Shown piece by piece: positions 1-64,000 of a stretch of 64,000 bases of DNA. Made by a program: the position numbers and the translations under genes. Source of the stretch: Gemmatimonadota bacterium (GTDB lineage: Bacteria > Gemmatimonadota > Gemmatimonadetes > Gemmatimonadales > Gemmatimonadaceae); assembly GCA_040388625.1 (NCBI GenBank), contig JAZKBK010000001.1, forward strand, positions 434,001 through 498,000, written 5' to 3'. Every line of letters begins with the position of its first letter. Position 1 is the stretch's first letter. The notes under the pieces are model-generated. The model saw nothing but the letters and a program-made list of their open reading frames with translations. It searched no databases and was not told the DNA's origin.

Positions 1-1335
1 GGGCGTCAGCGCATCAAGCCGGGCCAGATAATAACCAGCGTCGTCGTCGTACAGATCGCTGCTCTCGCCCACCTTCGCTCCACCGAACGCCCACGCCGAC
101 ACGCTCGGAATCTGCTGCCCGTTGTAAACGAGCGTCTGGCCTTCAATCACGTCGGCCGTGTATGTCTTGAGCCCGAGCGCCTTTACCGCCGCATCGAACT
201 TGTCCGGCGTTTCACTGGAGGCGCCCATCTTGGCGAGAGTATCAGCCTTGCGGTCCGTGCGATCGGCATCCGAATCGCTCTGAGCGATGTGCAGCAGGAT
301 GTGGTGCATCGCGAGCGTATCGCCGTTGCGCGCATCCAGGCGGATGAGATGATATCCGAACTGCGTGAGCACCGGTGGCGATATCTCGCCAGGCTTGAGT
401 GCTGCGGCGGCTGTCTCGAACGCAGGAACGAACCGCCCCTTCACACCCTTGCCCAGATCGCCGCCGCGAACCGCGGATGCAGAATCGACAGATTCAGCTT
501 TTGCTGCGTCCTCGAACTTCACGGCGCCACTGACTATGCTGTCGCGCAACGCTGCCGCGTGATTTCTCACTGCCGCTGAGTCGGCCGCGGTGATAGTTCG
601 CGGAATCTCGGTGAACGTCACGCGCGCACGTCCGGTGCGCGCCATGTCCTTCTTGTGCGCGTCGTAGTACGCGCGAATCTCCGCATCGCTCACAGGCTCG
701 GCAGCGACGTCCGCATCGCTCGGCAGGAACGCCGCATAGCTGATTGCCGCACTGTCGTGCGCATCGCGGTAGTTCATCCACAGCGTCGCATCCGAGATCC
801 AGAGTCCGGACGTTATCTGCTGATACAGTTTCTGCTTTGGAATAGCGTCGCGATAATAGCTCTCGAGCTGCAACAACAGTCCGCTCTGCTTCGCCGTGGG
901 GCTGGCGAGGAAGCGTTGATACTTCTCGAGATCGAACTGTCCGTTGGTCTGCAGCTCGGGATCCTGCATGAGCTGCGGCGGCGGACTGTACTTTGCCGCG
1001 TTGGTGAGTTCGTCCACCGAAACGGTGATTCCGCGCCGCCGCATCTCCTGGCTCAGCAGTGCGTCGCTCACGAGCTGGTCGAAGGCCTGATTCTGAATCG
1101 CATCGCGCTCGTCCAGCGAGATCGACTCGCCGCTCGACGCGGTCCGCTGCTGTTCCAGCTGCGATGACAGAGCCTGCCAGGTGGTTACGAGGATGTCCTG
1201 CCCGTTGACAGTCGCCACAGCTGTGGTCGATGTTATCGGGGCACTACCGAAGAGGCCGGACGATTCGTATAGAAGGAATCCGCCGATGAAAGCGACGGTG
1301 ACGAAAATCCAGATGTATTTTGCGGAACTCCGCAT
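1..1335 (-). CDS. PpiD/SurA-like peptidylprolyl isomerase, C-terminal end cut by window edge
   Basis: Membrane-anchored periplasmic foldase of the SurA_N/parvulin type; the visible 445 codons run off the window before a stop. One N-terminal transmembrane segment (about residues 7-24) follows a short cytoplasmic stub, the PpiD arrangement. A SurA_N-like helical region follows (about 35-230). A parvulin rotamase domain lies near 225-345, with GGDLGKG at 291-297, PGEIS at 314-318 and FGYHLIR at 326-332. A further PPIase-like stretch begins near MHHILLHI. The start used is ATG at 1335; an in-frame ATG at 1347 would add four residues, and neither has a good ribosome site. The family isomerises prolyl bonds and chaperones outer-membrane and secreted proteins. 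It diverges from the TPR gene. Family is confident; PpiD rather than SurA rests on the membrane anchor. Confidence 0.88.
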   Translation of the reverse strand, partial: MRSSAKYIWIFVTVAFIGGFLLYESSGLFGSAPITSTTAVATVNGQDILVTTWQALSSQLEQQRTASSGESISLDERDAIQNQAFDQLVSDALLSQEMRRRGITVSVDELTNAAKYSPPPQLMQDPELQTNGQFDLEKYQRFLASPTAKQSGLLLQLESYYRDAIPKQKLYQQITSGLWISDATLWMNYRDAHDSAAISYAAFLPSDADVAAEPVSDAEIRAYYDAHKKDMARTGRARVTFTEIPRTITAADSAAVRNHAAALRDSIVSGAVKFEDAAKAESVDSASAVRGGDLGKGVKGRFVPAFETAAAALKPGEISPPVLTQFGYHLIRLDARNGDTLAMHHILLHIAQSDSDADRTDRKADTLAKMGASSETPDKFDAAVKALGLKTYTADVIEGQTLVYNGQQIPSVSAWAFGGAKVGESSDLYDDDAGYYLARLDALTP

Positions 1336-1361
1336 CGATTGTAGCATAGCCCGGTAAGCTG

Positions 1362-1442
1362 TTCCCCAGAGTGGACAAAATCAAGGTTGGGGAAGTATCT
1401 TCCCCACTTCGCGCCGCAGTCGGCGAAACAAACGTTTCCCCA
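1362..1442. repeat. Cluster of TTCCCCA repeats with a perfect palindrome in a divergent promoter region
   Basis: The 121-base gap between the divergent PpiD-like and TPR genes carries TTCCCCA at 1362-1368, 1400-1406 and 1436-1442, plus the same word inverted within 1386-1394. The middle copies form the perfect palindrome GGGGAAG-TAT-CTTCCCC at 1389-1405. Same-orientation copies start 38 and 36 bases apart. This looks like an operator array for an unknown regulator; a hairpin role is possible. No factor is identifiable. Confidence 0.5.
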
Positions 1443-1456
1443 ACGAGAGGACGTTG

Positions 1457-2857
1457 ATGGCCGATACGGGCCGGCTGGACGAGCTAAAACACAAGTTCGA
1501 CGAGAACCCAAAGCGCTACTTCGCACCGCTGGCCAACGAGTATCGTAAGGCCGGAGACGCCGAGCTCGCGATCGAACTCTGCAGGACCTACCTCCCGCAG
1601 CAGCCGAATCACATGAGCGGCTATATCGTGTACGGCCAGGCGCTGCACGATGCCGGTCAGACCGAGGAATCCGCCGCTGTCTTCAAGCAGGCGCTCAGTC
1701 TCGATCCGGAGAACATCATCGCCCTCAGGAACCTCGGCGACATCTCCCGAAACGCCGGCGACAACGTCGGCGCCATGCGCTGGTACGGCAAGGTTCTCGA
1801 GCTCGACCCGCGAAACGAGGAAATCTCGGCGTTCCTCACCTCGCTTTCCGCGCCCGGCACCAGGGCCTTCGGGCCTCCAGCCGCCACAACGCCCGAACGT
1901 CAGGCCCCGCCTACTATTCGCCCCGAACCGGCTCCGGATGCGTCGGCAGTGCGGCTGGAAGACATATTCTCCGAGCCCGACATGGCGCAGACTCCGTTCT
2001 CCACTGAAGAGCGGGCCGAGCCGCAGCCAGTCGAACTGGAATCCGAACAAGTGTTCGAAGACGTTTCCAGCGAGTCGTTCGAGGTGACTGAATGGCCAGC
2101 CGCGACGGACGCCTCAGCCAATCCCGAATCGGTGTCCACACCGGTCATCGAAGGTCCGTGGCACACTAGCCCCGAAGAGCCGACCGCAGAGTCCGCGGCA
2201 GAGGCGATGCACTGGTCGGACGAAAGCGAAGAGGAGCGCACACCGCTTCGATTCGCCGAGTTCATGCCCGAAGAGGAGGCCGCTTTCGCACCGACTCCGG
2301 AAGAGCTGGGGCAAACGGAGCCCACGGCGGCACCTGACGTTGCCGCGGAACCCGCGCCCGTAGCCCACGCTGCCCCGGAAATGGCGTCTGCCGCGGCCGA
2401 ACCGGCAGAGGCTGGCCAAGGTGAGGAATCGGCGCCCGCGGCCGCTCAGGCGCCTGAGCCGCCCGTTGCTCAGCAAGCACCGGCAGCGGCTGATCGTGAG
2501 TCATCTCCATTCGTCACTGAGACGATGGCGGCGCTTTATCTCAGCCAGGGGTTGCACGGCGAAGCGCTTGCGATCTATCGTCAGCTCGCCATCCGACGCG
2601 ACGATCCGGCGCTGCGCCGGAAGATCACCGAGCTGGAGGCTGCTTCTACACAACAGGCTCCCCGTGAAACGGTGCGCGCCTTCTTCGCACGGATCGGCGC
2701 GCGCCGGCCCAACGAAAAGGTCGAGATCGCTGCTCAGCACGGGTCATCGCTAGCGGCACTTTTCGGATCTGCCCTGCAGGACGCAAACGACGTTAGCGCT
2801 GCGCAGCGGCTCTCGGGTGCGTTCGGCAATCCGCAGTCCGGCGCTTCGCACTCCTGA
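1457..2857 (+). CDS. TPR-repeat protein with long acidic linker
   Basis: Predicted 466-residue soluble protein of unknown specific role. Residues about 5-125 contain three tetratricopeptide-like helix pairs (for instance around LSLDPENIIALRNLGD), a scaffold for protein-protein contacts. A long Ala/Pro/Glu-rich, probably disordered linker covers about 130-345, and one further TPR-like unit (MAALYLSQGLHGEALAIYRQ) lies near 355-375 before a basic tail. No signal peptide is seen. ATG at 1457 is preferred because GAGAGG sits six bases upstream; the overlapping TTG at 1454 would add one residue. It leads the aroQ/pepP/acc run and may be co-transcribed with aroQ, which starts only eight bases after its stop. 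An adaptor role is inference. Confidence 0.8.
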   Translation: MADTGRLDELKHKFDENPKRYFAPLANEYRKAGDAELAIELCRTYLPQQPNHMSGYIVYGQALHDAGQTEESAAVFKQALSLDPENIIALRNLGDISRNAGDNVGAMRWYGKVLELDPRNEEISAFLTSLSAPGTRAFGPPAATTPERQAPPTIRPEPAPDASAVRLEDIFSEPDMAQTPFSTEERAEPQPVELESEQVFEDVSSESFEVTEWPAATDASANPESVSTPVIEGPWHTSPEEPTAESAAEAMHWSDESEEERTPLRFAEFMPEEEAAFAPTPEELGQTEPTAAPDVAAEPAPVAHAAPEMASAAAEPAEAGQGEESAPAAAQAPEPPVAQQAPAAADRESSPFVTETMAALYLSQGLHGEALAIYRQLAIRRDDPALRRKITELEAASTQQAPRETVRAFFARIGARRPNEKVEIAAQHGSSLAALFGSALQDANDVSAAQRLSGAFGNPQSGASHS

Positions 2858-2864
2858 CGCGACC

Positions 2865-3314
2865 GTGGGTACTCTGCGCGTCGCGGTCATCAACGGCCCG
2901 AATCTCAACATGCTCGGTGTTCGCGAGCCCGCGATTTACGGAAGCGAGACACTGGCGCAGATCGAGGCCAACCTGAAGAGTGTCGCTGCGGAGCTGGACG
3001 CAACGGTCGACTTCTTTCAATCCAACAGCGAGGGCGACCTCGTAACCCAGGTGCAGAAGCTTCGCGGCGCGGCTGACGGCGCGCTCGTCAATGCAGGAGC
3101 GTACTCGCATTCGAGCCTGGCTCTGCGCGATGCGTTTGCCGCAGTCTCGGTGCCGTTCGTCGAAGTTCATCTCTCCAACGTTCATGCGCGCGAGCCCGAG
3201 CGTCATCGTCTCGTACTGGCCGGCGCCGCGATCGGTGTGGTGTGCGGACTGGGCAGTTACGGCTACGAGGCGGCACTCCGCGGACTCGTTCGCAACTTGC
3301 GAGCGCTCAAGTAA
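2865..3314 (+). CDS. aroQ: Type II 3-dehydroquinate dehydratase
   Basis: Third step of the shikimate pathway: dehydrates 3-dehydroquinate to 3-dehydroshikimate in the cytosol. The 149-residue product has the usual type II length and signatures: GPNLN (11-15), the flexible-lid Arg20 and catalytic Tyr25 in REPAIYG, the substrate loop NAGAYSHSS (76-84), and catalytic His102 in EVHLSNVHARE. GTG at 2865 is chosen because it places the GPNLN strand at the normal distance from the N terminus; a GTG at 2817 would add 16 residues and overlap the TPR gene. The stop overlaps the ATG of the downstream peptidase by one base (TAATG), so the two are probably translationally coupled. Identity is secure. Confidence 0.95.
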   Translation: MGTLRVAVINGPNLNMLGVREPAIYGSETLAQIEANLKSVAAELDATVDFFQSNSEGDLVTQVQKLRGAADGALVNAGAYSHSSLALRDAFAAVSVPFVEVHLSNVHAREPERHRLVLAGAAIGVVCGLGSYGYEAALRGLVRNLRALK

Positions 3315-4411
3315 TGCCGGATCGTCGTAGTGCTCGCGCCGCGCGGCTGGTCGACGCGTTGACGGAACATCATCTCGACGCGCTGCTCGTCACCGGCCGC
3401 GCCAACATCCGCTACATCACGGGATTTTCGGGATCGAGCGCGCTGCTCCTCGTAACGGCGCGTGACAGCGTTCTCATAACGGACTTCCGGTATCAGACCC
3501 AGGTTGGCGCTGAAGTCGGCGATCTCGTGCGCGTGCGAGTGGAGGCGACGAGTCTCTGGGACGGGTTGTGGGCCGAGCTCGGCCAGTTTCCCGGGCGCGC
3601 GGTGATCGGCTTCGGATCTGCGCACGTCACGCATCGAGAGTTCCAGCGTTTTCTGGATGATGCCGCCGGTGCGCGCTGGCAGTGGCGGCCTCAGGGCGAC
3701 ATCGTCGAGGGCATGCGCGAGTCAAAGGACGAGGGCGAAGTTGCGCTCATCGAACAGGCCGCCGGGATGGCGACGCGCGCTCTCGCGCATGCGTTGCAGC
3801 AGGTCCGCGCCGGAATCACCGAGCTGGAGATCGCCGGAATCCTCGAAAAGGCGCTCCGTGATGAAGGAAGCGAAGCGCATCCATTCGAGACCATCGTGGC
3901 CTCGGGGCCTCGCTCGGCGCTGCCGCATGCGCGCGCGAGCCGGCGCGTGATCGAGAGCGGCGATCTGCTATTGCTCGATTTTGGCGCCGAATACGGCGGG
4001 TACTGCTCCGACGTGACAAGAACCGTCGTCGTCGGGCGCGCCAGCGACGAGGTGCGCGGGCTGTACGACATCGTCCGGGTGGCAAACGAGCGTGCGGCCA
4101 GAGCAGTCCACGCGGGAATGACCGGATCGGATGCCGATGCGGTTGCACGCGATTATATATCTGCCGCCGGCTTCGGCGGCGACTTCGGGCACTCGCTCGG
4201 CCATGGGATCGGTCTGGAAGTGCACGAGGCTCCGCGGCTGGCACGTACTGCTGCCGCGAAACTCCCGGCCGATACGGTCGTCACCATTGAACCGGGCATC
4301 TACCGTCCGGAGTGGGGCGGCGTTCGGATCGAGGATGACGTGTATCTCAGCGCGGATGGACCGCGCCTGCTCACCGATTTTACCCACGAACTGCTGGAGC
4401 TGTCCGCGTGA
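3314..4411 (+). CDS. Xaa-Pro aminopeptidase family (M24) metallopeptidase
   Basis: Cytosolic dimetal peptidase that removes N-terminal residues preceding proline, or cleaves Xaa-Pro dipeptides. The 365-residue product has an N-terminal creatinase-type domain (about 1-130) and a C-terminal pita-bread domain. All five metal ligands are visible: Asp222, Asp233, His297 in LGHGIG, Glu326 in TIEPGIY and Glu340 in GVRIEDD. The start ATG overlaps the aroQ stop. The stop overlaps the accB start by four bases, giving aroQ-pepP-accB order, an arrangement seen in several phyla where this peptidase and efp precede accB. No efp is present here. Aminopeptidase P versus prolidase cannot be settled from sequence alone. 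Confidence 0.92.
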   Translation: MPDRRSARAARLVDALTEHHLDALLVTGRANIRYITGFSGSSALLLVTARDSVLITDFRYQTQVGAEVGDLVRVRVEATSLWDGLWAELGQFPGRAVIGFGSAHVTHREFQRFLDDAAGARWQWRPQGDIVEGMRESKDEGEVALIEQAAGMATRALAHALQQVRAGITELEIAGILEKALRDEGSEAHPFETIVASGPRSALPHARASRRVIESGDLLLLDFGAEYGGYCSDVTRTVVVGRASDEVRGLYDIVRVANERAARAVHAGMTGSDADAVARDYISAAGFGGDFGHSLGHGIGLEVHEAPRLARTAAAKLPADTVVTIEPGIYRPEWGGVRIEDDVYLSADGPRLLTDFTHELLELSA

Positions 4412-4902
4412 TAGATCTGCGCTATGTCAAGAAGCTGGTTGAGATGCTGGACGAGTCCACTGTTGACTCGATCGAGATCTCGACAGAAAAGGGGATGAAG
4501 ATACGAATCTCCAAGACACCGCAGCAGCGCGGCGGTGTATCCGTCGCCCAGCCGATGGCAATGCCCGTGGCGGCGGTACCGCAGCCCGTGGTGTCCGCTC
4601 CGGTTGCGCCGAGCGCAGAGAGCGTGGCGGCAGCGCGCGCGGATGAAGCGCGGGCGAACTACCTCGAAGTCAAGTCACCGATGGTCGGCACCTACTATTC
4701 GTCACCGGAGCCAGGAGCGAAGCAGTACGTGACCGTCGGCGAGCGCATCACCAAGGGCCAGACGCTCTGCATCATCGAGGCGATGAAGATCATGAACGAG
4801 ATCGAGTCGGAGTTCGACGGTGTGGTTCGCGAGATTCTGGTGGACAACGCACAGCCGGTTGAATATGGCCAGGTACTCTTCCGCATCGACCCCAACGCGT
4901 AG
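4408..4902 (+). CDS. accB: Biotin carboxyl carrier protein of acetyl-CoA carboxylase
   Basis: Carries biotin, and then carboxybiotin, between the biotin carboxylase and carboxyltransferase of acetyl-CoA carboxylase, the committed step of fatty-acid synthesis. The 164-residue protein has a short helical N-terminal region (LVEMLDESTVDSIEI), an Ala/Pro/Val-rich linker (about 45-80) and a C-terminal biotinyl domain with EAMKIMNEI; the biotinylated lysine is Lys127. GTG at 4408 overlaps the preceding stop by four bases. The partner accC lies downstream but is separated by pilT. The ligase that would biotinylate it (birA) is at 47113-47877 in the same window. Confidence 0.96.
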   Translation: MIDLRYVKKLVEMLDESTVDSIEISTEKGMKIRISKTPQQRGGVSVAQPMAMPVAAVPQPVVSAPVAPSAESVAAARADEARANYLEVKSPMVGTYYSSPEPGAKQYVTVGERITKGQTLCIIEAMKIMNEIESEFDGVVREILVDNAQPVEYGQVLFRIDPNA

Positions 4903-4910
4903 GCGGCACA

Positions 4911-6068
4911 ATGGGTAGCGCAGAAGCGGGGGCGCCAGCGGGCGCATCGTCGTTCGACTACAAGGCAATACTGCAGCAGATGGTGCAGCGCAACGCGTCC
5001 GATCTTCACATCAAGGTCGGCCGCCCACCGACGCTGCGCATCAATGGCAATCTGGTTCCGATGGAGCTGCCGGCCATCAGGCTGGAGGATGTGCGGCACA
5101 TCGCCGAGCAGTCGATGACCGCGCGTCACATGAAGGAGTTCGCCGAGCTCAAGGAATGCGACTACGCACTCGGCGTTCCAGGTGTTGGGCGCTTCCGCGT
5201 CAACGCATATCAGCAGCGCGGGACCATTGCGTATGCGTTTCGCGTGGTGCCCTTCCAGGCGCGCACGATCGGAGAGTTGAATCTTCCTGCCGTGGCCGAG
5301 AAGATCGCGATGGCGCCACGTGGACTGGTTCTCGTGACGGGAATCACGGGCTCCGGAAAATCCACTGCGCTCGCGGCGATGCTGCAGCACATCAATCTCA
5401 ATCGTTTTGCGAATGTCATCACGATCGAGGATCCGATCGAGTTCCTCCATCGTGACATCAATTCGCATATCAACCAGCGCGAAGTCGGCAACGACACGAC
5501 GACGTTCGCGCAGGCACTTCGTCGCGTGCTTCGTCAGGACCCGGACGTGATCCTGGTGGGCGAGATTCGAGATCTCGAGACGCTCGACACCGCGCTTCAG
5601 GCGGCTGACACGGGGCACCTCGTCTTCTCGACGCTGCACACGACGGACGCAACGCAGACCATCAATCGCATCCTGTCGTTCTACCCGCCCAACCAGGCTG
5701 CCGAGGTGCGCTTCATGCTGTCGAGCGCGCTCCAGGCGATCGTGTCACTGAGACTGGTACCGAGAAAGGACGGCGCGGGCCGCGTGCCTGCGGCTGAAGT
5801 TCTGATCAATACACAGGCGGTCCGCGACAACATCCGCGACGTCGAGAAATCGCTAAACATCCCGGATCTAATCCGCGAAGGGACGGTTCATTACGGAATG
5901 CAGAGTTTCGACCAGAGTCTCATGTACTGGTACACCAAGGGCGTCATTACGTACGAGGCTGCACTCGCTGCAGCAACGAGCCCGAGTGAATTTGCGCTGA
6001 GAGTGCAGGGAGTCGCAGGAGCAAGCGACACGCACTGGGACGCCTTCACCGAAGCCGGTGTTCAGTAG
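4911..6068 (+). CDS. pilT: Type IV pilus retraction ATPase PilT
   Basis: Hexameric secretion-type ATPase that depolymerises type IV pili, powering twitching and DNA uptake at the inner membrane. The 385-residue sequence has the PilT N-terminal PAS-like domain with [13 protein letters not shown], Walker [10 protein letters not shown] (Lys150), the Asp-box region around ITIEDPIEF, Walker B ending VILVGEIRD (Glu218), and the His box STLHTTDA. It lies eight bases after accB and two bases before accC, so it is almost certainly on the same transcript. No other pilus gene is nearby. PilT rather than PilB is supported by the short N terminus and the AIRLVP-type motif, present here as [12 protein letters not shown]. 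PilU or a multi-purpose paralogue remains possible. Confidence 0.93.
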
Positions 6069-6070
6069 CG

Positions 6071-7429
6071 GTGTTCAACAAGATTCTCATTGCGAACCGC
6101 GGCGAGATCGCGCTGCGTGTAATTCGTGCGTGCAAGGAGCTGGGCGTACAGACCGTTGCGGTCTATTCCGAAGCTGATCGCGAATCGTTGCATGTGCGCT
6201 TCGCCGATGACGACGTCTGCATCGGTCCGCCGCCTGCGCGCGAATCGTATCTGAACATCCCGAGACTGATCGCCGCCGCGGAGATAACCGGTGCGGACGC
6301 GATTCATCCGGGCTACGGATTCCTTGCCGAGAACGCGGAATTCGCCGAGACCTGCGTAGCGTCCAATATCGCGTTCATCGGTCCGACGGCGGAGCAGATC
6401 CGCGTCATGGGCGACAAGGCCTCGGCCCGTCGCGCGATGCAGGCCGTCGGAGTACCCATAGTTCCAGGGTCACCTGGGCCTGTCGATGATGTGGACGAGG
6501 CGCTCAGGTTTGCGGTCGAGATCGGATTCCCGGTCATCATCAAGGCCTCGGCCGGAGGCGGCGGAAAGGGAATGCGTGTCGCGGCGGATCCGGACGATTT
6601 TGCGCGCGCCTTCCAGCTGGCGCGATCGGAAGCGCTTTCGGCGTTCGGAAACGGCGACGTGTACGTCGAGAAATATCTCGCGCGGCCACGGCACATCGAA
6701 TTTCAGATCATGGGTGACTCGCACGGGAACGTGATTCACCTGGGGGAACGCGACTGCTCGGTACAGCGAAGGCACCAGAAGCTGATCGAGGAGGCGCCGA
6801 GTCCGGCGATGACGCCGGAACTGCGCCAGGCGATGGGCGACGCTGCGGTGCGCGGCGCCAAGGCGATCAACTACGTCGGCGCCGGCACCATCGAGATGCT
6901 GTTGAACGAGGACAAGTCGTTCTACTTCATGGAGATGAACACCCGCATTCAGGTCGAGCATCCTGTCACGGAGATGCTCACGGGCATCGATCTCGTGAAG
7001 GAACAGATACGGGTTGCATCGGGCGAGCGGCTCAGCGTTACGCAGCTGCCGCCGCTGCGCGGCCACGTGATCGAATGCCGTGTGAACGCCGAGGATCCAG
7101 CCCGCAACTTTCAACCGTCGCCGGGACGGATCGACGTATTCCATCCACCCGGCGGCCCGGGCGTCCGTCTCGACACGCACGTGTATACTGGCTACAGCGT
7201 GCCGCCGTACTATGACTCGCTGCTGGCCAAGCTGATTTGCCAGGGGCGCGATCGCGACGAAGCGATCCGGCGCATGCAGATCGCGCTCGAGAGCTTCATC
7301 GTGGAAGGCGTCACCACTACGATCCCATTCCTTGCGCGCGTGATGCACAACGCCGATTTTCAGGCGGGCAAGGTCGACACGAAGTTCCTCGAGCGCGAGG
7401 GTGCCGCGCTCATCGCGGAGCTCAACTAG
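6071..7429 (+). CDS. accC: Biotin carboxylase subunit of acetyl-CoA carboxylase
   Basis: ATP-grasp enzyme that carboxylates the biotin on AccB using bicarbonate and ATP. The 452-residue length is standard. Visible are the N-terminal [12 protein letters not shown] strand, the glycine-rich ATP lid starting at Lys158 ([12 protein letters not shown]), the [11 protein letters not shown] segment, and the metal/bicarbonate site [13 protein letters not shown] with Glu288, Asn290 and Arg292. The C-terminal biotin-carboxylase domain is complete. GTG at 6071 starts two bases after the pilT stop. No carboxyltransferase gene is in the window. The next gene, comB, follows after 11 bases. Identity is secure; a propionyl/acetyl dual-use subunit cannot be excluded by sequence. 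Confidence 0.95.
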
Positions 7430-7440
7430 GACACAAGACA

Positions 7441-8187
7441 TTGCGGTTGGATGTATATCTTACGGCCGACGAGCTCGCGGAGACCGATCGCGCAGGCCGC
7501 GTCATTGCCGTTATCGACGTTCTGCGAGCCTCGACCAGTATCGTCACTGCACTCGCCAATGGCGCTCGTGCAGTGGTCCCGTTCGAGGATGCAGATGAGC
7601 TGATGACCCGCGCCCGGCAGTTCGAGCGCGGTGACGTTCGTCTTGCCGGAGAGCGGAAGATGCTGCCCATCGATGGCTTCGACATGGGCAATTCGCCGGC
7701 ACAGTTCACGTCGGCTGCAATCGATCGACGCACGGTGCTGCTCACCACCACCAATGGCACGCGCGCGCTGATCGCTGCGCAGGGCGCAACGGACGTGGTG
7801 GTCGCCTCGTACGTCAATCTCTCCGCCGCCACAGCCATGCTGCGCACCGCGCTGCGTGGCGGCAGCGACGTCGTGCTGGCGTGCTGCGGACAGGACGGAC
7901 ATTACGCGCTCGAAGACGCGGCATGCGCCGGCCGATTCGTTCGTACGGTGACCAGGCGCCTCTCAGGCGTAGCGATGAACGACGCAGCGCATTCGTGCGC
8001 GCTGCTCGCGCGCAGCTATGGTGATGAGATCGGCTCGATCTTCCTCGATTCGGCGCACGGACGCGCTCTGTCGCAGGCGGGATTCCATGATGACCTTGCG
8101 CTCTGCGCGGCCGTCGATGCATATCCGATCGTGCCAGTATTTGCGGAGCGCCAGATAACCAGACTCGGCAGCGATCGGGAGCGATAA
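7441..8187 (+). CDS. comB: ComB-family 2-phosphosulfolactate phosphatase
   Basis: The family hydrolyses 2-phosphosulfolactate to sulfolactate, a step known from archaeal coenzyme M synthesis and from bacterial sulfolactate production. The 248-residue product matches throughout: VIDVLRASTSIVTAL near the N terminus, LAGERKMLPIDGFDMGNSP, LTTTNGTRAL, and an ACCGQDG segment. The start is TTG 7441, giving MRLDVYLT at the usual family N terminus; AGGA lies about nine bases upstream. No in-frame ATG occurs early. It sits between accC and ftsK in an unbroken forward run. ComA and ComC are not in the window, so the true substrate in this organism is uncertain; bacterial ComB homologues often occur alone. 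Confidence 0.85.
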   Translation: MRLDVYLTADELAETDRAGRVIAVIDVLRASTSIVTALANGARAVVPFEDADELMTRARQFERGDVRLAGERKMLPIDGFDMGNSPAQFTSAAIDRRTVLLTTTNGTRALIAAQGATDVVVASYVNLSAATAMLRTALRGGSDVVLACCGQDGHYALEDAACAGRFVRTVTRRLSGVAMNDAAHSCALLARSYGDEIGSIFLDSAHGRALSQAGFHDDLALCAAVDAYPIVPVFAERQITRLGSDRER

Positions 8188-8188
8188 G

Positions 8189-10498
8189 GTGGCCGACGCG
8201 GCGCTGAAGCGCGAGGTGCAGGCGATTGCGCTGCTGCTGCTTGCGGTCTTTCTCGCAGGCGCGCTGATGCTGCATGGCTGGAGCGAGATGCGCGGCGTAC
8301 CAGCCGCGGCAGGAAGCTTCGGATCCGTCGGCGCGCTCGCCGCACGGTCGCTCATCGTCGTGTTTGGCTGGGTCGGGTCATCGCTTCTTCCGGTCGCTCT
8401 CGCGGTGCACGCTCTGCGTGTATTCGGCCGGATGAGCGGAGGTCGGGACCGTTCGTGGCTCATCTTTCTGCTCGGCATGGTGATCGTGCTGCCGTTCGGC
8501 GTGGCGCTCGCGATGGGTGCAACGCGCGACGACAACGTCCTCTCCGGAGTCATCGGCGGGATACTCGCGTTCTACACCACGCAGCTTACGGGGCCGGTTG
8601 GGGCGTGGCTGCTCTTCATGCTCGCACTGAGTGTGCTCGCCGCGGCGACGCTCTCGTGGAATCCGATCCGCATGCTGGTCGGGCGGGAGATAAAGCCGGT
8701 CATTGCCTCTACGGAACAGGCTGCAGCGCTCGACGACACGTACAACCCGCCGCGCGTCCGCAAGCAGAAGCTCCTCGCGCAACAACTCGAGCCCGAGCCG
8801 GAAGAGATGCCCGTGATCGACGAGGCACTGTCCGCGCCGTTCGAGCTGCGCAAGGACCGGAGTCGTCGCCGTCGTGGCAAGGATCGCGACGCGGCATCCG
8901 CTGAAGATCGTGTCGCCGCGGAGATCGAGGCGAGCGACGTAACGCATGAACGGTTCGACGATGAAGATCTCCCGACGCCGGACCTGCTGACAGCGCCTGC
9001 GCCGCGCAACATGGACGCCAACCGTCGCGATCTCGACGCCGCGGGCCAGCGATTGATGGACGCGCTGCGCACGTTCCGCGTCGACGGCGAGCTGGTTGGC
9101 CGCACGACCGGGCCGGCCGTGACCCAGTTCGAGATCGAGCCTGCACCGGGGGTCAAGGTCCGCCAGATCGCGAATCTCGCGAACGATCTCGCGCTTGCGA
9201 TGCGCGCGCAGAGCATTCGTGTCGTGGCGCCGATTCCGGGGCGCGGAGCAGTCGGCGTCGAGGTTCCAAATCCGGTTCCCGAGATGGTAGCGTTCCGCGA
9301 GCTGCTGGAGTCGCAGGATTTTCAGTCAGCGCGCGCCGCACTTCCGATCGCCCTGGGAAAGGATCTCGCGGGCAAACCCGTGATCGCGGATCTTGCGAAG
9401 ATGCCGCACCTCTTGATTGCCGGCGCAACGGGGTCCGGTAAATCGGTTTGCGTCAACACGCTCATCACCAGCCTGTTGTACCGGCACACGCCACGCACGC
9501 TTCGCTTCCTGATGGTTGATCCGAAGATGGTGGAGCTTTCGGTGTACAACATGATCCCGCATCTGCGGCACAAGGTTGTCACCGACAACCGCGACGCGGC
9601 GGCGGTACTCAAGTGGGCCGTGTACGAGATGCAGTCGCGTTACGAATTGCTGGCGGCGAACAACGCCCGCAACATTCAAGATTTCAATCGGAAGGTCACG
9701 GAAAAGGCACCGCTCAAGAAGCCAAAGACGCCGAACGTCGCGTTCGAGGACCTCGAGTACAAGGACGACGTCCTGCCGTATATCGTCGTCATCATCGACG
9801 AGCTCGCCGACCTGATGATGACGGTGCAGGGCGAGGTCGAGACTCCGCTCGCGATGCTGGCGCAGAAGGCGCGCGCGATTGGAATCCATCTCATCCTCGC
9901 GACGCAGCGTCCGAGCGTGAACGTCATTACCGGTCTAATCAAGGCGAACTTCCCGAGTCGCATCGCGTTTCGCGTCGCGAGTCAGATCGACAGCCGGACG
10001 ATCCTGGACGGAATGGGTGCGGAATCATTGCTCGGCAACGGCGACATGCTGTTCATTCCGCCAGGCAAGTCGGAGCCCGCGCGTCTGCAGGGTGCGTACA
10101 TCTCGAGCGAGGACACCGAGCACCTTATGGGCTGGTTCGAGGCGAGGAAGAAGGCTCGCGCCTCCGGCTTTGCGGCGGTCGATGAAGCGCCGGGCGAGAG
10201 CGACATTCTCGAAGCGGTGCGGAAGCTGGATGCCGAGCGCGCTGGCGGCGGTGAGGACGGTGACAGCGGCGAGGACGGCGATCGCGACAAGCTGTTCCGC
10301 GAGGCCGCCGAGATCGTGATCCAGAACCAGAGCGGATCGACCTCGCTGCTTCAGCGCCGTCTGAAGATCGGATACGGCCGCGCCGCGCGCATCATGGACC
10401 AGCTTCAGCTCGCGGGCGTACTTGGTCCGTCCGACGGTCCCCGCGGGAGAGACGTGCTGGTGGGACTCGAAGATCTCGAGCGGATCGCGCCGCGGTAG
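8189..10498 (+). CDS. ftsK: FtsK/SpoIIIE DNA translocase
   Basis: Septum-anchored hexameric motor that pumps chromosome ends into daughter cells and activates dimer resolution. The 769-residue product has about four N-terminal membrane segments (to about residue 165), a charged linker (about 185-280), the FtsK alpha/beta motor with Walker A GATGSGKSV (Lys418) and Walker B IVVIIDELADLMM, and a C-terminal winged-helix gamma domain (about 700-765, LLQRRLKIGYGRAARIMDQL) that reads orientation sequences. An acidic Gly/Glu/Asp stretch precedes gamma. The linker is short compared with E. coli. GTG 8189 begins one base after the comB stop. A GC-rich hairpin follows the stop. Confidence 0.95.
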   Translation: MADAALKREVQAIALLLLAVFLAGALMLHGWSEMRGVPAAAGSFGSVGALAARSLIVVFGWVGSSLLPVALAVHALRVFGRMSGGRDRSWLIFLLGMVIVLPFGVALAMGATRDDNVLSGVIGGILAFYTTQLTGPVGAWLLFMLALSVLAAATLSWNPIRMLVGREIKPVIASTEQAAALDDTYNPPRVRKQKLLAQQLEPEPEEMPVIDEALSAPFELRKDRSRRRRGKDRDAASAEDRVAAEIEASDVTHERFDDEDLPTPDLLTAPAPRNMDANRRDLDAAGQRLMDALRTFRVDGELVGRTTGPAVTQFEIEPAPGVKVRQIANLANDLALAMRAQSIRVVAPIPGRGAVGVEVPNPVPEMVAFRELLESQDFQSARAALPIALGKDLAGKPVIADLAKMPHLLIAGATGSGKSVCVNTLITSLLYRHTPRTLRFLMVDPKMVELSVYNMIPHLRHKVVTDNRDAAAVLKWAVYEMQSRYELLAANNARNIQDFNRKVTEKAPLKKPKTPNVAFEDLEYKDDVLPYIVVIIDELADLMMTVQGEVETPLAMLAQKARAIGIHLILATQRPSVNVITGLIKANFPSRIAFRVASQIDSRTILDGMGAESLLGNGDMLFIPPGKSEPARLQGAYISSEDTEHLMGWFEARKKARASGFAAVDEAPGESDILEAVRKLDAERAGGGEDGDSGEDGDRDKLFREAAEIVIQNQSGSTSLLQRRLKIGYGRAARIMDQLQLAGVLGPSDGPRGRDVLVGLEDLERIAPR

Positions 10499-10505
10499 TG
10501 CACCT

Positions 10506-10533
10506 CGTCACCCACCCCTCGGGCGGGATGACG
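10506..10533. terminator. GC-rich hairpin between convergent genes
   Basis: The stem pairs CGTCA with TGACG and two CCC blocks with two GGG blocks around a CTC loop, with one mismatch and one bulged A. It lies eight bases after the ftsK stop and just beyond the end of the opposite small gene. No T-tract follows on either strand, so it is a terminator-like hairpin rather than a canonical intrinsic terminator. Confidence 0.5.
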
Positions 10534-10546
10534 ATGAGTCAGCCTC

Positions 10547-10756
10547 TCAGTCGCCGCGCGGCTTGAGCAGATCGCTTGCGCGCAGGCCGTGGTATTCCTT
10601 CTGTTGCGCCTCCACCCAGACGTTGTACACGTAGGGATCGCCGCTGCCACCGCCTTTTTCGTCGGCCATCTTCTCGAAGCTCTTCGTGATTCTGCCGAGA
10701 GGCTTTCCGGGGACGCTCACGATGCGGACGTGGTCCCCAACTACGATACTTGCCAT
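10547..10756 (-). CDS. Small conserved-looking protein of unknown function
   Basis: A 69-residue product beginning MASIVVGDHVRIVSVPGKPLG, with a KOW/SH3-like beta opening, a central Lys/Gly-rich segment and a YVYNVWVEAQQKEYHGL core, ending in a basic tail. I do not recognise a named family. It is short but credible: it fills a gap between ftsK and yraN, reads against its neighbours, has no overlapping better frame, and its ATG is preceded six bases upstream by a TAGCTT -10-like hexamer (10763-10768 on this strand). That hexamer would give a leaderless mRNA. It is probably cytosolic. Function unknown; a nucleic-acid-binding role is only a guess from the beta-rich start. Confidence 0.55.
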   Translation of the reverse strand: MASIVVGDHVRIVSVPGKPLGRITKSFEKMADEKGGGSGDPYVYNVWVEAQQKEYHGLRASDLLKPRGD

Positions 10757-10879
10757 CCGAAAAAGCTAGCGACGGTGTCGGCTATGCGCGCCTGCGAGTG
10801 CCGGGCGATTGCGAAATACATCCGCGCAGCGATTGGATCCCGCGCGAGGATGCGGGCTACGCCGCTCTCGACGCCGTGA

Positions 10880-10888
10880 TGCTAGACT
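10880..10888 (+). promoter_or_regulatory. Extended -10 promoter candidate, leaderless yraN
   Basis: TGC-TAGACT (extended -10; hexamer 10883-10888) ends six bases before the yraN ATG at 10895. Transcription would start at or next to the A of ATG. No Shine-Dalgarno sequence is present. There is no convincing -35. Confidence 0.45.
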
Positions 10889-10894
10889 CGTCTC

Positions 10895-11287
10895 ATGCTC
10901 ACCGGACGACAGCGGCTGGGAATCAGGGGCGAATCGATCGCTGCCAGGTGGCTGGTGCTCCGAGGGTGGGAGATTCTGGACCGGCGGTTCCGGAGCGGCC
11001 ATCGTGATATCGACCTGGTGGTTTGCAGGGCCGAGGAGGGCAGCGCGGGCCGGATTGTCGCTTTCGTTGAGGTCAGGACTCGATATTCGACGGATTTTGG
11101 GACGCCTGCCGAGACGGTCGGGTGGAAGAAGCAGCGTGAGTTGGCTAGGTCGGCGCGTGTCTGGGTGGCTTCGAACAGATGTTCGGGAGACCAGTATCGG
11201 TTTGACGTCGTGGGGGTGATAGTGGGTACGGCTCGGGTTCAGATTCAGTATGTGCCGGACGCCTTCTGGTTGCGCTCCTTCGGTTGA
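10895..11287 (+). CDS. yraN: YraN (UPF0102) family nuclease-fold protein
   Basis: A 130-residue member of the UPF0102 family, which adopts a restriction-endonuclease-like fold; its cellular role is not settled. The family pattern is clear: [20 protein letters not shown] (12-31), then the active-site-like strand pair DIDLVV and FVEVRTR, where the family usually has GEIDL and VEVK. Here the first motif reads HRDIDLV, so Glu of GEIDL is replaced by Asp. The start is ATG 10895; its -10-like hexamer lies six bases upstream. It precedes recA by 142 bases, and its stop codon overlaps the -35 of the proposed recA promoter. The family call is firm; nuclease activity is not demonstrated. Confidence 0.88.
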
Positions 11288-11316
11288 TTTTCGGTCTGAT
11301 AGTTCGTATTTTGTTC
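11284..11316 (+). promoter_or_regulatory. recA promoter with GTTC-N7-GTTC SOS-box candidate
   Basis: TTGATT (11284-11289) and TATTTT (11307-11312) are separated by exactly 17 bases, a sigma-70 layout. The direct repeat GTTC (11302-11305), seven bases, GTTC (11313-11316) brackets the -10. This is the architecture of the alphaproteobacterial LexA box. A repressor bound here would block RNA polymerase. The leader to the recA ATG would be about 110 bases. Predicted by eye; no lexA gene is in the window. Confidence 0.55.
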
Positions 11317-11429
11317 GGGGCCTCTGCGGTGCGAAAGAACCTGGGGAATCCCGGCGGTTTTGCCCGGAAACACGAATCCGGATCGGGCAGTCCGGAGTTA
11401 TCTTACATCAGCGAAAGGAAAAGGGACCA

Positions 11430-12482
11430 ATGGGTGCTTCCACCATGCAGGACGACAAGAAGAAGGCGTTGAACCTCGCGGTGGCGCAGATCGAGAAGAA
11501 CTGCGGCAAAGGTTCAATCATGCGGATGGGGACGAGCACCGCTGGTGTGCGCGTTGACTCGATCTCGACAGGCGCCATCAATCTTGATGCAGCGATTGGA
11601 ATTGGTGGTATTCCAAGAGGCCGAGTGACCGAGATCTACGGTCCGGAATCGAGCGGCAAGACGACGTTGTGTTTGCACGTCGTTGCGAATGCTCAGAAGA
11701 ACGGCGGCGTCGCTGCCTACATCGATGCGGAGCACGCGCTCGACACGGAATACGCAGGCAAGCTCGGCGTGGATGTGGAGAATCTCCTGGTATCGCAGCC
11801 TGATACAGGCGAGCAGGCGCTGGAGATCTGCGAGATACTCGTGCGCTCCGGTGCGGTTGACGTTGTGGTGATCGACTCGGTTGCGGCGCTTGTTCCGAAG
11901 GCCGAGATCGAAGGTGACATGGGCGACTCGCACGTCGGATTGCAGGCACGACTTATGAGTCAGGCGCTTCGCAAGCTGACTGGTGCGATCGCGCGATCCA
12001 ACACTTCGGTGATCTTCATCAACCAGCTGCGCGAGAAGATCGGAGTGATGTTCGGCAATCCCGAGACGACGACGGGTGGAAAGGCACTCAAGTTCTACGC
12101 GTCTGTTCGCCTCGACATTCGCCGCATCGGGCCGGTAAAGGACAAGGAGGACGTGGTGGGATCGCACGTCCGCGTGAAGGTCGTCAAGAACAAGGTCGCC
12201 CCGCCGTTCAAGCAGGCCGAGTTCGACATCATGTACGCGGAAGGGATCAGCCACTCCTCGCTGGTGCTGGATATTGCCGCCGAGAACGGCATAATTGACA
12301 AGTCGGGCGCGTGGTACAGTTATGGCAGTCAGAGGATCGGGCAGGGTCGTGAGAACGCCAAGCTCTACCTCAAGGACAACGCTGCCTTGATGTCGGAAGT
12401 AGAGATAAAGGTGAAGGCTCTGCTCGGAATTACCGCTACGACAGCGGTTGCAGCCGAGCCCGAGGCGGTCGAAGAGGTTTAA
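11430..12482 (+). CDS. recA: RecA recombinase
   Basis: ATP-dependent strand-exchange protein and co-protease for LexA self-cleavage. The 350-residue product has Walker [10 protein letters not shown] (Lys77), Walker [13 protein letters not shown], the DNA-binding loop regions ([20 protein letters not shown] and the [16 protein letters not shown] segment) and an acidic C-terminal tail. ATG 11430 is chosen over upstream in-frame codons because AAAGGAAAAGGG lies just upstream and the N terminus then matches the family. A candidate SOS promoter lies at 11284-11316. A nested inverted repeat separates it from recX, its usual regulatory partner. Identity is certain. Confidence 0.98.
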
Positions 12483-12507
12483 CCTCTCTCGGTCCATAAA
12501 CGGATGT

Positions 12508-12583
12508 GTCGCCGAGTTGGTGCGGTTTGTAGGAGATGGGGCCCGGACTCCCCGCCTAATGCGAATCGTATCGGCTCGGCGAC
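12508..12583 (+). repeat. Nested inverted repeat between recA and recX
   Basis: Perfect nine-base arms GTCGCCGAG (12508-12516) and CTCGGCGAC (12575-12583) enclose a second stem, TAGG (12530-12533) plus GGGG (12538-12541) against CCCC (12550-12553) plus CCTA (12555-12558). In RNA this would be a long two-part hairpin ending 21 bases before recX. It could attenuate recX relative to recA or act as a processing site. It lacks a T-tract and a T-arm, so it is neither a classical terminator nor a tRNA. Confidence 0.5.
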
Positions 12584-12604
12584 TGTCGTTTCCGGCTGAC
12601 AGCT

Positions 12605-13069
12605 GTGGCACAGACGCCATATAACCGCGCGCTGGACCTGCTCTCCGCACGACCCTACACGGTGCGCCAGTTGCGTCGCAAGCTCGCCCAGAAGGACGTT
12701 CCGGCCGATGAGGTGGAGGCTGTCATCCAGCGCTTGCTCGGTGCCGGTCTGCTGGACGATGAGCGGTATGCGCTTGGCTATGCGCGATCCAAGCTCGTGG
12801 GACAGGGCTCGTCGGCGCGGCGGATATCGCAGGAACTCGCGCGGAAGGGTGTGAGCGCCGAGCTGAGCAAGCAGGCCATCGCGCAGGTTGTGATCGATGA
12901 GGAGATCGATACGCGAGCCGTCGTCGAGCGAGTAGCGCGCAAGAAGCTCGCGTCGATGGGCGATCTGGAGCCGGTTGTATTGCGGCGCCGATTGTTCGCG
13001 TTTCTGGCTCGCCGCGGATATGAGATGGACGAGATTCGCGAAGTCGTCGCTGCCGTGGGGAAGACGTAG
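12605..13069 (+). CDS. recX: Regulatory protein RecX
   Basis: Modulates RecA by capping or destabilising RecA filaments and inhibiting its ATPase and co-protease activity. The 154-residue product is built of three-helix repeats typical of RecX: RPYTVRQLRRKLAQKDV (first repeat), LLDDERYALGYARSKL (the family DxxYA motif), and a third repeat ending in RRGYEMDEIREVV. GTG 12605 lies 122 bases after recA with a strong inverted repeat between them, consistent with a reduced read-through product from the recA promoter. No separate promoter is evident. Family confident. Confidence 0.92.
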   Translation: MAQTPYNRALDLLSARPYTVRQLRRKLAQKDVPADEVEAVIQRLLGAGLLDDERYALGYARSKLVGQGSSARRISQELARKGVSAELSKQAIAQVVIDEEIDTRAVVERVARKKLASMGDLEPVVLRRRLFAFLARRGYEMDEIREVVAAVGKT

Positions 13070-13110
13070 GGCGAGAGCGTGGACTCAGCCTGTCTATATT
13101 TCAAGGCTAT

Positions 13111-15824
<2,714 letters not shown>

Positions 15825-15828
<4 letters not shown>

Positions 15829-16172
15829 CGGCGACGCATGAGTCGCTGGGAGCGTGGCTGGATGGCAAGCTCGAATCCGTGCCGCAGGAGCTGGCCGTGC
15901 GCATCCGTGCGGTGCTCCCGCCCGACTGGCGCGCTGCGTCCATCGCAGATGCGCCGTCGTTTCTGACCAACGCCGCCTCGTGTGAGCTTCGCGGTTTGCT
16001 CGAGCGCGGGTGCGAGGAGCGTTGGGCGGCGCCCGGATTGCTCGTCGTGGATGCGCTTGTCACGTATGCGTGCGAGCTCGTCGCGCTGTCGGGGGGCGAC
16101 ATGGACGCCGGCTCCGTGGCAATTCTGAACGCAGTGGGGGCGACGCTGCCACCGGAGGAGTCAGCCACGTGA
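15825..16172 (+). CDS. Unknown 115-residue protein coupled to alaS and asparaginase
   Basis: Starts with GTG overlapping the alaS stop (GTGA) and ends overlapping the asparaginase start by four bases, so translation is chained through three genes. The product is mostly helical, acidic, with a Trp-containing N-terminal segment (SLGAWLDGKLESVP), a central cysteine pair (NAASCELRGLLERGCEERW) and a hydrophobic helix (LLVVDALVTYACELVAL, about 76-92) too polar for a clear membrane span. No motif or family is recognised. It is likely a real gene given its perfect packing and absence of a competing frame. Function unknown. Confidence 0.7.
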
Positions 16173-17137
16173 TCGTCATCCTGTTCACCGGTGGCACGAT
16201 CGCAATGCGGAACGATCCGACGGCGCGCGGCAACACGCCTGCGTTGACCGGTGCGGAGATCGTGAAGGCGACCCGTGGCATCGACAATACCAGTGCGGTG
16301 GAGACCGAGGATTGGGGCCATTTCCCCGGACCGCACATGAACGTCGCGCGCATCTGGGCACTCCGGAATCGCATAGCGGAGCATCTCGCACGCGACGAAG
16401 TCGCGGGTGTCGTCGTCACTCACGGTACCGACACGCTCGAAGAGTCGGCGTACTTCGTTGCGCGCGCACTGTCGTCGCCCAAGCCAGTCGTGTTCACTGG
16501 TGCGATGCGCACGCAGAGCGACCTCGGCTGGGACGGACCGGCGAACCTGTTCGAAGCGGTGCACGTAGCTGCGAGCCCCGCGTCGGTGGGGCAGGGCGTA
16601 ATGGTGGTTCTGAGCGGGCAGATTTTCACGGCACTCGATGTTACCAAGTCGAATACACAGCTGCTCGATGCGTTCGAGAGTCCGGGGTTGGGTCCGATTG
16701 GATATCTTGACGAAGGCGAGGTTATCTTCCGGCGCGAGCTGCCAGCGCTGATCCCGCCAATCATACCAGTCGCGCCGGCGACCCCCGTCGACATTTTCTT
16801 CGCGTCCGCCGGCTGCGACTCCCGGTTGCTCGATGCAGTGCGCGACGAGTCGCGCGGAGCGGTGATCGCGGCGATGGGCCGTGGTAACGTGCCGCCCGAA
16901 ATGGTGCCGGGGATCGGCCGCTACATCGCCGACGGGAAGCCCGTCGTGATAACGTCGCGTACGGGCGGTGGACGCGTAGGTCACACCTACGCTTATCCGG
17001 GGGGCGGGCGCACACTGGAAGACATGGGAGCAATTCTGGCCGGCTCCCGTCGCTCGCAGCAGGCGCGCATCGATCTCATGCTGGCGCTGGGCGCCGGTGT
17101 GAGTGACGGGGAATTGCGCGCACTGTTCTCGAGCTGA
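16169..17137 (+). CDS. Asparaginase/glutaminase family protein (type I-like, cytosolic)
   Basis: Hydrolyses L-asparagine to aspartate and ammonia. The 322-residue product has both catalytic threonine signatures: TGGTIA at 7-12 (Thr10) and the THGTDTLEE loop from Thr84 (Thr84, Asp88). A further VFTGAMRTQSDLGWDGPANL segment matches the family. No signal peptide is present, so the enzyme is probably cytosolic. GTG 16169 overlaps the preceding stop; upstream in-frame codons would bury the TGGTIA strand. Substrate preference, or a role as a Glu-tRNA amidotransferase GatD-like subunit, cannot be excluded, though no N-terminal GatD domain is present. Confidence 0.92.
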   Translation: MIVILFTGGTIAMRNDPTARGNTPALTGAEIVKATRGIDNTSAVETEDWGHFPGPHMNVARIWALRNRIAEHLARDEVAGVVVTHGTDTLEESAYFVARALSSPKPVVFTGAMRTQSDLGWDGPANLFEAVHVAASPASVGQGVMVVLSGQIFTALDVTKSNTQLLDAFESPGLGPIGYLDEGEVIFRRELPALIPPIIPVAPATPVDIFFASAGCDSRLLDAVRDESRGAVIAAMGRGNVPPEMVPGIGRYIADGKPVVITSRTGGGRVGHTYAYPGGGRTLEDMGAILAGSRRSQQARIDLMLALGAGVSDGELRALFSS

Positions 17138-17143
17138 GATCGC

Positions 17144-18427
17144 ATGCCGTTGATGCAACCGCCAGAAACCGTGGTCGAGATCACGCGAGTACTCGAAGCC
17201 GCAGGTTACGAGGCCTGGTGCGTTGGCGGTGGCGTGCGCGACGCACTGCTCGGCATCCCCAACCTCGACTGGGATCTCACCACCAGTGCAAGGCCGTTGC
17301 AGGTTCGCAAGTTGTTCAAACGCACCGTACCCGTCGGAATCGAGTTCGGGACGATCGGCGTGCTGGATGAGAAGAATGTGATGCACGAAGTCACCACGTT
17401 CCGATCGGACGTCGAAACCGACGGACGGCACGCAGTCGTGAAGTTCGGCGAATCTCTCGAGGATGACCTCGCGCGCCGCGACTTCACCATCAATGCGATC
17501 GCGTATTCGCCATCGCGCGATGAGCTGCGCGATCCGTTCGGCGGGCAACGCGACATCGCGGAGCGCGTTCTCCGCGCTGTCGGCGTTGCCAAGGAACGCA
17601 TGCGTGAAGACAGATTGCGCGCTCTGCGCGCGATCCGGTTCGCGTCGCGTTTCGGCTTCACCGTGGACCCTGCAACGTGGCAGGCGATTCTCGTGAGTGC
17701 ACCGCACCTTGGCAGACTTTCGCCAGAGCGCGTGCAGCAGGAGATCGTCAAGACGATGAATCAGGTTGCGTTGCCGAGCACCGCATTCCGGATGTGGCGT
17801 GACAGCGGTGCGTTTGCGGAACTCGTTCCGGGGCTCGCGGGCATTACAGACGTCGAGCTACTGGCGCTCGATCACTTGCGCCTGCCGCAACTTGCCAGAC
17901 GCCCGCAGCGCTTGCAGCTTCGTCTCGCGGGACTCTTTTCGGCAGCTCGTCCTGGCACGGTACACGCCATGCTCAAAGCGTTGCGCTTCTCGAATGCGGA
18001 TGCCGCATGGGTCGGAGGCCTCGTTGAGCGCTGGCACGAGATGGGACGCGGAATGAAGAACGAGCTGATGCACTCCGAGGCGCCGGCTGATTCAGTCTTG
18101 CGCTCATGGGCGGGCCATGCTGGTCGCACGCGGCTCGCTTCATTGCTGCGCATCGCTGACGCTCACTGGTGGGCCGAGCGAGAACGGGGTAGGCCGGCGC
18201 CATCGCGCGAGCGTGTGGAGTCCGTCTATCGCCGCGCGATTCGGATTGCATATCGCGATCCGGTTGAAATCTCGGACCTTGCTGTCAACGGCGACGACCT
18301 TCACGCGATTGGCATCACGGGAAAGCAGCTGGGGCAGACACTGCGCGCGTTGTTGCAGTACGTTCTTGAAGATCCGAGTCGGAATACGCCCGACATGTTG
18401 TTGAGCCGTGCACGGGGAGACGCATGA
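17144..18427 (+). CDS. cca: CCA-adding tRNA nucleotidyltransferase / poly(A) polymerase family
   Basis: Class II nucleotidyltransferase that builds or repairs the 3' CCA of tRNAs. The 427-residue protein has the nucleotidyltransferase head with GGGVRDALLG (28-37), the catalytic carboxylates Asp42 and Asp44 in LDWDLTT, the RRDFTINAIAY motif, and the neck motif REDRLRALRAIRFASRFGF, followed by a helical tail. An HD domain is not obvious. It starts six bases after the asparaginase stop and its end overlaps the next start by four. A poly(A) polymerase or a CC-adding enzyme are the alternatives within this family; only biochemical specificity would separate them. Confidence 0.9.
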   Translation: MPLMQPPETVVEITRVLEAAGYEAWCVGGGVRDALLGIPNLDWDLTTSARPLQVRKLFKRTVPVGIEFGTIGVLDEKNVMHEVTTFRSDVETDGRHAVVKFGESLEDDLARRDFTINAIAYSPSRDELRDPFGGQRDIAERVLRAVGVAKERMREDRLRALRAIRFASRFGFTVDPATWQAILVSAPHLGRLSPERVQQEIVKTMNQVALPSTAFRMWRDSGAFAELVPGLAGITDVELLALDHLRLPQLARRPQRLQLRLAGLFSAARPGTVHAMLKALRFSNADAAWVGGLVERWHEMGRGMKNELMHSEAPADSVLRSWAGHAGRTRLASLLRIADAHWWAERERGRPAPSRERVESVYRRAIRIAYRDPVEISDLAVNGDDLHAIGITGKQLGQTLRALLQYVLEDPSRNTPDMLLSRARGDA

Positions 18428-18957
18428 TCTTTCGCAGCAGACCGCAGCAGGCAACCGTCTGGCGGAGGTTCCGCTCCGGTCACGACGGGTTCACCTTCGA
18501 GGAGTCCCGGGAAGGTTACTTCGAAGCGCACGTTGCCGCGAATGCGGAACGCGCGGTCGATCTGACGCATCTGCTTGCAGAGCATCTTCCGCCGGCTGTC
18601 GACGTCGCACTCACCGATCATCGCAGCAAGACCACGTGGAACGGCGTCGACATCGCGCTACCCGACGTCCGGGATGCGATCGCGCGCCTCAAGGTGCCAC
18701 TTGCGACGTATGCGGGAGTGGACATCACGATCTTCACGCCGGAAGATCAACTGTCGTTGACCGCGGAGCTGGATCTGTATGCATTCGGCCGCAGTGACCG
18801 CTGGTTGTATCTGCTGCAGGCGCTTGGACTTGAACAGTATGGTGCGGTGGCGGAAAGAGGCTGGCGTGGTCAGCCATGGGATCGCTCACCGGCCGCTGTG
18901 CTCACCACGGCTCTCGTTACCGCGGCCGAGCGGCTATCGCTCACCCGCTCACCGTGA
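18424..18957 (+). CDS. Unknown 177-residue protein between cca and ZIP transporter
   Basis: ATG 18424 overlaps the cca stop (ATGA) and its stop overlaps the ZIP transporter GTG by four bases. The product is soluble, rich in aromatic and charged residues, with a beta-rich start (HDGFTFEESREGYFEAHV), a helix (ERAVDLTHLLAEHLPP), a central DVRDAIARLKVPLATYAGVDITIFTP segment resembling an alpha/beta fold, and a Trp-containing C-terminal region. No signal peptide, membrane span or catalytic motif is recognised. Its position suggests co-expression with tRNA repair and metal transport, but no functional link can be argued from that. Function unknown. Confidence 0.75.
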   Translation: MIFRSRPQQATVWRRFRSGHDGFTFEESREGYFEAHVAANAERAVDLTHLLAEHLPPAVDVALTDHRSKTTWNGVDIALPDVRDAIARLKVPLATYAGVDITIFTPEDQLSLTAELDLYAFGRSDRWLYLLQALGLEQYGAVAERGWRGQPWDRSPAAVLTTALVTAAERLSLTRSP

Positions 18958-19673
18958 GCGTACCCGCGCTGATTGCGGCGATCGCTGCCGCACTCGCGAA
19001 CGTGTTGGGCGCTGCACTTGTAACTGGTCGACGCGTATGGAGCCCGCGCGATCTCGACATGATGATCGCGTTTTCCGGCGGGTTCATGATATCCGTTGCG
19101 GTCGTGGACATGATCCCGGACGCGATTACGACGCACGGTGTGGCCGCGGGCTGGATGGTACTAATCGGATATCTCGCCGTTCATCTGACGCAACACACAC
19201 TCATACCGCACTTCCACTTTGGCGAGGAAACTCACCACGTCACGCGGGCGGTCGGCATCTCGGCGCTCATCGGCCTCATGCTGCACATGTTGATGGACGG
19301 GGTCGCGATCGCGAGTGGGTTCGCAGCTGGATCGACTGTCGGATCGCTCGTAGTTGCTGCGATCATCCTGCACAAGCTGCCCGAGGGATCGACGGTGTCG
19401 AGCCTGCTGCTGGCGGCCGGTTTCAATCGGCGCAATGCGCTTGGTGCCGCCGCGCTGCTCGGGCTCGCAACCGTGGTCGGTGCACTGCTGACGGTGAGCT
19501 TCGCGCCCCTGTCGGAATATGGCCTCGCGCTGTCCGGTGGTGTAACGGTGTACGTGGCCGCGTCGAATCTGGTCCCCGAGTTCCAGCACAAGCATGGCTG
19601 GCGCTTCCCGGTCGCATTCTTTGGTGGGTGCGTGGCGTTCGGCGCGGGACATGCTCTGCTGGCGATGGTCTGA
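18954..19673 (+). CDS. ZIP-family divalent metal transporter
   Basis: Inner-membrane transporter for zinc and possibly iron or manganese. The 239-residue product has about eight hydrophobic segments beginning at the N terminus. The metal-site helices are visible: His111 and Asp115 in HMLMDGVAIASG (TM4 HxxxD pattern) and His140, Pro143, Glu144 in LHKLPEG (TM5). A histidine-rich loop (HFHFGEETHH) lies just before. GTG 18954 overlaps the previous stop by four; a start at 18876 would add a 26-residue non-membrane tail inside the previous gene. The rarA ATG follows after two bases. Transport direction and metal are not decided by sequence. Confidence 0.88.
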   Translation: MSVPALIAAIAAALANVLGAALVTGRRVWSPRDLDMMIAFSGGFMISVAVVDMIPDAITTHGVAAGWMVLIGYLAVHLTQHTLIPHFHFGEETHHVTRAVGISALIGLMLHMLMDGVAIASGFAAGSTVGSLVVAAIILHKLPEGSTVSSLLLAAGFNRRNALGAAALLGLATVVGALLTVSFAPLSEYGLALSGGVTVYVAASNLVPEFQHKHGWRFPVAFFGGCVAFGAGHALLAMV

Positions 19674-19675
19674 CC

Positions 19676-21028
19676 ATGGAGAAGATGCCCAAGCCTCATC
19701 GCCGGAAATCCGAGCCGTCGCTGTTCGCGCCTCCGTCGTCCGCGCAACCGCTCGCGGCGCGCATGCGGCCGCGGAGTCTCGACGAATTCGTCGGACAGGA
19801 GCATCTGCTCGCTGCCGGCAAGGCGCTGCGTACGGCGATCGAGCGTGGCACCATCGGCTCGATGATCTTCTGGGGCCCGCCCGGAACCGGCAAGACGACG
19901 CTCGGCCGTCTCATCGCCCAGTACACGGATTCCGAGTTCGTCCCGTTCTCCGCGGTGACCGAAGGTGTGCCGCGAGTGCGTGAAATCGTTGCAGAGGCCG
20001 AGGAGCGCCTGGAGCGGGGACGCGCGACCATTCTGTTCGTGGACGAGATTCATCGTTTCAATCGCGCGCAGCAGGATGCGTTCCTGCCGCATGTGGAGCA
20101 GGGTACCATCACGTTGATAGGCGCGACGACCGAGAATCCGTCGTTCGAGGTGAACGGCGCTTTGCTGTCACGAATGCGCGTCTTCGTTCTGGAGTCGCTC
20201 ACTGAAGGCGACCTCGTCGCGGTCATCGATCGCGCGCTTCACGACGCGGAGCGCGGACTCGGTACGCGAAACATTTCGATTGCGGACGACGCGCGCTCGG
20301 TGCTCGCGCGTGAGAGCGACGGCGATGCACGTCGCGCGCTCACCGCACTGGAGGCGTCCGCCACTGACGTGGGGGACGGAGGCGTAATCACGGTCGACAC
20401 CGTGCGCGACGCGCTGCAGAAACGGTTCGCGCTGCACGACAAGAGCGGCGAGGCGCACTTCAATCTGTTGTCCGCGCTGCACAAGAGTCTTCGCGGAAGC
20501 GATCCCAACGCAGCGCTGTACTGGGCCGCACGAATGATCGAAGGCGGCGAGGACCCGATGACGATCTTCCGCCGCTCGATCGCGATGGCTGCGGAAGACA
20601 TCGGCGTCGCGGATCCGCAGGCTCTGCAACTCGCGGTGGCCGCACGCAACGCGTACCATGTTTTGGGGCCCCCGGAGGGCTACCTTCCGTTGGCCGAGAT
20701 GCTGGTCTATCTCGCAACCGCCCCCAAATCGAATTCGGCCTACCGCGCGCTCAGCGCAGCGCTGGAAGCCGCTCGCGAAACGCCCGGTGAAGGTCCGCCG
20801 ATGAACATCCGCAACGCGCCGACAAAGCTCATGAAGGAGCTAGGTTATCACGCAGGCTACAAGTACGCGCACGACAGTGACGATGCGTACATCCCGCAGG
20901 AATACCTTCCGGAGAAATTGCGTGGATCAGTCTTCTATCAACCCGGCCCGTTCGGATTCGAGCGCGACATAGCGAAACGTCTCGCCTGGTGGGACGAGTT
21001 GAAGAAGAAGGCTCAGGACGGCGAGTAG
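19676..21028 (+). CDS. rarA: Replication-associated recombination protein A (RarA/MgsA AAA ATPase)
   Basis: AAA+ clamp-loader-like ATPase acting at stalled or gapped replication forks. The 450-residue product has the RarA N-terminal motif (LAARMRPRSLDEFVGQEHLL), Walker A GPPGTGKTT (Lys73), Walker B FVDEIHRFN (Asp123, Glu124), the sensor ATTENPSFEV, and the C-terminal tetramerisation domain with DPMTIFRRSIAMAAEDIG and GPPEGYLPLAEMLVYLA. ATG 19676 is used; a far-upstream in-frame start would read through the ZIP gene. Its last 16 bases overlap the tail of the convergent wecB. Identity secure. Confidence 0.95.
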   Translation: MEKMPKPHRRKSEPSLFAPPSSAQPLAARMRPRSLDEFVGQEHLLAAGKALRTAIERGTIGSMIFWGPPGTGKTTLGRLIAQYTDSEFVPFSAVTEGVPRVREIVAEAEERLERGRATILFVDEIHRFNRAQQDAFLPHVEQGTITLIGATTENPSFEVNGALLSRMRVFVLESLTEGDLVAVIDRALHDAERGLGTRNISIADDARSVLARESDGDARRALTALEASATDVGDGGVITVDTVRDALQKRFALHDKSGEAHFNLLSALHKSLRGSDPNAALYWAARMIEGGEDPMTIFRRSIAMAAEDIGVADPQALQLAVAARNAYHVLGPPEGYLPLAEMLVYLATAPKSNSAYRALSAALEAARETPGEGPPMNIRNAPTKLMKELGYHAGYKYAHDSDDAYIPQEYLPEKLRGSVFYQPGPFGFERDIAKRLAWWDELKKKAQDGE

Positions 21029-22152
21029 TGCTTGGTCGGGCGTTTTTCTTCCAACGCCTTGACGATCCGCTCAGCTGCGTGGCCGTCCCAACCCGCGGGG
21101 CGCGGTGGTGTCGCCTGTGCAACTGCCGCAAGTGAGTCGGCGTATGCACCCAGTATCCCGCGTGGGGTTAGCGGCCACGGTGCCATGTGGTTGGTACCGT
21201 GCGTGATCGTGACGGGCCGCTCGGTCTGTTCGCGCAACGTCACGCACGGAACTCCGAGCGCGGTCGTTTCTTCCTGGATGCCTCCTGAATCGGTGAGCAC
21301 GCACTGAGCTCCATCGGTCAGGGCGAGCATCTGAGTGTATCCAAGCGGCTCCAGCACTGTGAGCGGCGTCAGCTTGGCACCGAGATGGAAGCGTTCGATG
21401 TTCTTGACCGTGCGCGGATGCAGCGGCAGGACCACGGGCAGCGATTCCGCCACGAGCGCAAGACCCTCGAGCACAGCCGCGAGCGCCGTTGGCTCATCTA
21501 CGTTGGACGGACGATGCAGCGTCGCGGCGACATAATGCCGGCGGCGAAGACCGAGCCGCTCCAGTGTATTCGTCGCACGCGCGACAGGAAGCTGCAACAT
21601 CAGCGTGTCGATCATCACGTTGCCGACGAAGCGGATGTGGGTCTCAGGAATCCCTTCGGCGATGAGATTCGCCGCGGCATCTTCCGATGGCGTGAGCAGC
21701 AAGTCAGCAAGCCGGTCCGTCACCACGCGATTGATTTCTTCCGGCATGCGCCAGTCGTGGCTGCGCAACCCGGCCTCGACGTGCGCGATGTGCGCGTGGG
21801 TCTCGGTGCGCACCTTGGATGCGACGAGTGTCGCCGCCATCGTGGAGTTCACGTCACCCACCACGACGACCCACTGCGGGTGTACCTTCATCAGAACCGG
21901 CTCGAACGCCTCCATGATCCTGGCGGTCTGCACCGCGTGACTTGCCGTGCCGACGCCGAGATGGAAGTCGGGCGCCTTTATCCCAAGCTCCGTGAAGAAG
22001 GTGTCGGACATCGCGGCGTCGTAGTGCTGGCCCGTGTGGACCAGGATCGACTCGTGGCCAGCCGCTTCGAGTGCGCGCAGAATTGGGGCAACCTTCATGA
22101 AGTTGGGGCGGGCGCCCGCAACTACGAGAACTTTCATGTGATCAGTTGGCAT
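21013..22152 (-). CDS. wecB: Non-hydrolysing UDP-N-acetylglucosamine 2-epimerase
   Basis: Interconverts UDP-GlcNAc and UDP-ManNAc for surface polysaccharide synthesis. The product (379 residues) begins the epimerase GT-B fold with VLVVAGARPNFMKVAPIL and contains LVHTGQHYD, HVEAGLRS, the NRVVTDRLADLLL segment and the C-terminal nucleotide site LTDSGGIQEE followed by PCVTLREQTERPVT. Start choice is between ATG 22152 (used, MPTDHMK) and ATG 22137 (MKVLVV); neither has a clear ribosome site. TAGCTT preceded by TTGGAC with 17 bases between them lies just upstream. It diverges from the lipoprotein gene and overlaps rarA by 16 bases at its end. No ManNAc dehydrogenase (wecC) is in view. Confidence 0.94.
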   Translation of the reverse strand: MPTDHMKVLVVAGARPNFMKVAPILRALEAAGHESILVHTGQHYDAAMSDTFFTELGIKAPDFHLGVGTASHAVQTARIMEAFEPVLMKVHPQWVVVVGDVNSTMAATLVASKVRTETHAHIAHVEAGLRSHDWRMPEEINRVVTDRLADLLLTPSEDAAANLIAEGIPETHIRFVGNVMIDTLMLQLPVARATNTLERLGLRRRHYVAATLHRPSNVDEPTALAAVLEGLALVAESLPVVLPLHPRTVKNIERFHLGAKLTPLTVLEPLGYTQMLALTDGAQCVLTDSGGIQEETTALGVPCVTLREQTERPVTITHGTNHMAPWPLTPRGILGAYADSLAAVAQATPPRPAGWDGHAAERIVKALEEKRPTKHYSPS

Positions 22153-22194
22153 TATGAGGGGTAAAGCTAGACATCCATGAGGCATTGTCCAACC

Positions 22195-22221
22195 GGCGGC
22201 ACTTTCCGTGCAGGAGATAAT
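22195..22221 (+). promoter_or_regulatory. Promoter candidate for lipoprotein gene
   Basis: TTGTCC (22195-22200) and GATAAT (22216-22221) are 15 bases apart, slightly short. GATAAT ends six bases before the ATG at 22228, pointing to a leaderless or near-leaderless transcript. An AGGAG at 22212-22216 overlaps the -10, so a conventional ribosome site from an upstream start is the alternative. Confidence 0.4.
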
Positions 22222-22227
22222 CGGACC

Positions 22228-22692
22228 ATGAAGAAAACATTTGTGATATCGGCTATAGCGGCGCTTGCCGGATGCGCCACGCTGGGAGTTGGCGGGTTCA
22301 AGCAACCCATCGTCAACTTCAACGACCTACAGGTAGAAGGTGTCGGCACCAAGGGAGGAACGGTTGACGTGGTGCTCAGCGTCTACAACCCCAACGGGTA
22401 CCGGCTGGACGCCACTCAGCTCACCTACAAGCTGCTTGTCGATACGAGTGCCGTGGGCGACGGGGTTTACAACACCAAGTTCACGGTTCAGAGCGGCGAT
22501 TCCGCGATCGTTCGGCTCCCCGTCCATCTCAGCTACGCCGGCCTGGCTGCCGCAGCGAAGCAGTTGCAGGAGAACGGATCTGTCAACTATCGAGTGATGG
22601 GCGACGTGACTGTCGCAACGCCAGTCGGTAACTTCACGAAGCCCTACGACCGGACGGGCCGGTTCTCAACCTTGTCGGGGATAAAGCACTAG
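22228..22692 (+). CDS. LEA type 2 / WHy-domain lipoprotein
   Basis: A 154-residue predicted lipoprotein. The N terminus MKKTFVISAIAALAGC carries a lipobox (LAGC) with lipidated Cys16. The mature part is a single beta-sandwich of the LEA_2/WHy type: VNFNDLQVEGV, DVVLSVYNPNGYRLDATQLTY (the conserved N-P-N turn), then a second sheet ending in PVGNFTKPYDRTG. Such domains occur in desiccation- and stress-linked proteins of plants and bacteria; the bacterial function is largely uncharacterised. ATG 22228 is chosen because it gives an intact signal peptide. hflX follows after three bases and may be co-transcribed. Retention in inner or outer membrane cannot be judged. Confidence 0.82.
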   Translation: MKKTFVISAIAALAGCATLGVGGFKQPIVNFNDLQVEGVGTKGGTVDVVLSVYNPNGYRLDATQLTYKLLVDTSAVGDGVYNTKFTVQSGDSAIVRLPVHLSYAGLAAAAKQLQENGSVNYRVMGDVTVATPVGNFTKPYDRTGRFSTLSGIKH

Positions 22693-22695
22693 AGA

Positions 22696-23985
22696 TTGCC
22701 AAAAGAACTGATTGATCTGATCGCCCCGGTCGAGCGTGCGCTCCTGATAGGAGCGCCGCGCAAGGGGCGCAGCGCCAAACACCGGACTGCCGAGCACCTC
22801 GAGGAACTGGCGCGTCTCGCGGATACCGCAGGCGCCGAAGTCGTTGGCGAAGTCGTGCAGCAGATCGATCGCCCGAATCCCGCGACATACCTGGGCAAGG
22901 GAAAGGTCGAGGAGTTGACGCAGACGATCGCGGACAAGGACGCGACGCTGCTCCTGTTCGACGACGAGCTGAGTCCGTCGCAGGGAAAGAACATCGAGGA
23001 TATCACGGGCAAACGCGTGATGGACCGCGCCGAGCTGATCCTGGACATTTTCGCGACGCGCGCGCGCAGCGCCGAGGCAAAGATGCAGGTGGAGCTGGCG
23101 CAGCTACAGTACATGTTGCCGCGGCTCACACGCATGTGGGCCCACCTCGAGAAATTCCGGGGCGGCATCGGTGTCCGCGGTCCTGGTGAAACGCAGCTGG
23201 AGACAGACCGTCGGCTCATCAACCATCGCATCAAGGTCCTTACCCAACGGTTGACGGAAGTTCAGAAGTCGCGCGAGGTGCAGCGTGGCTCGCGCCGAGG
23301 CGAATTCCAGGCGAGTCTCGTTGGCTATACCAACGCCGGCAAGTCGTCGATCCTGCGCGCGCTCGCGAGCGACAACAGCATCTTTGTCGAGAACCGGTTG
23401 TTCGCGACGCTCGATCCGCTGACTCGTGAGGTCGAGCTTGCTGACGGCGAGGAGATATTGCTTACCGACACGGTCGGATTCGTGCGCAAGCTGCCGCACC
23501 AACTGGTCGCGAGCTTTCGTGCGACGCTCGAAGAGGTACTCGAGGCGGACGTGCTGCTGCACGTGATCGACATTTCCGATCCGTTGTGGGAAGAGCACCG
23601 CGCCGTGGTCGTCGAGGTGTTGTCCGAGCTTGGCGCGAATCACAAGCCGCTGATCAACGTCTTCAACAAGTCCGACCTGCTTCCACCACTCGTTCTCGAG
23701 GCCCTGCGCGAGCGCATTGCCAACCTCATTCCGGACGCGGTATTCGCGAGTGCAGCAACCGAGGGCGGTCTGGATGCGCTCAAGCGTGCTCTGCTGCGAC
23801 GCCTCCGCGCCGAGCGGCGAGTCGTCGAGCTGCGAGTGCCGTTATCCGATGGCCGCCTGCTCGCCGAGCTGCACCGCAATGGCGACGTGCTGGCGCAGCG
23901 GACCGACGGTGATGAGATGATCGTCTCCGTCCGGCTCACACCGGAAGCCCTGGGGCGACTGGGCGATCGCGCCGTCGCAGTGTGA
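22696..23985 (+). CDS. hflX: GTPase HflX
   Basis: Ribosome-associated GTPase that splits or rescues stalled 70S ribosomes, notably after heat stress. The 429-residue product has the HflX N-terminal domain (with NPATYLGKGKVEEL), the glycine-rich linker GGIGVRGPGETQLE, and the G domain with G1 GYTNAGKSS (Lys216), G3 DTVGFVRKLPHQLV and G4 NKSD (324-327). TTG 22696 is the only start that preserves the N-terminal domain, since a stop lies immediately upstream; it is three bases after the lipoprotein stop. Two tandem hairpins follow. Identity secure. Confidence 0.94.
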   Translation: MPKELIDLIAPVERALLIGAPRKGRSAKHRTAEHLEELARLADTAGAEVVGEVVQQIDRPNPATYLGKGKVEELTQTIADKDATLLLFDDELSPSQGKNIEDITGKRVMDRAELILDIFATRARSAEAKMQVELAQLQYMLPRLTRMWAHLEKFRGGIGVRGPGETQLETDRRLINHRIKVLTQRLTEVQKSREVQRGSRRGEFQASLVGYTNAGKSSILRALASDNSIFVENRLFATLDPLTREVELADGEEILLTDTVGFVRKLPHQLVASFRATLEEVLEADVLLHVIDISDPLWEEHRAVVVEVLSELGANHKPLINVFNKSDLLPPLVLEALRERIANLIPDAVFASAATEGGLDALKRALLRRLRAERRVVELRVPLSDGRLLAELHRNGDVLAQRTDGDEMIVSVRLTPEALGRLGDRAVAV

Positions 23986-23987
23986 CG

Positions 23988-24034
23988 GCGCGGTAGCCTC
24001 CGCGCGCGTCCATCCGGCGGCATAGCCGCTGGAC
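23988..24034 (+). terminator. Tandem hairpins after hflX
   Basis: First stem: GCGCGG (23988-23993) pairs with CCGCGC (24000-24005) around a six-base loop. Second stem: GTCCA (24008-24012) plus GCGGC (24017-24021) pairs with GCCGC (24025-24029) plus TGGAC (24030-24034) around ATA, with a four-base bulge. They begin three bases after the hflX stop. No T-tract follows, so factor-independent termination is unproven. Confidence 0.45.
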
Positions 24035-24084
24035 TGAGTGCCCCCGTATTCGCGCAGCTGAGAACGGCGTCGCCGGTAAAGCCG

Positions 24085-24090
24085 TATAAT
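24085..24090 (+). promoter_or_regulatory. Consensus TATAAT upstream of the M28 peptidase gene
   Basis: A perfect TATAAT lies 40 bases before the ATG at 24131, implying a leader of about 34 bases. The expected -35 position reads GAACGG, a poor match, so an activator or other sigma factor may be involved. Confidence 0.45.
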
Positions 24091-24130
24091 ATCGTCCAAC
24101 ATTTGTACGGTTTCTCTTTCCAGCACAGGC

Positions 24131-25714
24131 ATGACACGGGGACGTTATTCTCTCTCGCTGATCGCAGCCGCGGCGGCGCTGTCGTTCGGTACTCGACAGC
24201 TCGACGCACAGCAGAGTCCAGCCACGCCGGCAGAAGCGGCATGGTGGCACCACATAACCGTGATCGCCGCCGACAGCATGCATGGGCGTCGGACCGGAAC
24301 CGCCGACTATGTGAAGGCCGCGCACTACGTCGCGGATCAGTTTGCGTCGATGGGTCTGGAGCCCGGCGGCACGGACGGATTCTTTCAGACGGTACATCTC
24401 TCGGAAGCCCGCATCGTGTCGGAAGGTTCGAGCATCGTGCTGCAAACCGCGAGCAGCACCGACACGCTCCCTCTGAACGTTCAGCTCAAGCCATCGACAG
24501 TGTCGGAAGCTGCCGGACCGATGGTCTTCGTGGGTTATGGACTCAATCTGCCCGGCGCACACGACGATCTCGCCGGCGTCGATCTGCACGGCAAGGTCGC
24601 CGTATATCTCAACAGGATGCCTCCGGGCCTGGGCGCAACGATGTTCGCGCACGGCCGCGCCTCGCGATGGAGAGAGCTGCAGCGCCTCGGCGCAGTCGCT
24701 GGAGTCGCAATCGCGGATGCGCCGCCAGCCGGCCGCGCTCGCCCGGCGCGTCCCGCTGGCCGCCCGGTGACCGGGCTCGCCGAAGATCCGGCGGAACATG
24801 GTATTCTGGTGAACGTAGCGGCGGATGACGCCGAGCGAATATTCGCCGGGTCAGGTCACACGTATGCCGAGATGGTCGCGCTCGCCGACGCGAACAGGCC
24901 GCTTCCGACGATTCAGCTTCGACCGAGCTTCCACGCCAGACTGCAGATCGAGCGGACTCCCGTCGACGCGCCCAACGTCGTCGGAATCCTGCGAGGGAGC
25001 GATCCCAAGCTGCGCGACCAGTATCTGGTGGTCAGCGCGCACCTGGATCACCTGGGAATCGGCCGGCCTGTGAATGGCGACAGCATCTACAACGGCGCGA
25101 TAGACAACGCGTCAGGCATTGCGACTCTGCTCGAGACCGCGCGAGGATTTCACGACGGGAAGATGCGCGGGCGCCGCTCGGTCATCTTCCTCGCTGTAAC
25201 CGGCGAGGAAGAAGGCGAGCTCGGCTCCGCGTATTTCGCTCTGCATCCGACAGTGCCTCAGGACCAACTCGTTGCAGATCTGAATACGGACATGTACTTC
25301 CCGATCATTCCGTTCACCGGACTCTTCTCGTACGGCTGGGATGAATCCGACCTCGGCAATGACATCATGCCGGTATTGAAGGCACACGGCATTGCCAACC
25401 TGGAAGATCCCGAGCCGGAACAGGTTCGATTCATTAGAAGCGACCAGTACAGCTTCATCCAGCGCGGAATTCCATCGCTGGCATTCAAGGTGGGCTACAC
25501 CACGGGCTCGCCCGAGATGAAAGTCGTGACGGATTGGGTGGCCAATCGCTATCACAAGCCGTCCGACGATCTCGCGCAACCAGTCGATTTTAAAACTGCC
25601 GTTTCGTTCGACTCGCTTTACTTCGACATCGTGCGCGCGGTAGCGGATCGCGAGACGCGGCCCGAGTGGTACAAGCAGAGCGTGTTCGCCTCGATTCCAC
25701 GGGCAGGACCGTAG
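24131..25714 (+). CDS. Secreted M28-family zinc aminopeptidase
   Basis: Exported dizinc peptidase of 527 residues. It begins with a cleavable signal peptide (MTRGRYSLSLIAAAAALSF, cut probable after LDA at about residue 27), then a PA-like insert domain (about 120-220) inside the catalytic fold. Metal-site residues are visible: His304 and Asp306 in SAHLDH, bridging Asp325 in GAIDNASG, catalytic Glu359 and ligand Glu360 in TGEEEGELG, Asp387 in LNTDM, and His475 in YHKPSDD. The gene has its own TATAAT and is monocistronic by spacing. It would act in the periplasm or medium on peptides; specificity is unknown. M28 aminopeptidase, rather than carboxypeptidase, is the usual annotation for this architecture. 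Confidence 0.9.
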   Translation: MTRGRYSLSLIAAAAALSFGTRQLDAQQSPATPAEAAWWHHITVIAADSMHGRRTGTADYVKAAHYVADQFASMGLEPGGTDGFFQTVHLSEARIVSEGSSIVLQTASSTDTLPLNVQLKPSTVSEAAGPMVFVGYGLNLPGAHDDLAGVDLHGKVAVYLNRMPPGLGATMFAHGRASRWRELQRLGAVAGVAIADAPPAGRARPARPAGRPVTGLAEDPAEHGILVNVAADDAERIFAGSGHTYAEMVALADANRPLPTIQLRPSFHARLQIERTPVDAPNVVGILRGSDPKLRDQYLVVSAHLDHLGIGRPVNGDSIYNGAIDNASGIATLLETARGFHDGKMRGRRSVIFLAVTGEEEGELGSAYFALHPTVPQDQLVADLNTDMYFPIIPFTGLFSYGWDESDLGNDIMPVLKAHGIANLEDPEPEQVRFIRSDQYSFIQRGIPSLAFKVGYTTGSPEMKVVTDWVANRYHKPSDDLAQPVDFKTAVSFDSLYFDIVRAVADRETRPEWYKQSVFASIPRAGP

Positions 25715-25835
25715 GCCGCGGGGACGCCGGAACGATAAGTACGCGTTCCATTTCAAATCGCAGCCGACCACATCGTTACCGACAACAGCCACACAGGAAC
25801 CGTTACCACGATATGACTCTGCTCGTCGAGTATCG

Positions 25836-26615
25836 ATGGGTGTAGCACGAGCTCTTGCCTTGATTGCGGGATTCCAGACAGCGCTGATCAGCTGTGCTGG
25901 AAGTGCAATCTCACCGCGCGATGCAGTGGTCGTCGCCGTCTCGAGCCAGTCGGGCGGGCGCGTCGCGCTGCGTACCGACTCCGTGGCTTGCGGCTCGGGC
26001 GCGGCAGCTTCCGATAGCGCCGCACTGCGCGCTGTCCTGCATGCGGTCGCGAGAAATGAGCGACGGCAATTCGCTCCGCGCTGGCGTGAAGACCCGGGCC
26101 AGGCGGTAACCGTCAGAATCGATGCGCCGACGTCGCTGGCAGGATGGAATCCCGCCTTTCGAACCGAAGTTGCCGCAGCACTTCAGGCCTGGGCGATCGC
26201 AGGCTCGCCGGTCAGGTTCGCGCTCGTCGATGGGAATGCCGACGCCAACGTGCGCATTCACTGGATCGACAGGTTCGACGCGCACTACGAGGGCTGGACC
26301 ACGGTCTCGTGGGATGACCGGGGCCGGCTCATCAGTGGCGACGTAACCCTGGCCCTTCACAGTCCGCAAGGACAGCTGCTGACGCCCGACGAGCGCGCTC
26401 AGGTTGCAATGCACGAGGTCGGGCACGTCCTTGGACTCAGCCACAGCAGCAGCCCAGGCTCGATAATGTCTCCGACGGTCCGCGTGAAGACCATCGGAGC
26501 TGTGGACATCGAGGCGCTTCAGTCGCTGTACACAACGCCCGACGGGTCGTCGGTTGGGCAGAACATGGCGCAGGGCGGCGCTTCGCCCGACCGGTGTCCG
26601 GAACCCAAGCCATAG
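25836..26615 (+). CDS. Matrixin-like (M10-type) metalloprotease, probable lipoprotein
   Basis: A 259-residue exported zinc protease. The N terminus has a hydrophobic stretch ending in ALISCAGS, a plausible lipobox with Cys20. The catalytic motif HEVGHVLGLSH supplies His193, Glu194, His197 and His203, and the Met-turn is at Met211 (SIMSP). These define a metzincin of the matrixin type. The upstream part (about 90-190) would form the rest of the catalytic fold. The C-terminal tail is Pro/Gly-rich and unassigned. No propeptide cysteine switch is evident. It follows the M28 peptidase by 121 bases and probably has its own promoter. Physiological substrate unknown. Confidence 0.85.
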   Translation: MGVARALALIAGFQTALISCAGSAISPRDAVVVAVSSQSGGRVALRTDSVACGSGAAASDSAALRAVLHAVARNERRQFAPRWREDPGQAVTVRIDAPTSLAGWNPAFRTEVAAALQAWAIAGSPVRFALVDGNADANVRIHWIDRFDAHYEGWTTVSWDDRGRLISGDVTLALHSPQGQLLTPDERAQVAMHEVGHVLGLSHSSSPGSIMSPTVRVKTIGAVDIEALQSLYTTPDGSSVGQNMAQGGASPDRCPEPKP

Positions 26616-26680
26616 CGCACCAGTCTCGAAACCTGTCCAGCGCCACCGGACGGCTCGCGTCTGCGTGTCGGCTCAATCCT

Positions 26681-26707
26681 GTAACATATTGTGAGAACGG
26701 ATGTTAC
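26681..26707. repeat. Perfect GTAACAT / ATGTTAC inverted repeat upstream of ppk2
   Basis: GTAACAT (26681-26687) and ATGTTAC (26701-26707) are perfect complements separated by 13 bases in the 224-base gap before ppk2. The long non-pairing spacer and AT-rich arms suit a dimeric regulator site better than a terminator. It lies about 93 bases upstream of a TATACT -10 candidate at 26800-26805. Regulator unknown. Confidence 0.4.
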
Positions 26708-26839
26708 GGCCGATGAGTTCATGTGATATGGGAGGTACGTGCGAGGCATGGCTCGGCGTCGGACGGCGCCGATATTCGCCGAAATAATCGCGCGCTTTTT
26801 ATACTCAGTTTTTTCGGTCTTCGTGTCGTAACTTACGGG

Positions 26840-27649
26840 ATGCAACTCGAGCCAGTCGATCCTGAGCTTCCCATCAGCATTCGGGATGAAGATGCCGTCT
26901 CCGATGACGTACCGAACGCTCGCAAGATCAAGAAGAAGACTGCGAAACGCCTCGCAAAGCTGACCGCACTTCAGGCAAAGTTGTATGGCGACGGGAGGTA
27001 CGCCGTGCTCGTCGTGCTCCAGGGACGGGACGCGTCGGGCAAGGACGGGACGATTCGGACAGTGTTCGGTGCGTGCAATCCGCAGGGCTGCGACGTTACG
27101 AGCTTCAAGGAGCCCACGCCGCTCGAGCGTAGGCACGACTTCCTCTGGCGCGTGCACAACGTCGTCCCGCCCCGTGGGATGGTCGGGATCTTCAACCGGT
27201 CGCACTACGAGGACGTGCTTGCCGCACGAGTCCACGGCATCGTCGGAAAGCCGATCTGGATGTCGCGCTACGACCAGATCAACGACTTCGAGCGCATGCT
27301 GATCCAGAACAACGTGATCGTCCTCAAGTTCTTCCTGCACGTATCACGGGCAGAGCAGCGGCGCCGACTGCTGAAACGTGTCGAGCAGGAAGACAAGAAC
27401 TGGAAGTTTCGCGAAGGCGATCTGGACGACCGGCGGCTCTGGGATTCCTACACTGACGCCTATCACGACATGTTGCGTCGCACGTCGACGAAGGAAGCGC
27501 CGTGGTACCTGGTTCCCTCCGACGACAACAAGGTTCGCAATTACTTTATAACGGGAATCATGGTGCGCGCGCTCAGGAAGCTGAAGCTCCGTTATCCCAA
27601 TGCAGATCCGAATGTTCTTCTCAGAGCGGAGCAGATTCTGACGGTATGA
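26840..27649 (+). CDS. Polyphosphate kinase 2 (PPK2) family phosphotransferase
   Basis: Transfers phosphate between polyphosphate and nucleotides, typically regenerating nucleoside di- or triphosphates. The 269-residue product is a single PPK2 domain: Walker A GRDASGKDG (Lys68), the lid region around FKEPTPLERRHDFLWR, Walker B-type FNRSHYEDV (118-126), and PWYLVPSDDNKVRN near the end. ATG 26840 is preferred because a TATACT hexamer lies 34 bases upstream; earlier in-frame codons (from 26723) would overlap it and add an unrelated tail. Its last bases overlap the next start (ATGA). PPK2 class (ADP versus AMP phosphorylating) is not assigned. Confidence 0.92.
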   Translation: MQLEPVDPELPISIRDEDAVSDDVPNARKIKKKTAKRLAKLTALQAKLYGDGRYAVLVVLQGRDASGKDGTIRTVFGACNPQGCDVTSFKEPTPLERRHDFLWRVHNVVPPRGMVGIFNRSHYEDVLAARVHGIVGKPIWMSRYDQINDFERMLIQNNVIVLKFFLHVSRAEQRRRLLKRVEQEDKNWKFREGDLDDRRLWDSYTDAYHDMLRRTSTKEAPWYLVPSDDNKVRNYFITGIMVRALRKLKLRYPNADPNVLLRAEQILTV

Positions 27650-28569
27650 CAGCAACAAGATCCCCCCAGCGTCCCAGGGCGGCCTTCATCGGCCTGGGCG
27701 CAATCGGCGCCCCGATCGCCCATCACGTCGCTCAAAGCACCACATTGGCAGTCTGGAACCGTACCCGCTCAGTCGCTGCGGAGTTTGCTTCCGAGACTGG
27801 CGCCAGCGACGCCGAATCGCCGGGCAGCGCTGCGGCAGGCGTGGATTTCCTGCTCACGTGCCTACCCACATCTGCGCAGGTCGAGGAAGTGCTGTTCGGG
27901 GTCAATGGAGCGGCGCCGAGTCTCAACTCGGGCGCGATGGTGATCGATTGCACTTCCGGCGATCCTGCCACGTCGCGGAAGATCGCCGCTCGTCTCGCAC
28001 GCAGCGGCGTCGGGTTCATCGATGCCCCCGTGAGCGGTGGCGTTTCCGGTGCGATGGCCGGCCAGCTGACAGTGATGGTCGGCGGCGATGCGGGCGCGCT
28101 GGAGCGCGCTCGGCCGATTCTCGAGACATTCGCCGCCAAGATCGTCCACTGCGGCGCCATTGGCGCTGGTGACGCCGTGAAGGCGGTGAACAATGCGCTG
28201 CTGGCGGTGCATGTCTGGTCGACCGCCGAGGGACTTTCCGCTCTCTCCAAGCTCGGCGTGGATCCGGCCGTGGCGCTCGACGTGATCAATTCATCCAGTG
28301 GGCGCTCGAATACTTCGATCAATCTCTTCCCGGAGCGCGTGCTCAACCGGAGCTTCCCGCGCACGTTCAGGCTGGCACTACTCGACAAGGATGTCCGGAT
28401 CGCTGCTGGCATCGCCCGAGATACAGGGACGCCGGCGCCGCTCCTGGATGAGACGTCGCGATTGTTCGCCGAGGCACATCAGGAACTGGGCGAGGACGCC
28501 GATCACATCGAGGCGGTGAAGGTGGTGGAGCGGCGGGCCGGAACCACGATCGGCGGCCGAATCCAGTAG
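27646..28569 (+). CDS. 3-hydroxyisobutyrate dehydrogenase-like NAD(P) oxidoreductase
   Basis: Beta-hydroxyacid dehydrogenase family enzyme of 307 residues, reducing or oxidising a small hydroxyacid or semialdehyde. The Rossmann fingerprint GLGAIG sits at 16-21, the substrate loop DAPVSGG includes Ser130, and the catalytic lysine is Lys179 in GDAVKAVNN. The C-terminal all-helical domain is complete. ATG 27646 overlaps the ppk2 stop by four bases, so it is coupled to PPK2; no metabolic connection is evident. Glyoxylate/succinic-semialdehyde reductase and tartronate-semialdehyde reductase are equally possible. Confidence 0.88.
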   Translation: MTATRSPQRPRAAFIGLGAIGAPIAHHVAQSTTLAVWNRTRSVAAEFASETGASDAESPGSAAAGVDFLLTCLPTSAQVEEVLFGVNGAAPSLNSGAMVIDCTSGDPATSRKIAARLARSGVGFIDAPVSGGVSGAMAGQLTVMVGGDAGALERARPILETFAAKIVHCGAIGAGDAVKAVNNALLAVHVWSTAEGLSALSKLGVDPAVALDVINSSSGRSNTSINLFPERVLNRSFPRTFRLALLDKDVRIAAGIARDTGTPAPLLDETSRLFAEAHQELGEDADHIEAVKVVERRAGTTIGGRIQ

Positions 28570-28580
28570 CCTGCATGGGC

Positions 28581-28586
28581 TATATT
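28581..28586 (+). promoter_or_regulatory. -10 candidate of the pyr operon
   Basis: TATATT ends eight bases before the pyrR ATG at 28595, so the transcript would start within a base or two of the start codon. The gap from the upstream stop is only 25 bases, too short for a PyrR-type attenuator. No good -35 is visible. Confidence 0.4.
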
Positions 28587-28594
28587 TGAGCCGG

Positions 28595-29143
28595 ATGACA
28601 GAGCACACTGAAACCATTCTGGATGCAAGCGCGGTGGAGCGAACGCTCCGCCGTATGGCTGGTGAGATAGTCGAAGCGAATGGCGGAACTGACAACCTCG
28701 TAATCGTCGGGATCCAGCGACGGGGAGTTCAGCTTGCCGATCGCATAGTTGCACTCATCAACGCGAGCGACGGTGTCGCAGTCCCGCGCGGGGCCCTCGA
28801 CATCACCCTGTATCGTGACGATCTGCAGACAATAGGTCCGAGACCGGTGGTGGGGGCGACCGAGCTTCCGGGCTCGATCGACGGTTGCAACGTCGTCATC
28901 GTCGACGACGTCCTGTTCACGGGGCGAACGATCCGGGCTGCGCTGGACGAGCTGGCGGATTTTGGTCGTCCTGCCCGCATCGAACTGGCCGTGCTGATCG
29001 ATCGCGGTGGCCGCGAGCTACCGATCCAGCCGGACATCGTCGGCAAAAAGGTGGCCGTGCGAGCCGGCGATCGGGTGGACGTCCAGGTGCACGAGATCGA
29101 TGGTCAGTCGGCCGTGGTCCTCGTGTCCAAGCGATTCGAATGA
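28595..29143 (+). CDS. pyrR: PyrR bifunctional pyrimidine regulator / uracil phosphoribosyltransferase
   Basis: The family couples uracil phosphoribosyltransferase activity to UMP-dependent RNA binding and attenuation of pyr operons. The 182-residue product has the PRTase hood and core, including [15 protein letters not shown] and the PRPP loop [13 protein letters not shown] (100-112), and ends with the characteristic [22 protein letters not shown] 28595 is used; an in-frame TTG at 28586 would add three residues. It heads pyrR-pyrB-pyrC with four-base overlaps. No anti-terminator or anti-anti-terminator structure fits before it, so regulation by RNA binding may occur elsewhere or be lost. Confidence 0.93.
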
Positions 29144-30111
29144 CAGCAGCGGCGCCGCTCGGAAAGGATTTGTTGGGGCTGGAGCCCCTAAGCGGGGAAC
29201 AGATCAGTCTCATTCTCGACACAGCAGAGCCGTTCAAGGAAATCAGCGAGCGCGCAATCAAGAAAGTTCCGACGCTACGCGGCTCGACGGTGGTGAATCT
29301 CTTCTTCGAGAACTCCACACGGACGCGGATCTCGTTCGAGTTCGCCGAGAAGCGGTTGTCCGCGGATACCGTGAACGTTTCGTCCAGCGGGTCCAGCGTA
29401 TCGAAGGGCGAGACGCTCGTGGATACGGCACGTAATCTCGAAGCGATGCGGATCGACATGGTGGTGATCCGCCACGGCTCATCCGGCGCGGCGAAGTTTC
29501 TCGCCGGCCGCATCGAATCCAACGTCATCAACGCGGGCGATGGCATGCACGAGCATCCGACGCAAGGACTGCTCGACCTGCTCACGCTTCGCGATCACTT
29601 CAAGCGAATCGAGGGACTGCGCGTCTGCATCTGCGGAGACGTGCTGCACTCGCGCGTCGCGCGCTCCAACATCTGGGGGTTGCGCAAGCTGGGTGCGGAG
29701 GTCGCGGTATGCGGTCCGCGCTCGCTCATGCCCAACGCAATCGACGAGATGGGTGTGACGGTGTTCTCGCGCATCGAAGAGGCGATCGAGTGGGCCGACG
29801 CGCTCAACATCCTCCGGCTGCAGCTCGAGCGCATGACCGCGGGCTACATACCTTCGTTGCGCGAATACAATCGTGTTTTCGGCGTGACGCGCGAGCGGCT
29901 CGAGCGCGCGCCACGCGATGTGCTAATCCTTCATCCGGGACCGATGAATCGCGGTGTAGAGATCGATTCCGACGTGGCCGACGGGCCCCATAGTGTGATA
30001 CTCCCACAGGTGACGAACGGTGTCGCGGTGCGGATGGCGGTGTTGTATCTCCTGTCGGGCGGACGCCCCGAGCTGGCAGAGTCCGCCAAGGCCGGGAAGG
30101 GAGCACCATGA
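29140..30111 (+). CDS. pyrB: Aspartate carbamoyltransferase catalytic subunit
   Basis: Condenses carbamoyl phosphate and aspartate, the second step of pyrimidine synthesis. The 323-residue product has the carbamoyl-phosphate loop FFENSTRTR (Ser59-Arg63), the mobile [11 protein letters not shown] loop, HPTQGLLD (His139-Gln142), and the aspartate-domain [11 protein letters not shown] and [11 protein letters not shown] motifs. ATG 29140 overlaps the pyrR stop, and its own stop overlaps pyrC by four bases. No regulatory subunit pyrI is adjacent, which fits the class that associates with dihydroorotase. Identity secure. Confidence 0.96.
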
Positions 30112-31394
30112 CGCGCCCGGTACTTCTCACGGGTGGGCGCGTTCTCGATCCATCGCAGCAGATGGATGGCGTCGCTGACGTGCTGCTCGTCGATGGCGCC
30201 GTTGCAGCAATCGGTCGTGACATCGGGCGACCGGACGACGCGCAAACAGTCGATTGCGCAGGATTGATCGTGTCGCCGGGATTCATCGACGTGCACTGTC
30301 ATCTGCGCGAGCCTGGACGCGCCGACGTTGAAACGATCGCGAGCGGCGCACGTGCGGCGGCCGCAGGAGGCTTCACCGCCGTCTGCGCGATGCCCAATAC
30401 GGATCCAGTCATCGACAACCCGGCGGCGGTCGGCTTCGTCGTGCGACAGGGTCTGCGCGCGGGTGCTGCCCGGGTGTATCCCATCGGTGCCATCTCCGTA
30501 GGCCAGCGCGGTGAGGCGCTCGCGGAGTTCGGCGAGATGGTGGACGCCGGCGCAATCGGCGTGAGCGACGATGGCAAGCCGGTGGTGTCCGCGCAGCTCA
30601 TGCGCACGGCGCTCGAATACGCGCGCACGTTCCAGATTCCGGTGATCGATCACTGTGAGGAACCGACGCTTGCCGCCGGCGGCGCAATGAACGAGGGCAT
30701 CGTCTCCGCCCGGCTCGGCCTCAAGGGAATCCCGGACGAGGCCGAGGAGATCATGGCGATCCGCGACATACTGCTGGCGCGCCTCACTCGGGGCCACGTG
30801 CATCTTGCGCACATGAGCACAAAGGGCTCGGTCGAGCTGATTCGCTGGGGCAAGGATCGCGGCATCAACGTTACGGCCGAGGTCTGCCCGCATCATCTCT
30901 CGCTCACGGAGGAGGCGGTCGAGGGCTACGATACGAACGCCAAGATGAATCCGCCGCTCCGCACCGCGGAGGACGTCGAGACGCTGCGCCAGGCGGTGCG
31001 CGATGGAACGATCGATCTGGTCGCCACGGATCACGCGCCGCACCATTATGACGAGAAGGAGCGCGAGTTCCAGAATGCTCCGAACGGAATTGTCGGACTG
31101 GAGACGGCGCTTTCCGTCGTGGTCGACAGCCTCGTCGTGCCGGGCCACATCGATTTCGGAACGCTGGTGGACCGCATGTCCTGCAGTCCGGCTCGACTGT
31201 TCGGGCTCCCCGGAGGTACTTTAAGGGTTGGATCGCCGGCCGACGTCACCGTTTTCGATCCGGCTCGTCGCTGGACTGTGGATCCAGATCTGTTTCTGTC
31301 CAAGGGGCGCAACACACCGTATGCTGGAATGACGCTGACCGGCCGAACGATTTGCACCGTCGTCGCGGGTCAGGTCGTCTACACTCTGAACTAG
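30108..31394 (+). CDS. pyrC: Dihydroorotase (class I, PyrC)
   Basis: Zinc amidohydrolase that cyclises N-carbamoyl-aspartate to dihydroorotate. The 428-residue product has the metal motif [10 protein letters not shown] (His63, His65), further ligands in IDHCEE and LAHMST, and catalytic Asp in VATDHAPHH. The carboxylated-lysine position seen in many relatives is not obvious; in class I enzymes of this type it is replaced by Asp. It directly follows pyrB with a four-base overlap, a partnership known to form a complex in some bacteria. Identity secure. Confidence 0.95.
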
Positions 31395-31408
31395 CAGAGG
31401 AAAGGGGA

Positions 31409-32353
31409 ATGACAGCGACCGATACCGAAGCGATGTCGGCTCTGCACGAGTTGTTGGACGAGCGGCAGCGCTACCAGGGCTGGCTCGCCACACTCGAAGG
31501 CCGTCGCGGCTCGACTCCGCCGCACGTGTACGAGCGCGTGCAGCGCGATTACGCCGGGCGTCTCGACCGCGTAATGCAGACGCTCGCCGAGCGCGCGGGA
31601 CAGTTGACGGGCACCATCGAGGCGATGAAGTCGGATCTTGCAGCTCTCCGCGATCACGAGTCCGATCGCACCGACGAGCGGAACGAGGCGGAGCTTCGCG
31701 CGGCCGTTGGCGAGTTTACGCCGGACGAATGGGAGCGCCGCAGGGTCGAAGTCGACAGCGAGATCGAGCGCATCGCCGCGGAGCGGAGATCGGTCGAAGA
31801 CGAGCTGCAGGAATTGCAGCGGATAGTCGCGCTTACGGCATCGGTCCAACCCGCAGCAACGACATCCGAGCCGGCGGTGGAGCGGCCGCGCGAATCGCGG
31901 TCTGGCGACGGCGCGCAGCAAGCAGCGCAGCGTGACGCGTCTTCGCACCCGTCCGCGCAAGGAACTCCACAGGCGGCGCCGTCGATCGACGAGTTCGTGG
32001 CGGAGTGGCGTCCGTCGCAGGCGCATCCGCAACACCAGGGAAATTCGTCGCGCGAGCAGCACGATAACATCCCCGACACGAAAGATCTGGAAGATCTTGT
32101 CATCCCGGCAGCGCCGATGGGAGGGAATCCGGTTGGCGCAGCCGGCGCGGATTACGGAATCGCCAACGGTGTGACCGGTGTAGCGGCGGCGGCAGCATCC
32201 GGGCCCTCGCAAGCACGCACGCCGCCGCCGATCCCCGCGCAGTCCGCTGACAGGGATACCGACAAGACTCTGAAGTGTCCTGAATGCGGCGCGATGAACT
32301 ACGCAACCGAGTGGTACTGCGAGCGCTGCGGCGGCGAGCTGTCGACGTTCTAG
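31409..32353 (+). CDS. Coiled-coil protein with C-terminal zinc ribbon, unknown function
   Basis: A 314-residue protein I cannot assign to a family. Residues about 1-155 are charged, heptad-like and Arg/Glu-rich, predicting a long coiled coil. Residues about 160-280 are Ala/Pro/Ser-rich and probably disordered. The C terminus carries four cysteines as CPECG (290, 293) and CERCG (304, 307), a compact zinc ribbon of the kind used for protein or nucleic-acid contacts. A strong ribosome site (AGAGGAAAGGGG) precedes ATG 31409, only 14 bases after pyrC, so it may be co-transcribed with the pyr genes. The architecture suggests a scaffold. Confidence 0.78.
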   Translation: MTATDTEAMSALHELLDERQRYQGWLATLEGRRGSTPPHVYERVQRDYAGRLDRVMQTLAERAGQLTGTIEAMKSDLAALRDHESDRTDERNEAELRAAVGEFTPDEWERRRVEVDSEIERIAAERRSVEDELQELQRIVALTASVQPAATTSEPAVERPRESRSGDGAQQAAQRDASSHPSAQGTPQAAPSIDEFVAEWRPSQAHPQHQGNSSREQHDNIPDTKDLEDLVIPAAPMGGNPVGAAGADYGIANGVTGVAAAAASGPSQARTPPPIPAQSADRDTDKTLKCPECGAMNYATEWYCERCGGELSTF

Positions 32354-32428
32354 GGGCGCAGGAGGACGCTGCTGCGCGACGAGCTGCGTAACCGCGACAG
32401 TACGCGTGACGGTGGTCAACGCGCGGCG

Positions 32429-33211
32429 TTACACGATGTGACCGAAGTAGATGTCCGTGTCGTACTGGATCGCGACTGAGCCGTCTTCCGCGTATTCATC
32501 GAAGATTCTTCTCAGCTCGCGCAGCATCGGCAGATAGCCTGGATGGCTCGCCGTAGGCGTGTAGGAGGAGGAGAGCAACCGGCCGCGCAAGCCTTCGAAG
32601 TCGAAGCGTTGCTCGTTGTAAAGCTTGCGATGCTGAAATGCGCTGCCACGCTCTCCGCCAAACAGTACGCGCAATCGCGCAGCGTCGAGGTGCTGGTGCC
32701 GAACCTGCTGGTAGTCGGTACCGTAGCGCTCGAGCATCGCATCGTAATCCCGAAGAAGGGGAGTGCTGTCGAGCTGTCGCGCATTCCACAGCAGGACCAC
32801 CCACCCGTCGGGACGAAGAATGCGCGTGAATTCCGTTCTCGCCAGCTGTGGATCGAACCAGTGGAACGCCTGGCCGGCGGTTACATAATCGACAGACGCG
32901 GCGGGAAGCGTCGTGGCTTCGGCGCGGGCGGCCACGCTGTGAAAGCGCGGATACGCGGCCAGTAATCGCTCGGCAGCCTCGCGCATCCCGGTGTTGGGCT
33001 CGACGCCGAACACGGTGTTGCCATTGCGAAGGAATAGCTCCGATGAGATGCCGGTGCCCGATCCCACGTCGGCAATGTCGGCATGCGCGGAAAGGCCCGT
33101 TTCGTGAGCCAGGACGTCGATTACCTCGGCGGGGTAGCCGGGGCGGTAACGGACATAATCGTCCACGCGATCAGAGAAACGACGCGTGGAATCTGATGGG
33201 GTATCGTGCAT
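32429..33211 (-). CDS. Class I SAM-dependent methyltransferase
   Basis: A 260-residue soluble methyltransferase of the Methyltransf_11 type. The SAM-binding motif I is DVGSGTG (48-54) and motif II/III follow around VFGVEPNTGMREAAE and the YVTAGQAFHWFDP segment, where the conserved Gln-Ala-Phe-His-Trp-Phe stretch marks the trans-aconitate/ubiquinone-like subgroup. ATG 33211 is preferred because GGAG lies six bases upstream; a TTG at 33241 is the alternative. Substrate is not predictable. It is the downstream gene of rpsT on the minus strand (95 bases away). Family firm, function open. Confidence 0.87.
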   Translation of the reverse strand: MHDTPSDSTRRFSDRVDDYVRYRPGYPAEVIDVLAHETGLSAHADIADVGSGTGISSELFLRNGNTVFGVEPNTGMREAAERLLAAYPRFHSVAARAEATTLPAASVDYVTAGQAFHWFDPQLARTEFTRILRPDGWVVLLWNARQLDSTPLLRDYDAMLERYGTDYQQVRHQHLDAARLRVLFGGERGSAFQHRKLYNEQRFDFEGLRGRLLSSSYTPTASHPGYLPMLRELRRIFDEYAEDGSVAIQYDTDIYFGHIV

Positions 33212-33306
33212 CGCCAACTCCGGCGGGATGGAACCGTTCAACGAACGGGGTCGACCCCATTCCGATGCGACGTCACGACGCCAGGCGCGGACATGTCCGC
33301 GCCGTG

Positions 33307-33555
33307 TTACGCGGCTGCTTTCTTCGCGGCCTTGGCCATGCGGCTCTTGCGGCGCGCAGCGGCGTTCTTGTGGACGAGGCCCTTGCGCGCTGCACGATCG
33401 AGCAGCGTAACGGCTTCGGCCATGGCTTCGGATGAAGCGTTTTCGGCTCTCGCCTTCTTGAGGGCGGTACGGAGCGTCGAGCGCTGCGCGCGGTTACGGA
33501 CCTGCGCGGCACGGGACTTCCGCATATTCTTCTTCGCGGACGCGATATTCGGCAT
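33307..33555 (-). CDS. rpsT: Small-subunit ribosomal protein S20
   Basis: Primary-binding 16S rRNA protein of the 30S subunit, 82 residues, very basic and helical. It starts MPNIASAKKNMRKSRAAQVRN, the standard S20 opening, with the SALRT-like STLRTALKKA and a KGLVHKNAAARRKSRMAK tail. A good sigma-70 promoter lies upstream (33613-33641, minus strand), giving a leader of about 50 bases. That leader could bind S20 for feedback, as in E. coli, but no element is identifiable. Divergent from the M50 gene. Identity certain. Confidence 0.97.
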   Translation of the reverse strand: MPNIASAKKNMRKSRAAQVRNRAQRSTLRTALKKARAENASSEAMAEAVTLLDRAARKGLVHKNAAARRKSRMAKAAKKAAA

Positions 33556-33612
33556 GACGGGGCTGGTTAACTCGATGAAGCGAAAGCGTTTCCGATTCGC
33601 GACTAGCCTCGT

Positions 33613-33641
33613 AAATTAGGTCATCCCCATAACCGAGTCAA
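33613..33641 (-). promoter_or_regulatory. rpsT promoter
   Basis: On the minus strand TTGACT (33636-33641) and TAATTT (33613-33618) are separated by exactly 17 bases, close to the sigma-70 consensus. Transcription would begin near 33606. The -35 lies two bases from the divergent M50 start codon (33643), so expression of the two genes may interfere. TAAATT on the plus strand (33612-33617) may serve the divergent gene. Confidence 0.65.
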
Positions 33642-33642
33642 G

Positions 33643-34326
33643 TTGGATAGCGTCACTCAGCTTCTACTAATAGGTCCAGTCCTGCTCTTCTCCATGGTCG
33701 CCCATGAGTACGCTCATGGGTGGGTAGCCATGAAGAACGGCGACCCCACCGCGTACCAGCTAGGCAGGCTCACATGGAACCCGATCAAGCACATCGATCC
33801 GTTCATGACGATCCTGCTGCCGGTCTTCCTGGCCATTTCGCACGCCCCCATCCTTGGCGGGGCAAAACCGATCCCGGTCAATCCGCGAAATTACCGTAAC
33901 TTCAAGCAGGGCGACATCATGGTGTCGCTGGCAGGTGTCACCACAAATGTGATCCTTGCCTTCGTTTTCACTGCTGTGGTTCCGCTGCTGTATTTCCCGG
34001 GTCGGGCCTTTCCGAACGCCGAGAACGGGTTCGCGATCCTGCAGCGCATGTTCATCTACGGAATCGAGATCAATCTCATTCTTGCTGCGTTCAACCTGCT
34101 TCCCATCCCGCCGCTGGACGGTTCGCACGTGTTCAAATACGTGCTGCCGCCGGCGTGGGCGTTGTCCTATGAGCGCATCAGCCGGTTTGGTTTGCTGATC
34201 ATCTACGCGTTGCTGTTCCTGGGCGGACCGCTCCTCACGTGGTGGCTCTTTCCCGCCGAGGCGATCACCAACTTCCTCGTCGGGACCGTCGGCGGGTTCA
34301 TACTGCCGTGGCAGGGCGTGCTGTGA
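33643..34326 (+). CDS. Site-2 protease family (M50) intramembrane metalloprotease
   Basis: A 227-residue polytopic membrane protein with about five hydrophobic segments. The catalytic zinc motif HEYAH (His21, Glu22, His25) is in the first membrane helix, and the third ligand Asp159 is in PIPPLDGSHV. It lacks a PDZ domain and is shorter than RseP, matching the compact group often found beside scpA in many bacteria. TTG 33643 is used, since the next ATG would remove the first half of the catalytic helix. Its stop overlaps the scpA ATG by one base. Its substrate is unknown; the scpAB linkage suggests a broadly conserved partnership that remains unexplained. Confidence 0.88.
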   Translation: MDSVTQLLLIGPVLLFSMVAHEYAHGWVAMKNGDPTAYQLGRLTWNPIKHIDPFMTILLPVFLAISHAPILGGAKPIPVNPRNYRNFKQGDIMVSLAGVTTNVILAFVFTAVVPLLYFPGRAFPNAENGFAILQRMFIYGIEINLILAAFNLLPIPPLDGSHVFKYVLPPAWALSYERISRFGLLIIYALLFLGGPLLTWWLFPAEAITNFLVGTVGGFILPWQGVL

Positions 34327-35093
34327 TGACGGCTGTCGACGTTCGCGACGGCGAGCATTCGGCCGGTCAGCCGGAGGACGAGGAACAGCGCGGCTTCATC
34401 GTGGAGCTTCCGGAGTTTTCGGGGCCGCTGGATCTGTTGCTGTCGCTGATTCGCGACGAGCAGGTGGACATCTACGACATTCCGATCGCGCGGATAGCAG
34501 AGCAGTTTCTCGCGCGCATTCACGGGATGAGCATCGATGATGCGGCGGACTACCTCGAGATGGCCGCGCGTCTGCTTCGCATCAAGGCGCAGATGCTGCT
34601 GCCGCGCCCCGAAGGCCTGGAAGCGTGGGAAGATCCGCGCGCCGAGCTGGTGCGGCGCCTGCTCGAATACCAGCAGGTGCGCGAAGTGGTGGACGTGCTC
34701 GAGCGGCTCGGGGACGATCGTCGCAACCGATTCGCTCGCTCCTACGTTCAGCCGCAGGTCGAACAGATAGATCGTGATGACCGGCCGTTCGCGGCCACTC
34801 TCGCGGATCTGTTTGCAGCGGTGGATCGCGTGTTGCGTCAGGCAAAGCGGCCGCTGGTGCACGACGTGATTCCGCGCGCGCTCGACGTGGATGGCGCGAT
34901 CAAGTCCATCAGGGCCGTGATGGCGCTGCGCGCGCGCGCCAAGTGGGGCGACATCGTGTCGCGCGACGCGGAACCGTGGCAGATACTATCCGTGCTGCTC
35001 GCGCTGCTGGAACTGGCGAAGAGTGGCGAGCTGCGCATCGTGCAGCCGAAACCGTTTGCATCGATGGAGTTGAGTGGTGACACCGTTAGCTAG
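34326..35093 (+). CDS. scpA: Segregation and condensation protein A
   Basis: Kleisin subunit that bridges SMC heads and, with ScpB, compacts and segregates the chromosome. The 255-residue product has the ScpA N-terminal helix (FSGPLDLLLSLIRDEQVDIYDIPIARIAEQF), the middle PRPEGLE-type linker and the C-terminal winged helix (LSVLLALLELAKSGELRIVQ). ATG 34326 overlaps the M50 stop by one base; GTG 34323 would add one residue. It overlaps scpB by about 20 bases. No smc gene is in the window. Confidence 0.95.
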   Translation: MTAVDVRDGEHSAGQPEDEEQRGFIVELPEFSGPLDLLLSLIRDEQVDIYDIPIARIAEQFLARIHGMSIDDAADYLEMAARLLRIKAQMLLPRPEGLEAWEDPRAELVRRLLEYQQVREVVDVLERLGDDRRNRFARSYVQPQVEQIDRDDRPFAATLADLFAAVDRVLRQAKRPLVHDVIPRALDVDGAIKSIRAVMALRARAKWGDIVSRDAEPWQILSVLLALLELAKSGELRIVQPKPFASMELSGDTVS

Positions 35094-35622
35094 ACTGCTG
35101 GAGGCCGCGCTGTTTGCAAGCGCGCGTCCGATTCCATCCGATTCGCTCAACCAGCTTGATCCGGAATCCACGCCTGCCGCGGTCTCCTCGGCGCTGGATG
35201 AAATTCGCGAGCGCTACGACAACGAGGGTCACGGCGTCGAGCTCGTCGCGGTGAGCGATGGCTGGCAGATACTCACGCGTCCGGAATACACCGAGGCAAT
35301 CGAGCGGGCACAGCTGGCCGCACGTCCTCAACGGTTGTCCGGTGCGGCGCTCGAGACGCTCGCGATAGTCGCGTACCGTCAGCCGATCGGCAGAATGGAG
35401 ATCGAGGACATTCGCGGTGTGGGTGCCGGAGCAATTCTCAAGTCACTGCAGGAGCGAGGTCTCGTCGACGTGGTGGGTCGCGGCGAGGGGATGGGCCGTC
35501 CGTTGCTGTATGGCACGACTCCGTTGTTTCTCGAGCATTTCGCGTTGCGGCATCTGGGCGAGCTTCCTCGTGCCGATGAGTTGACGGTAGCGCTCCGTCC
35601 CGCTCTTTCTCAGGCGTCCTGA
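35074..35622 (+). CDS. scpB: Segregation and condensation protein B
   Basis: Winged-helix dimer that binds ScpA in the SMC-ScpAB condensin. The 182-residue product has two winged-helix units, with VSDGWQILTRPEYTEAIERA, LSGAALETLAIVAYRQPIGR and the signature IRGVGAGAILKSLQERGLVD. Two tandem in-frame GTG codons (35074 and 35077) are possible starts; both lie inside the end of scpA. Its stop overlaps the rluB ATG by one base. Identity secure. Confidence 0.95.
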   Translation: MVTPLARLLEAALFASARPIPSDSLNQLDPESTPAAVSSALDEIRERYDNEGHGVELVAVSDGWQILTRPEYTEAIERAQLAARPQRLSGAALETLAIVAYRQPIGRMEIEDIRGVGAGAILKSLQERGLVDVVGRGEGMGRPLLYGTTPLFLEHFALRHLGELPRADELTVALRPALSQAS

Positions 35623-36386
35623 TGGCGGAGGCGATGCGCCTTCAGCGCGCGCTCGCACGAGCGGGTATTGCATCACGACGAAAAGCTGAAGAGCTGATCG
35701 CGGCGGGCCGCGTAACGGTCAACGGGGCCGTCGCGACGCTTGGCCAGGTTGTGGATCCGGCCGGAGACAAGATTCTCGTCGATGGGCGCCGTGTCGGTGC
35801 TCCGCCGGCAACTGTATGGCTCCTGCTCAACAAGCCGGCCGGCGTGGTAACTACGGCCAGTGACCCCGCGGGAAGGAAAACTGTCTTCGAATTGGTGGCT
35901 GATCAGCCGGGACTGACGTACGTCGGCAGGTTGGACTATCTGACCGAAGGCGCCCTTCTGATGACGACGGATGGCGCGGCCGCTCACGCGCTGACGCATC
36001 CCAGCCGCGGAGTGGAACGAACTTACGTGGCAACGGTACGCGGAGACGCGGTATCGGCAGCACGCGCGGCGATGCGCGGTGTGGAGCTCGAGGATGGTGT
36101 CGCGTATCCGATCTCGGCTACGGCAAACCCCGTTCCGGGCCGCCGCCACTACGAGTTCGAGATCGTGCTAGCGGAGGGAAAGCATCACGAGGTGCGGCGA
36201 CTGTGTGCTGCCCTTGGATTGGAAGTGGAACGACTGGTGCGTACGAAGTTCGGACCAGTTCGGCTCGGCGCACTACCAAGCGGTGCGAGCCGGCCGCTGA
36301 ACAAGCGTGAATCCGATTTAATCAGCTCACTCGTCAAACAGCCACCACATGGAAGACACGGCACTCGTCAACGCGGTAATCAGTGA
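35622..36386 (+). CDS. rluB: RsuA/RluB-family pseudouridine synthase
   Basis: Isomerises uridine in ribosomal RNA, most likely 23S U2605-type by analogy with RluB. The 254-residue product has an N-terminal S4 RNA-binding domain (LQRALARAGIASRRKAEELI) and a catalytic domain with GRLDYLTEGALLMT, where Asp105 is the nucleophile, followed by KHHEVRRLCAALGLEVERLVR. Its order after scpAB is widely conserved. The moxR start lies inside the last 38 bases. RsuA versus RluB versus RluE specificity is inferred from context, not proven. Confidence 0.9.
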   Translation: MAEAMRLQRALARAGIASRRKAEELIAAGRVTVNGAVATLGQVVDPAGDKILVDGRRVGAPPATVWLLLNKPAGVVTTASDPAGRKTVFELVADQPGLTYVGRLDYLTEGALLMTTDGAAAHALTHPSRGVERTYVATVRGDAVSAARAAMRGVELEDGVAYPISATANPVPGRRHYEFEIVLAEGKHHEVRRLCAALGLEVERLVRTKFGPVRLGALPSGASRPLNKRESDLISSLVKQPPHGRHGTRQRGNQ

Positions 36387-37302
36387 AGTAGGGAAGCGTG
36401 TTGTAGGCCAGAATTACATGGTGGAGCGCCTGCTCGTAGGATTGCTCACGGGCGGCCACGTGCTTCTCGAGGGTGTGCCTGGCCTGGCCAAGACGCTCAC
36501 CGTGCGCACGCTGGCCGAAACAATCAGCACGTCGTTTCAGCGAATTCAGTTCACTCCCGATCTGCTGCCCGCAGATGTCATCGGCACGCAGGTGTACGAT
36601 CAGTCGACGGGTCGCTTCTCCGTGAAGCAGGGACCGATCTTCGCCAATATCGTCCTGGCGGACGAAATCAATCGTGCGCCAGCGAAGGTGCAGGCCGCGT
36701 TGCTCGAAGCGATGCAGGAGAAGCAGGTGACGATCGGCGGCACGACGTACATGCTGCAGGAGCCGTTTCTCGTGCTGGCCACCCAGAATCCGATCGAGCA
36801 GGAAGGAACCTATCCGCTGCCCGAGGCCCAGATCGATCGCTTCATGCTCAAGCTCTACGTCGGCTATCCGACGCGCGACGAGGAGAAGGAAGTGCTGCGC
36901 CGCATGGCCGGCAAGGACGAGATACCTGTGAGGCAGGTCGCGACCCCCGAGGCGGTGCTCGCTGCACGCAAGCGCATCGGCGAGCTGTACATGGACGACA
37001 GGATCGTCGATTACATCGTCGACATCGTGGAAGCGACGCGCAATCCGAAGGGTGCGAATCTGCCGGACCTCGCTCCGCTGATCGAGTTTGGTGCAAGTCC
37101 GCGCGCAACGCTCGCACTCGCGCAGGGGTCGCGCGCAATTGCCTTCCTGCGCGATCGCGCGTACGTCACACCCGACGACGTCAAGGCGATCGCACCGGAC
37201 GTCCTCAGGCACCGCGTGCTCATCACGTACGAGGCGGAGGCTGAGGATGTGACGAGCGACAACGTCGTGTCGCGCATTCTCGACACGATACCAACCCCGT
37301 AG
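36349..37302 (+). CDS. MoxR-family AAA+ ATPase
   Basis: Hexameric chaperone-type ATPase thought to act with von Willebrand (VWA) proteins in metal-complex or envelope-protein maturation. The 317-residue product has VVGQNYMVERLL, Walker A GVPGLAKT (Lys48), Walker B LADEINRAP, the sensor ATQNPIEQEGTYPLPEAQ and a C-terminal lid domain. ATG 36349 is inside rluB (38-base overlap), an unusually long overlap that implies tight coupling; the next in-frame starts would remove the ATPase N terminus. DUF58 begins five bases after the stop. The MoxR-DUF58-BatABD set is a classic module. Confidence 0.93.
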   Translation: MEDTALVNAVISEVGKRVVGQNYMVERLLVGLLTGGHVLLEGVPGLAKTLTVRTLAETISTSFQRIQFTPDLLPADVIGTQVYDQSTGRFSVKQGPIFANIVLADEINRAPAKVQAALLEAMQEKQVTIGGTTYMLQEPFLVLATQNPIEQEGTYPLPEAQIDRFMLKLYVGYPTRDEEKEVLRRMAGKDEIPVRQVATPEAVLAARKRIGELYMDDRIVDYIVDIVEATRNPKGANLPDLAPLIEFGASPRATLALAQGSRAIAFLRDRAYVTPDDVKAIAPDVLRHRVLITYEAEAEDVTSDNVVSRILDTIPTP

Positions 37303-37306
37303 CAGC

Positions 37307-38254
37307 GTGCTCAACTTCCTGAAGCGTCGCGCAGCGCCGAAGGAAGCGCCGGCCCAGCGGCCGGTGCGCATCTCGCCTGAGATCCTGAAGCAGGTGAAGC
37401 GCGTCGAGCTCAAGACGCGCGGACTTGTCGACGCACTGTTCTCGGGCGAGTATCGCTCCGTGTTCAAGGGGCAGGGCATGGAGTTCTCGGAAGTGCGCGA
37501 GTACATACCCGGCGACGAGGTGCGCACGATCGACTGGAACGTCACCGCGCGCATGAACAGGCCTTTTGTCAAGCGCTACATCGAGGAGCGCGAGCTGACC
37601 GTGGTGCTGGCGCTCGACATCTCCGGATCGGAGAGCTTCGGCACCGTATCGCGCTTCAAGAGCGACGTAATGACGGAGTTCGCGGCCGTCATAGCAATGG
37701 CAGCGGTACGCAACAACGATCGTGTGGGGCTGATCTTCTTCACGGATCGTGTGGAACACGTCGTACCGCCGCGCAAGGGCAAGCGTCACGTGCTGCGAAT
37801 CGTGCGCGATCTGCTCGCGTTTGTGCCGAAGGGCAAGGCTACCGATCTCCGGCCCGCGCTGGAGTACATGCAGCGCACGCTGCGGCAGCACACTGTGATC
37901 TTTCTGGTCTCCGACTTTCAGGACGAAGGCTACGAGCACGCGCTCAAGGTGCTGGGTCGCCGGCATGACATAGTCGCCGTTACCCTGAATGATCCTGCCG
38001 AGCAGACACTTCCGAGTGTCGGGCTGGCGCGCATGCGCGATCCAGAGACGGGAGAATTCCTTGAGGTTGACACGAGCGACCGGCGCGTCCGCGCTGCGTA
38101 TGCAGAGCACATTGCCGCCGAGCTGGCGGGGCGGCGTCGAGTGCTGCGCAGGTCGGGAGTGGACGAGATCGAGCTGACCACGGACGGATCTGTGATCGAG
38201 CCACTGCTCAAGTTCTTTCGCACGCGTGAGACGCGAGCGCGGTCGCATCGATGA
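37307..38254 (+). CDS. DUF58-family VWA-like protein
   Basis: A 315-residue soluble protein containing DUF58 with a von Willebrand A fold. After a basic N terminus (FLKRR), GLVDALFSGEYRSVFKGQGMEF contains the DUF58 signature, then VREYIPGDEVRTIDWNVTARM. The metal-ion-dependent adhesion site begins DISGSES at Asp104. Most family members lack a membrane anchor, as here. It lies between moxR and the membrane genes of the Bat cluster and is the expected MoxR partner. GTG 37307 is used. Molecular role unproven. Confidence 0.9.
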   Translation: MLNFLKRRAAPKEAPAQRPVRISPEILKQVKRVELKTRGLVDALFSGEYRSVFKGQGMEFSEVREYIPGDEVRTIDWNVTARMNRPFVKRYIEERELTVVLALDISGSESFGTVSRFKSDVMTEFAAVIAMAAVRNNDRVGLIFFTDRVEHVVPPRKGKRHVLRIVRDLLAFVPKGKATDLRPALEYMQRTLRQHTVIFLVSDFQDEGYEHALKVLGRRHDIVAVTLNDPAEQTLPSVGLARMRDPETGEFLEVDTSDRRVRAAYAEHIAAELAGRRRVLRRSGVDEIELTTDGSVIEPLLKFFRTRETRARSHR

Positions 38255-39174
38255 CGATGGTAGCATTGTTCCTGTGGTTGCTTCAGGCGACGACGCCGGC
38301 CAGTCAGCTGCAGGTCGGCACGGCGGTGCGGCCGGAAACGACGACTGTGGGACAGCACTTCGTCGCGACGATACGGGTGCGCGTTCCAAACGGCACGCAG
38401 GTGATCTTCCCAACGCGACCGGACAGCGGGGCGCACGTGGATTCGGCCGGCGCGACGACTCGTACGGAATCGACGACGGGCGGATTCACCGAAACCACGG
38501 TCAACTACGTGCTCGCCGCCTGGGACACCGGCGGCCAGTCGCTTGGACTCGACAGCATCGTCGTGATCGGTCCGGGCGGCCAGCGCACGGCCGCATTGAA
38601 GAACTTCGCCGTACGCGTTCGTTCGGTCCTGCCGGCGGATACGTCGCTCCGGAAACCAAAGCCCTACCGCGCGGTAATCGCCATCGAGCCCTTCAACTGG
38701 ATTCCATGGGCGTTGGCGGCTGCAGCGATTGCTCTGGTCGCTCTCCTGATCTGGTTCTGGCGTCGCTGGCGTCGTCGCGTCGCTCGCGGACTGTCACCGC
38801 TCCAGGTTGCGGAGCGTGACTTCGCACGCATTGATTCGCAGCGACTTGTCGAGTCGGGCGAGTCGGAGCGGTACGCTGTCGAGATGACTCGCGTGATGAG
38901 GACGTATCTGGCGGCGACTGTTCCGTCGGCGGCGCAATCCGCAACGACTCACGAGCTCGCGGATTCACTGCAGCGCTCACCCGTCGTGCCGATACCGCTA
39001 CTGCTCGACGTTCTCGACACGACCGACCTCATCAAGTTCGCGCGGGAGAGCTCGACCGCCGAGCGTGCACGGGAAATCGGCGTAGCGGCGCGGAGCATCG
39101 TCGCCGATGTGAATAACGCGATCGAGGCGGCCAACGCGGCAAGCGCCGCGACCGCAAAGGCGAAGGCAGCGTGA
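38251..39174 (+). CDS. Membrane protein of the Bat/MoxR cluster
   Basis: A 307-residue protein with a short hydrophobic N terminus (VALFLWLLQA, possibly a signal or anchor), a beta-rich extracytoplasmic domain (about 18-135, resembling the BatD/oxygen-tolerance fold) and one clear membrane helix at about 150-170 (WIPWALAAAAIALVALLIWF). A cytoplasmic helical tail follows, rich in Ala and Glu. Starts and ends with four-base overlaps. It occupies the slot often filled by DUF4381 or BatD-related proteins next to DUF58; I cannot assign an exact family. It probably works with BatA and BatB in the periplasmic side of the module. Confidence 0.78.
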   Translation: MTMVALFLWLLQATTPASQLQVGTAVRPETTTVGQHFVATIRVRVPNGTQVIFPTRPDSGAHVDSAGATTRTESTTGGFTETTVNYVLAAWDTGGQSLGLDSIVVIGPGGQRTAALKNFAVRVRSVLPADTSLRKPKPYRAVIAIEPFNWIPWALAAAAIALVALLIWFWRRWRRRVARGLSPLQVAERDFARIDSQRLVESGESERYAVEMTRVMRTYLAATVPSAAQSATTHELADSLQRSPVVPIPLLLDVLDTTDLIKFARESSTAERAREIGVAARSIVADVNNAIEAANAASAATAKAKAA

Positions 39175-40163
39175 TGCAGATACCACCAGTTCAGCTGGTC
39201 ACGCCGCTCGCGCTGCTGCTGCTTCTTGCGCTCCCTGTCTGGTGGATCGTTCGCGCGCGCAAGCGTCCTCCCGCGATCACGTTCTCGCGTACTTCCACGC
39301 TCGCTCGCGGCCCGCATGTGGGGTCTGCAGTCGAGCGCACGCTGTTCATCCTCCGTAACATCGTCCTTGCGGCGCTCGTACTCGCGCTTGCTCGCCCGCG
39401 CGGGGTGGGTCATTCCGAGAATGTGACGAGCCAGGGAATCAACATTGTGCTGGTCATCGATCTTTCCAGCTCGATGCTCGCCGAGGATTTCCAGCCGTCG
39501 AACCGGATTGCTGTCGCGAAGGCGACGGTCAAGCGATTCATCGCGGGTCGCACCTCCGATCGTATCGGGCTCGTTGCCTTCGCAGCGGAGGCGCTCACTC
39601 AGGTCCCGCTCACAACCGATTATCCAGTGGTGATGCAGGCCGTGGATAATCTGCAGGCGGGACAGCTCGAAGATGGGACTGCGATCGGGACGGCGATCGC
39701 GACCGCTGCGAACAGATTGCGGAACGCGCCGGGAAAATCCCGCGTAATGATTCTCCTGACCGACGGTGTGAACAACCGTGGCGACATCGATCCGCTGACG
39801 GCTGCTCGCGCAGCTGCCGCATACGGCGTCAAGATCTACAGCATCGGGGTCGGCACCGAAGGGATGGCGCCGGTGCCAGTCGGTCGCGGACTGTACGGTC
39901 TGCGCTATGAGAATCAACCGGTCGAGATCGATGAGGCGTTGCTGACGCGCATCTCCAGCATGACGGGCGGACGCTACTTCCGCGCCGTCGATGCGACTGC
40001 GCTGCAGAACATCTATTCGCAGATCGACACGCTGGAGCGCACGCCGGTTCAATCCACCACTTACGTGCGCTACAGCGAGCTGTTTCGCTGGCCGCTCGGC
40101 CTCGCCGTGATTGCGTTGCTCATCGAGCTGGGCGTGGCGGCCGTGAAGGCGCCGCTGCCATGA
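39171..40163 (+). CDS. batA: BatA-type VWA-domain membrane protein
   Basis: A 330-residue inner-membrane protein with membrane segments at about 10-27 and 60-78, a large VWA domain facing one side, and a C-terminal helix (about 305-325). The MIDAS motif is DLSSSML starting at Asp97, with further ligands in GTAIGTAI and LLTDGVNNRG. Aerotolerance (Bat) proteins are required for survival in stress or oxygen in several bacteria; mechanism is unclear. GTG 39171 overlaps the previous stop; an ATG at 39174 is the alternative. Overlaps the next gene by four. Confidence 0.9.
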   Translation: MMQIPPVQLVTPLALLLLLALPVWWIVRARKRPPAITFSRTSTLARGPHVGSAVERTLFILRNIVLAALVLALARPRGVGHSENVTSQGINIVLVIDLSSSMLAEDFQPSNRIAVAKATVKRFIAGRTSDRIGLVAFAAEALTQVPLTTDYPVVMQAVDNLQAGQLEDGTAIGTAIATAANRLRNAPGKSRVMILLTDGVNNRGDIDPLTAARAAAAYGVKIYSIGVGTEGMAPVPVGRGLYGLRYENQPVEIDEALLTRISSMTGGRYFRAVDATALQNIYSQIDTLERTPVQSTTYVRYSELFRWPLGLAVIALLIELGVAAVKAPLP

Positions 40164-41719
40164 TTCGTTTTCTGGAGTGGCCCTGGGCCGTTGCATTCGC
40201 GGTGCTGTTGCCAGTCGCGGGCGTGATCGCATTGATCATTGGACGCCGCTCTCGCATCCGTCGTCTCGCGCTGTTGGGCACCCGAACGATGCTTGCGCGA
40301 CTTGCGCCACTTGGCACGCGTCGCGGCCCGTGGCATAACGTGCGCATCGTCACTTCGCTCGTCCTGCTCGGCGCCGCAGTGTCGGGGCCGCGTTGGGGAC
40401 AGGAGAGCTCGGTCGTCAGCCGCAGCGGTGCAGACGTCGTTCTCGCGCTCGACGCGTCGCTGTCGATGACCGCGACTGACGAGCGTCCGTCGCGCCTCGC
40501 GAAGATGAAGCAAGTCGTGCGTCAGCTTCGCGCGTTGTCGCCGGACGATCGATTCGCGATGCTTGCATTTGCCGGCAAATCGTACATCCTCACGCCTCTG
40601 ACGACCGACGACGGTGCACTTGCGCTGTACCTGGACAACCTCGATCCCACGGTTGTGGGCGAAGCGGGCAGCTCGATGTCGAGTGCGCTGCGCCAGGCTA
40701 CCGTTCTGCTCAGTCTGGGCAAGGGGAACGGTAACAAGGCCATAGTGTTGATGAGCGATGGCGAGGCGTTCGAGCCGCTGTCGGATGTTGCGGCGGCTGC
40801 GAAGCGCGCGAAGGATGCCGGTATCGAGGTCGTGACCGTTGGATTTGGCACGCCGCAGGGTTCGACCATACCCATTGTCGAGAACGGCGCCACAACGGTG
40901 AAGCGCGATGAGAACGGGCAGGTAGTGGTGACACAATATCATCCCGAATTTCTGCGTACCGCTGCTGATTCAGCCGATGGAGTGTTCGTGCCAGCCGAGG
41001 CCGCGAACAAGGCCGAGGCGGTGAGGTCGGCGATCCAGCGGCTCAAGACCGAGGCGCATGCAGTTCAGACGGGACGCGATCTCACACCACGTTTCCAGTG
41101 GTTCGTCGCACCAGCGTTGCTGCTCCTGTTGCTGGACGCATTGCTGGGGCTCCGATCGAGACGGCGTCTTGCCAGCGCGGCGATCATCGCTGCGGGAACG
41201 CTTGCGGCGTGTTCACCCAATTCCAGGACCGAGCTCCTGGCATACAATCGCGGTACCACGCTGCTTTCGCACGATTCGCTTGCTGCCGCCGTGCCAATTC
41301 TCGATTCTGTCGAGGCGCGACATGGCCCGATGGCCTTCAACGCGACGTTCAACGCTGGCTGGGCGTATCTTGTTACGGGAAGGAAGCTGCACGGCGACAC
41401 GGCCGCTCAGCCACTGGACAGCGCTCTTGCGCATTACCGACGGGCGCTGACTCTGACGCCCGACGATCGCGATGCCAAATGGAACTACGAGCTCGCGCTC
41501 CGCGTTCACAAGGCGTCCGGCGGTGGGGGCGGCGGAGGAGGAGGGGGCGGAGGCGGAGGTGCGCAAGCGCCGCAACCGAAGCCAGCCGGAGGTGGTGCTC
41601 TGGGATCGCAGCAGGCCGACGCCGTTTTGAACAATGCCGCACGCGAGGAGCAGGACGTGCAGGGACGCAAACAGCAGAAGAACGTGCCGCAACCGCCGCC
41701 GCACGGGAAGGACTGGTGA
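40160..41719 (+). CDS. batB: BatB-BatC fusion: VWA domain plus TPR and polyglycine tail
   Basis: A 519-residue membrane protein joining two functions that are usually separate. Residues about 1-75 hold two membrane segments, 90-310 a VWA domain with MIDAS DASLSM from Asp98, and a third membrane segment lies near 313-330 (WFVAPALLLLLLDALLG). After a second hydrophobic, lipobox-like stretch (AGTLAACS), the C-terminal half has TPR helices (NAGWAYLVTGRKL and LAHYRRALTLTPDDRDA), matching BatC. Then come 14 consecutive glycines (41519-41560) and a Gln/Pro-rich tail. This makes it the combined BatBC seen in a few lineages. Coupled by overlap to batA and batD. Confidence 0.87.
   Translation: MIRFLEWPWAVAFAVLLPVAGVIALIIGRRSRIRRLALLGTRTMLARLAPLGTRRGPWHNVRIVTSLVLLGAAVSGPRWGQESSVVSRSGADVVLALDASLSMTATDERPSRLAKMKQVVRQLRALSPDDRFAMLAFAGKSYILTPLTTDDGALALYLDNLDPTVVGEAGSSMSSALRQATVLLSLGKGNGNKAIVLMSDGEAFEPLSDVAAAAKRAKDAGIEVVTVGFGTPQGSTIPIVENGATTVKRDENGQVVVTQYHPEFLRTAADSADGVFVPAEAANKAEAVRSAIQRLKTEAHAVQTGRDLTPRFQWFVAPALLLLLLDALLGLRSRRRLASAAIIAAGTLAACSPNSRTELLAYNRGTTLLSHDSLAAAVPILDSVEARHGPMAFNATFNAGWAYLVTGRKLHGDTAAQPLDSALAHYRRALTLTPDDRDAKWNYELALRVHKASGGGGGGGGGGGGGGAQAPQPKPAGGGALGSQQADAVLNNAAREEQDVQGRKQQKNVPQPPPHGKDW
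41519..41560 (+). repeat. Run of 14 glycine codons inside the BatB-BatC fusion
   Basis: An imperfect GGN array (mixed GGC/GGA/GGG/GGT) encodes 14 glycines. The DNA is G-rich on the plus strand with several G-triplets and could form a quadruplex. Mixed codons argue against simple replication slippage. It probably acts as a flexible linker between the TPR part and the Gln/Pro-rich tail. Confidence 0.85.
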
Positions 41720-42699
41720 TCGTCGCACTGCTGCTCTTCGCACAGGTCGGCGTCGTTCAGTTCCAGACGCAGGTCTCGCCGGATACGGTGTACGCGGGAC
41801 AGCAGGTGAACTACGACGCAGTCACGCTAGTGGACGACGTCGCGCGCCGGCGGCTGCGCGCCAACCCCGTCTTCACGCCAGCCGACGTCGCCGGTGTGAC
41901 GATATATGACTTCCCGTTCGACACGAGCTCCATATCGACGGTTACGGTGGACGGCGCGCCGTACCGGCGTTACGCATATCACCGCGCGCTGTTCCCGCTC
42001 CTGCCCGGTACGTACACGGTGCCGGCCGCGACGCTGCAATACCGGCTTCCGGATGGAGACGACTACTTCAGTCCGCCGCGCACATATTCGACGATGTCGG
42101 CTCCGCAGTCGTTCACGGCCGTCGCATTGCCGACGTCAGGCAAGCCTGTTGGCTTCATAGGGGCGGTAGGAGAATTTCGGGACACGCTCCGCACGGACGG
42201 GTCCAGCTTGCGGGTCGGTGATCCCTTTACCGTGACGATGCGGTTATCGGGCGTCGGAAATCTGCGATTGCTTGCCCGTCCCGCGCTCGAAATCGACTGG
42301 GCAACCACGGTTCCCGGTGAGGAGCGTGTTTACTGGGATTCCGCCGGCACAGTGGTGCGCGGCGCGAAGGAGTTCGACTGGATCGTAACGCCGAAGATCC
42401 CCGGCGAGATGGTGTTGCCGGAGGTGCGGTATGATTTCTTCAATCCCACGTCGCGCCGCTACGAATTCGCAACGACGCCGTCGCTGCGCGTCATGGTCGC
42501 CGCCGCAACAGGTCCCGTGGCCGACACGACTACAGTTCCGCGGGACACGATCGGTGACACGCCATTTCCAGCCCTCGCAAGACTCGCGCGATCAAACGCG
42601 CTCGTGATCGCGATCGCCGCAACCGCCATTGCCGTGATTCTCTTTGGCATCCTGCTCCTGAGCCGGCGACGCCGCGGCGATCAGGACGACGAAGAGTGA
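41716..42699 (+). CDS. batD: BatD-type oxygen-tolerance protein
   Basis: A 327-residue protein with an N-terminal signal or anchor (IVALLLFAQVGVVQF), a long periplasmic beta-sandwich region (about 20-285) and a single C-terminal membrane helix (about 290-310, ALVIAIAATAIAVILFGILLL) followed by a basic tail. BatD family members share this layout and are thought to form a periplasmic complex with BatA/BatB. GTG 41716 overlaps the batB stop by four bases, so it ends the coupled cluster. Its sequence is shorter than the approximately 550-residue BatD of Bacteroidetes, with fewer beta domains. Family assignment by context plus layout. Confidence 0.8.
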   Translation: MIVALLLFAQVGVVQFQTQVSPDTVYAGQQVNYDAVTLVDDVARRRLRANPVFTPADVAGVTIYDFPFDTSSISTVTVDGAPYRRYAYHRALFPLLPGTYTVPAATLQYRLPDGDDYFSPPRTYSTMSAPQSFTAVALPTSGKPVGFIGAVGEFRDTLRTDGSSLRVGDPFTVTMRLSGVGNLRLLARPALEIDWATTVPGEERVYWDSAGTVVRGAKEFDWIVTPKIPGEMVLPEVRYDFFNPTSRRYEFATTPSLRVMVAAATGPVADTTTVPRDTIGDTPFPALARLARSNALVIAIAATAIAVILFGILLLSRRRRGDQDDEE

Positions 42700-42721
42700 C
42701 GGAGCGCCGCAGCGCATCCGC

Positions 42722-42750
42722 TTGTAGTTACGTCGTGCCACTGCTACGAT
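42722..42750 (+). promoter_or_regulatory. mutL promoter with leaderless geometry
   Basis: TTGTAG (42722-42727) and TACGAT (42745-42750) are 17 bases apart, and TGC immediately precedes the -10 (extended -10). TACGAT ends seven bases before the GTG start at 42758, so transcription would start at the first codon or one base before it. No ribosome site precedes GTG. Confidence 0.5.
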
Positions 42751-42757
42751 CCAACAC

Positions 42758-44524
42758 GTGCCAGTAATCAGCGTTCTTCCCAGCGCGGTAGCGGACCAGA
42801 TTGCGGCCGGAGAAGTCGTCGAGCGCCCGGCGTCGGTCGTCAAGGAACTGGTCGAGAATTCGCTCGATGCGGGGGCAAAGTCGGTGGAGATCACCGTGCA
42901 GGAAGGCGGCCGCGCCCTGATTCGCATAAGCGACGACGGGGCGGGAATGGATGCTGACGACGCGGTCCTCTCGCTCGCTCGGCATGGGACGTCCAAGATT
43001 CGCACATCGGCGGATCTCACCGGCGTGCGCACGTTTGGATTTCGCGGCGAAGCACTGCCGGCGATCTGCTCTGTCTCGCGTATGGAAATCGAGACTGCGC
43101 TGCACGACGGAAGCGGCACGCGCCTCGAAGCAGCGGGTGGTGCACCCCCGACCGTGACTCCCACGCAACGGCGGCGCGGCACGACTGTCACCGTTACCGA
43201 TCTGTTCTACAACTCTCCGGCACGCGCAAAATTCCTGCGGGGAAGTCGCTCCGAGTGGCGCGCGATATCGGAAATCGTCATGACGCTCGCTCTCACGCGT
43301 CGCGACATTCGTTTCGACCTGGTGCACGACGGACGGCGCTCTCTCACTGCGCCTCCGGCTTCTTCATTACGCGTGCGGCTCGGCGCACTCTGGGGTGTTC
43401 AGTACGCAGACGGCTTGCTGGACGTGGATGATGTAGCGGGTCCGATTCACGTGTCCGGCCTTGTCGAGCGTCCGGCAAATGTCGGAACGGCTACGCGACG
43501 TGTATTCCTATCGGTCAACGGCCGCTCCATCCGGGACGCTGGAATTGTGCGCGGCGCCGAGGCTGCGTACAGGTCGACGATCCCAGCTGGAACCAGACCG
43601 GCACTGTACCTGGAAGTCGCCGTGCCCGCCGACTCAGTCGACGTAAACGTCCATCCCGCCAAGGCCGAGATTCGATTTCAGGATCGCTGGACGGTCGAGC
43701 GCGCTGTCGAGCGTGCGGTGCGACGCGCGCTTGGTACGTTCGATAGCTCCGCGGCAATGGGACGATCTTTCTTCGGCGGAATTGCGCCGCCGAATGCGCA
43801 CGTTCAAGTAATCGAAAGCCAGATTCTCGCGCCACAGGCGGATGACACGCCGCTTTTCCATGCCGCCAGTTCATCGATCGATGCGGCTGATGTCAAGGAT
43901 TACGAAACGGTAGCGCGCGACATCGCCGGCAATGCCGGCACACGCGAAGATGACAACATTCCACCGCTCACACAGCTGCGTCGTACGTACATCATGTTCG
44001 AGCACGAGGACGGCGTCGTGCTCATCGACCAGCATTCCGCTCATGAACGCGTCCTGTACGAAGAGTTCATGCGTGCGATCGAGACGGGCTCTGCGGATTC
44101 GCAGCGACTGCTCCTGCCCTTTACCCTGACGTTATCCGCCGCGGAGCTCGAAGCGTTCGATCTCAATCGTGAATACTTCGACAAGCTCGGCTTCGAGATC
44201 GAGCCGTTCGGCGGGAACGCGCTGATCGTACATGCGGTGCCTCTGCCGCATCCGCGCTTCGACGCCGAGCGCTGCCTTCGTGATACTCTTGCGTCCCTGA
44301 CTGGCGACCGCACGCCGTCGGCGCACGGCCGCCATGAGAGACTGGTTGCGACCATCGCGTGCAAGGCGGCAGTGAAGGGCGGTGATCTGCTCTCGGGGGC
44401 AGAGATGCGCGCCCTGTTCATCGCGCTTCGCGATACGAACCTCCCCGCGCATGACGTTCACGGCCGCTCCACGATCGTTCAGCTGGCGTGGAGCGAAGTA
44501 GACAGGCGTTTTGGCCGATCGTAG
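42758..44524 (+). CDS. mutL: DNA mismatch repair protein MutL
   Basis: Mismatch-repair mediator with an N-terminal GHKL ATPase and C-terminal dimer domain; 588 residues. GHKL motifs include KELVENSLDAGAK, DDGAGMD, GTSKI and FGFRGEAL. The C-terminal part carries the endonuclease signature DQHxAHExxxxE as DQHSAHERVLYE (Asp424, Glu430, Glu435), with Ser where the consensus has Ala, and a terminal FxR as FGR. The usual Cys-Pro-His-Gly-Arg-Pro motif is instead DVHGRS (His568), losing its Cys. No mutS is in the window. It leads mutL-miaA-bshA by overlap. GTG start. Confidence 0.95.
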   Translation: MPVISVLPSAVADQIAAGEVVERPASVVKELVENSLDAGAKSVEITVQEGGRALIRISDDGAGMDADDAVLSLARHGTSKIRTSADLTGVRTFGFRGEALPAICSVSRMEIETALHDGSGTRLEAAGGAPPTVTPTQRRRGTTVTVTDLFYNSPARAKFLRGSRSEWRAISEIVMTLALTRRDIRFDLVHDGRRSLTAPPASSLRVRLGALWGVQYADGLLDVDDVAGPIHVSGLVERPANVGTATRRVFLSVNGRSIRDAGIVRGAEAAYRSTIPAGTRPALYLEVAVPADSVDVNVHPAKAEIRFQDRWTVERAVERAVRRALGTFDSSAAMGRSFFGGIAPPNAHVQVIESQILAPQADDTPLFHAASSSIDAADVKDYETVARDIAGNAGTREDDNIPPLTQLRRTYIMFEHEDGVVLIDQHSAHERVLYEEFMRAIETGSADSQRLLLPFTLTLSAAELEAFDLNREYFDKLGFEIEPFGGNALIVHAVPLPHPRFDAERCLRDTLASLTGDRTPSAHGRHERLVATIACKAAVKGGDLLSGAEMRALFIALRDTNLPAHDVHGRSTIVQLAWSEVDRRFGRS

Positions 44525-45161
44525 GATTCGGGTGATCGTCGGCCCAACGGCTGCGGGGAAGTCCATGCGCGCCATGGAAGCCGCGGCACGCGGGGATATC
44601 GCCATAATCTCGGCGGATAGCCGGCAGATTTACCGAAAGTTTGATATCGGTACCGCCAAACCGACTCCTGAAGAGCTCTCCAGCGTCGTACATTTCGGTG
44701 TGAACGTCGTCGAGCCGACCGAGCATTATAGCGCGTACCAGTGGGCGCGCGACGCCGCGCGCTGGATCGGCGAGGCGGAGCGCATGGGAAAGGTGCCCAT
44801 CATCGTTGGAGGAACGGGGTTCTACGTGAAGTCCCTGTTCGATCCACCGTACGACGAGCCGCCAGTAGAGGATCTCGACCTCGTTCCCGAATACGAAGTA
44901 GTAGATCCCGGCCCCGATCTCAGGAATCACATCGAGACACGCGTGGATCAAATGCTGGAGAATGGCTGGCTGGACGAAGTCGCATCGCTCATGCAGAGCG
45001 TGCCGGCCGACGCGATAGCGTGGAAGGCATCGGGTTACCGCGTGATGCGGCGGCATCTCGAAGGCGAGTATTCGCTTGCGGAAGCACGCGAGCGCGCGAT
45101 CATCGAGACACGTCAGTACGCGAAACGGCAGCGAACCTGGTTCAGGCACCAACTACCATGA
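44511..45161 (+). CDS. miaA: Short tRNA dimethylallyltransferase MiaA
   Basis: The family transfers dimethylallyl to A37 of tRNAs reading UNN codons. The 216-residue product has the P-loop GPTAAGKS (11-18), the ISADSRQIYRKFDIGTAKP motif, VHFGVNVVEPTEHYSA, the VGGTGFYVKSLF segment, and the C-terminal SGYRVMRRHLEGE and QYAKRQRTWFR. Compared with the usual roughly 300 residues, it is missing about 60 between VKSLF and the RVDQMLENGW helix. The missing part includes the region around the conserved HPNDxxRxxRALE motif. TTG 44511 (14-base overlap with mutL) is chosen; GTG 44532 would remove seven residues but keep the P-loop. Ends overlapping bshA. Either a minimal active MiaA or a divergent P-loop enzyme. 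Confidence 0.82.
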   Translation: MADRRIRVIVGPTAAGKSMRAMEAAARGDIAIISADSRQIYRKFDIGTAKPTPEELSSVVHFGVNVVEPTEHYSAYQWARDAARWIGEAERMGKVPIIVGGTGFYVKSLFDPPYDEPPVEDLDLVPEYEVVDPGPDLRNHIETRVDQMLENGWLDEVASLMQSVPADAIAWKASGYRVMRRHLEGEYSLAEARERAIIETRQYAKRQRTWFRHQLP

Positions 45162-46303
45162 AGATCGGCATCACGTGTTATCCCACCTACGGTGGATCCG
45201 GCGCGGTCGCGACCGAGCTCGGGATCGCGCTCGCGGCGCGCGGTCATGAAGTTCACTTCATCAGCTACCGCCAGCCATTCCGGCTTCCGTCATTTCTTCC
45301 GCGCGTATTCTTTCACGAAGTCCAGGTGGGTGCGTACCCGCTCTTCGAGTACCCGCCGTACGATCTCGCGTTGGCGGTACAGATGCACGAAGTCGTGAAG
45401 ATGCACGGCGTCGAGGTACTGCACTGTCATTACGCGATCCCGCATGCGACGAGTGCCTGGATCGCGCGTGAGATGTTGCGAGCCGAGCACTCGGACGTTG
45501 CGGTCGTCACGACGTTGCACGGGACAGACATTACGCTGGTGGGCCAGGACCCGTCATTCCACGCGATAACGAAATTCTCGATCGAGAAATCGGATCGCAT
45601 AACGGCGGTGTCCGACTATCTGCGCGACGAGACGTTCAACGCGTTCGACTGCACCGGCTGTCGCGTCGCCGTAATTCCCAATTTCGTCGACCCTGCCGTT
45701 TACGATCGGTCCCTGTACAGCAGATCGGAGCTGCTCCCTTTCGCTGGCGACCGCAAGGTGTTGATGCACATCTCCAACTTCCGCGCTGTAAAGCGAGTAC
45801 GCGACATCGTGCGCATCTTCGCGAAGGTTGCTGCGAAGACGCCGAGCGTGCTCGTAATGGTGGGTGATGGTCCCGAGCGTCCTGCCGCTGAAGAGGAAGT
45901 GCGAACGCTCGGTGTCGGTGATTCCGTATTCTTCCTGGGCAAGATCGAGACGGTCGCGCCATTGCTCGCCAGCGCCGACGTTTTTCTGTTGCCCACCTCG
46001 AGCGAGTCATTCGGCTTGAGTGCGCTCGAGGCGATGGCATCGGGCGTTCCGGTGGTCGGCAGCGATTCCGGCGGACTGCCGGAGGTCGTAACGAACGGCG
46101 TTACCGGCCTGCTGTATCCCGTTGGGGACGTAGATTCGATGGCGGCGGGCGTGCTGTCGATCGTCACGAATCCACGCCGTCAGGCGGACATGGGCGCGGC
46201 CGGTGCCGACGATGCGCGCAAGCGGTTCGCGCTCGACACCGTAGTTTCGCAGTACGAAGACCTGTATCGCAGCGCGCTCAAACTACCTTCCGACGCTCAC
46301 TAA
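45158..46303 (+). CDS. bshA: N-acetyl-alpha-D-glucosaminyl L-malate synthase BshA
   Basis: GT-B glycosyltransferase that joins UDP-GlcNAc to L-malate, the first step of bacillithiol synthesis. The 381-residue product opens KIGITCYPTYGGSGAVATELG, the diagnostic BshA N terminus, and contains HCHYAIPHATSAW, TLHGTDITLVG, the IPNFVDP segment and the C-terminal donor site PTSSESFGLSALEAMASGVPVVGS with EEVVTNGVTGLL-like PEVVTNGVTGLLY. ATG 45158 overlaps the miaA stop. bshB and bshC are not in the window. The organism probably uses bacillithiol as its low-molecular-weight thiol. uppP follows after 10 bases. Confidence 0.94.
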   Translation: MKIGITCYPTYGGSGAVATELGIALAARGHEVHFISYRQPFRLPSFLPRVFFHEVQVGAYPLFEYPPYDLALAVQMHEVVKMHGVEVLHCHYAIPHATSAWIAREMLRAEHSDVAVVTTLHGTDITLVGQDPSFHAITKFSIEKSDRITAVSDYLRDETFNAFDCTGCRVAVIPNFVDPAVYDRSLYSRSELLPFAGDRKVLMHISNFRAVKRVRDIVRIFAKVAAKTPSVLVMVGDGPERPAAEEEVRTLGVGDSVFFLGKIETVAPLLASADVFLLPTSSESFGLSALEAMASGVPVVGSDSGGLPEVVTNGVTGLLYPVGDVDSMAAGVLSIVTNPRRQADMGAAGADDARKRFALDTVVSQYEDLYRSALKLPSDAH

Positions 46304-46313
46304 TCCCTACTGG

Positions 46314-47123
46314 ATGCCCACAATCTTCCAAGCGCTCGTTCTCGGCCTTCTTCAGGGATTGGCCGAGTTTCTCCCGATCAGCAGCTCGGCACACTTGGCA
46401 CTCGCACCGTGGCTCTTCAACTGGCCCGACCCCGGGCTGTCCTTCGACGTCTCACTTCACTTCGGAACGCTGATTGCCGTAATCTGGTACTTCGCTGGGG
46501 AGTGGATGTCACTATTGCGCGCCGCCGGCCAGATCATTCACACGCGGAAGATCGTGACCGTCGAGCAGAAACGTGCTGCGTTTCTGGTTGCCGCGACGAT
46601 TCCGGGCGGAATATTCGGTTTGCTTCTGGAGAAGAAAGCGGAAACCGCGTTCCGAAATCCGGCGCTCATCGCCACCGCGCTGATAGTACTTGGAATCCTG
46701 CTGTGGCTCGCCGATCGGTTCGCTCGTTCCGATAGACCGATAACGCACATGACCTGGAAGGACGCGATCCTTATTGGTTGCGCGCAGGTCTTCGCACTCA
46801 TTCCGGGCGTGTCGCGCTCTGGTTCGACGATCACCGCGGGTCGTGCTCTGGGTCTGGATAGAAACGGCGCCGCGGCGTTCAGCTTTCTGCTTAGCATGCC
46901 AATCATCGCTGCCGCCGTGGTACTCAAGGTGCCGCACGTGATTCGAGAAGGGGGAATGAGCCTGCCGCTTCTCGTTGGCGTCGCCGCATCGGCGATCAGT
47001 GGCTGGCTCGCGATCTCGGTATTGCTCAGGTACGTGAGCCGGCATTCCTACGGAGCGTTCGCGCTGTACCGCGTGCTGCTCGGCGCCGCAGTGCTCGCGA
47101 TCTACTTCGCGCGTGGTGGCTGA
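46314..47123 (+). CDS. uppP: Undecaprenyl-diphosphatase UppP (BacA type)
   Basis: Integral-membrane phosphatase that recycles undecaprenyl diphosphate to the monophosphate carrier for peptidoglycan and polysaccharide; overexpression gives bacitracin resistance. The 269-residue product has about eight membrane segments, the motif QGLAEFLPISSSAHL (14-28, Glu18), and PGVSRSGSTITAGRALGL near 164-181 with Arg168. Starts 10 bases after bshA; overlaps birA by 11 bases. Identity secure. Confidence 0.95.
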   Translation: MPTIFQALVLGLLQGLAEFLPISSSAHLALAPWLFNWPDPGLSFDVSLHFGTLIAVIWYFAGEWMSLLRAAGQIIHTRKIVTVEQKRAAFLVAATIPGGIFGLLLEKKAETAFRNPALIATALIVLGILLWLADRFARSDRPITHMTWKDAILIGCAQVFALIPGVSRSGSTITAGRALGLDRNGAAAFSFLLSMPIIAAAVVLKVPHVIREGGMSLPLLVGVAASAISGWLAISVLLRYVSRHSYGAFALYRVLLGAAVLAIYFARGG

Positions 47124-47877
47124 CGCTCGCCGGGCGCTCCGGTATGACGGTCTCTCAGCGGCCGACCTTGCGGAGCGTGCGAAAGTGCCTCGCGTCGAAT
47201 TGTTCGATGTGGTGGGTTCCACGATGGACGAAGCCCATGCACTCGCATCCGACGGAGCGCAGGCTGGCACGGTCATACTGGCGGATTCGCAGTCATCCGG
47301 GCGGGGAAGAAACGGCAAGCGCTGGTCATCACCACCCCGAGGCGTGTGGATGACGCTCATCGAGCGTCCGCCCGATCCATCCGCGCTCGATGTTCTGTCA
47401 CTACGCATCGGACTTGCTGCGGCGCGCGCCCTCGATACGTTTGCCGCGGAGCCTGTTCGCGTGAAGTGGCCCAACGACCTTTACGTCGAGAGCGCCAAGC
47501 TTGCGGGAGTTCTGGTAGAGGCGCGGTGGCGCGGCGATCGGCTCGACTGGGTGGCCATCGGACTCGGCGTCAACATGGATCAGCCACCCGATCAGGCGGC
47601 CGCCGTCCTCGAACCCGGAACTTCACGCGCCGACGTGATCTGCGCGCTGCTCCCGGAGTTGCGCGGATCGGCGGCGATGTCGGGACCTCTCACGCAGGAC
47701 GAGATGGACGAGTACGCTGCCCGCGATCTTGCGCGCGGACGTGTGTGCACGGAACCCGTGCGCGGTCGCGTAGTTGGAATTGCGCCGACCGGCGAGCTGC
47801 TGGTGGAGCTTGCGGATTCCGTCGCGCGCGTACGAACCGGATCACTTGTGCTCCAGTCATCGAACGAATCGGATTAA
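47113..47877 (+). CDS. birA: Biotin-[acetyl-CoA carboxylase] ligase BirA
   Basis: Attaches biotin to the lysine of AccB (accB is at 4408 in this window). The 254-residue product has the catalytic core with STMDEAH, the adenylation loop SSGRGRNGKRWSSPPRG, KWPNDLYVESAKLAGVLVE and a short C-terminal SH3-like domain (RGRVVGIAPTGELLVEL). There is no N-terminal helix-turn-helix, so it is a class I, non-regulatory ligase. GTG 47113 overlaps uppP by 11 bases. coaX follows 20 bases later. Identity secure. Confidence 0.94.
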   Translation: MVADARRALRYDGLSAADLAERAKVPRVELFDVVGSTMDEAHALASDGAQAGTVILADSQSSGRGRNGKRWSSPPRGVWMTLIERPPDPSALDVLSLRIGLAAARALDTFAAEPVRVKWPNDLYVESAKLAGVLVEARWRGDRLDWVAIGLGVNMDQPPDQAAAVLEPGTSRADVICALLPELRGSAAMSGPLTQDEMDEYAARDLARGRVCTEPVRGRVVGIAPTGELLVELADSVARVRTGSLVLQSSNESD

Positions 47878-47897
47878 TCGAGCAACGCGAGCCAACC

Positions 47898-48674
47898 ATG
47901 CTTCTAACGATAGATATCGGTAACACCGAGACAACAGCCGGCCTGTTCGACCGAGACGTGCTGCGCGCGCACTGGCGGCTCACGACAACCGTGGCGCGCA
48001 CCGCCGACGAGGTGCGAGTGCTAATGTCGCAGCTCGTGGCTGCGGAAGGTATCTCCGCTGCAAGCGTCACGGGTGTCGCGTTGTGCTCCGTCGTTCCCAC
48101 GATAACGCAAACCGTCGTCAACGCATGCGATCTCGCGTTTGGTGTTACTCCCGTGGTGATCGACTCACGCTCGCGGCTTCCCATCACGCTCGACGTCGAC
48201 GAACCTTCCACGGTGGGTGCCGACCGCGTGGTGAATACGCTGGCGGCGAGCCAGATCTACAAACGGGATTGCATCATCGTGGACATGGGGACGGCGACCA
48301 CGTACGACTGCGTAAGTGCGAGCGGGTCGTTCTTCGGCGGCATCATTCAGCCCGGCGTTCAGACTTCCGCGTTGATGCTCTTCTCCAGGACCGCGATGTT
48401 GCCAAGCACGGCGCTTGCCACGCCGGCCCACGCGATCGGGACGAATACGGCCGACTGCATCCGCGCCGGCGTGGTGTTCGGAGCCGCGGACTCGATAGAT
48501 GGGCTGATAGGGCGCATCAAGGCGGAGTGGCCCCATCCGGATACGCCTTACGTCGTGGCTACTGGCGGCCTGGCGGACACCTTCCGGTCATTCTGCACCG
48601 GCTTCAACGAAGTCGACCCCTACCTCACGCTTCAGGGACTCCGACTGGCATTCGCCATCGTTTCGAACGACTGA
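47898..48674 (+). CDS. coaX: Type III pantothenate kinase
   Basis: First step of coenzyme A synthesis from pantothenate, in the CoaX class that is insensitive to CoA feedback. The 258-residue product has the ASKHA phosphate-1 motif DIGNTETTAG (5-14), VGADRVVNTLA, DMGTATTYDCV and the GGIIQPGV segment. ATG 47898 is used; a start far upstream in the same frame would overlap birA. BirA-CoaX pairing is common. groES follows after a 120-base regulatory gap. Identity secure. Confidence 0.94.
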   Translation: MLLTIDIGNTETTAGLFDRDVLRAHWRLTTTVARTADEVRVLMSQLVAAEGISAASVTGVALCSVVPTITQTVVNACDLAFGVTPVVIDSRSRLPITLDVDEPSTVGADRVVNTLAASQIYKRDCIIVDMGTATTYDCVSASGSFFGGIIQPGVQTSALMLFSRTAMLPSTALATPAHAIGTNTADCIRAGVVFGAADSIDGLIGRIKAEWPHPDTPYVVATGGLADTFRSFCTGFNEVDPYLTLQGLRLAFAIVSND

Positions 48675-48692
48675 TCGAACGATAGGCGTCCC

Positions 48693-48720
48693 TTGAAGGC
48701 GGCCGCGAACAGGTTAATTT
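48693..48720 (+). promoter_or_regulatory. groESL promoter
   Basis: TTGAAG (48693-48698) and TAATTT (48715-48720) with 16 bases between. The start point would fall at about 48727, immediately before the CIRCE operator, as expected for HrcA repression. No sigma-32-type elements are seen. Confidence 0.65.
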
Positions 48721-48727
48721 CCGGCTG

Positions 48728-48754
48728 TTAGCACTCTCGGTTGATGAGTGCTAA
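48728..48754 (+). promoter_or_regulatory. CIRCE operator for HrcA
   Basis: TTAGCACTC (48728-48736), nine-base spacer, GAGTGCTAA (48746-48754): a perfect match to the CIRCE consensus. HrcA represses groESL here until heat shock. It lies 40 bases before the groES ATG, within the predicted 5' leader. The hrcA gene is outside the window. Confidence 0.97.
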
Positions 48755-48794
48755 CGATTCTCATCAACACTCTACATCACAATAGAGGCGCTCT

Positions 48795-49097
48795 ATGGCA
48801 GACAAGACCGCCACCACCGTGAAGCCGCTCGCGGATCGCGTGGTTATCAAGGCACTCGAAGAGACCGAGCAGATGCGCGGTGGGCTCTTCATCCCCGACA
48901 CGGCCAAGGAAAAGCCGCAGCAGGGTGAGATCATCGCGGTCGGCCCAGGCCGCTACGAAGATGGCAAGCTCGTTCCGATGTCGCTCAAGGTTGGCGACAA
49001 GGTCCTCTACGGCAAGTACAGCGGCACCGAAGTGACGCTCAGCGGCGACCAGGTTCTCATCCTCCGCGAGACGGATGTGCTCGCGGTGATCGGCTAA
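48795..49097 (+). CDS. groES: Co-chaperonin GroES
   Basis: Heptameric lid of the GroEL folding chamber. The 100-residue product has PLADRVVIKALEETEQMRGGLFIPDTAKEKPQ, the mobile loop (MRGGLFIP), the KYSGTEV turn and the VLAVIG ending. AGAGG lies six bases before the ATG. Controlled by CIRCE at 48728-48754 and transcribed with groEL (16-base gap). Identity certain. Confidence 0.98.
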   Translation: MADKTATTVKPLADRVVIKALEETEQMRGGLFIPDTAKEKPQQGEIIAVGPGRYEDGKLVPMSLKVGDKVLYGKYSGTEVTLSGDQVLILRETDVLAVIG

Positions 49098-49107
49098 CGG
49101 AGACTAG

Positions 49108-50748
<1,641 letters not shown>

Positions 50749-50770
50749 CCGCTCGTCCCAATGTTGTAAA

Positions 50771-50800
50771 AACGGCCCGGGGCGAAAGCTCCGGGCCGTT
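50771..50800. terminator. Strong GNRA-capped terminator hairpin shared by groEL and Uma2 gene
   Basis: A 13-pair stem, AACGGCCCGGGGC against GCTCCGGGCCGTT, with a GAAA tetraloop and one G-U pair. On the minus strand it is followed by TTTTT, so it is a proper intrinsic terminator for the Uma2 gene; on the plus strand the tail is CTTGCG, weaker for groEL. It lies in the 90-base convergent gap. Confidence 0.85.
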
Positions 50801-50838
50801 CTTGCGTGGAACCGCGTCATGCGCTCAGCTCCGATGTC

Positions 50839-51393
50839 TCACATCCGCTCGAACAGTCGCGCGATCTTATAGCGAAAGCCGGGCAGGACATCTTCACCAT
50901 CGAGTGTGTCGGTCTCGTGCAGCATTGCGGGCTCACGTCCGGGTGCATGGACCGTGATCAAGCGCGTCTTGGGATCGACGACCCAGACCAGTCGTGTGCC
51001 AGCGGCGAAGTACTGGGAGAGCTTGTGCGTCATCGCTGACGCGCGATTGGACGGCAATAATACTTCAACAGCGAGATCGGGGGCACCGGGGAAGTATTCG
51101 TCAAGACCGCGTTCGTGGGGAATTCGTTCCTCGCGGACGAACGCTGCATCGGGAGCGCGCACGGTGTCTGGGTTTCGTGTCAGAATGAATCCCGTCTGCT
51201 CGCCGAAAATCATGCCAAGATTGTTTTCCTCGACGTACGCGCCCAGCACCGCGCCGATCTTCATCACCAGATGGCCGTGCAACCATCCAGCGGGCGACAT
51301 CATCATGACCAACTCTCCATCAACGAGTTCGTAGCAATCCGGGATATCCGGCAGCTCCTCGACGGTATGGAGTCTTTCGGCGGTGTGGCTCAT
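50839..51393 (-). CDS. Uma2-family (DUF820) restriction-endonuclease-like protein
   Basis: A 184-residue member of the Uma2 family, abundant in cyanobacteria and soil bacteria, whose fold is of the PD-(D/E)XK nuclease type; biological role unknown. Visible are the N-terminal CYELVDGELVMM, HGHLVMKIGAVLGAYV, the active-site-like strand pair with TVRAPDAAFV and PDLAVEVLLPSN, and RLVWVVDPKTRLITV. GGGAGG precedes the ATG at six bases. Monocistronic by spacing. Often a multicopy accessory gene; only one copy here. Possible mobile-associated nuclease, but no mobility marker is adjacent. Confidence 0.88.
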   Translation of the reverse strand: MSHTAERLHTVEELPDIPDCYELVDGELVMMMSPAGWLHGHLVMKIGAVLGAYVEENNLGMIFGEQTGFILTRNPDTVRAPDAAFVREERIPHERGLDEYFPGAPDLAVEVLLPSNRASAMTHKLSQYFAAGTRLVWVVDPKTRLITVHAPGREPAMLHETDTLDGEDVLPGFRYKIARLFERM

Positions 51394-51413
51394 CCAATGC
51401 CTCCCGGCGGTAG

Positions 51414-51453
51414 CGGAATCGCGATGTTGTAGATAAAGATATCGTCGATTCCG
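51414..51453. repeat. Imperfect 40-base inverted repeat between ADOP gene and Uma2 gene
   Basis: CGGAATC (51414-51420) and GATTCCG (51447-51453) are perfect seven-base arms, with a further CGAT/ATCG pair inside. It lies in the 87-base gap between the end of the ADOP gene and the Uma2 start, both on the minus strand. It could be the terminator of the padR-ADOP transcript or an operator of the Uma2 gene. Not a canonical T-tract terminator. Confidence 0.4.
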
Positions 51454-51480
51454 TTGTCGAGGACGGTAGACGATTGGTCT

Positions 51481-54174
51481 CTATTCGCTCCGGAGTGCGA
51501 TCACGGGATCTACGCGCGTTGCACGCAACGCTGGAATGAGTGCGGCTGCAGTACCAACCAACAGTAGAATGACTGACGCGGCGCCGAACGCGACAGTGTC
51601 GACTGCGCTTATGCCAAACAGAAAGTTGCTCAGCAAACGAGTGAGCGCCACGCTCAATCCAATGCCGATGAGCAGCCCCAGAACGATCGACGCGATGTTC
51701 TCCATGAGTATGAGACTCAGTACTGCACCAACGCGGGCACCGAGCGCCACGCGAATTCCAATCTCCTGCGTGCGCTGCGTGACACCGTACCCAACCACTC
51801 CGTAAATACCCACGGCGGTTATAGCCAGAGCCAGCAGGCTGAACAACCCAAGCACCGAGACTCCGAGTCGTTGCGCGAATACCGTGTGGCCGGTGCGATC
51901 CTCGAACGTCGATACATCGTACACCGGGACTTCAGGCGCCACTTCGTGCAATGCCTGTCGAATCCTGGCAAGCGTTGCTGACGGAGCACCGGTGCTCGTG
52001 ACCACCAGGTCGAGAGGATTGCGGCCCGAAGTCGAGAGATGCTGGCTGAGTGCTCTGTAGACCACTGGCTGCGCCTGTTCGCGAAGCTCGTGGTACTTGA
52101 TGTCTCGCACTACACCAACAATGAAAGCGGTATCGGCAGAGCCGAACAGGATACGCCGGCCAAGCGGGTCCTTTCCTGGCAGATATGTATGCGCTGCGGT
52201 TTCGTTGATGATTGCCACGTGCTGCGAGGACGGACCGTCATGATCAGTGAAAAGGCGTCCACGGAGGAGTGGAATCGAAAACGCCTGCAGGTACTGGGGC
52301 GTAATGTCGATCGTTTCAACACCAGCGTGTTCGCCCGGCGGCGGAGTATACCCGTCGAGCTGAAATCCTTCACTGTCGGAGCCGAGATCGAGCGGCAGCG
52401 TCGTCCCCCAGGCGGCGAACCGTACGTCAGGCATGGCGCGCAGTCGCCGTACGGCGCCGTCGTATATCTGCCCCGTACGCGCGCTGTCGCCGCGGATAAG
52501 GGCAACATTGACCGACGCGACCGCAACATGAGCACCGTCGAACCCCGGATCGGTGGCAAGTGCGCGCTGCAGGCTTCGCGCGAAGAGCCCGGCACCGATC
52601 AGGAGAACGAGGCTGAGAGCTACCTGCGCTATCAGCAGTGTGCGACGCAACATTGAACGCTGCTGCCCCGAGCCGGGTGCGCCATCTTTCAGCGCGCCGG
52701 GCATGTCGTGCCGCGTGCTCTGCAGCGCCGGCGCTACGCCAAATACGAGGCTGGCTGCCAAGGCGAGGAGGATCGTGTACGCCGTCACACGTTCGTCGAC
52801 ATGAACGCCCACAATCCCAAGTGATAATCCCCCGGGCAACGTTACGTGTGACATCGCACGCATTCCTATACGTGTTGCGAGCAGACCGATGATAGAGGCA
52901 ATGAGTGCGAGCACGCCCGCTTCGGTGAGCAGCTGTCTGACCACACGTCCTCGCCCCGCTCCTACTGCCATACGAATCCCGATTTCGCGGCGTCGACTCA
53001 TAGCGCGGACCAGCAGCAGGTTTGCAACGTTGGCGCATGCAATGAGAAGCACTATGCCTACGACGGCGGACACGATAGCGGTGGCGCGCACCATCGTTCC
53101 GTGCGCAATGCTGGAGATGGCAGCATCTCCCGCCCATACCACGTTCTCGGCTGTGATCCTCTTCGCGAGGGTCTGATAGCTATCCGGATAGGACGCGTCC
53201 TGATGCACGGCGGAAGTATGCAATGCAGCTGCGGCCTGCTGGATCGTCGCTCCGGGGGCGAGGCGTCCGATCATGCTCAGCCACGACCAGTTGCGTCCGT
53301 TCAGATTCAATCCGCTGAACGAAGTCGGCGCCAATCCCATCCACGTGTGAGTTGGCACCCACAAGTCCTCGGGCGAATCGAGCTGAACGCCGTGGAAATC
53401 GTTCGCGGCGACTCCGACAATCGTCACCGGCATTCCATTGAGATCGAGTACACGGCCGATCACGTCGGTGCCATCCGGGAAAAGGTGGCGCGCAAACGTC
53501 GAACTGAGTACTGCGACAGGTGGCGCGCCTGGCTCATCGTCCCGCGCTGCAAGCACGCGCCCGCGCGACGGACCGACGCCGAGCAGAGGGAAGTAGTTCC
53601 CGCTGACAACTGCCGCCGACGCGATCTCGGTACGCTCCCCGTCTGAAACCGCGGTGCTGCGATCGCTGAATGCAGCCAGGCCGGCCAGCGCGGGATTGGA
53701 GCTGGCGAAGTCACGGTACGAGGGATACGAAACTGACAGATTATCGACCGCTATGACACGATCAGGTGTTGCCACACCGGGCAGCGGGCGCAATACGAGC
53801 GCGTTGACAAGGCCGAATACCAACCCGTTCGCGCCGATACCAAGCGCCAACGTAAGCACCGCCGCGATCGTGAAGCCGCGGTTACGCGCCAGCTGCCGGA
53901 TCGCGAATACAACATCATTCCTCACGCCGAATGCGAACTCGGCGAATCGCACGTCGCGCTCGTGCTGATGGCCGATGCGGTAGCAAACGTCGCGCACGTT
54001 CGCGAAGCTTCCGAAGCGCCGCAGCGCCTCTGCGTGCGCGTCTTCCGCCGCGAGGCCGGCCGCCAGGTATTCGCCCTCGCGCATCTCGACATGGAAGCGC
54101 AGCTCTTCATCCACATCGTCCTCCACGTCCGCGCGCCAGAAGCGCAGATACCGGCGCCACGCTTCGGTCTTCAC
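51481..54174 (-). CDS. ADOP-type (acidobacterial duplicated orphan permease) FtsX/MacB permease
   Basis: An 897-residue membrane protein, a duplicated MacB/FtsX permease without its own ATPase gene beside it. Residues about 1-70 are a cytoplasmic charged segment typical of ADOP, then a first membrane helix (FTIAAVLTLALGIGANGLVFGLVNALVLR, about 101-128), a MacB-type periplasmic core (about 130-330), FtsX transmembrane block (about 370-490), a second periplasmic core (530-740) and a second FtsX block ending near 880 with VGTAAALIPALRATRVDP. Family members cluster with PadR regulators, as here (padR 10 bases upstream). Substrate and energising ATPase unknown. ATG 54174. Confidence 0.9.
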   Translation of the reverse strand: MKTEAWRRYLRFWRADVEDDVDEELRFHVEMREGEYLAAGLAAEDAHAEALRRFGSFANVRDVCYRIGHQHERDVRFAEFAFGVRNDVVFAIRQLARNRGFTIAAVLTLALGIGANGLVFGLVNALVLRPLPGVATPDRVIAVDNLSVSYPSYRDFASSNPALAGLAAFSDRSTAVSDGERTEIASAAVVSGNYFPLLGVGPSRGRVLAARDDEPGAPPVAVLSSTFARHLFPDGTDVIGRVLDLNGMPVTIVGVAANDFHGVQLDSPEDLWVPTHTWMGLAPTSFSGLNLNGRNWSWLSMIGRLAPGATIQQAAAALHTSAVHQDASYPDSYQTLAKRITAENVVWAGDAAISSIAHGTMVRATAIVSAVVGIVLLIACANVANLLLVRAMSRRREIGIRMAVGAGRGRVVRQLLTEAGVLALIASIIGLLATRIGMRAMSHVTLPGGLSLGIVGVHVDERVTAYTILLALAASLVFGVAPALQSTRHDMPGALKDGAPGSGQQRSMLRRTLLIAQVALSLVLLIGAGLFARSLQRALATDPGFDGAHVAVASVNVALIRGDSARTGQIYDGAVRRLRAMPDVRFAAWGTTLPLDLGSDSEGFQLDGYTPPPGEHAGVETIDITPQYLQAFSIPLLRGRLFTDHDGPSSQHVAIINETAAHTYLPGKDPLGRRILFGSADTAFIVGVVRDIKYHELREQAQPVVYRALSQHLSTSGRNPLDLVVTSTGAPSATLARIRQALHEVAPEVPVYDVSTFEDRTGHTVFAQRLGVSVLGLFSLLALAITAVGIYGVVGYGVTQRTQEIGIRVALGARVGAVLSLILMENIASIVLGLLIGIGLSVALTRLLSNFLFGISAVDTVAFGAASVILLLVGTAAALIPALRATRVDPVIALRSE

Positions 54175-54183
54175 GATGGCGCT

Positions 54184-54528
54184 CTAGACCGGTTGAGTGG
54201 TGGCGCCGAGCACACAGCTTACCGCATCCGCGAACCGCGCCCATGTCGACGCCTCGACGCGCAGCTGCTTCCGACCTTTCGCGGTCAGATGATAGAACTT
54301 CGCACGTCGATTGTTCTCCGACAGGCCCCACGCAGCCTCGATCAGTCCGCGCGCTTCGAGCCGGTGCAGGGCGGGATAGAGCGAACCTTCCTCGATGCGC
54401 AGCACGTCGTCGGTGGTTTGTTGCAACCACCTGGCGATGGAATAGCCGTGGACCGGTGCCCAGCTCACGGCCTTGAGAATCAAAACGTCCAGTGTGCCCT
54501 GAAACAGATCAACACTTGGCTTGGTCAT
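54184..54528 (-). CDS. PadR-family transcriptional repressor of the ADOP operon
   Basis: A 114-residue winged-helix repressor. MTKPSVDLFQGTLDVLILKAVSWAPVHGYSI is the classic PadR opening with LDVLILKAV and HGYSI, then IEEGSLYPALHRLEARGLIEA with the recognition helix, and a helical dimerisation tail. The short PadR-s1 type without a long C-terminal domain fits this subgroup. The ADOP gene follows 10 bases downstream, so it forms padR-ADOP. A large palindrome covering its start codon and -10 region (54527-54560) suggests autoregulation. Confidence 0.92.
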   Translation of the reverse strand: MTKPSVDLFQGTLDVLILKAVSWAPVHGYSIARWLQQTTDDVLRIEEGSLYPALHRLEARGLIEAAWGLSENNRRAKFYHLTAKGRKQLRVEASTWARFADAVSCVLGATTQPV

Positions 54529-54560
54529 ACAGTCCCCATAGAATGCCTATGGGACGGTAT
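54527..54560 (-). promoter_or_regulatory. PadR operator candidate covering padR start codon
   Basis: Extended inverted repeat: ATAC-A-GTCCCCATAG-N5-CTATGGGAC-G-GTAT (plus-strand reading), perfect but for one extra C in the left arm. On the minus strand it covers the RBS-like GGGGAC and the first bases of the padR ATG (54526-54528). A dimeric repressor bound here would block padR-ADOP expression. PadR is the obvious candidate ligand. Confidence 0.6.
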
Positions 54561-54651
54561 CACTCGTCACATAGAACGTCAAGGGGAGTCGGTGCGGGCA
54601 GGGAGTTGTTTGACCGCTATCCGGCCTGGGGGTCGAGCGAGGGGGTACTGG

Positions 54652-55464
54652 TTACAGAGCGAGCGCCAGTTGGACAGCGGTCGCCCGCCTAGCGCCGGGC
54701 TCGAACGGTCCCGCCACGCGATCCTGGCTGGCCGCGCTCAATCGTCCCGTGAACCTGGTTCGCGATATCGCGCTGTGCACGTCAGCGAGAGCAGTTCGCG
54801 GCGTGTTGCACTTCTCGCTCAGGTGCGCAAGCACTATCTGCCGCAGGTTGCGATGCGCGACTTCGCGCGCAAGTTGTCCGGCGCGTCCGTTGCTGAGATG
54901 TCCGTGCCGCCCTGCGATGCGCGCGCGAACGGATGCCGGGTATGGTCCCCCATGCAGCATCAACTCGTCGTGGTTCGCTTCGAGAATCAACATGTCCAGA
55001 TCCCGCATCGCATCGATCACGCTCTGACCGGCAACACCAAGATCGTATGCAATGCCCGTACGCGCGCCGGTCGAACGCGATGTCGCGACCAGCACGACGG
55101 GCTCCGCCGCATCGTGCGAGGACTTGACTGAAAGGATGTCCATGTCACCGATCGACAAACCATCGCCGGCGCGGAACGGAACTGCTCCGCAACCTGCCAG
55201 ATCGCGACAGGCGGTGATCGTCCCGACAGTCGCGTGCGCGGTCCAGCCGTACCGCTCGCACAATACGCGCACTCCTCGCACGTGGTCCGTGTGCTCGTGC
55301 GTCACGAGAACTGCCTGAATCGATTCCGGCTCTATGTCCACGGACCGCATGCGCTCGACCAGAATGCTCGGCGCGAAGCCCGCATCTATCAACAGACGGG
55401 AGTCACCCGATTCCAATAGCACCGCATTTCCCCGGCTTCCGGAGCCGAGCAGCCACATTCTCAT
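54652..55464 (-). CDS. YycJ/WalJ-type MBL-fold metallohydrolase
   Basis: A 270-residue single-domain metallo-beta-lactamase fold protein related to WalJ/YycJ, linked in Gram-positives to coordination of DNA replication with cell division; the in vivo activity (a nuclease has been suggested for the family) is uncertain. It begins MRMWLLGSGSRGNAVLLESGDSRLLIDAG, has the HTDH zinc motif (VTHEHTDHVRG), GIAYDLG, LILEANHDELML and HLSEKCN further ligands. ATG 55464 is chosen; GTG 55470 would add two residues. It ends the minus-strand group and follows altGlmU by 60 bases. Confidence 0.86.
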   Translation of the reverse strand: MRMWLLGSGSRGNAVLLESGDSRLLIDAGFAPSILVERMRSVDIEPESIQAVLVTHEHTDHVRGVRVLCERYGWTAHATVGTITACRDLAGCGAVPFRAGDGLSIGDMDILSVKSSHDAAEPVVLVATSRSTGARTGIAYDLGVAGQSVIDAMRDLDMLILEANHDELMLHGGPYPASVRARIAGRHGHLSNGRAGQLAREVAHRNLRQIVLAHLSEKCNTPRTALADVHSAISRTRFTGRLSAASQDRVAGPFEPGARRATAVQLALAL

Positions 55465-55524
55465 CGTCACCGTTACACCCGAGCGGCGAAAAAGCGCCCG
55501 GAGCGGAACGGTGCCGCCAGCGTA

Positions 55525-56727
55525 TCAGGAATTGGTCGCCCGCGCATGCGCGCGCGCGAGGTGCCGACGCAGCGCGTCGCCGAGCTGAACGCCCCTGCGC
55601 TGCATCATGCGTTCGGCGACGTCGATGAACTTCGATGCATGGAACGTTGCGTACGGTTCCCGCTCACCCCACGAGAATGGCGCGACGAACTTGGGATGCG
55701 TGGCTGCGCCGAAGACGTTTGCACCGGCGCCAAGCACGGTGCCCGTGGTGAGCATCGTCCCGATGCCGGTCTTCACATGGTCGCCGAACATGGTGCCGAG
55801 GAATTGCTGCCCGGTGTCGACGATTCCTGCGGGCGTCCACAGATGCACGGTGCCGTACGTGTTCTTCAGATTGCTGGTAGTCGTGCCGGCACCGAGGTTC
55901 ACCCATCGGCCCAGGTACGAATGGCCGACGAAGCCCGTGTGTCCCTTGTTGGAATGGCCGAGCACGATCGTGGAGCTCATCTCCCCGCGAATCTTGCATT
56001 TGTCACCGATCGAGCAGTTGGCGATGCGATCACCGACTATGGTTGTGTCCGCGCCGATGCAACATGGGCCAACCACCCGTGTGAACGCCGAAATCGTCGC
56101 TCCCTTGCGGATGAGGATAGGACCCGCTGTCGCGTCGAATATCACGTACGATTCGATCGCCGCGCCGCGCTCGATGGCCACTTGATGCGGTCCCAGAATT
56201 CCGGCTGGCTCTGGTACCGTATCGATGCTCGCAGCGATGATGGGGATGTCTTCCATCAGCTGCTGAGATAATTGCGCGATGAGATCCCAGATCGCAGAGA
56301 TCCAGCGTCCGCGGAGGCTGGTGACGCGTGAATTGGTCGCCCACGTTTCGAGGGCTTGCGAGCCGTCGGCGAGGGCGGAGGCCGGGAGCGGCCGTGTCAG
56401 CCGAACCGCGCAGATACGACCGTCGCAGCTCCAGGCCGAATCGGTTCCTCTCAGCGTTTCGTCGAGCGCGACGACGAAGCGGGAATTCCCGATGATTGCG
56501 CCCGCGGGCATGACTGCGTCGGCGGCGAGCGCGGGCGGCGCATCGCTCTCCTCGAAATCGGCGAGGGAAGCGGCGCTCGCAAAGCCAGCGACGTTGCCCA
56601 CCAGCACCGACGCCCAGCGTCGCCGTATCAGCTCCGCGCCAGCACGCAGCTCGGAAACAGGACGCGTGAGCGCGAACGGCTCGAAGCTTCGCGCCAGTGC
56701 GTCGTCGTAGACGTAGAGCGAAGTCAT
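55525..56727 (-). CDS. Alternative bacterial GlmU-type sugar nucleotidyltransferase (TIGR03991-like)
   Basis: A 400-residue protein with a divergent N-terminal nucleotidyltransferase-like domain (FALTRPVSELRAGAELIRRRW) that lacks the usual LxxGxGTRxxP signature, and a C-terminal left-handed beta-helix of hexapeptide repeats (from about residue 200; IRKGATISAFTRVVGPCCIG, NCSIGDKCKIRGEMSST, HSYLGRWVNLGAGTTTSNLKN). This matches the alternative GlmU family known from Bacteroidetes and relatives, thought to make UDP-GlcNAc. Overlaps manC by four bases. Whether it is the sole GlmU in this genome cannot be judged here. The N-terminal domain's activity remains inferred. Confidence 0.85.
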   Translation of the reverse strand: MTSLYVYDDALARSFEPFALTRPVSELRAGAELIRRRWASVLVGNVAGFASAASLADFEESDAPPALAADAVMPAGAIIGNSRFVVALDETLRGTDSAWSCDGRICAVRLTRPLPASALADGSQALETWATNSRVTSLRGRWISAIWDLIAQLSQQLMEDIPIIAASIDTVPEPAGILGPHQVAIERGAAIESYVIFDATAGPILIRKGATISAFTRVVGPCCIGADTTIVGDRIANCSIGDKCKIRGEMSSTIVLGHSNKGHTGFVGHSYLGRWVNLGAGTTTSNLKNTYGTVHLWTPAGIVDTGQQFLGTMFGDHVKTGIGTMLTTGTVLGAGANVFGAATHPKFVAPFSWGEREPYATFHASKFIDVAERMMQRRGVQLGDALRRHLARAHARATNS

Positions 56728-57776
56728 GTGCGAGCCTGAATCCCGGGTGGCAGAGACTCGATGAGGCCCTTGAGATCGACAGAGCGATCGCGGGTCGTGA
56801 CGAGCGTGAGCCCGTCACGAGTGACGACGACGAGATCGGACACGCCAAACAGCACCACGGCGTTGCCTTCGGCGTGAACCACGTTGTTGGTCGCGTCGGA
56901 CACGACCGCAGTTCCGCTCACGACATTTCCATGTCCGTCCTGCACGCGTACGCGATGCAATGATGCCCACGTACCGACATCGTCCCAGCCGAAATCACCG
57001 GGAACCACGTATACGCAGTCGCTGCGCTCGAGTACGCCAACATCGACCGATACGGACTTGACCGACGCGAAGAATCGGGCAAGCGAGTCGGGCTTTCCAT
57101 CGATCTCGTCGAGAGCCTGCGCAACCTCGGGAGTGTGCTTTCGCACTTCGTCGAGAAAGTCGCCGACGCGCCAGACGAAAATGCCGGAGTTCCACAGGCA
57201 CGAGCTGGCGCATAACTCGACAGCGCGCTCACGTGTGGGTTTTTCGATGAAGCGTCGCACGCGGCGCGCTGGCGAGCCGGCTACGGCGTCTCCTGGCTCG
57301 ATGTACCCGAAGCCCGGATCGGGACGAGTGGGAACTATGCCGACGGTCACCAAGCCGTGCTGTTCGCGCGCAACGTCCACGGCGCGCTCGAGTGTCGCGC
57401 GAAATTCCGGCTCGTCTGCGATCGCCCAGTCCGCGTGCACGCAGATCATCACGGTTTCGGGGCCAGCGCGTCGTGCGATCTCGGCTGCTGCGAATGCAAG
57501 CGCCGCAGCCGTGCCTGCCGGCCGAGGCTCCAGGACGATATTGGCGCGTGACAGCTCCGGGACCGCCGCGCAGATCGGATCGACGAGCGACGCGTTTGTA
57601 AGTACCAGAGTGCGCTCATTCGGAACGAGGTCGTGCATGCGCTGCAGCGTCGCGACCAGCAACGGGCGCTCGTCAACGAGCGGAAGCAGTTGCTTTGGAC
57701 GCTCCGGTGTGCTGAGCGGCCAGAACCGCGAGCCTATGCCTCCGGCGAGGACGACACTCCAGGCCTGCTCAGTCAT
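56724..57776 (-). CDS. manC: Mannose-1-phosphate guanylyltransferase
   Basis: Makes GDP-mannose for polysaccharide and glycoconjugate synthesis. The 350-residue product has the nucleotidyltransferase loop VVLAGGIGSRFWPLSTPERPKQLLPL, VICVHADWAI, FGYIEPGD, the RFIEKPT motif and the W-N-S-G-I-F segment (LWNSGIFVW). It lacks the C-terminal phosphomannose isomerase domain of bifunctional enzymes. ATG start overlaps the response-regulator stop by four bases and its end overlaps altGlmU by four. Identity secure. Confidence 0.93.
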   Translation of the reverse strand: MTEQAWSVVLAGGIGSRFWPLSTPERPKQLLPLVDERPLLVATLQRMHDLVPNERTLVLTNASLVDPICAAVPELSRANIVLEPRPAGTAAALAFAAAEIARRAGPETVMICVHADWAIADEPEFRATLERAVDVAREQHGLVTVGIVPTRPDPGFGYIEPGDAVAGSPARRVRRFIEKPTRERAVELCASSCLWNSGIFVWRVGDFLDEVRKHTPEVAQALDEIDGKPDSLARFFASVKSVSVDVGVLERSDCVYVVPGDFGWDDVGTWASLHRVRVQDGHGNVVSGTAVVSDATNNVVHAEGNAVVLFGVSDLVVVTRDGLTLVTTRDRSVDLKGLIESLPPGIQART

Positions 57777-58183
57777 TGGTCCTCGGGATCCTTGATGCCG
57801 GTCAGGCGCGCAACGAGCGCGTACAATTTCTTCGGACTGAATGGCTTGGTGACGAATGCGTTGGCTCCACTCGCCAATGCTGCGCGCTCCTGTTCATCCT
57901 GGCCCGCCGCTGTGAGAATGATTGCGGGTATATCACTGTGCAGTGTACCACGCAGGTCCTGCAGTACGTCGAGCCCGGTTCGCTCCGGCATCATGAGATC
58001 GAGCACGACCAGGTCGAACCGTGTGTCACCTGCGTGAAGTGAGTCGATCGCCTCTCGGCCATCGAATGCGAGCGTGACGTCGAACGGTCCCGCCTCGAGC
58101 TTCATCTTGATGATGCGACCAATGTGCGGCTCGTCGTCCGCGACGAGTACCTGCTTGCGCTGCTGTGCGCCTTCTGTTGCCAA
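57773..58183 (-). CDS. Single-domain response regulator
   Basis: A 136-residue CheY-like receiver without an output domain. The acidic pair Asp16-Asp17 is in VADDEP, the phosphoacceptor Asp62 in LVVLDLMMPERTG, the Thr in IILTAAG and the Lys in FVTKPFSPKKL are all present, so it is probably phosphorylatable. Its own kinase is not adjacent; a histidine kinase gene lies at 60528-61685 on the opposite strand. It sits between a roadblock protein and ManC, in one tightly packed group, suggesting it may control sugar-nucleotide or surface-polysaccharide output, or polarity. Output mode (protein-protein) is inferred. Confidence 0.93.
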   Translation of the reverse strand: MATEGAQQRKQVLVADDEPHIGRIIKMKLEAGPFDVTLAFDGREAIDSLHAGDTRFDLVVLDLMMPERTGLDVLQDLRGTLHSDIPAIILTAAGQDEQERAALASGANAFVTKPFSPKKLYALVARLTGIKDPEDQ

Positions 58184-58193
58184 CGAACTGTTC

Positions 58194-58547
58194 CTAGACC
58201 AACGCGGCCATTGACGACCGGTGTTGTCTGAGGTCGTACAGCAGATCGGCGAGCGCTACGTCAGCGGTCGCGGAGACGAACAGCAGCGCCTGATCGGATA
58301 GCCGCAACACGACGCCGTAGCCGCGCTCGAATTCGAGCACCGCCAGGGCGGCCGTTCCGGATCCGGCAGCGTCGCCCAACTGGCTGGCCGCAGTGGCCAC
58401 CGCCGGAACGCGGGCGGCCAGCGCCTCGGCGCGATTCTGAGCCGTATCGTGTGTCTCGATCAGGAGGCCATCGGCGCCCAGAATCACGACCGCTTCAACC
58501 CCTGGACGGTTCTGGATCGCTTCCGTCAACTCGCGTAGTGTCGCCAT
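58194..58547 (-). CDS. Roadblock/LC7-domain protein
   Basis: A 117-residue single roadblock/LC7 fold protein. It begins LRELTEAIQNRPGVEAVVILGADGLLIET, the typical first helix and strand, with a conserved Ala/Gly-rich middle (VPAVATAASQLGDAAGSGTAALAVLEF) and a final helix. Such proteins act as GTPase-activating or localising partners of MglA/Ras-like GTPases, as MglB does in polarity and gliding or twitching. No MglA-type GTPase is in the window. It leads the minus-strand group (regulator, ManC, altGlmU, MBL). Confidence 0.9.
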   Translation of the reverse strand: MATLRELTEAIQNRPGVEAVVILGADGLLIETHDTAQNRAEALAARVPAVATAASQLGDAAGSGTAALAVLEFERGYGVVLRLSDQALLFVSATADVALADLLYDLRQHRSSMAALV

Positions 58548-58573
58548 GCGTTGAAAAGTACCGTCCCGACGGC

Positions 58574-58580
58574 TATTCTA
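58574..58580. promoter_or_regulatory. Back-to-back -10 candidates in divergent gap
   Basis: In the 102-base gap between the roadblock and lipoprotein genes, TATTCT (58574-58579, plus) and TAGAAT (58575-58580, minus) overlap almost exactly. The minus one lies 27 bases before the roadblock start codon. No good -35 is seen for either. Low confidence. Confidence 0.25.
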
Positions 58581-58649
58581 CGAGGCTACGCCACGGGGAA
58601 TTCTGCTCTCTGGCGGGTACTCCCATTTCTAACCGCTCCGCTTCAGCGC

Positions 58650-59243
58650 ATGCACCTACGCTATCCCGCCGCGGCGGCCGCGGCCATTGTCGGCCTTGCG
58701 CTCGCCACAGGCTGTAAGGACACGAACATACTTCAGGCGGATCTGCCTGTGGTTACGGATACGCTCGTTGCGTATGCGTTGAGCGGTACGTCAGCCAGCC
58801 TGCCGAGCGCGCTGTCGGTGACCATTCGATCGACTGTTCGAGTGGATGGCACGGGTTCTTTCGATGTTGGATTCGACTTCGACAGCACGGGCCGGGTGGT
58901 GGTGAGTCCGGTGCGGGTGCTGGTGAATCAGCTTTCCGGTGCTCCGCAGGTCGGAATCCAGACGATGTTCACGACTCCGTACGACAGCATCAAGACCGCG
59001 CCGGGCGGCTACTACCGTCCGGATACGGCCATTGTCGTGTCGCCGGGCCAGCCGTTCGTGCTGCTCGTCAACGGCCGGACGACGGCGAGCTCGATCTGTA
59101 TCTACGATCCCGCGCCCACCCTCTACGCGAAGGTCGTGATCGACAGCACCAAGCCGACCACCACGCGCGCGATCTACATGCGGGTGACGACCGATCCGAA
59201 CTGCGGCTACAGATCGCTGGTGCCCGGCCTTCCATCGAACTGA
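58650..59243 (+). CDS. Predicted lipoprotein of unknown function
   Basis: A 197-residue secreted lipoprotein: ATG 58650 gives a short signal peptide with alanine-rich core (AAAAAAIVGLALATGC) and lipobox Cys22. The mature part is beta-rich with a stretch VRVDGTGSFDVGFDFDSTGRVVVSP, a Thr/Ser-rich middle and a region of VSPGQPFVLLVNGRTTASS that resembles an Ig-like or cohesin-like strand pattern; no named domain is recognised. An earlier ATG at 58551 would add 33 residues with no signal. It diverges from the roadblock group and precedes serS by six bases. Confidence 0.75.
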   Translation: MHLRYPAAAAAAIVGLALATGCKDTNILQADLPVVTDTLVAYALSGTSASLPSALSVTIRSTVRVDGTGSFDVGFDFDSTGRVVVSPVRVLVNQLSGAPQVGIQTMFTTPYDSIKTAPGGYYRPDTAIVVSPGQPFVLLVNGRTTASSICIYDPAPTLYAKVVIDSTKPTTTRAIYMRVTTDPNCGYRSLVPGLPSN

Positions 59244-59249
59244 CCGCCC

Positions 59250-60524
59250 GTGCACGACTTACATCTGCTTCGTGAGAAACCCGAGACTGTCCGCGACGCG
59301 CTGAGGCGCCGGAACATGCTGGAGTCGAGCGGCGCGCTCGTGGATCATGCGCTCGCGCTCGACTCCGAGCGTCGATCGATCATCCAGCGTGTCGAGGAGC
59401 TCAAGGCGAATCGCAATGCGGTGACGCAGCAAGTCGCCAAACTGAAGCGCGCGGGTGAGGATGTCGAGTCGTTGATCGCCGAAGGCAGAGCGCTCGGCGA
59501 CGAGATAGACGCGTTGCAGATGCATCTGACTTCGACGGAAGAAGAGTTGTCGGCCGTCGTGCTGCAGATTCCGAATGTGCCGCTTGCGGACGTGCCAGCG
59601 GGCGGAGAAGAGAACAACGCGGTGGTCAGAACGTGGGGAACTCCGCGCGCGCCTGATGGCGTGCTCCCACACTGGGAGATCGGTGCGAAGCTCGGGCTCA
59701 TCGATCTGGAGCGCGGCGCCAAGATAAGCGGTTCCGGTTTCATCGTGTATCGCGGCGAGGGCGCTCGACTGGTACGCTCACTCATGAACCTCATGCTCGA
59801 CACGCACACGCGCGAGCACGGATATCAGGAGACCTGGGTTCCAGCAGTTGTCAATCGCGAGTCGATGACGGGCACGGCGCAGTTCCCAAAGTTCGAGGAT
59901 GAGCAGTACGGTTTGAGCGACGAGGAGCTGTTTCTCATTCCTACCGCGGAAGTTCCGCTCACCAATCTCTATCGTGACGAGATAATTCCCGAGTCGGATC
60001 TGCCGCGGATATTCACCGCTTATTCGCCCTGCTTCCGGCGCGAGGCTGGAGCGCATGGCAAGGACACGCGTGGTCTGCTTCGCGTGCATCAGTTCGACAA
60101 GGTCGAGCTGGTGCGGTACGCGCATCCGGACCGGTCGCTGGAAGAGCACGAGCTGATCACCGCGCACGCAGAGCGGATTCTTCAATTGCTCGAATTGCCG
60201 TACCGGGTGTTGCTGCTCGCAGCAGGAGACACGGGTTTCGCGAGTGCCAAGACGTACGATCTCGAGGCGTTTTCGCCGGGCGTCGGGAAGTGGCTCGAGG
60301 TGTCGTCGTCCAGCAACTTCATGGATTTTCAGGGGCGGCGCGCCAACATCCGCTTTCGCCCGACCGCTGGCGGGAAGCCGCGTTTCGTTCACACGCTCAA
60401 CGCATCCGGGCTGGCGTTTCCGCGCATCATCGCGGCCATTCTCGAGCAGCATCAGAACGCGGACGGAACGGTTCGTGTGCCGGCGGCGCTCGAACCGTAT
60501 TTCGGCGCGTCGGTGATAAAGTAG
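59250..60524 (+). CDS. serS: Seryl-tRNA synthetase
   Basis: Charges tRNA-Ser and tRNA-Sec. The 424-residue product has the N-terminal coiled coil (about 30-100), then class II motifs: motif 2 FTAYSPCFRREAGAHGKDTRGLLRVHQFDKVELV and motif 3 with NASGLAFPRIIAAILEQHQ. GTG 59250 starts six bases after the lipoprotein stop and lacks a clear ribosome site. Histidine kinase gene follows after three bases. Identity certain. Confidence 0.97.
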   Translation: MHDLHLLREKPETVRDALRRRNMLESSGALVDHALALDSERRSIIQRVEELKANRNAVTQQVAKLKRAGEDVESLIAEGRALGDEIDALQMHLTSTEEELSAVVLQIPNVPLADVPAGGEENNAVVRTWGTPRAPDGVLPHWEIGAKLGLIDLERGAKISGSGFIVYRGEGARLVRSLMNLMLDTHTREHGYQETWVPAVVNRESMTGTAQFPKFEDEQYGLSDEELFLIPTAEVPLTNLYRDEIIPESDLPRIFTAYSPCFRREAGAHGKDTRGLLRVHQFDKVELVRYAHPDRSLEEHELITAHAERILQLLELPYRVLLLAAGDTGFASAKTYDLEAFSPGVGKWLEVSSSSNFMDFQGRRANIRFRPTAGGKPRFVHTLNASGLAFPRIIAAILEQHQNADGTVRVPAALEPYFGASVIK

Positions 60525-60527
60525 AGC

Positions 60528-61685
60528 GTGCGCCGCTCCACGCCGCTGTGGGCAGTTGTATTCGGCGTGGTTGCGCTGCTCACGTGGTACGTGTTCTACA
60601 TGCGAAGTGTGGTGACCGACCTGCGCGCCGAGGCGTCGCGCGTGGGCAAGATGTACGCGCGCGTGTACGACGCGCTGAGTGATCCCAACACTGACGCTAC
60701 CACCGCGCTGCAGGACCTGTCGGCTCTGATGCGGGAATCCGGCGTGCCGATCATAGTTACGGACGCTCGTGGCTCCGTCACCGCATCCGCGAACTTGCCG
60801 AAGGACATTCTGGGCAGCAACGCGCGGATCGCGCAGTACGCGCGCGAGCTTGCGCGTGAAAACAAGCCGGTTGTCGAGCCCGGGGTTGGGACAGTGTATT
60901 TCGGCAACACGCGACTTGTGGAAGGGCTTCGTATCATTCCGGCGTTGCAGGCGCTGCTGATAGCAATGTTCCTGACCGCGGGGATATACGCATTGCGAAC
61001 GCGTGGTCGAGCCGATCGGGAGCAGATCTGGGCGGGAATGGCGCGAGAATCAGCGCACCAGCTCGGCACACCGCTTTCGAGCATGAGCGGATGGATCGAG
61101 CTGTTGCGCGATCATGACTCGGGCGATCCGGTGATGGCGCACGCGCTCGCTCACATGGATGGCGACCTGGAGCGATTGCGACGCGTCGCGTTCCGCTTCG
61201 AGCGGATCGGTCGTCCGCCGCGACGTGAAAAGGTGGACGTGGGCGACGTCGTGGAGCGTGTAGCGACGTACTTTCGTGCCCGCGTGCCAACGCTTGCAAA
61301 GGCTGTTACGATACGCTCGGTGCGCCGCGGCGGGTCGCTTGTAGTGGATGGAGATCCGGTCCTGCTCGAATGGGCGATCGAGTCGCTGGCCAAGAACGCG
61401 ATCGACGCACTCGCCGGACGTGGCGGACGTGTTACACTATCTGTACAGGAACTGCCGGAAGGACGGGTCCGCGTCAGAGTGAAGGACAACGGACCTGGCG
61501 TTCCGCGTGAGTTGAGGAAGCGAATCTTCGATGCTGGATTTTCCACCAAGGAGAAGGGATGGGGAATCGGGCTATCCCTCGCCAGGCGCATAGTCACCGA
61601 AGGACATGACGGGCGGCTGCTGCTGCAATCCGGCACGCGTGGCGCGACGTTTGACATAATTCTGGATCATGAATCGACAAGTTGA
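60528..61685 (+). CDS. Orphan membrane sensor histidine kinase
   Basis: A 385-residue two-component sensor. One membrane helix near 8-25 and a second near 138-158 flank a short periplasmic or extracytoplasmic sensing segment (about 26-137) that begins with an alpha-helical MRSVVTDLRAEA-like stretch; no HAMP or PAS domain is seen. The dimerisation helix has the H-box ESAHQLGTPLSSM (His177). The ATPase part has the N-box KNAIDAL, G1 VKDNGPGVP and G2 KGWGIGLSLARRIV. No response regulator is adjacent. It overlaps uvrD by 17 bases and follows serS by three, so it is on the serS transcript. Its cognate regulator may be the one at 57773-58183 or elsewhere; that is only a guess. Confidence 0.92.
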   Translation: MRRSTPLWAVVFGVVALLTWYVFYMRSVVTDLRAEASRVGKMYARVYDALSDPNTDATTALQDLSALMRESGVPIIVTDARGSVTASANLPKDILGSNARIAQYARELARENKPVVEPGVGTVYFGNTRLVEGLRIIPALQALLIAMFLTAGIYALRTRGRADREQIWAGMARESAHQLGTPLSSMSGWIELLRDHDSGDPVMAHALAHMDGDLERLRRVAFRFERIGRPPRREKVDVGDVVERVATYFRARVPTLAKAVTIRSVRRGGSLVVDGDPVLLEWAIESLAKNAIDALAGRGGRVTLSVQELPEGRVRVRVKDNGPGVPRELRKRIFDAGFSTKEKGWGIGLSLARRIVTEGHDGRLLLQSGTRGATFDIILDHESTS

Positions 61686-63909
61686 TACAGAGCCGCTCGC
61701 CGGACTGAACGCGGCCCAGCGAGAGGCGGTGCTGCATTTTGAAGGACCGATGCTCGTCCTCGCCGGAGCTGGCTCCGGAAAGACGCGCGTGCTCACCACG
61801 CGCATCGCGCGGCTGGTCGAGCATCATGGCGTTGATCCGTCACGGATCCTCGCCGTGACGTTCACGAACAAGGCCGCCGGCGAGATGCGCGACCGAATTG
61901 CCCGCCTGCTCGGTTACGAGCCAAAGGGCATGTGGTGCGGAACGTTCCACGCCATCGGCGCGCGTCTCCTGAGATCCCACGCGGCGGCAGTCGGACGAGC
62001 GCCGAACTTCACGATCTACGACGAGGATGACAATATCGCCGTCATCAAGCGCGTGATGGAAGGCGCCGGAATCTCGACAAAGGCGTGGTCGGCGAAAGTC
62101 ATAGCGTCGCTGATTTCGGATGCAAAGAACGCGCTTGTCACTCCGGAGGAGTACGCGTCGCTGGCAATGGATCCCGTGTCGCGCAATGCGTCGGTCGTGT
62201 ACCGCAATCTCGAAACGGCACTTCGGAACGCAAATGCGGTGACATTCGATGATCTGCTGACACTGCCCGTGGAACTGCTGTCACGCGACGAATCGCTCCG
62301 GCGTCGTCTCAGCGAACGGTTCCAGTTCATTCTGGTCGATGAGTATCAGGACACCAACCGTGCCCAGTATCAGTTCATCAAGCTGCTGGGTGGAGAGCAC
62401 TCCAATGTCGTCGTGGTCGGCGACGACGATCAGTCGATTTACGGATGGCGCGGTGCGGACATCAGAAACATCCTCGACTTCGAGCGCGAGTTTCCCGACG
62501 CGCGTGTAGTGCGCCTGGAGGAGAATTATCGCTCGACGCCCAATATTCTCGAAGTCGCCAACGCCGCCATCAGCGCCAACGTTGGGCGGAAGGGCAAGAC
62601 CTTGCGGGCGACGCGGCCGGCGGGGGAGCGCGCGACCGTCACGGCTACACTCGACGATCGCGACGAAGCAGACTGGGTAGTAGAAGAAGTCATCTCGCGC
62701 ATGTCGTCCGAGAATCGCACAGCACGCGATTTCGCCATTCTGTACCGTACCAATGCGCAGAGCCGTACTCTGGAAGATGCGCTGCGTAACCATGCGCTGC
62801 CGTACCGACTCGTAGGTGCGGTCCGGTTCTACGATCGGCGCGAGATTCGCGACCTGATGGCGTATCTCAAGCTCATTGCCAACCCGTCCGATAACGAAGC
62901 ATTCCGGCGCGCGGTCACAGTTCCAAAGCGCGGCCTTGGTGACACCACAATAGAAACGCTGGCCGGCATCGCGCAGGGAGTGGGTGTATCGATGCTCCAG
63001 GCTGCGTCTGATCCTGACCTGTTGACGGCATTACGCCCCGCTGCGCGTTCAGGGCTTGCTGCTTTCGCGGAGCTGATCGGCCGCTTTCGTGAGATGGCGC
63101 GCGAGACGAGTGTGGATGAGCTGCTGCGCGACCTCGTCGAGGCTCTGCGCTTTGGCGATTACCTGCGTGCGGACAGCCCGGAACAGGCGCGCGACCGTAT
63201 CGAGAACGTGACTGCACTCATCGATGGCGCGGCAGAGACGGTGATCGACGAAGGCGGCGAAGTCGGACTCACGCCACTCGATCATTTCCTCCAGCGGGCG
63301 ATGCTCGTCGCTGGCACGGACCAGTTGGATCCATCCGCCGAGGCGGTGACGTTGATGACGATGCACAACGCCAAGGGTCTGGAATATCCTGTCGTGTTCA
63401 TCACCGGAATGGAAGACGGCCTGTTTCCAACCTCGCAGGCCTTCGATGATCCGGCGAAAATGGAAGAGGAGCGACGCCTCTTCTACGTCGGCATAACGCG
63501 CGCGGAAGAGAAGCTGTATCTCACGCACTCCGAGAGCCGGCGCCGCAACGGCGAGATCGTCGGCGCGATTCCGTCCCGCTTTCTCCGCGATATTCCGAAT
63601 GGAATGCTGGAGGAGCGCGGCACGATACGCGCGAAGACCAGCGGTCGGCACTCCTGGGCGGATTCCGTGCGGCGCAAGACCCACGAGGTACCGCAGTGGC
63701 GCCAGGCGAAACGCGATTGGGAAGCCGAGTCGCAGGACGAGCCTGCGTACATGCGGGGCGAGCGCGTTCGTCACGCGATCTTCGGCACCGGAACGATCGC
63801 CGAGATTGGCGGCAATGGCCGCGACGTAAAGGCGACGATCACGTTTGACGATGAGGGCGTTGGACTGAAGACCATCAAGCTGGCGTACACCAAGCTCGAG
63901 AGAGAGTAA
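61669..63909 (+). CDS. UvrD/PcrA superfamily 1A DNA helicase
   Basis: 3'-5' helicase in mismatch and excision repair and removal of RecA or stalled polymerase; 746 residues. Motif I GAGSGKT (Lys38), Ia VTFTNKAAGEM, motif II DEYQDTN (Asp224, Glu225), III VVGDDDQSIYGWRGA, IV ENYRSTPNIL, V TMHNAKGLEYPVVF and VI YVGITRAEEKLYLTH are all visible. The C-terminal Tudor-like domain (RVRHAIFGTGTIAEIGG) that binds RNA polymerase is present. ATG 61669 overlaps the histidine kinase by 17 bases. gatC follows four bases after its stop. PcrA versus UvrD naming is arbitrary here. Confidence 0.95.
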   Translation: MNRQVDTEPLAGLNAAQREAVLHFEGPMLVLAGAGSGKTRVLTTRIARLVEHHGVDPSRILAVTFTNKAAGEMRDRIARLLGYEPKGMWCGTFHAIGARLLRSHAAAVGRAPNFTIYDEDDNIAVIKRVMEGAGISTKAWSAKVIASLISDAKNALVTPEEYASLAMDPVSRNASVVYRNLETALRNANAVTFDDLLTLPVELLSRDESLRRRLSERFQFILVDEYQDTNRAQYQFIKLLGGEHSNVVVVGDDDQSIYGWRGADIRNILDFEREFPDARVVRLEENYRSTPNILEVANAAISANVGRKGKTLRATRPAGERATVTATLDDRDEADWVVEEVISRMSSENRTARDFAILYRTNAQSRTLEDALRNHALPYRLVGAVRFYDRREIRDLMAYLKLIANPSDNEAFRRAVTVPKRGLGDTTIETLAGIAQGVGVSMLQAASDPDLLTALRPAARSGLAAFAELIGRFREMARETSVDELLRDLVEALRFGDYLRADSPEQARDRIENVTALIDGAAETVIDEGGEVGLTPLDHFLQRAMLVAGTDQLDPSAEAVTLMTMHNAKGLEYPVVFITGMEDGLFPTSQAFDDPAKMEEERRLFYVGITRAEEKLYLTHSESRRRNGEIVGAIPSRFLRDIPNGMLEERGTIRAKTSGRHSWADSVRRKTHEVPQWRQAKRDWEAESQDEPAYMRGERVRHAIFGTGTIAEIGGNGRDVKATITFDDEGVGLKTIKLAYTKLERE

Positions 63910-63913
63910 GACA

Positions 63914-64000
63914 ATGGCGGTAACCGAAACCGACATCCGCAAGATCGCCGACCTCGCGCGACTGTCGCTGGCCGATGAGGAAGTTCCGGCCATGACAGCG
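63914..64000 (+). CDS. gatC: Asp/Glu-tRNA amidotransferase subunit C, 3' end cut by window edge
   Basis: The first 29 codons read MAVTETDIRKIADLARLSLAD, which is the GatC N terminus (the I-x-K-I-A-x-L-A-R-L pattern). GatC stabilises GatA-GatB for transamidation of misacylated Glu-tRNA-Gln or Asp-tRNA-Asn. It begins four bases after the uvrD stop. Confident from the N-terminal signature although truncated. Confidence 0.85.
   Translation, partial: MAVTETDIRKIADLARLSLADEEVPAMTA

Follow-up and report, generated by a model that had tools for sequence, protein, structure and literature searches.

What is the short direct repeat that lies on the recA promoter of this Gemmatimonadota genome, which protein would bind it, and does it belong, as an earlier note proposed, with the GTTC-N7-GTTC boxes of Alphaproteobacteria? 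We addressed these questions in the window (the whole 64,000-nucleotide stretch of contig JAZKBK010000001.1, positions 434,001 to 498,000), in the rest of the genome and in relatives from across the phylum. The promoter had been described as TTGATT-N17-TATTTT, and both hexamers were found with that 17-base spacer, while the claimed GTTC-N7-GTTC repeat on the -10 was recovered exactly as GTTCGTATTTTGTTC at 11302-11316, 114-128 bases upstream of the recA ATG (11430). A second recA box, over the -35 hexamer at 11279-11294, had been overlooked. The promoter layout read from the sequence is TTCGG TTGATT TTCGG TCTGATAG TTCG TATTTT G TTCGG, and TTGATT is also present in the recA promoters of several relatives. 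The features of the locus are as follows.

11279..11294, + strand: predicted SOS (LexA) box 1, TTCGGTTGATTTTCGG, a TTCGG-N6-TTCGG direct repeat over the -35 (G000:C1:445279-445294)
11284..11289, + strand: -35 hexamer TTGATT of the recA promoter, from the sequence, 17-base spacer to TATTTT
11303..11318, + strand: predicted SOS (LexA) box 2, TTCGTATTTTGTTCGG, a TTCG-N7-TTCGG direct repeat over the -10
11307..11312, + strand: -10 hexamer TATTTT of the recA promoter, from the sequence; TTCGTATTTT / TTCGTACTTT conserved in family f1
11430..12482, + strand: recA open reading frame, 350 aa; 100% identity in genome G021, 81-88% in most other family members
12605..13069, + strand: putative recX-like open reading frame downstream of recA, identified by eye

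The bare GTTC-N7-GTTC pattern did no better than chance, with 3 matches in the window against 2.29 ± 1.34 expected from shuffles (130 matches genome-wide); the site is significant only through conservation, and the conserved part is TTCG-N7-TTCGG. This is the base pattern common to both recA boxes, with an 11-bp period; box 2 (11303-11318) overlaps the reported GTTC repeat, and in its own genome the pattern occurs 70 times versus 17 for the reversed control. Strict GTTC-N7-GTTC, found in only 3 of 48 lexA and 1 of 48 recA promoters of the phylum, was rejected as the motif.

To follow the repeat through Gemmatimonadota, we compared 48 usable upstream loci each for lexA and recA, drawn from nine families. 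TTCGG-N6-TTCGG was present in 46 of the 48 lexA promoters (shuffle mean 0.16, maximum 2), and TTCG-N7-TTCGG in 45 of the 48 recA promoters (shuffle mean 0.41); the two remaining lexA promoters (L158 and L159) belong to the deepest family, f9, and carry two tandem TTCGC-N6-TTCGC boxes. Enumeration of all spaced 5-mer pairs ranked TTCGG-6-TTCGG first for lexA, also in families not used to spot the motif, and two tandem boxes were found in the lexA promoters of nearly all genomes compared. When spacers were scanned in both sets of 48 loci, a spacer of 6 between TTCGG units dominated, that is, direct orientation with an 11-bp period. A palindromic (mirror-image) reading was rejected by the same scan, since inverted or everted TTCGG-CCGAA arrangements reached at most 2 of 48 lexA or recA promoters of the phylum at any spacer, the inverted one no more than 1 of 48; these promoters (48 for each gene) thus do not follow the Bacillota-type inverted repeat CGAAC-N4-GTTCG. 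The recA box lies on the opposite strand in families f4, f7 and f8, as found by eye in the sequences, and box orientation is therefore free. Boxes were also found at imuA in 15 of 16 genomes checked and at gyrB in 13 of 20 f1 genomes (0 of 10 outside f1). In genome-wide tallies, taken partly from a subset of the 150 genomes, TTCGGT-N5-TTCGG was roughly three to eight times as frequent as its reversed control in f1, f2, f5 and f7, the families with better sampling, and showed no excess in f9. Judged from these comparisons, the earlier note is right in kind about an alphaproteobacterial-style box, in that the element looks like a LexA-type SOS box built as a direct repeat with an 11-bp period, but wrong on the exact motif, which reads TTCGG-N6-TTCGG.

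A profile search with PF01726 identified lexA1 at C1:715998-716603, lexA2 on contig C4 (at about 285.8 kb) and one weaker match. LexA1 scored 65 bits for LexA_DNA_bind (PF01726) and 115 bits for Peptidase_S24 (PF00717), both over the cut-off, and alignment to solved and E. coli-type LexA placed the Ala-Gly cleavage site in VAAGMP, the Ser in RGNSMIED and the Lys in ATVKRF. The closest database LexA proteins, 100% and 96% identical, come from Gemmatimonadetes metagenome-assembled genomes, a search from which the window's own genome was possibly left out. As the earlier note would predict, the genome has a lexA whose promoter carries the same direct-repeat box as recA, here as two tandem boxes, one (TTCGGGCATTCTTCGG) between the -35 and the -10 and the other (TTCGGCGGCTGTTCGG) downstream of the -10. 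In the second protein, lexA2 (L032 1495-2157; G000:C4 ~285800-286460), the S24 residues are complete and the recognition helix, STKTVSDLL, differs from that of LexA1. A paralogue in family f6 pairs with it. No TTCGG box stands in the lexA2 promoter, and the protein probably has an operator of its own.

The half-site can be tied to a single residue of the LexA1 recognition helix, residue 44 (SLATVH-E-H), whose aligned counterpart in E. coli, Glu45, contacts DNA (PMC3091678). In a table whose rows include near-copies of one another, each of the 60 Gemmatimonadota rows outside f9 combined Glu at residue 44 with TTCGG, the 2 tabulated f9 genomes combined Lys with TTCGC, and all 57 Acidobacteriota rows had Lys, at least 51 of them (51-52) together with TTCGC. 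This covariation probably reflects one evolutionary change and not many independent ones; because it may be a single joint change on the tree, it is suggestive and not statistical proof.

We then defined the regulon in this genome by pattern matches together with the sequence stretches around them; many TTCG-N7-TTCGG matches fell inside open reading frames and were taken as background. Boxes lie no more than about 70 bases from the start codons of uvrB, ruvB, imuA, gyrB, a helicase gene of the UvrD/PcrA type, a radical-SAM gene (Rv2578c/PA0069 type) and the gene of a 205-aa protein that matches no family. The AT-rich ones among the 70 matches stand before the first six of these. The imuA box heads an imuA-imuB-dnaE2 array, in which imuA was named from an NCBIfam score of 39 bits, below the cut-off, and imuB from its position and weak similarity to DNA polymerase IV. 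One operator type is thus found at lexA, at recA and at error-prone, nucleotide excision and recombination repair genes. Among the promoters that had been expected to share the motif, those of ruvB and of imuA-imuB-dnaE2 bear it; uvrA does not, there being no TTC-N8-TTC box in the 250 bases upstream of either copy (C4:495222 and C1:106195), and uvrB carries one instead. The gyrB box, TTCGGTATTTATTCGG (L189 2576-2591), lies 47 bases before the ATG, and that of gyrA, TTCGGTATCTATTCGG (L181 2776-2791), is reversed and more than 150 bases upstream; the gyrB box recurs in family f1, as given above, which suggests that gyrase may be under SOS control in Gemmatimonadaceae. Radical-SAM (rSAM/splB), imuA-imuB-dnaE2, uvrD and topoisomerase genes are recurrent SOS network members elsewhere (PMC8565304).

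Further strong boxes precede genes of less familiar kinds. One (L184 2791-2806) stands before the unclassified 205-aa protein (MPKTDVWFDPSRY...), which is encoded divergently from a protein with an HD domain and is a candidate new SOS gene. Another, TTCGGTGATTGTTCGG (L183 3975-3990), precedes a small open reading frame with no Pfam or NCBIfam match.

The recA-promoter repeat is very probably a LexA operator (SOS box) of the direct-repeat type, with two TTCGG half-sites 11 bp apart, because the sites are conserved, the genome encodes a LexA that has both the cleavage site and the catalytic Ser and Lys, boxes stand at lexA, and the half-site covaries with residue 44. That the GTTC-N7-GTTC repeat fell on the promoter by chance and is bound by nothing is very improbable: shuffled sequence does contain the bare pattern as often as the window, and its strict form is unconserved even in most of the family, but throughout the phylum recA, lexA and imuA keep the overlapping TTCG-N7-TTCGG, and for the TTCGG form the promoter comparison and the 5-mer pair enumeration already refute chance. 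The two LexA-type proteins of this genome give some room to binding by a regulator other than LexA1, be it the LexA2 paralogue or an unrelated damage-responsive activator, yet two boxes mark the lexA1 promoter in almost all genomes and none marks that of lexA2, most order-level relatives with the box have a single LexA match, and the half-site changes together with residue 44 of LexA1, so that we regard such a regulator as improbable.

The TTCGG repeats might also be a sigma-factor core promoter element, kept for transcription rather than repression, as the overlap of the recA and lexA boxes with the -35, spacer, -10 or start region would allow. Against this, the boxes keep no fixed place relative to the hexamers (at recA one covers the -10, at lexA they occupy the spacer and the stretch following the -10), they are reversed at gyrA and, in families f4, f7 and f8, also at recA, and they mark mainly repair genes, which makes a core element exceedingly improbable. 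Points against the LexA operator itself are the lack of a uvrA box, the restriction of gyrB boxes to f1 and the fact that lexA2 could in principle bind some of the sites.

As a LexA operator, the repeat would place two half-sites in the same orientation one helical turn apart, so that the two winged-helix domains of a LexA dimer could sit on one face of the DNA. LexA bound at recA should block RNA polymerase, because one box covers the -35 and the other the -10. Upon DNA damage, RecA filaments would provoke LexA to cut itself at the Ala-Gly bond and the boxes would be emptied, which would turn on recA, lexA, uvrB, ruvB, imuA-imuB-dnaE2, the UvrD-type helicase and the radical-SAM gene, with gyrase added in this family.

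TTCGG-N6-TTCGG is almost certainly a LexA docking site, and it appears to be a form of SOS operator for which we found no published description; a LexA motif for Gemmatimonadota was not reported in the open-access literature that we searched. With alphaproteobacterial GTTC-N7-GTTC it shares the direct repeat, the 11-bp period, the TTC core, the location at recA and lexA and a LexA of the same supported group, but its half-site extends 3' (TTCGG) whereas the alphaproteobacterial one has a 5' G (GTTC). The recognition helices also differ (SLATVHEHL versus SKSGIHRLI), and Gemmatimonadota LexA is without the long inter-domain insert of its alphaproteobacterial counterpart. In control loci, GTTC/GAAC-N7 repeats were found before lexA in Cereibacter, Sinorhizobium, Methylobacterium, Shinella and Sphingomonas. 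The Balneolaeota box TTACACATATTTTWTACATA is likewise a LexA-bound direct repeat whose regulon includes recA, translesion polymerases and a radical-SAM protein, but it has a TACA half-site and, on our reading of the published consensus, a 13-bp period (PMC7739468). The Bacillota and Actinomycetota box GAAC-N4-GTTC has a half-site, GTTCG, that resembles TTCGG, and a similar helix, SSSTVHGHL; unlike the Gemmatimonadota box, it is an inverted repeat (PMC3323433).

Outside the phylum, the nearest of the database LexA proteins compared were those of Acidobacteriota, with identities of up to about 50%. The box of Acidobacterium capsulatum, which is a direct repeat as in Gemmatimonadota, was reportedly given by Mazon et al. 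in 2006 as the alphaproteobacterial type, GTTC-N7-GTTC, its lexA being taken as laterally acquired. The Acidobacteriota lexA promoters examined here differ from that published form, reading mostly TTCNC-N6-TTCGC. Most of these loci (L264-L326) have the sequence TTGAC-TTCCC-TTTTTC-TTCGC-CCATAAT, in which the direct repeat lies between the -35 and the -10. No convincing box was found at recA in the Acidobacteriota loci examined, which include second recA-like copies, and the lexA box there is therefore a putative SOS box at lexA only.

The earlier note left a choice between convergence and an ancestral direct-repeat LexA. Independent origins have been proposed for direct-repeat LexA boxes, which are known in Alphaproteobacteria (GTTC-N7-GTTC) and Balneolaeota (PMC7739468). 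Our tree of 47 LexA proteins, a limited sample picked by similarity, recovered Gemmatimonadota lexA1 (support 94/95), Acidobacteriota (96/91) and Alphaproteobacteria (100/97) and joined them with Planctomycetota, placed by the protein tree alone, and a few further proteobacterial LexA in one group (100/98), apart from the LexA of Bacillota, Actinomycetota and gammaproteobacteria, which bind palindromes. Topology tests rejected a clade of alpha- and gammaproteobacterial LexA (p 0.02) and did not reject one of Gemmatimonadota with Acidobacteriota (p 0.44) or one of these two together with Alphaproteobacteria (p 0.07). In the same LexA group, a Bdellovibrionales genome, RIFOXYC1 (L329, L371), has TTACGC repeats with an 11-bp period before both lexA and recA, unlike the published Bdellovibrio LexA box, the palindrome TTAC-N3-GTAA. 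One old direct-repeat lineage is favoured over convergence, though not proven, because of the supported LexA group, the alphaproteobacterial GTTC/GAAC-N7 repeats and the Bdellovibrionales 11-bp repeats. We would give an even chance to the fuller claim that period-11 direct-repeat LexA is a single old lineage, by descent or ancient transfer, comprising Gemmatimonadota, Acidobacteriota, Alphaproteobacteria and some others, in which the half-site drifted (GTTC, TTCGG, TTCGC, possibly TTACGC) with matching changes of the recognition helix (Glu44 with TTCGG, Lys with TTCGC).

Gemmatimonadota thus gain a phylum-wide candidate SOS operator that is directly testable. If the single old lineage is true, the direct repeats of Alphaproteobacteria would be no local invention, and whether direct-repeat boxes arose once or several times becomes a testable question, through a wider tree and binding swaps.
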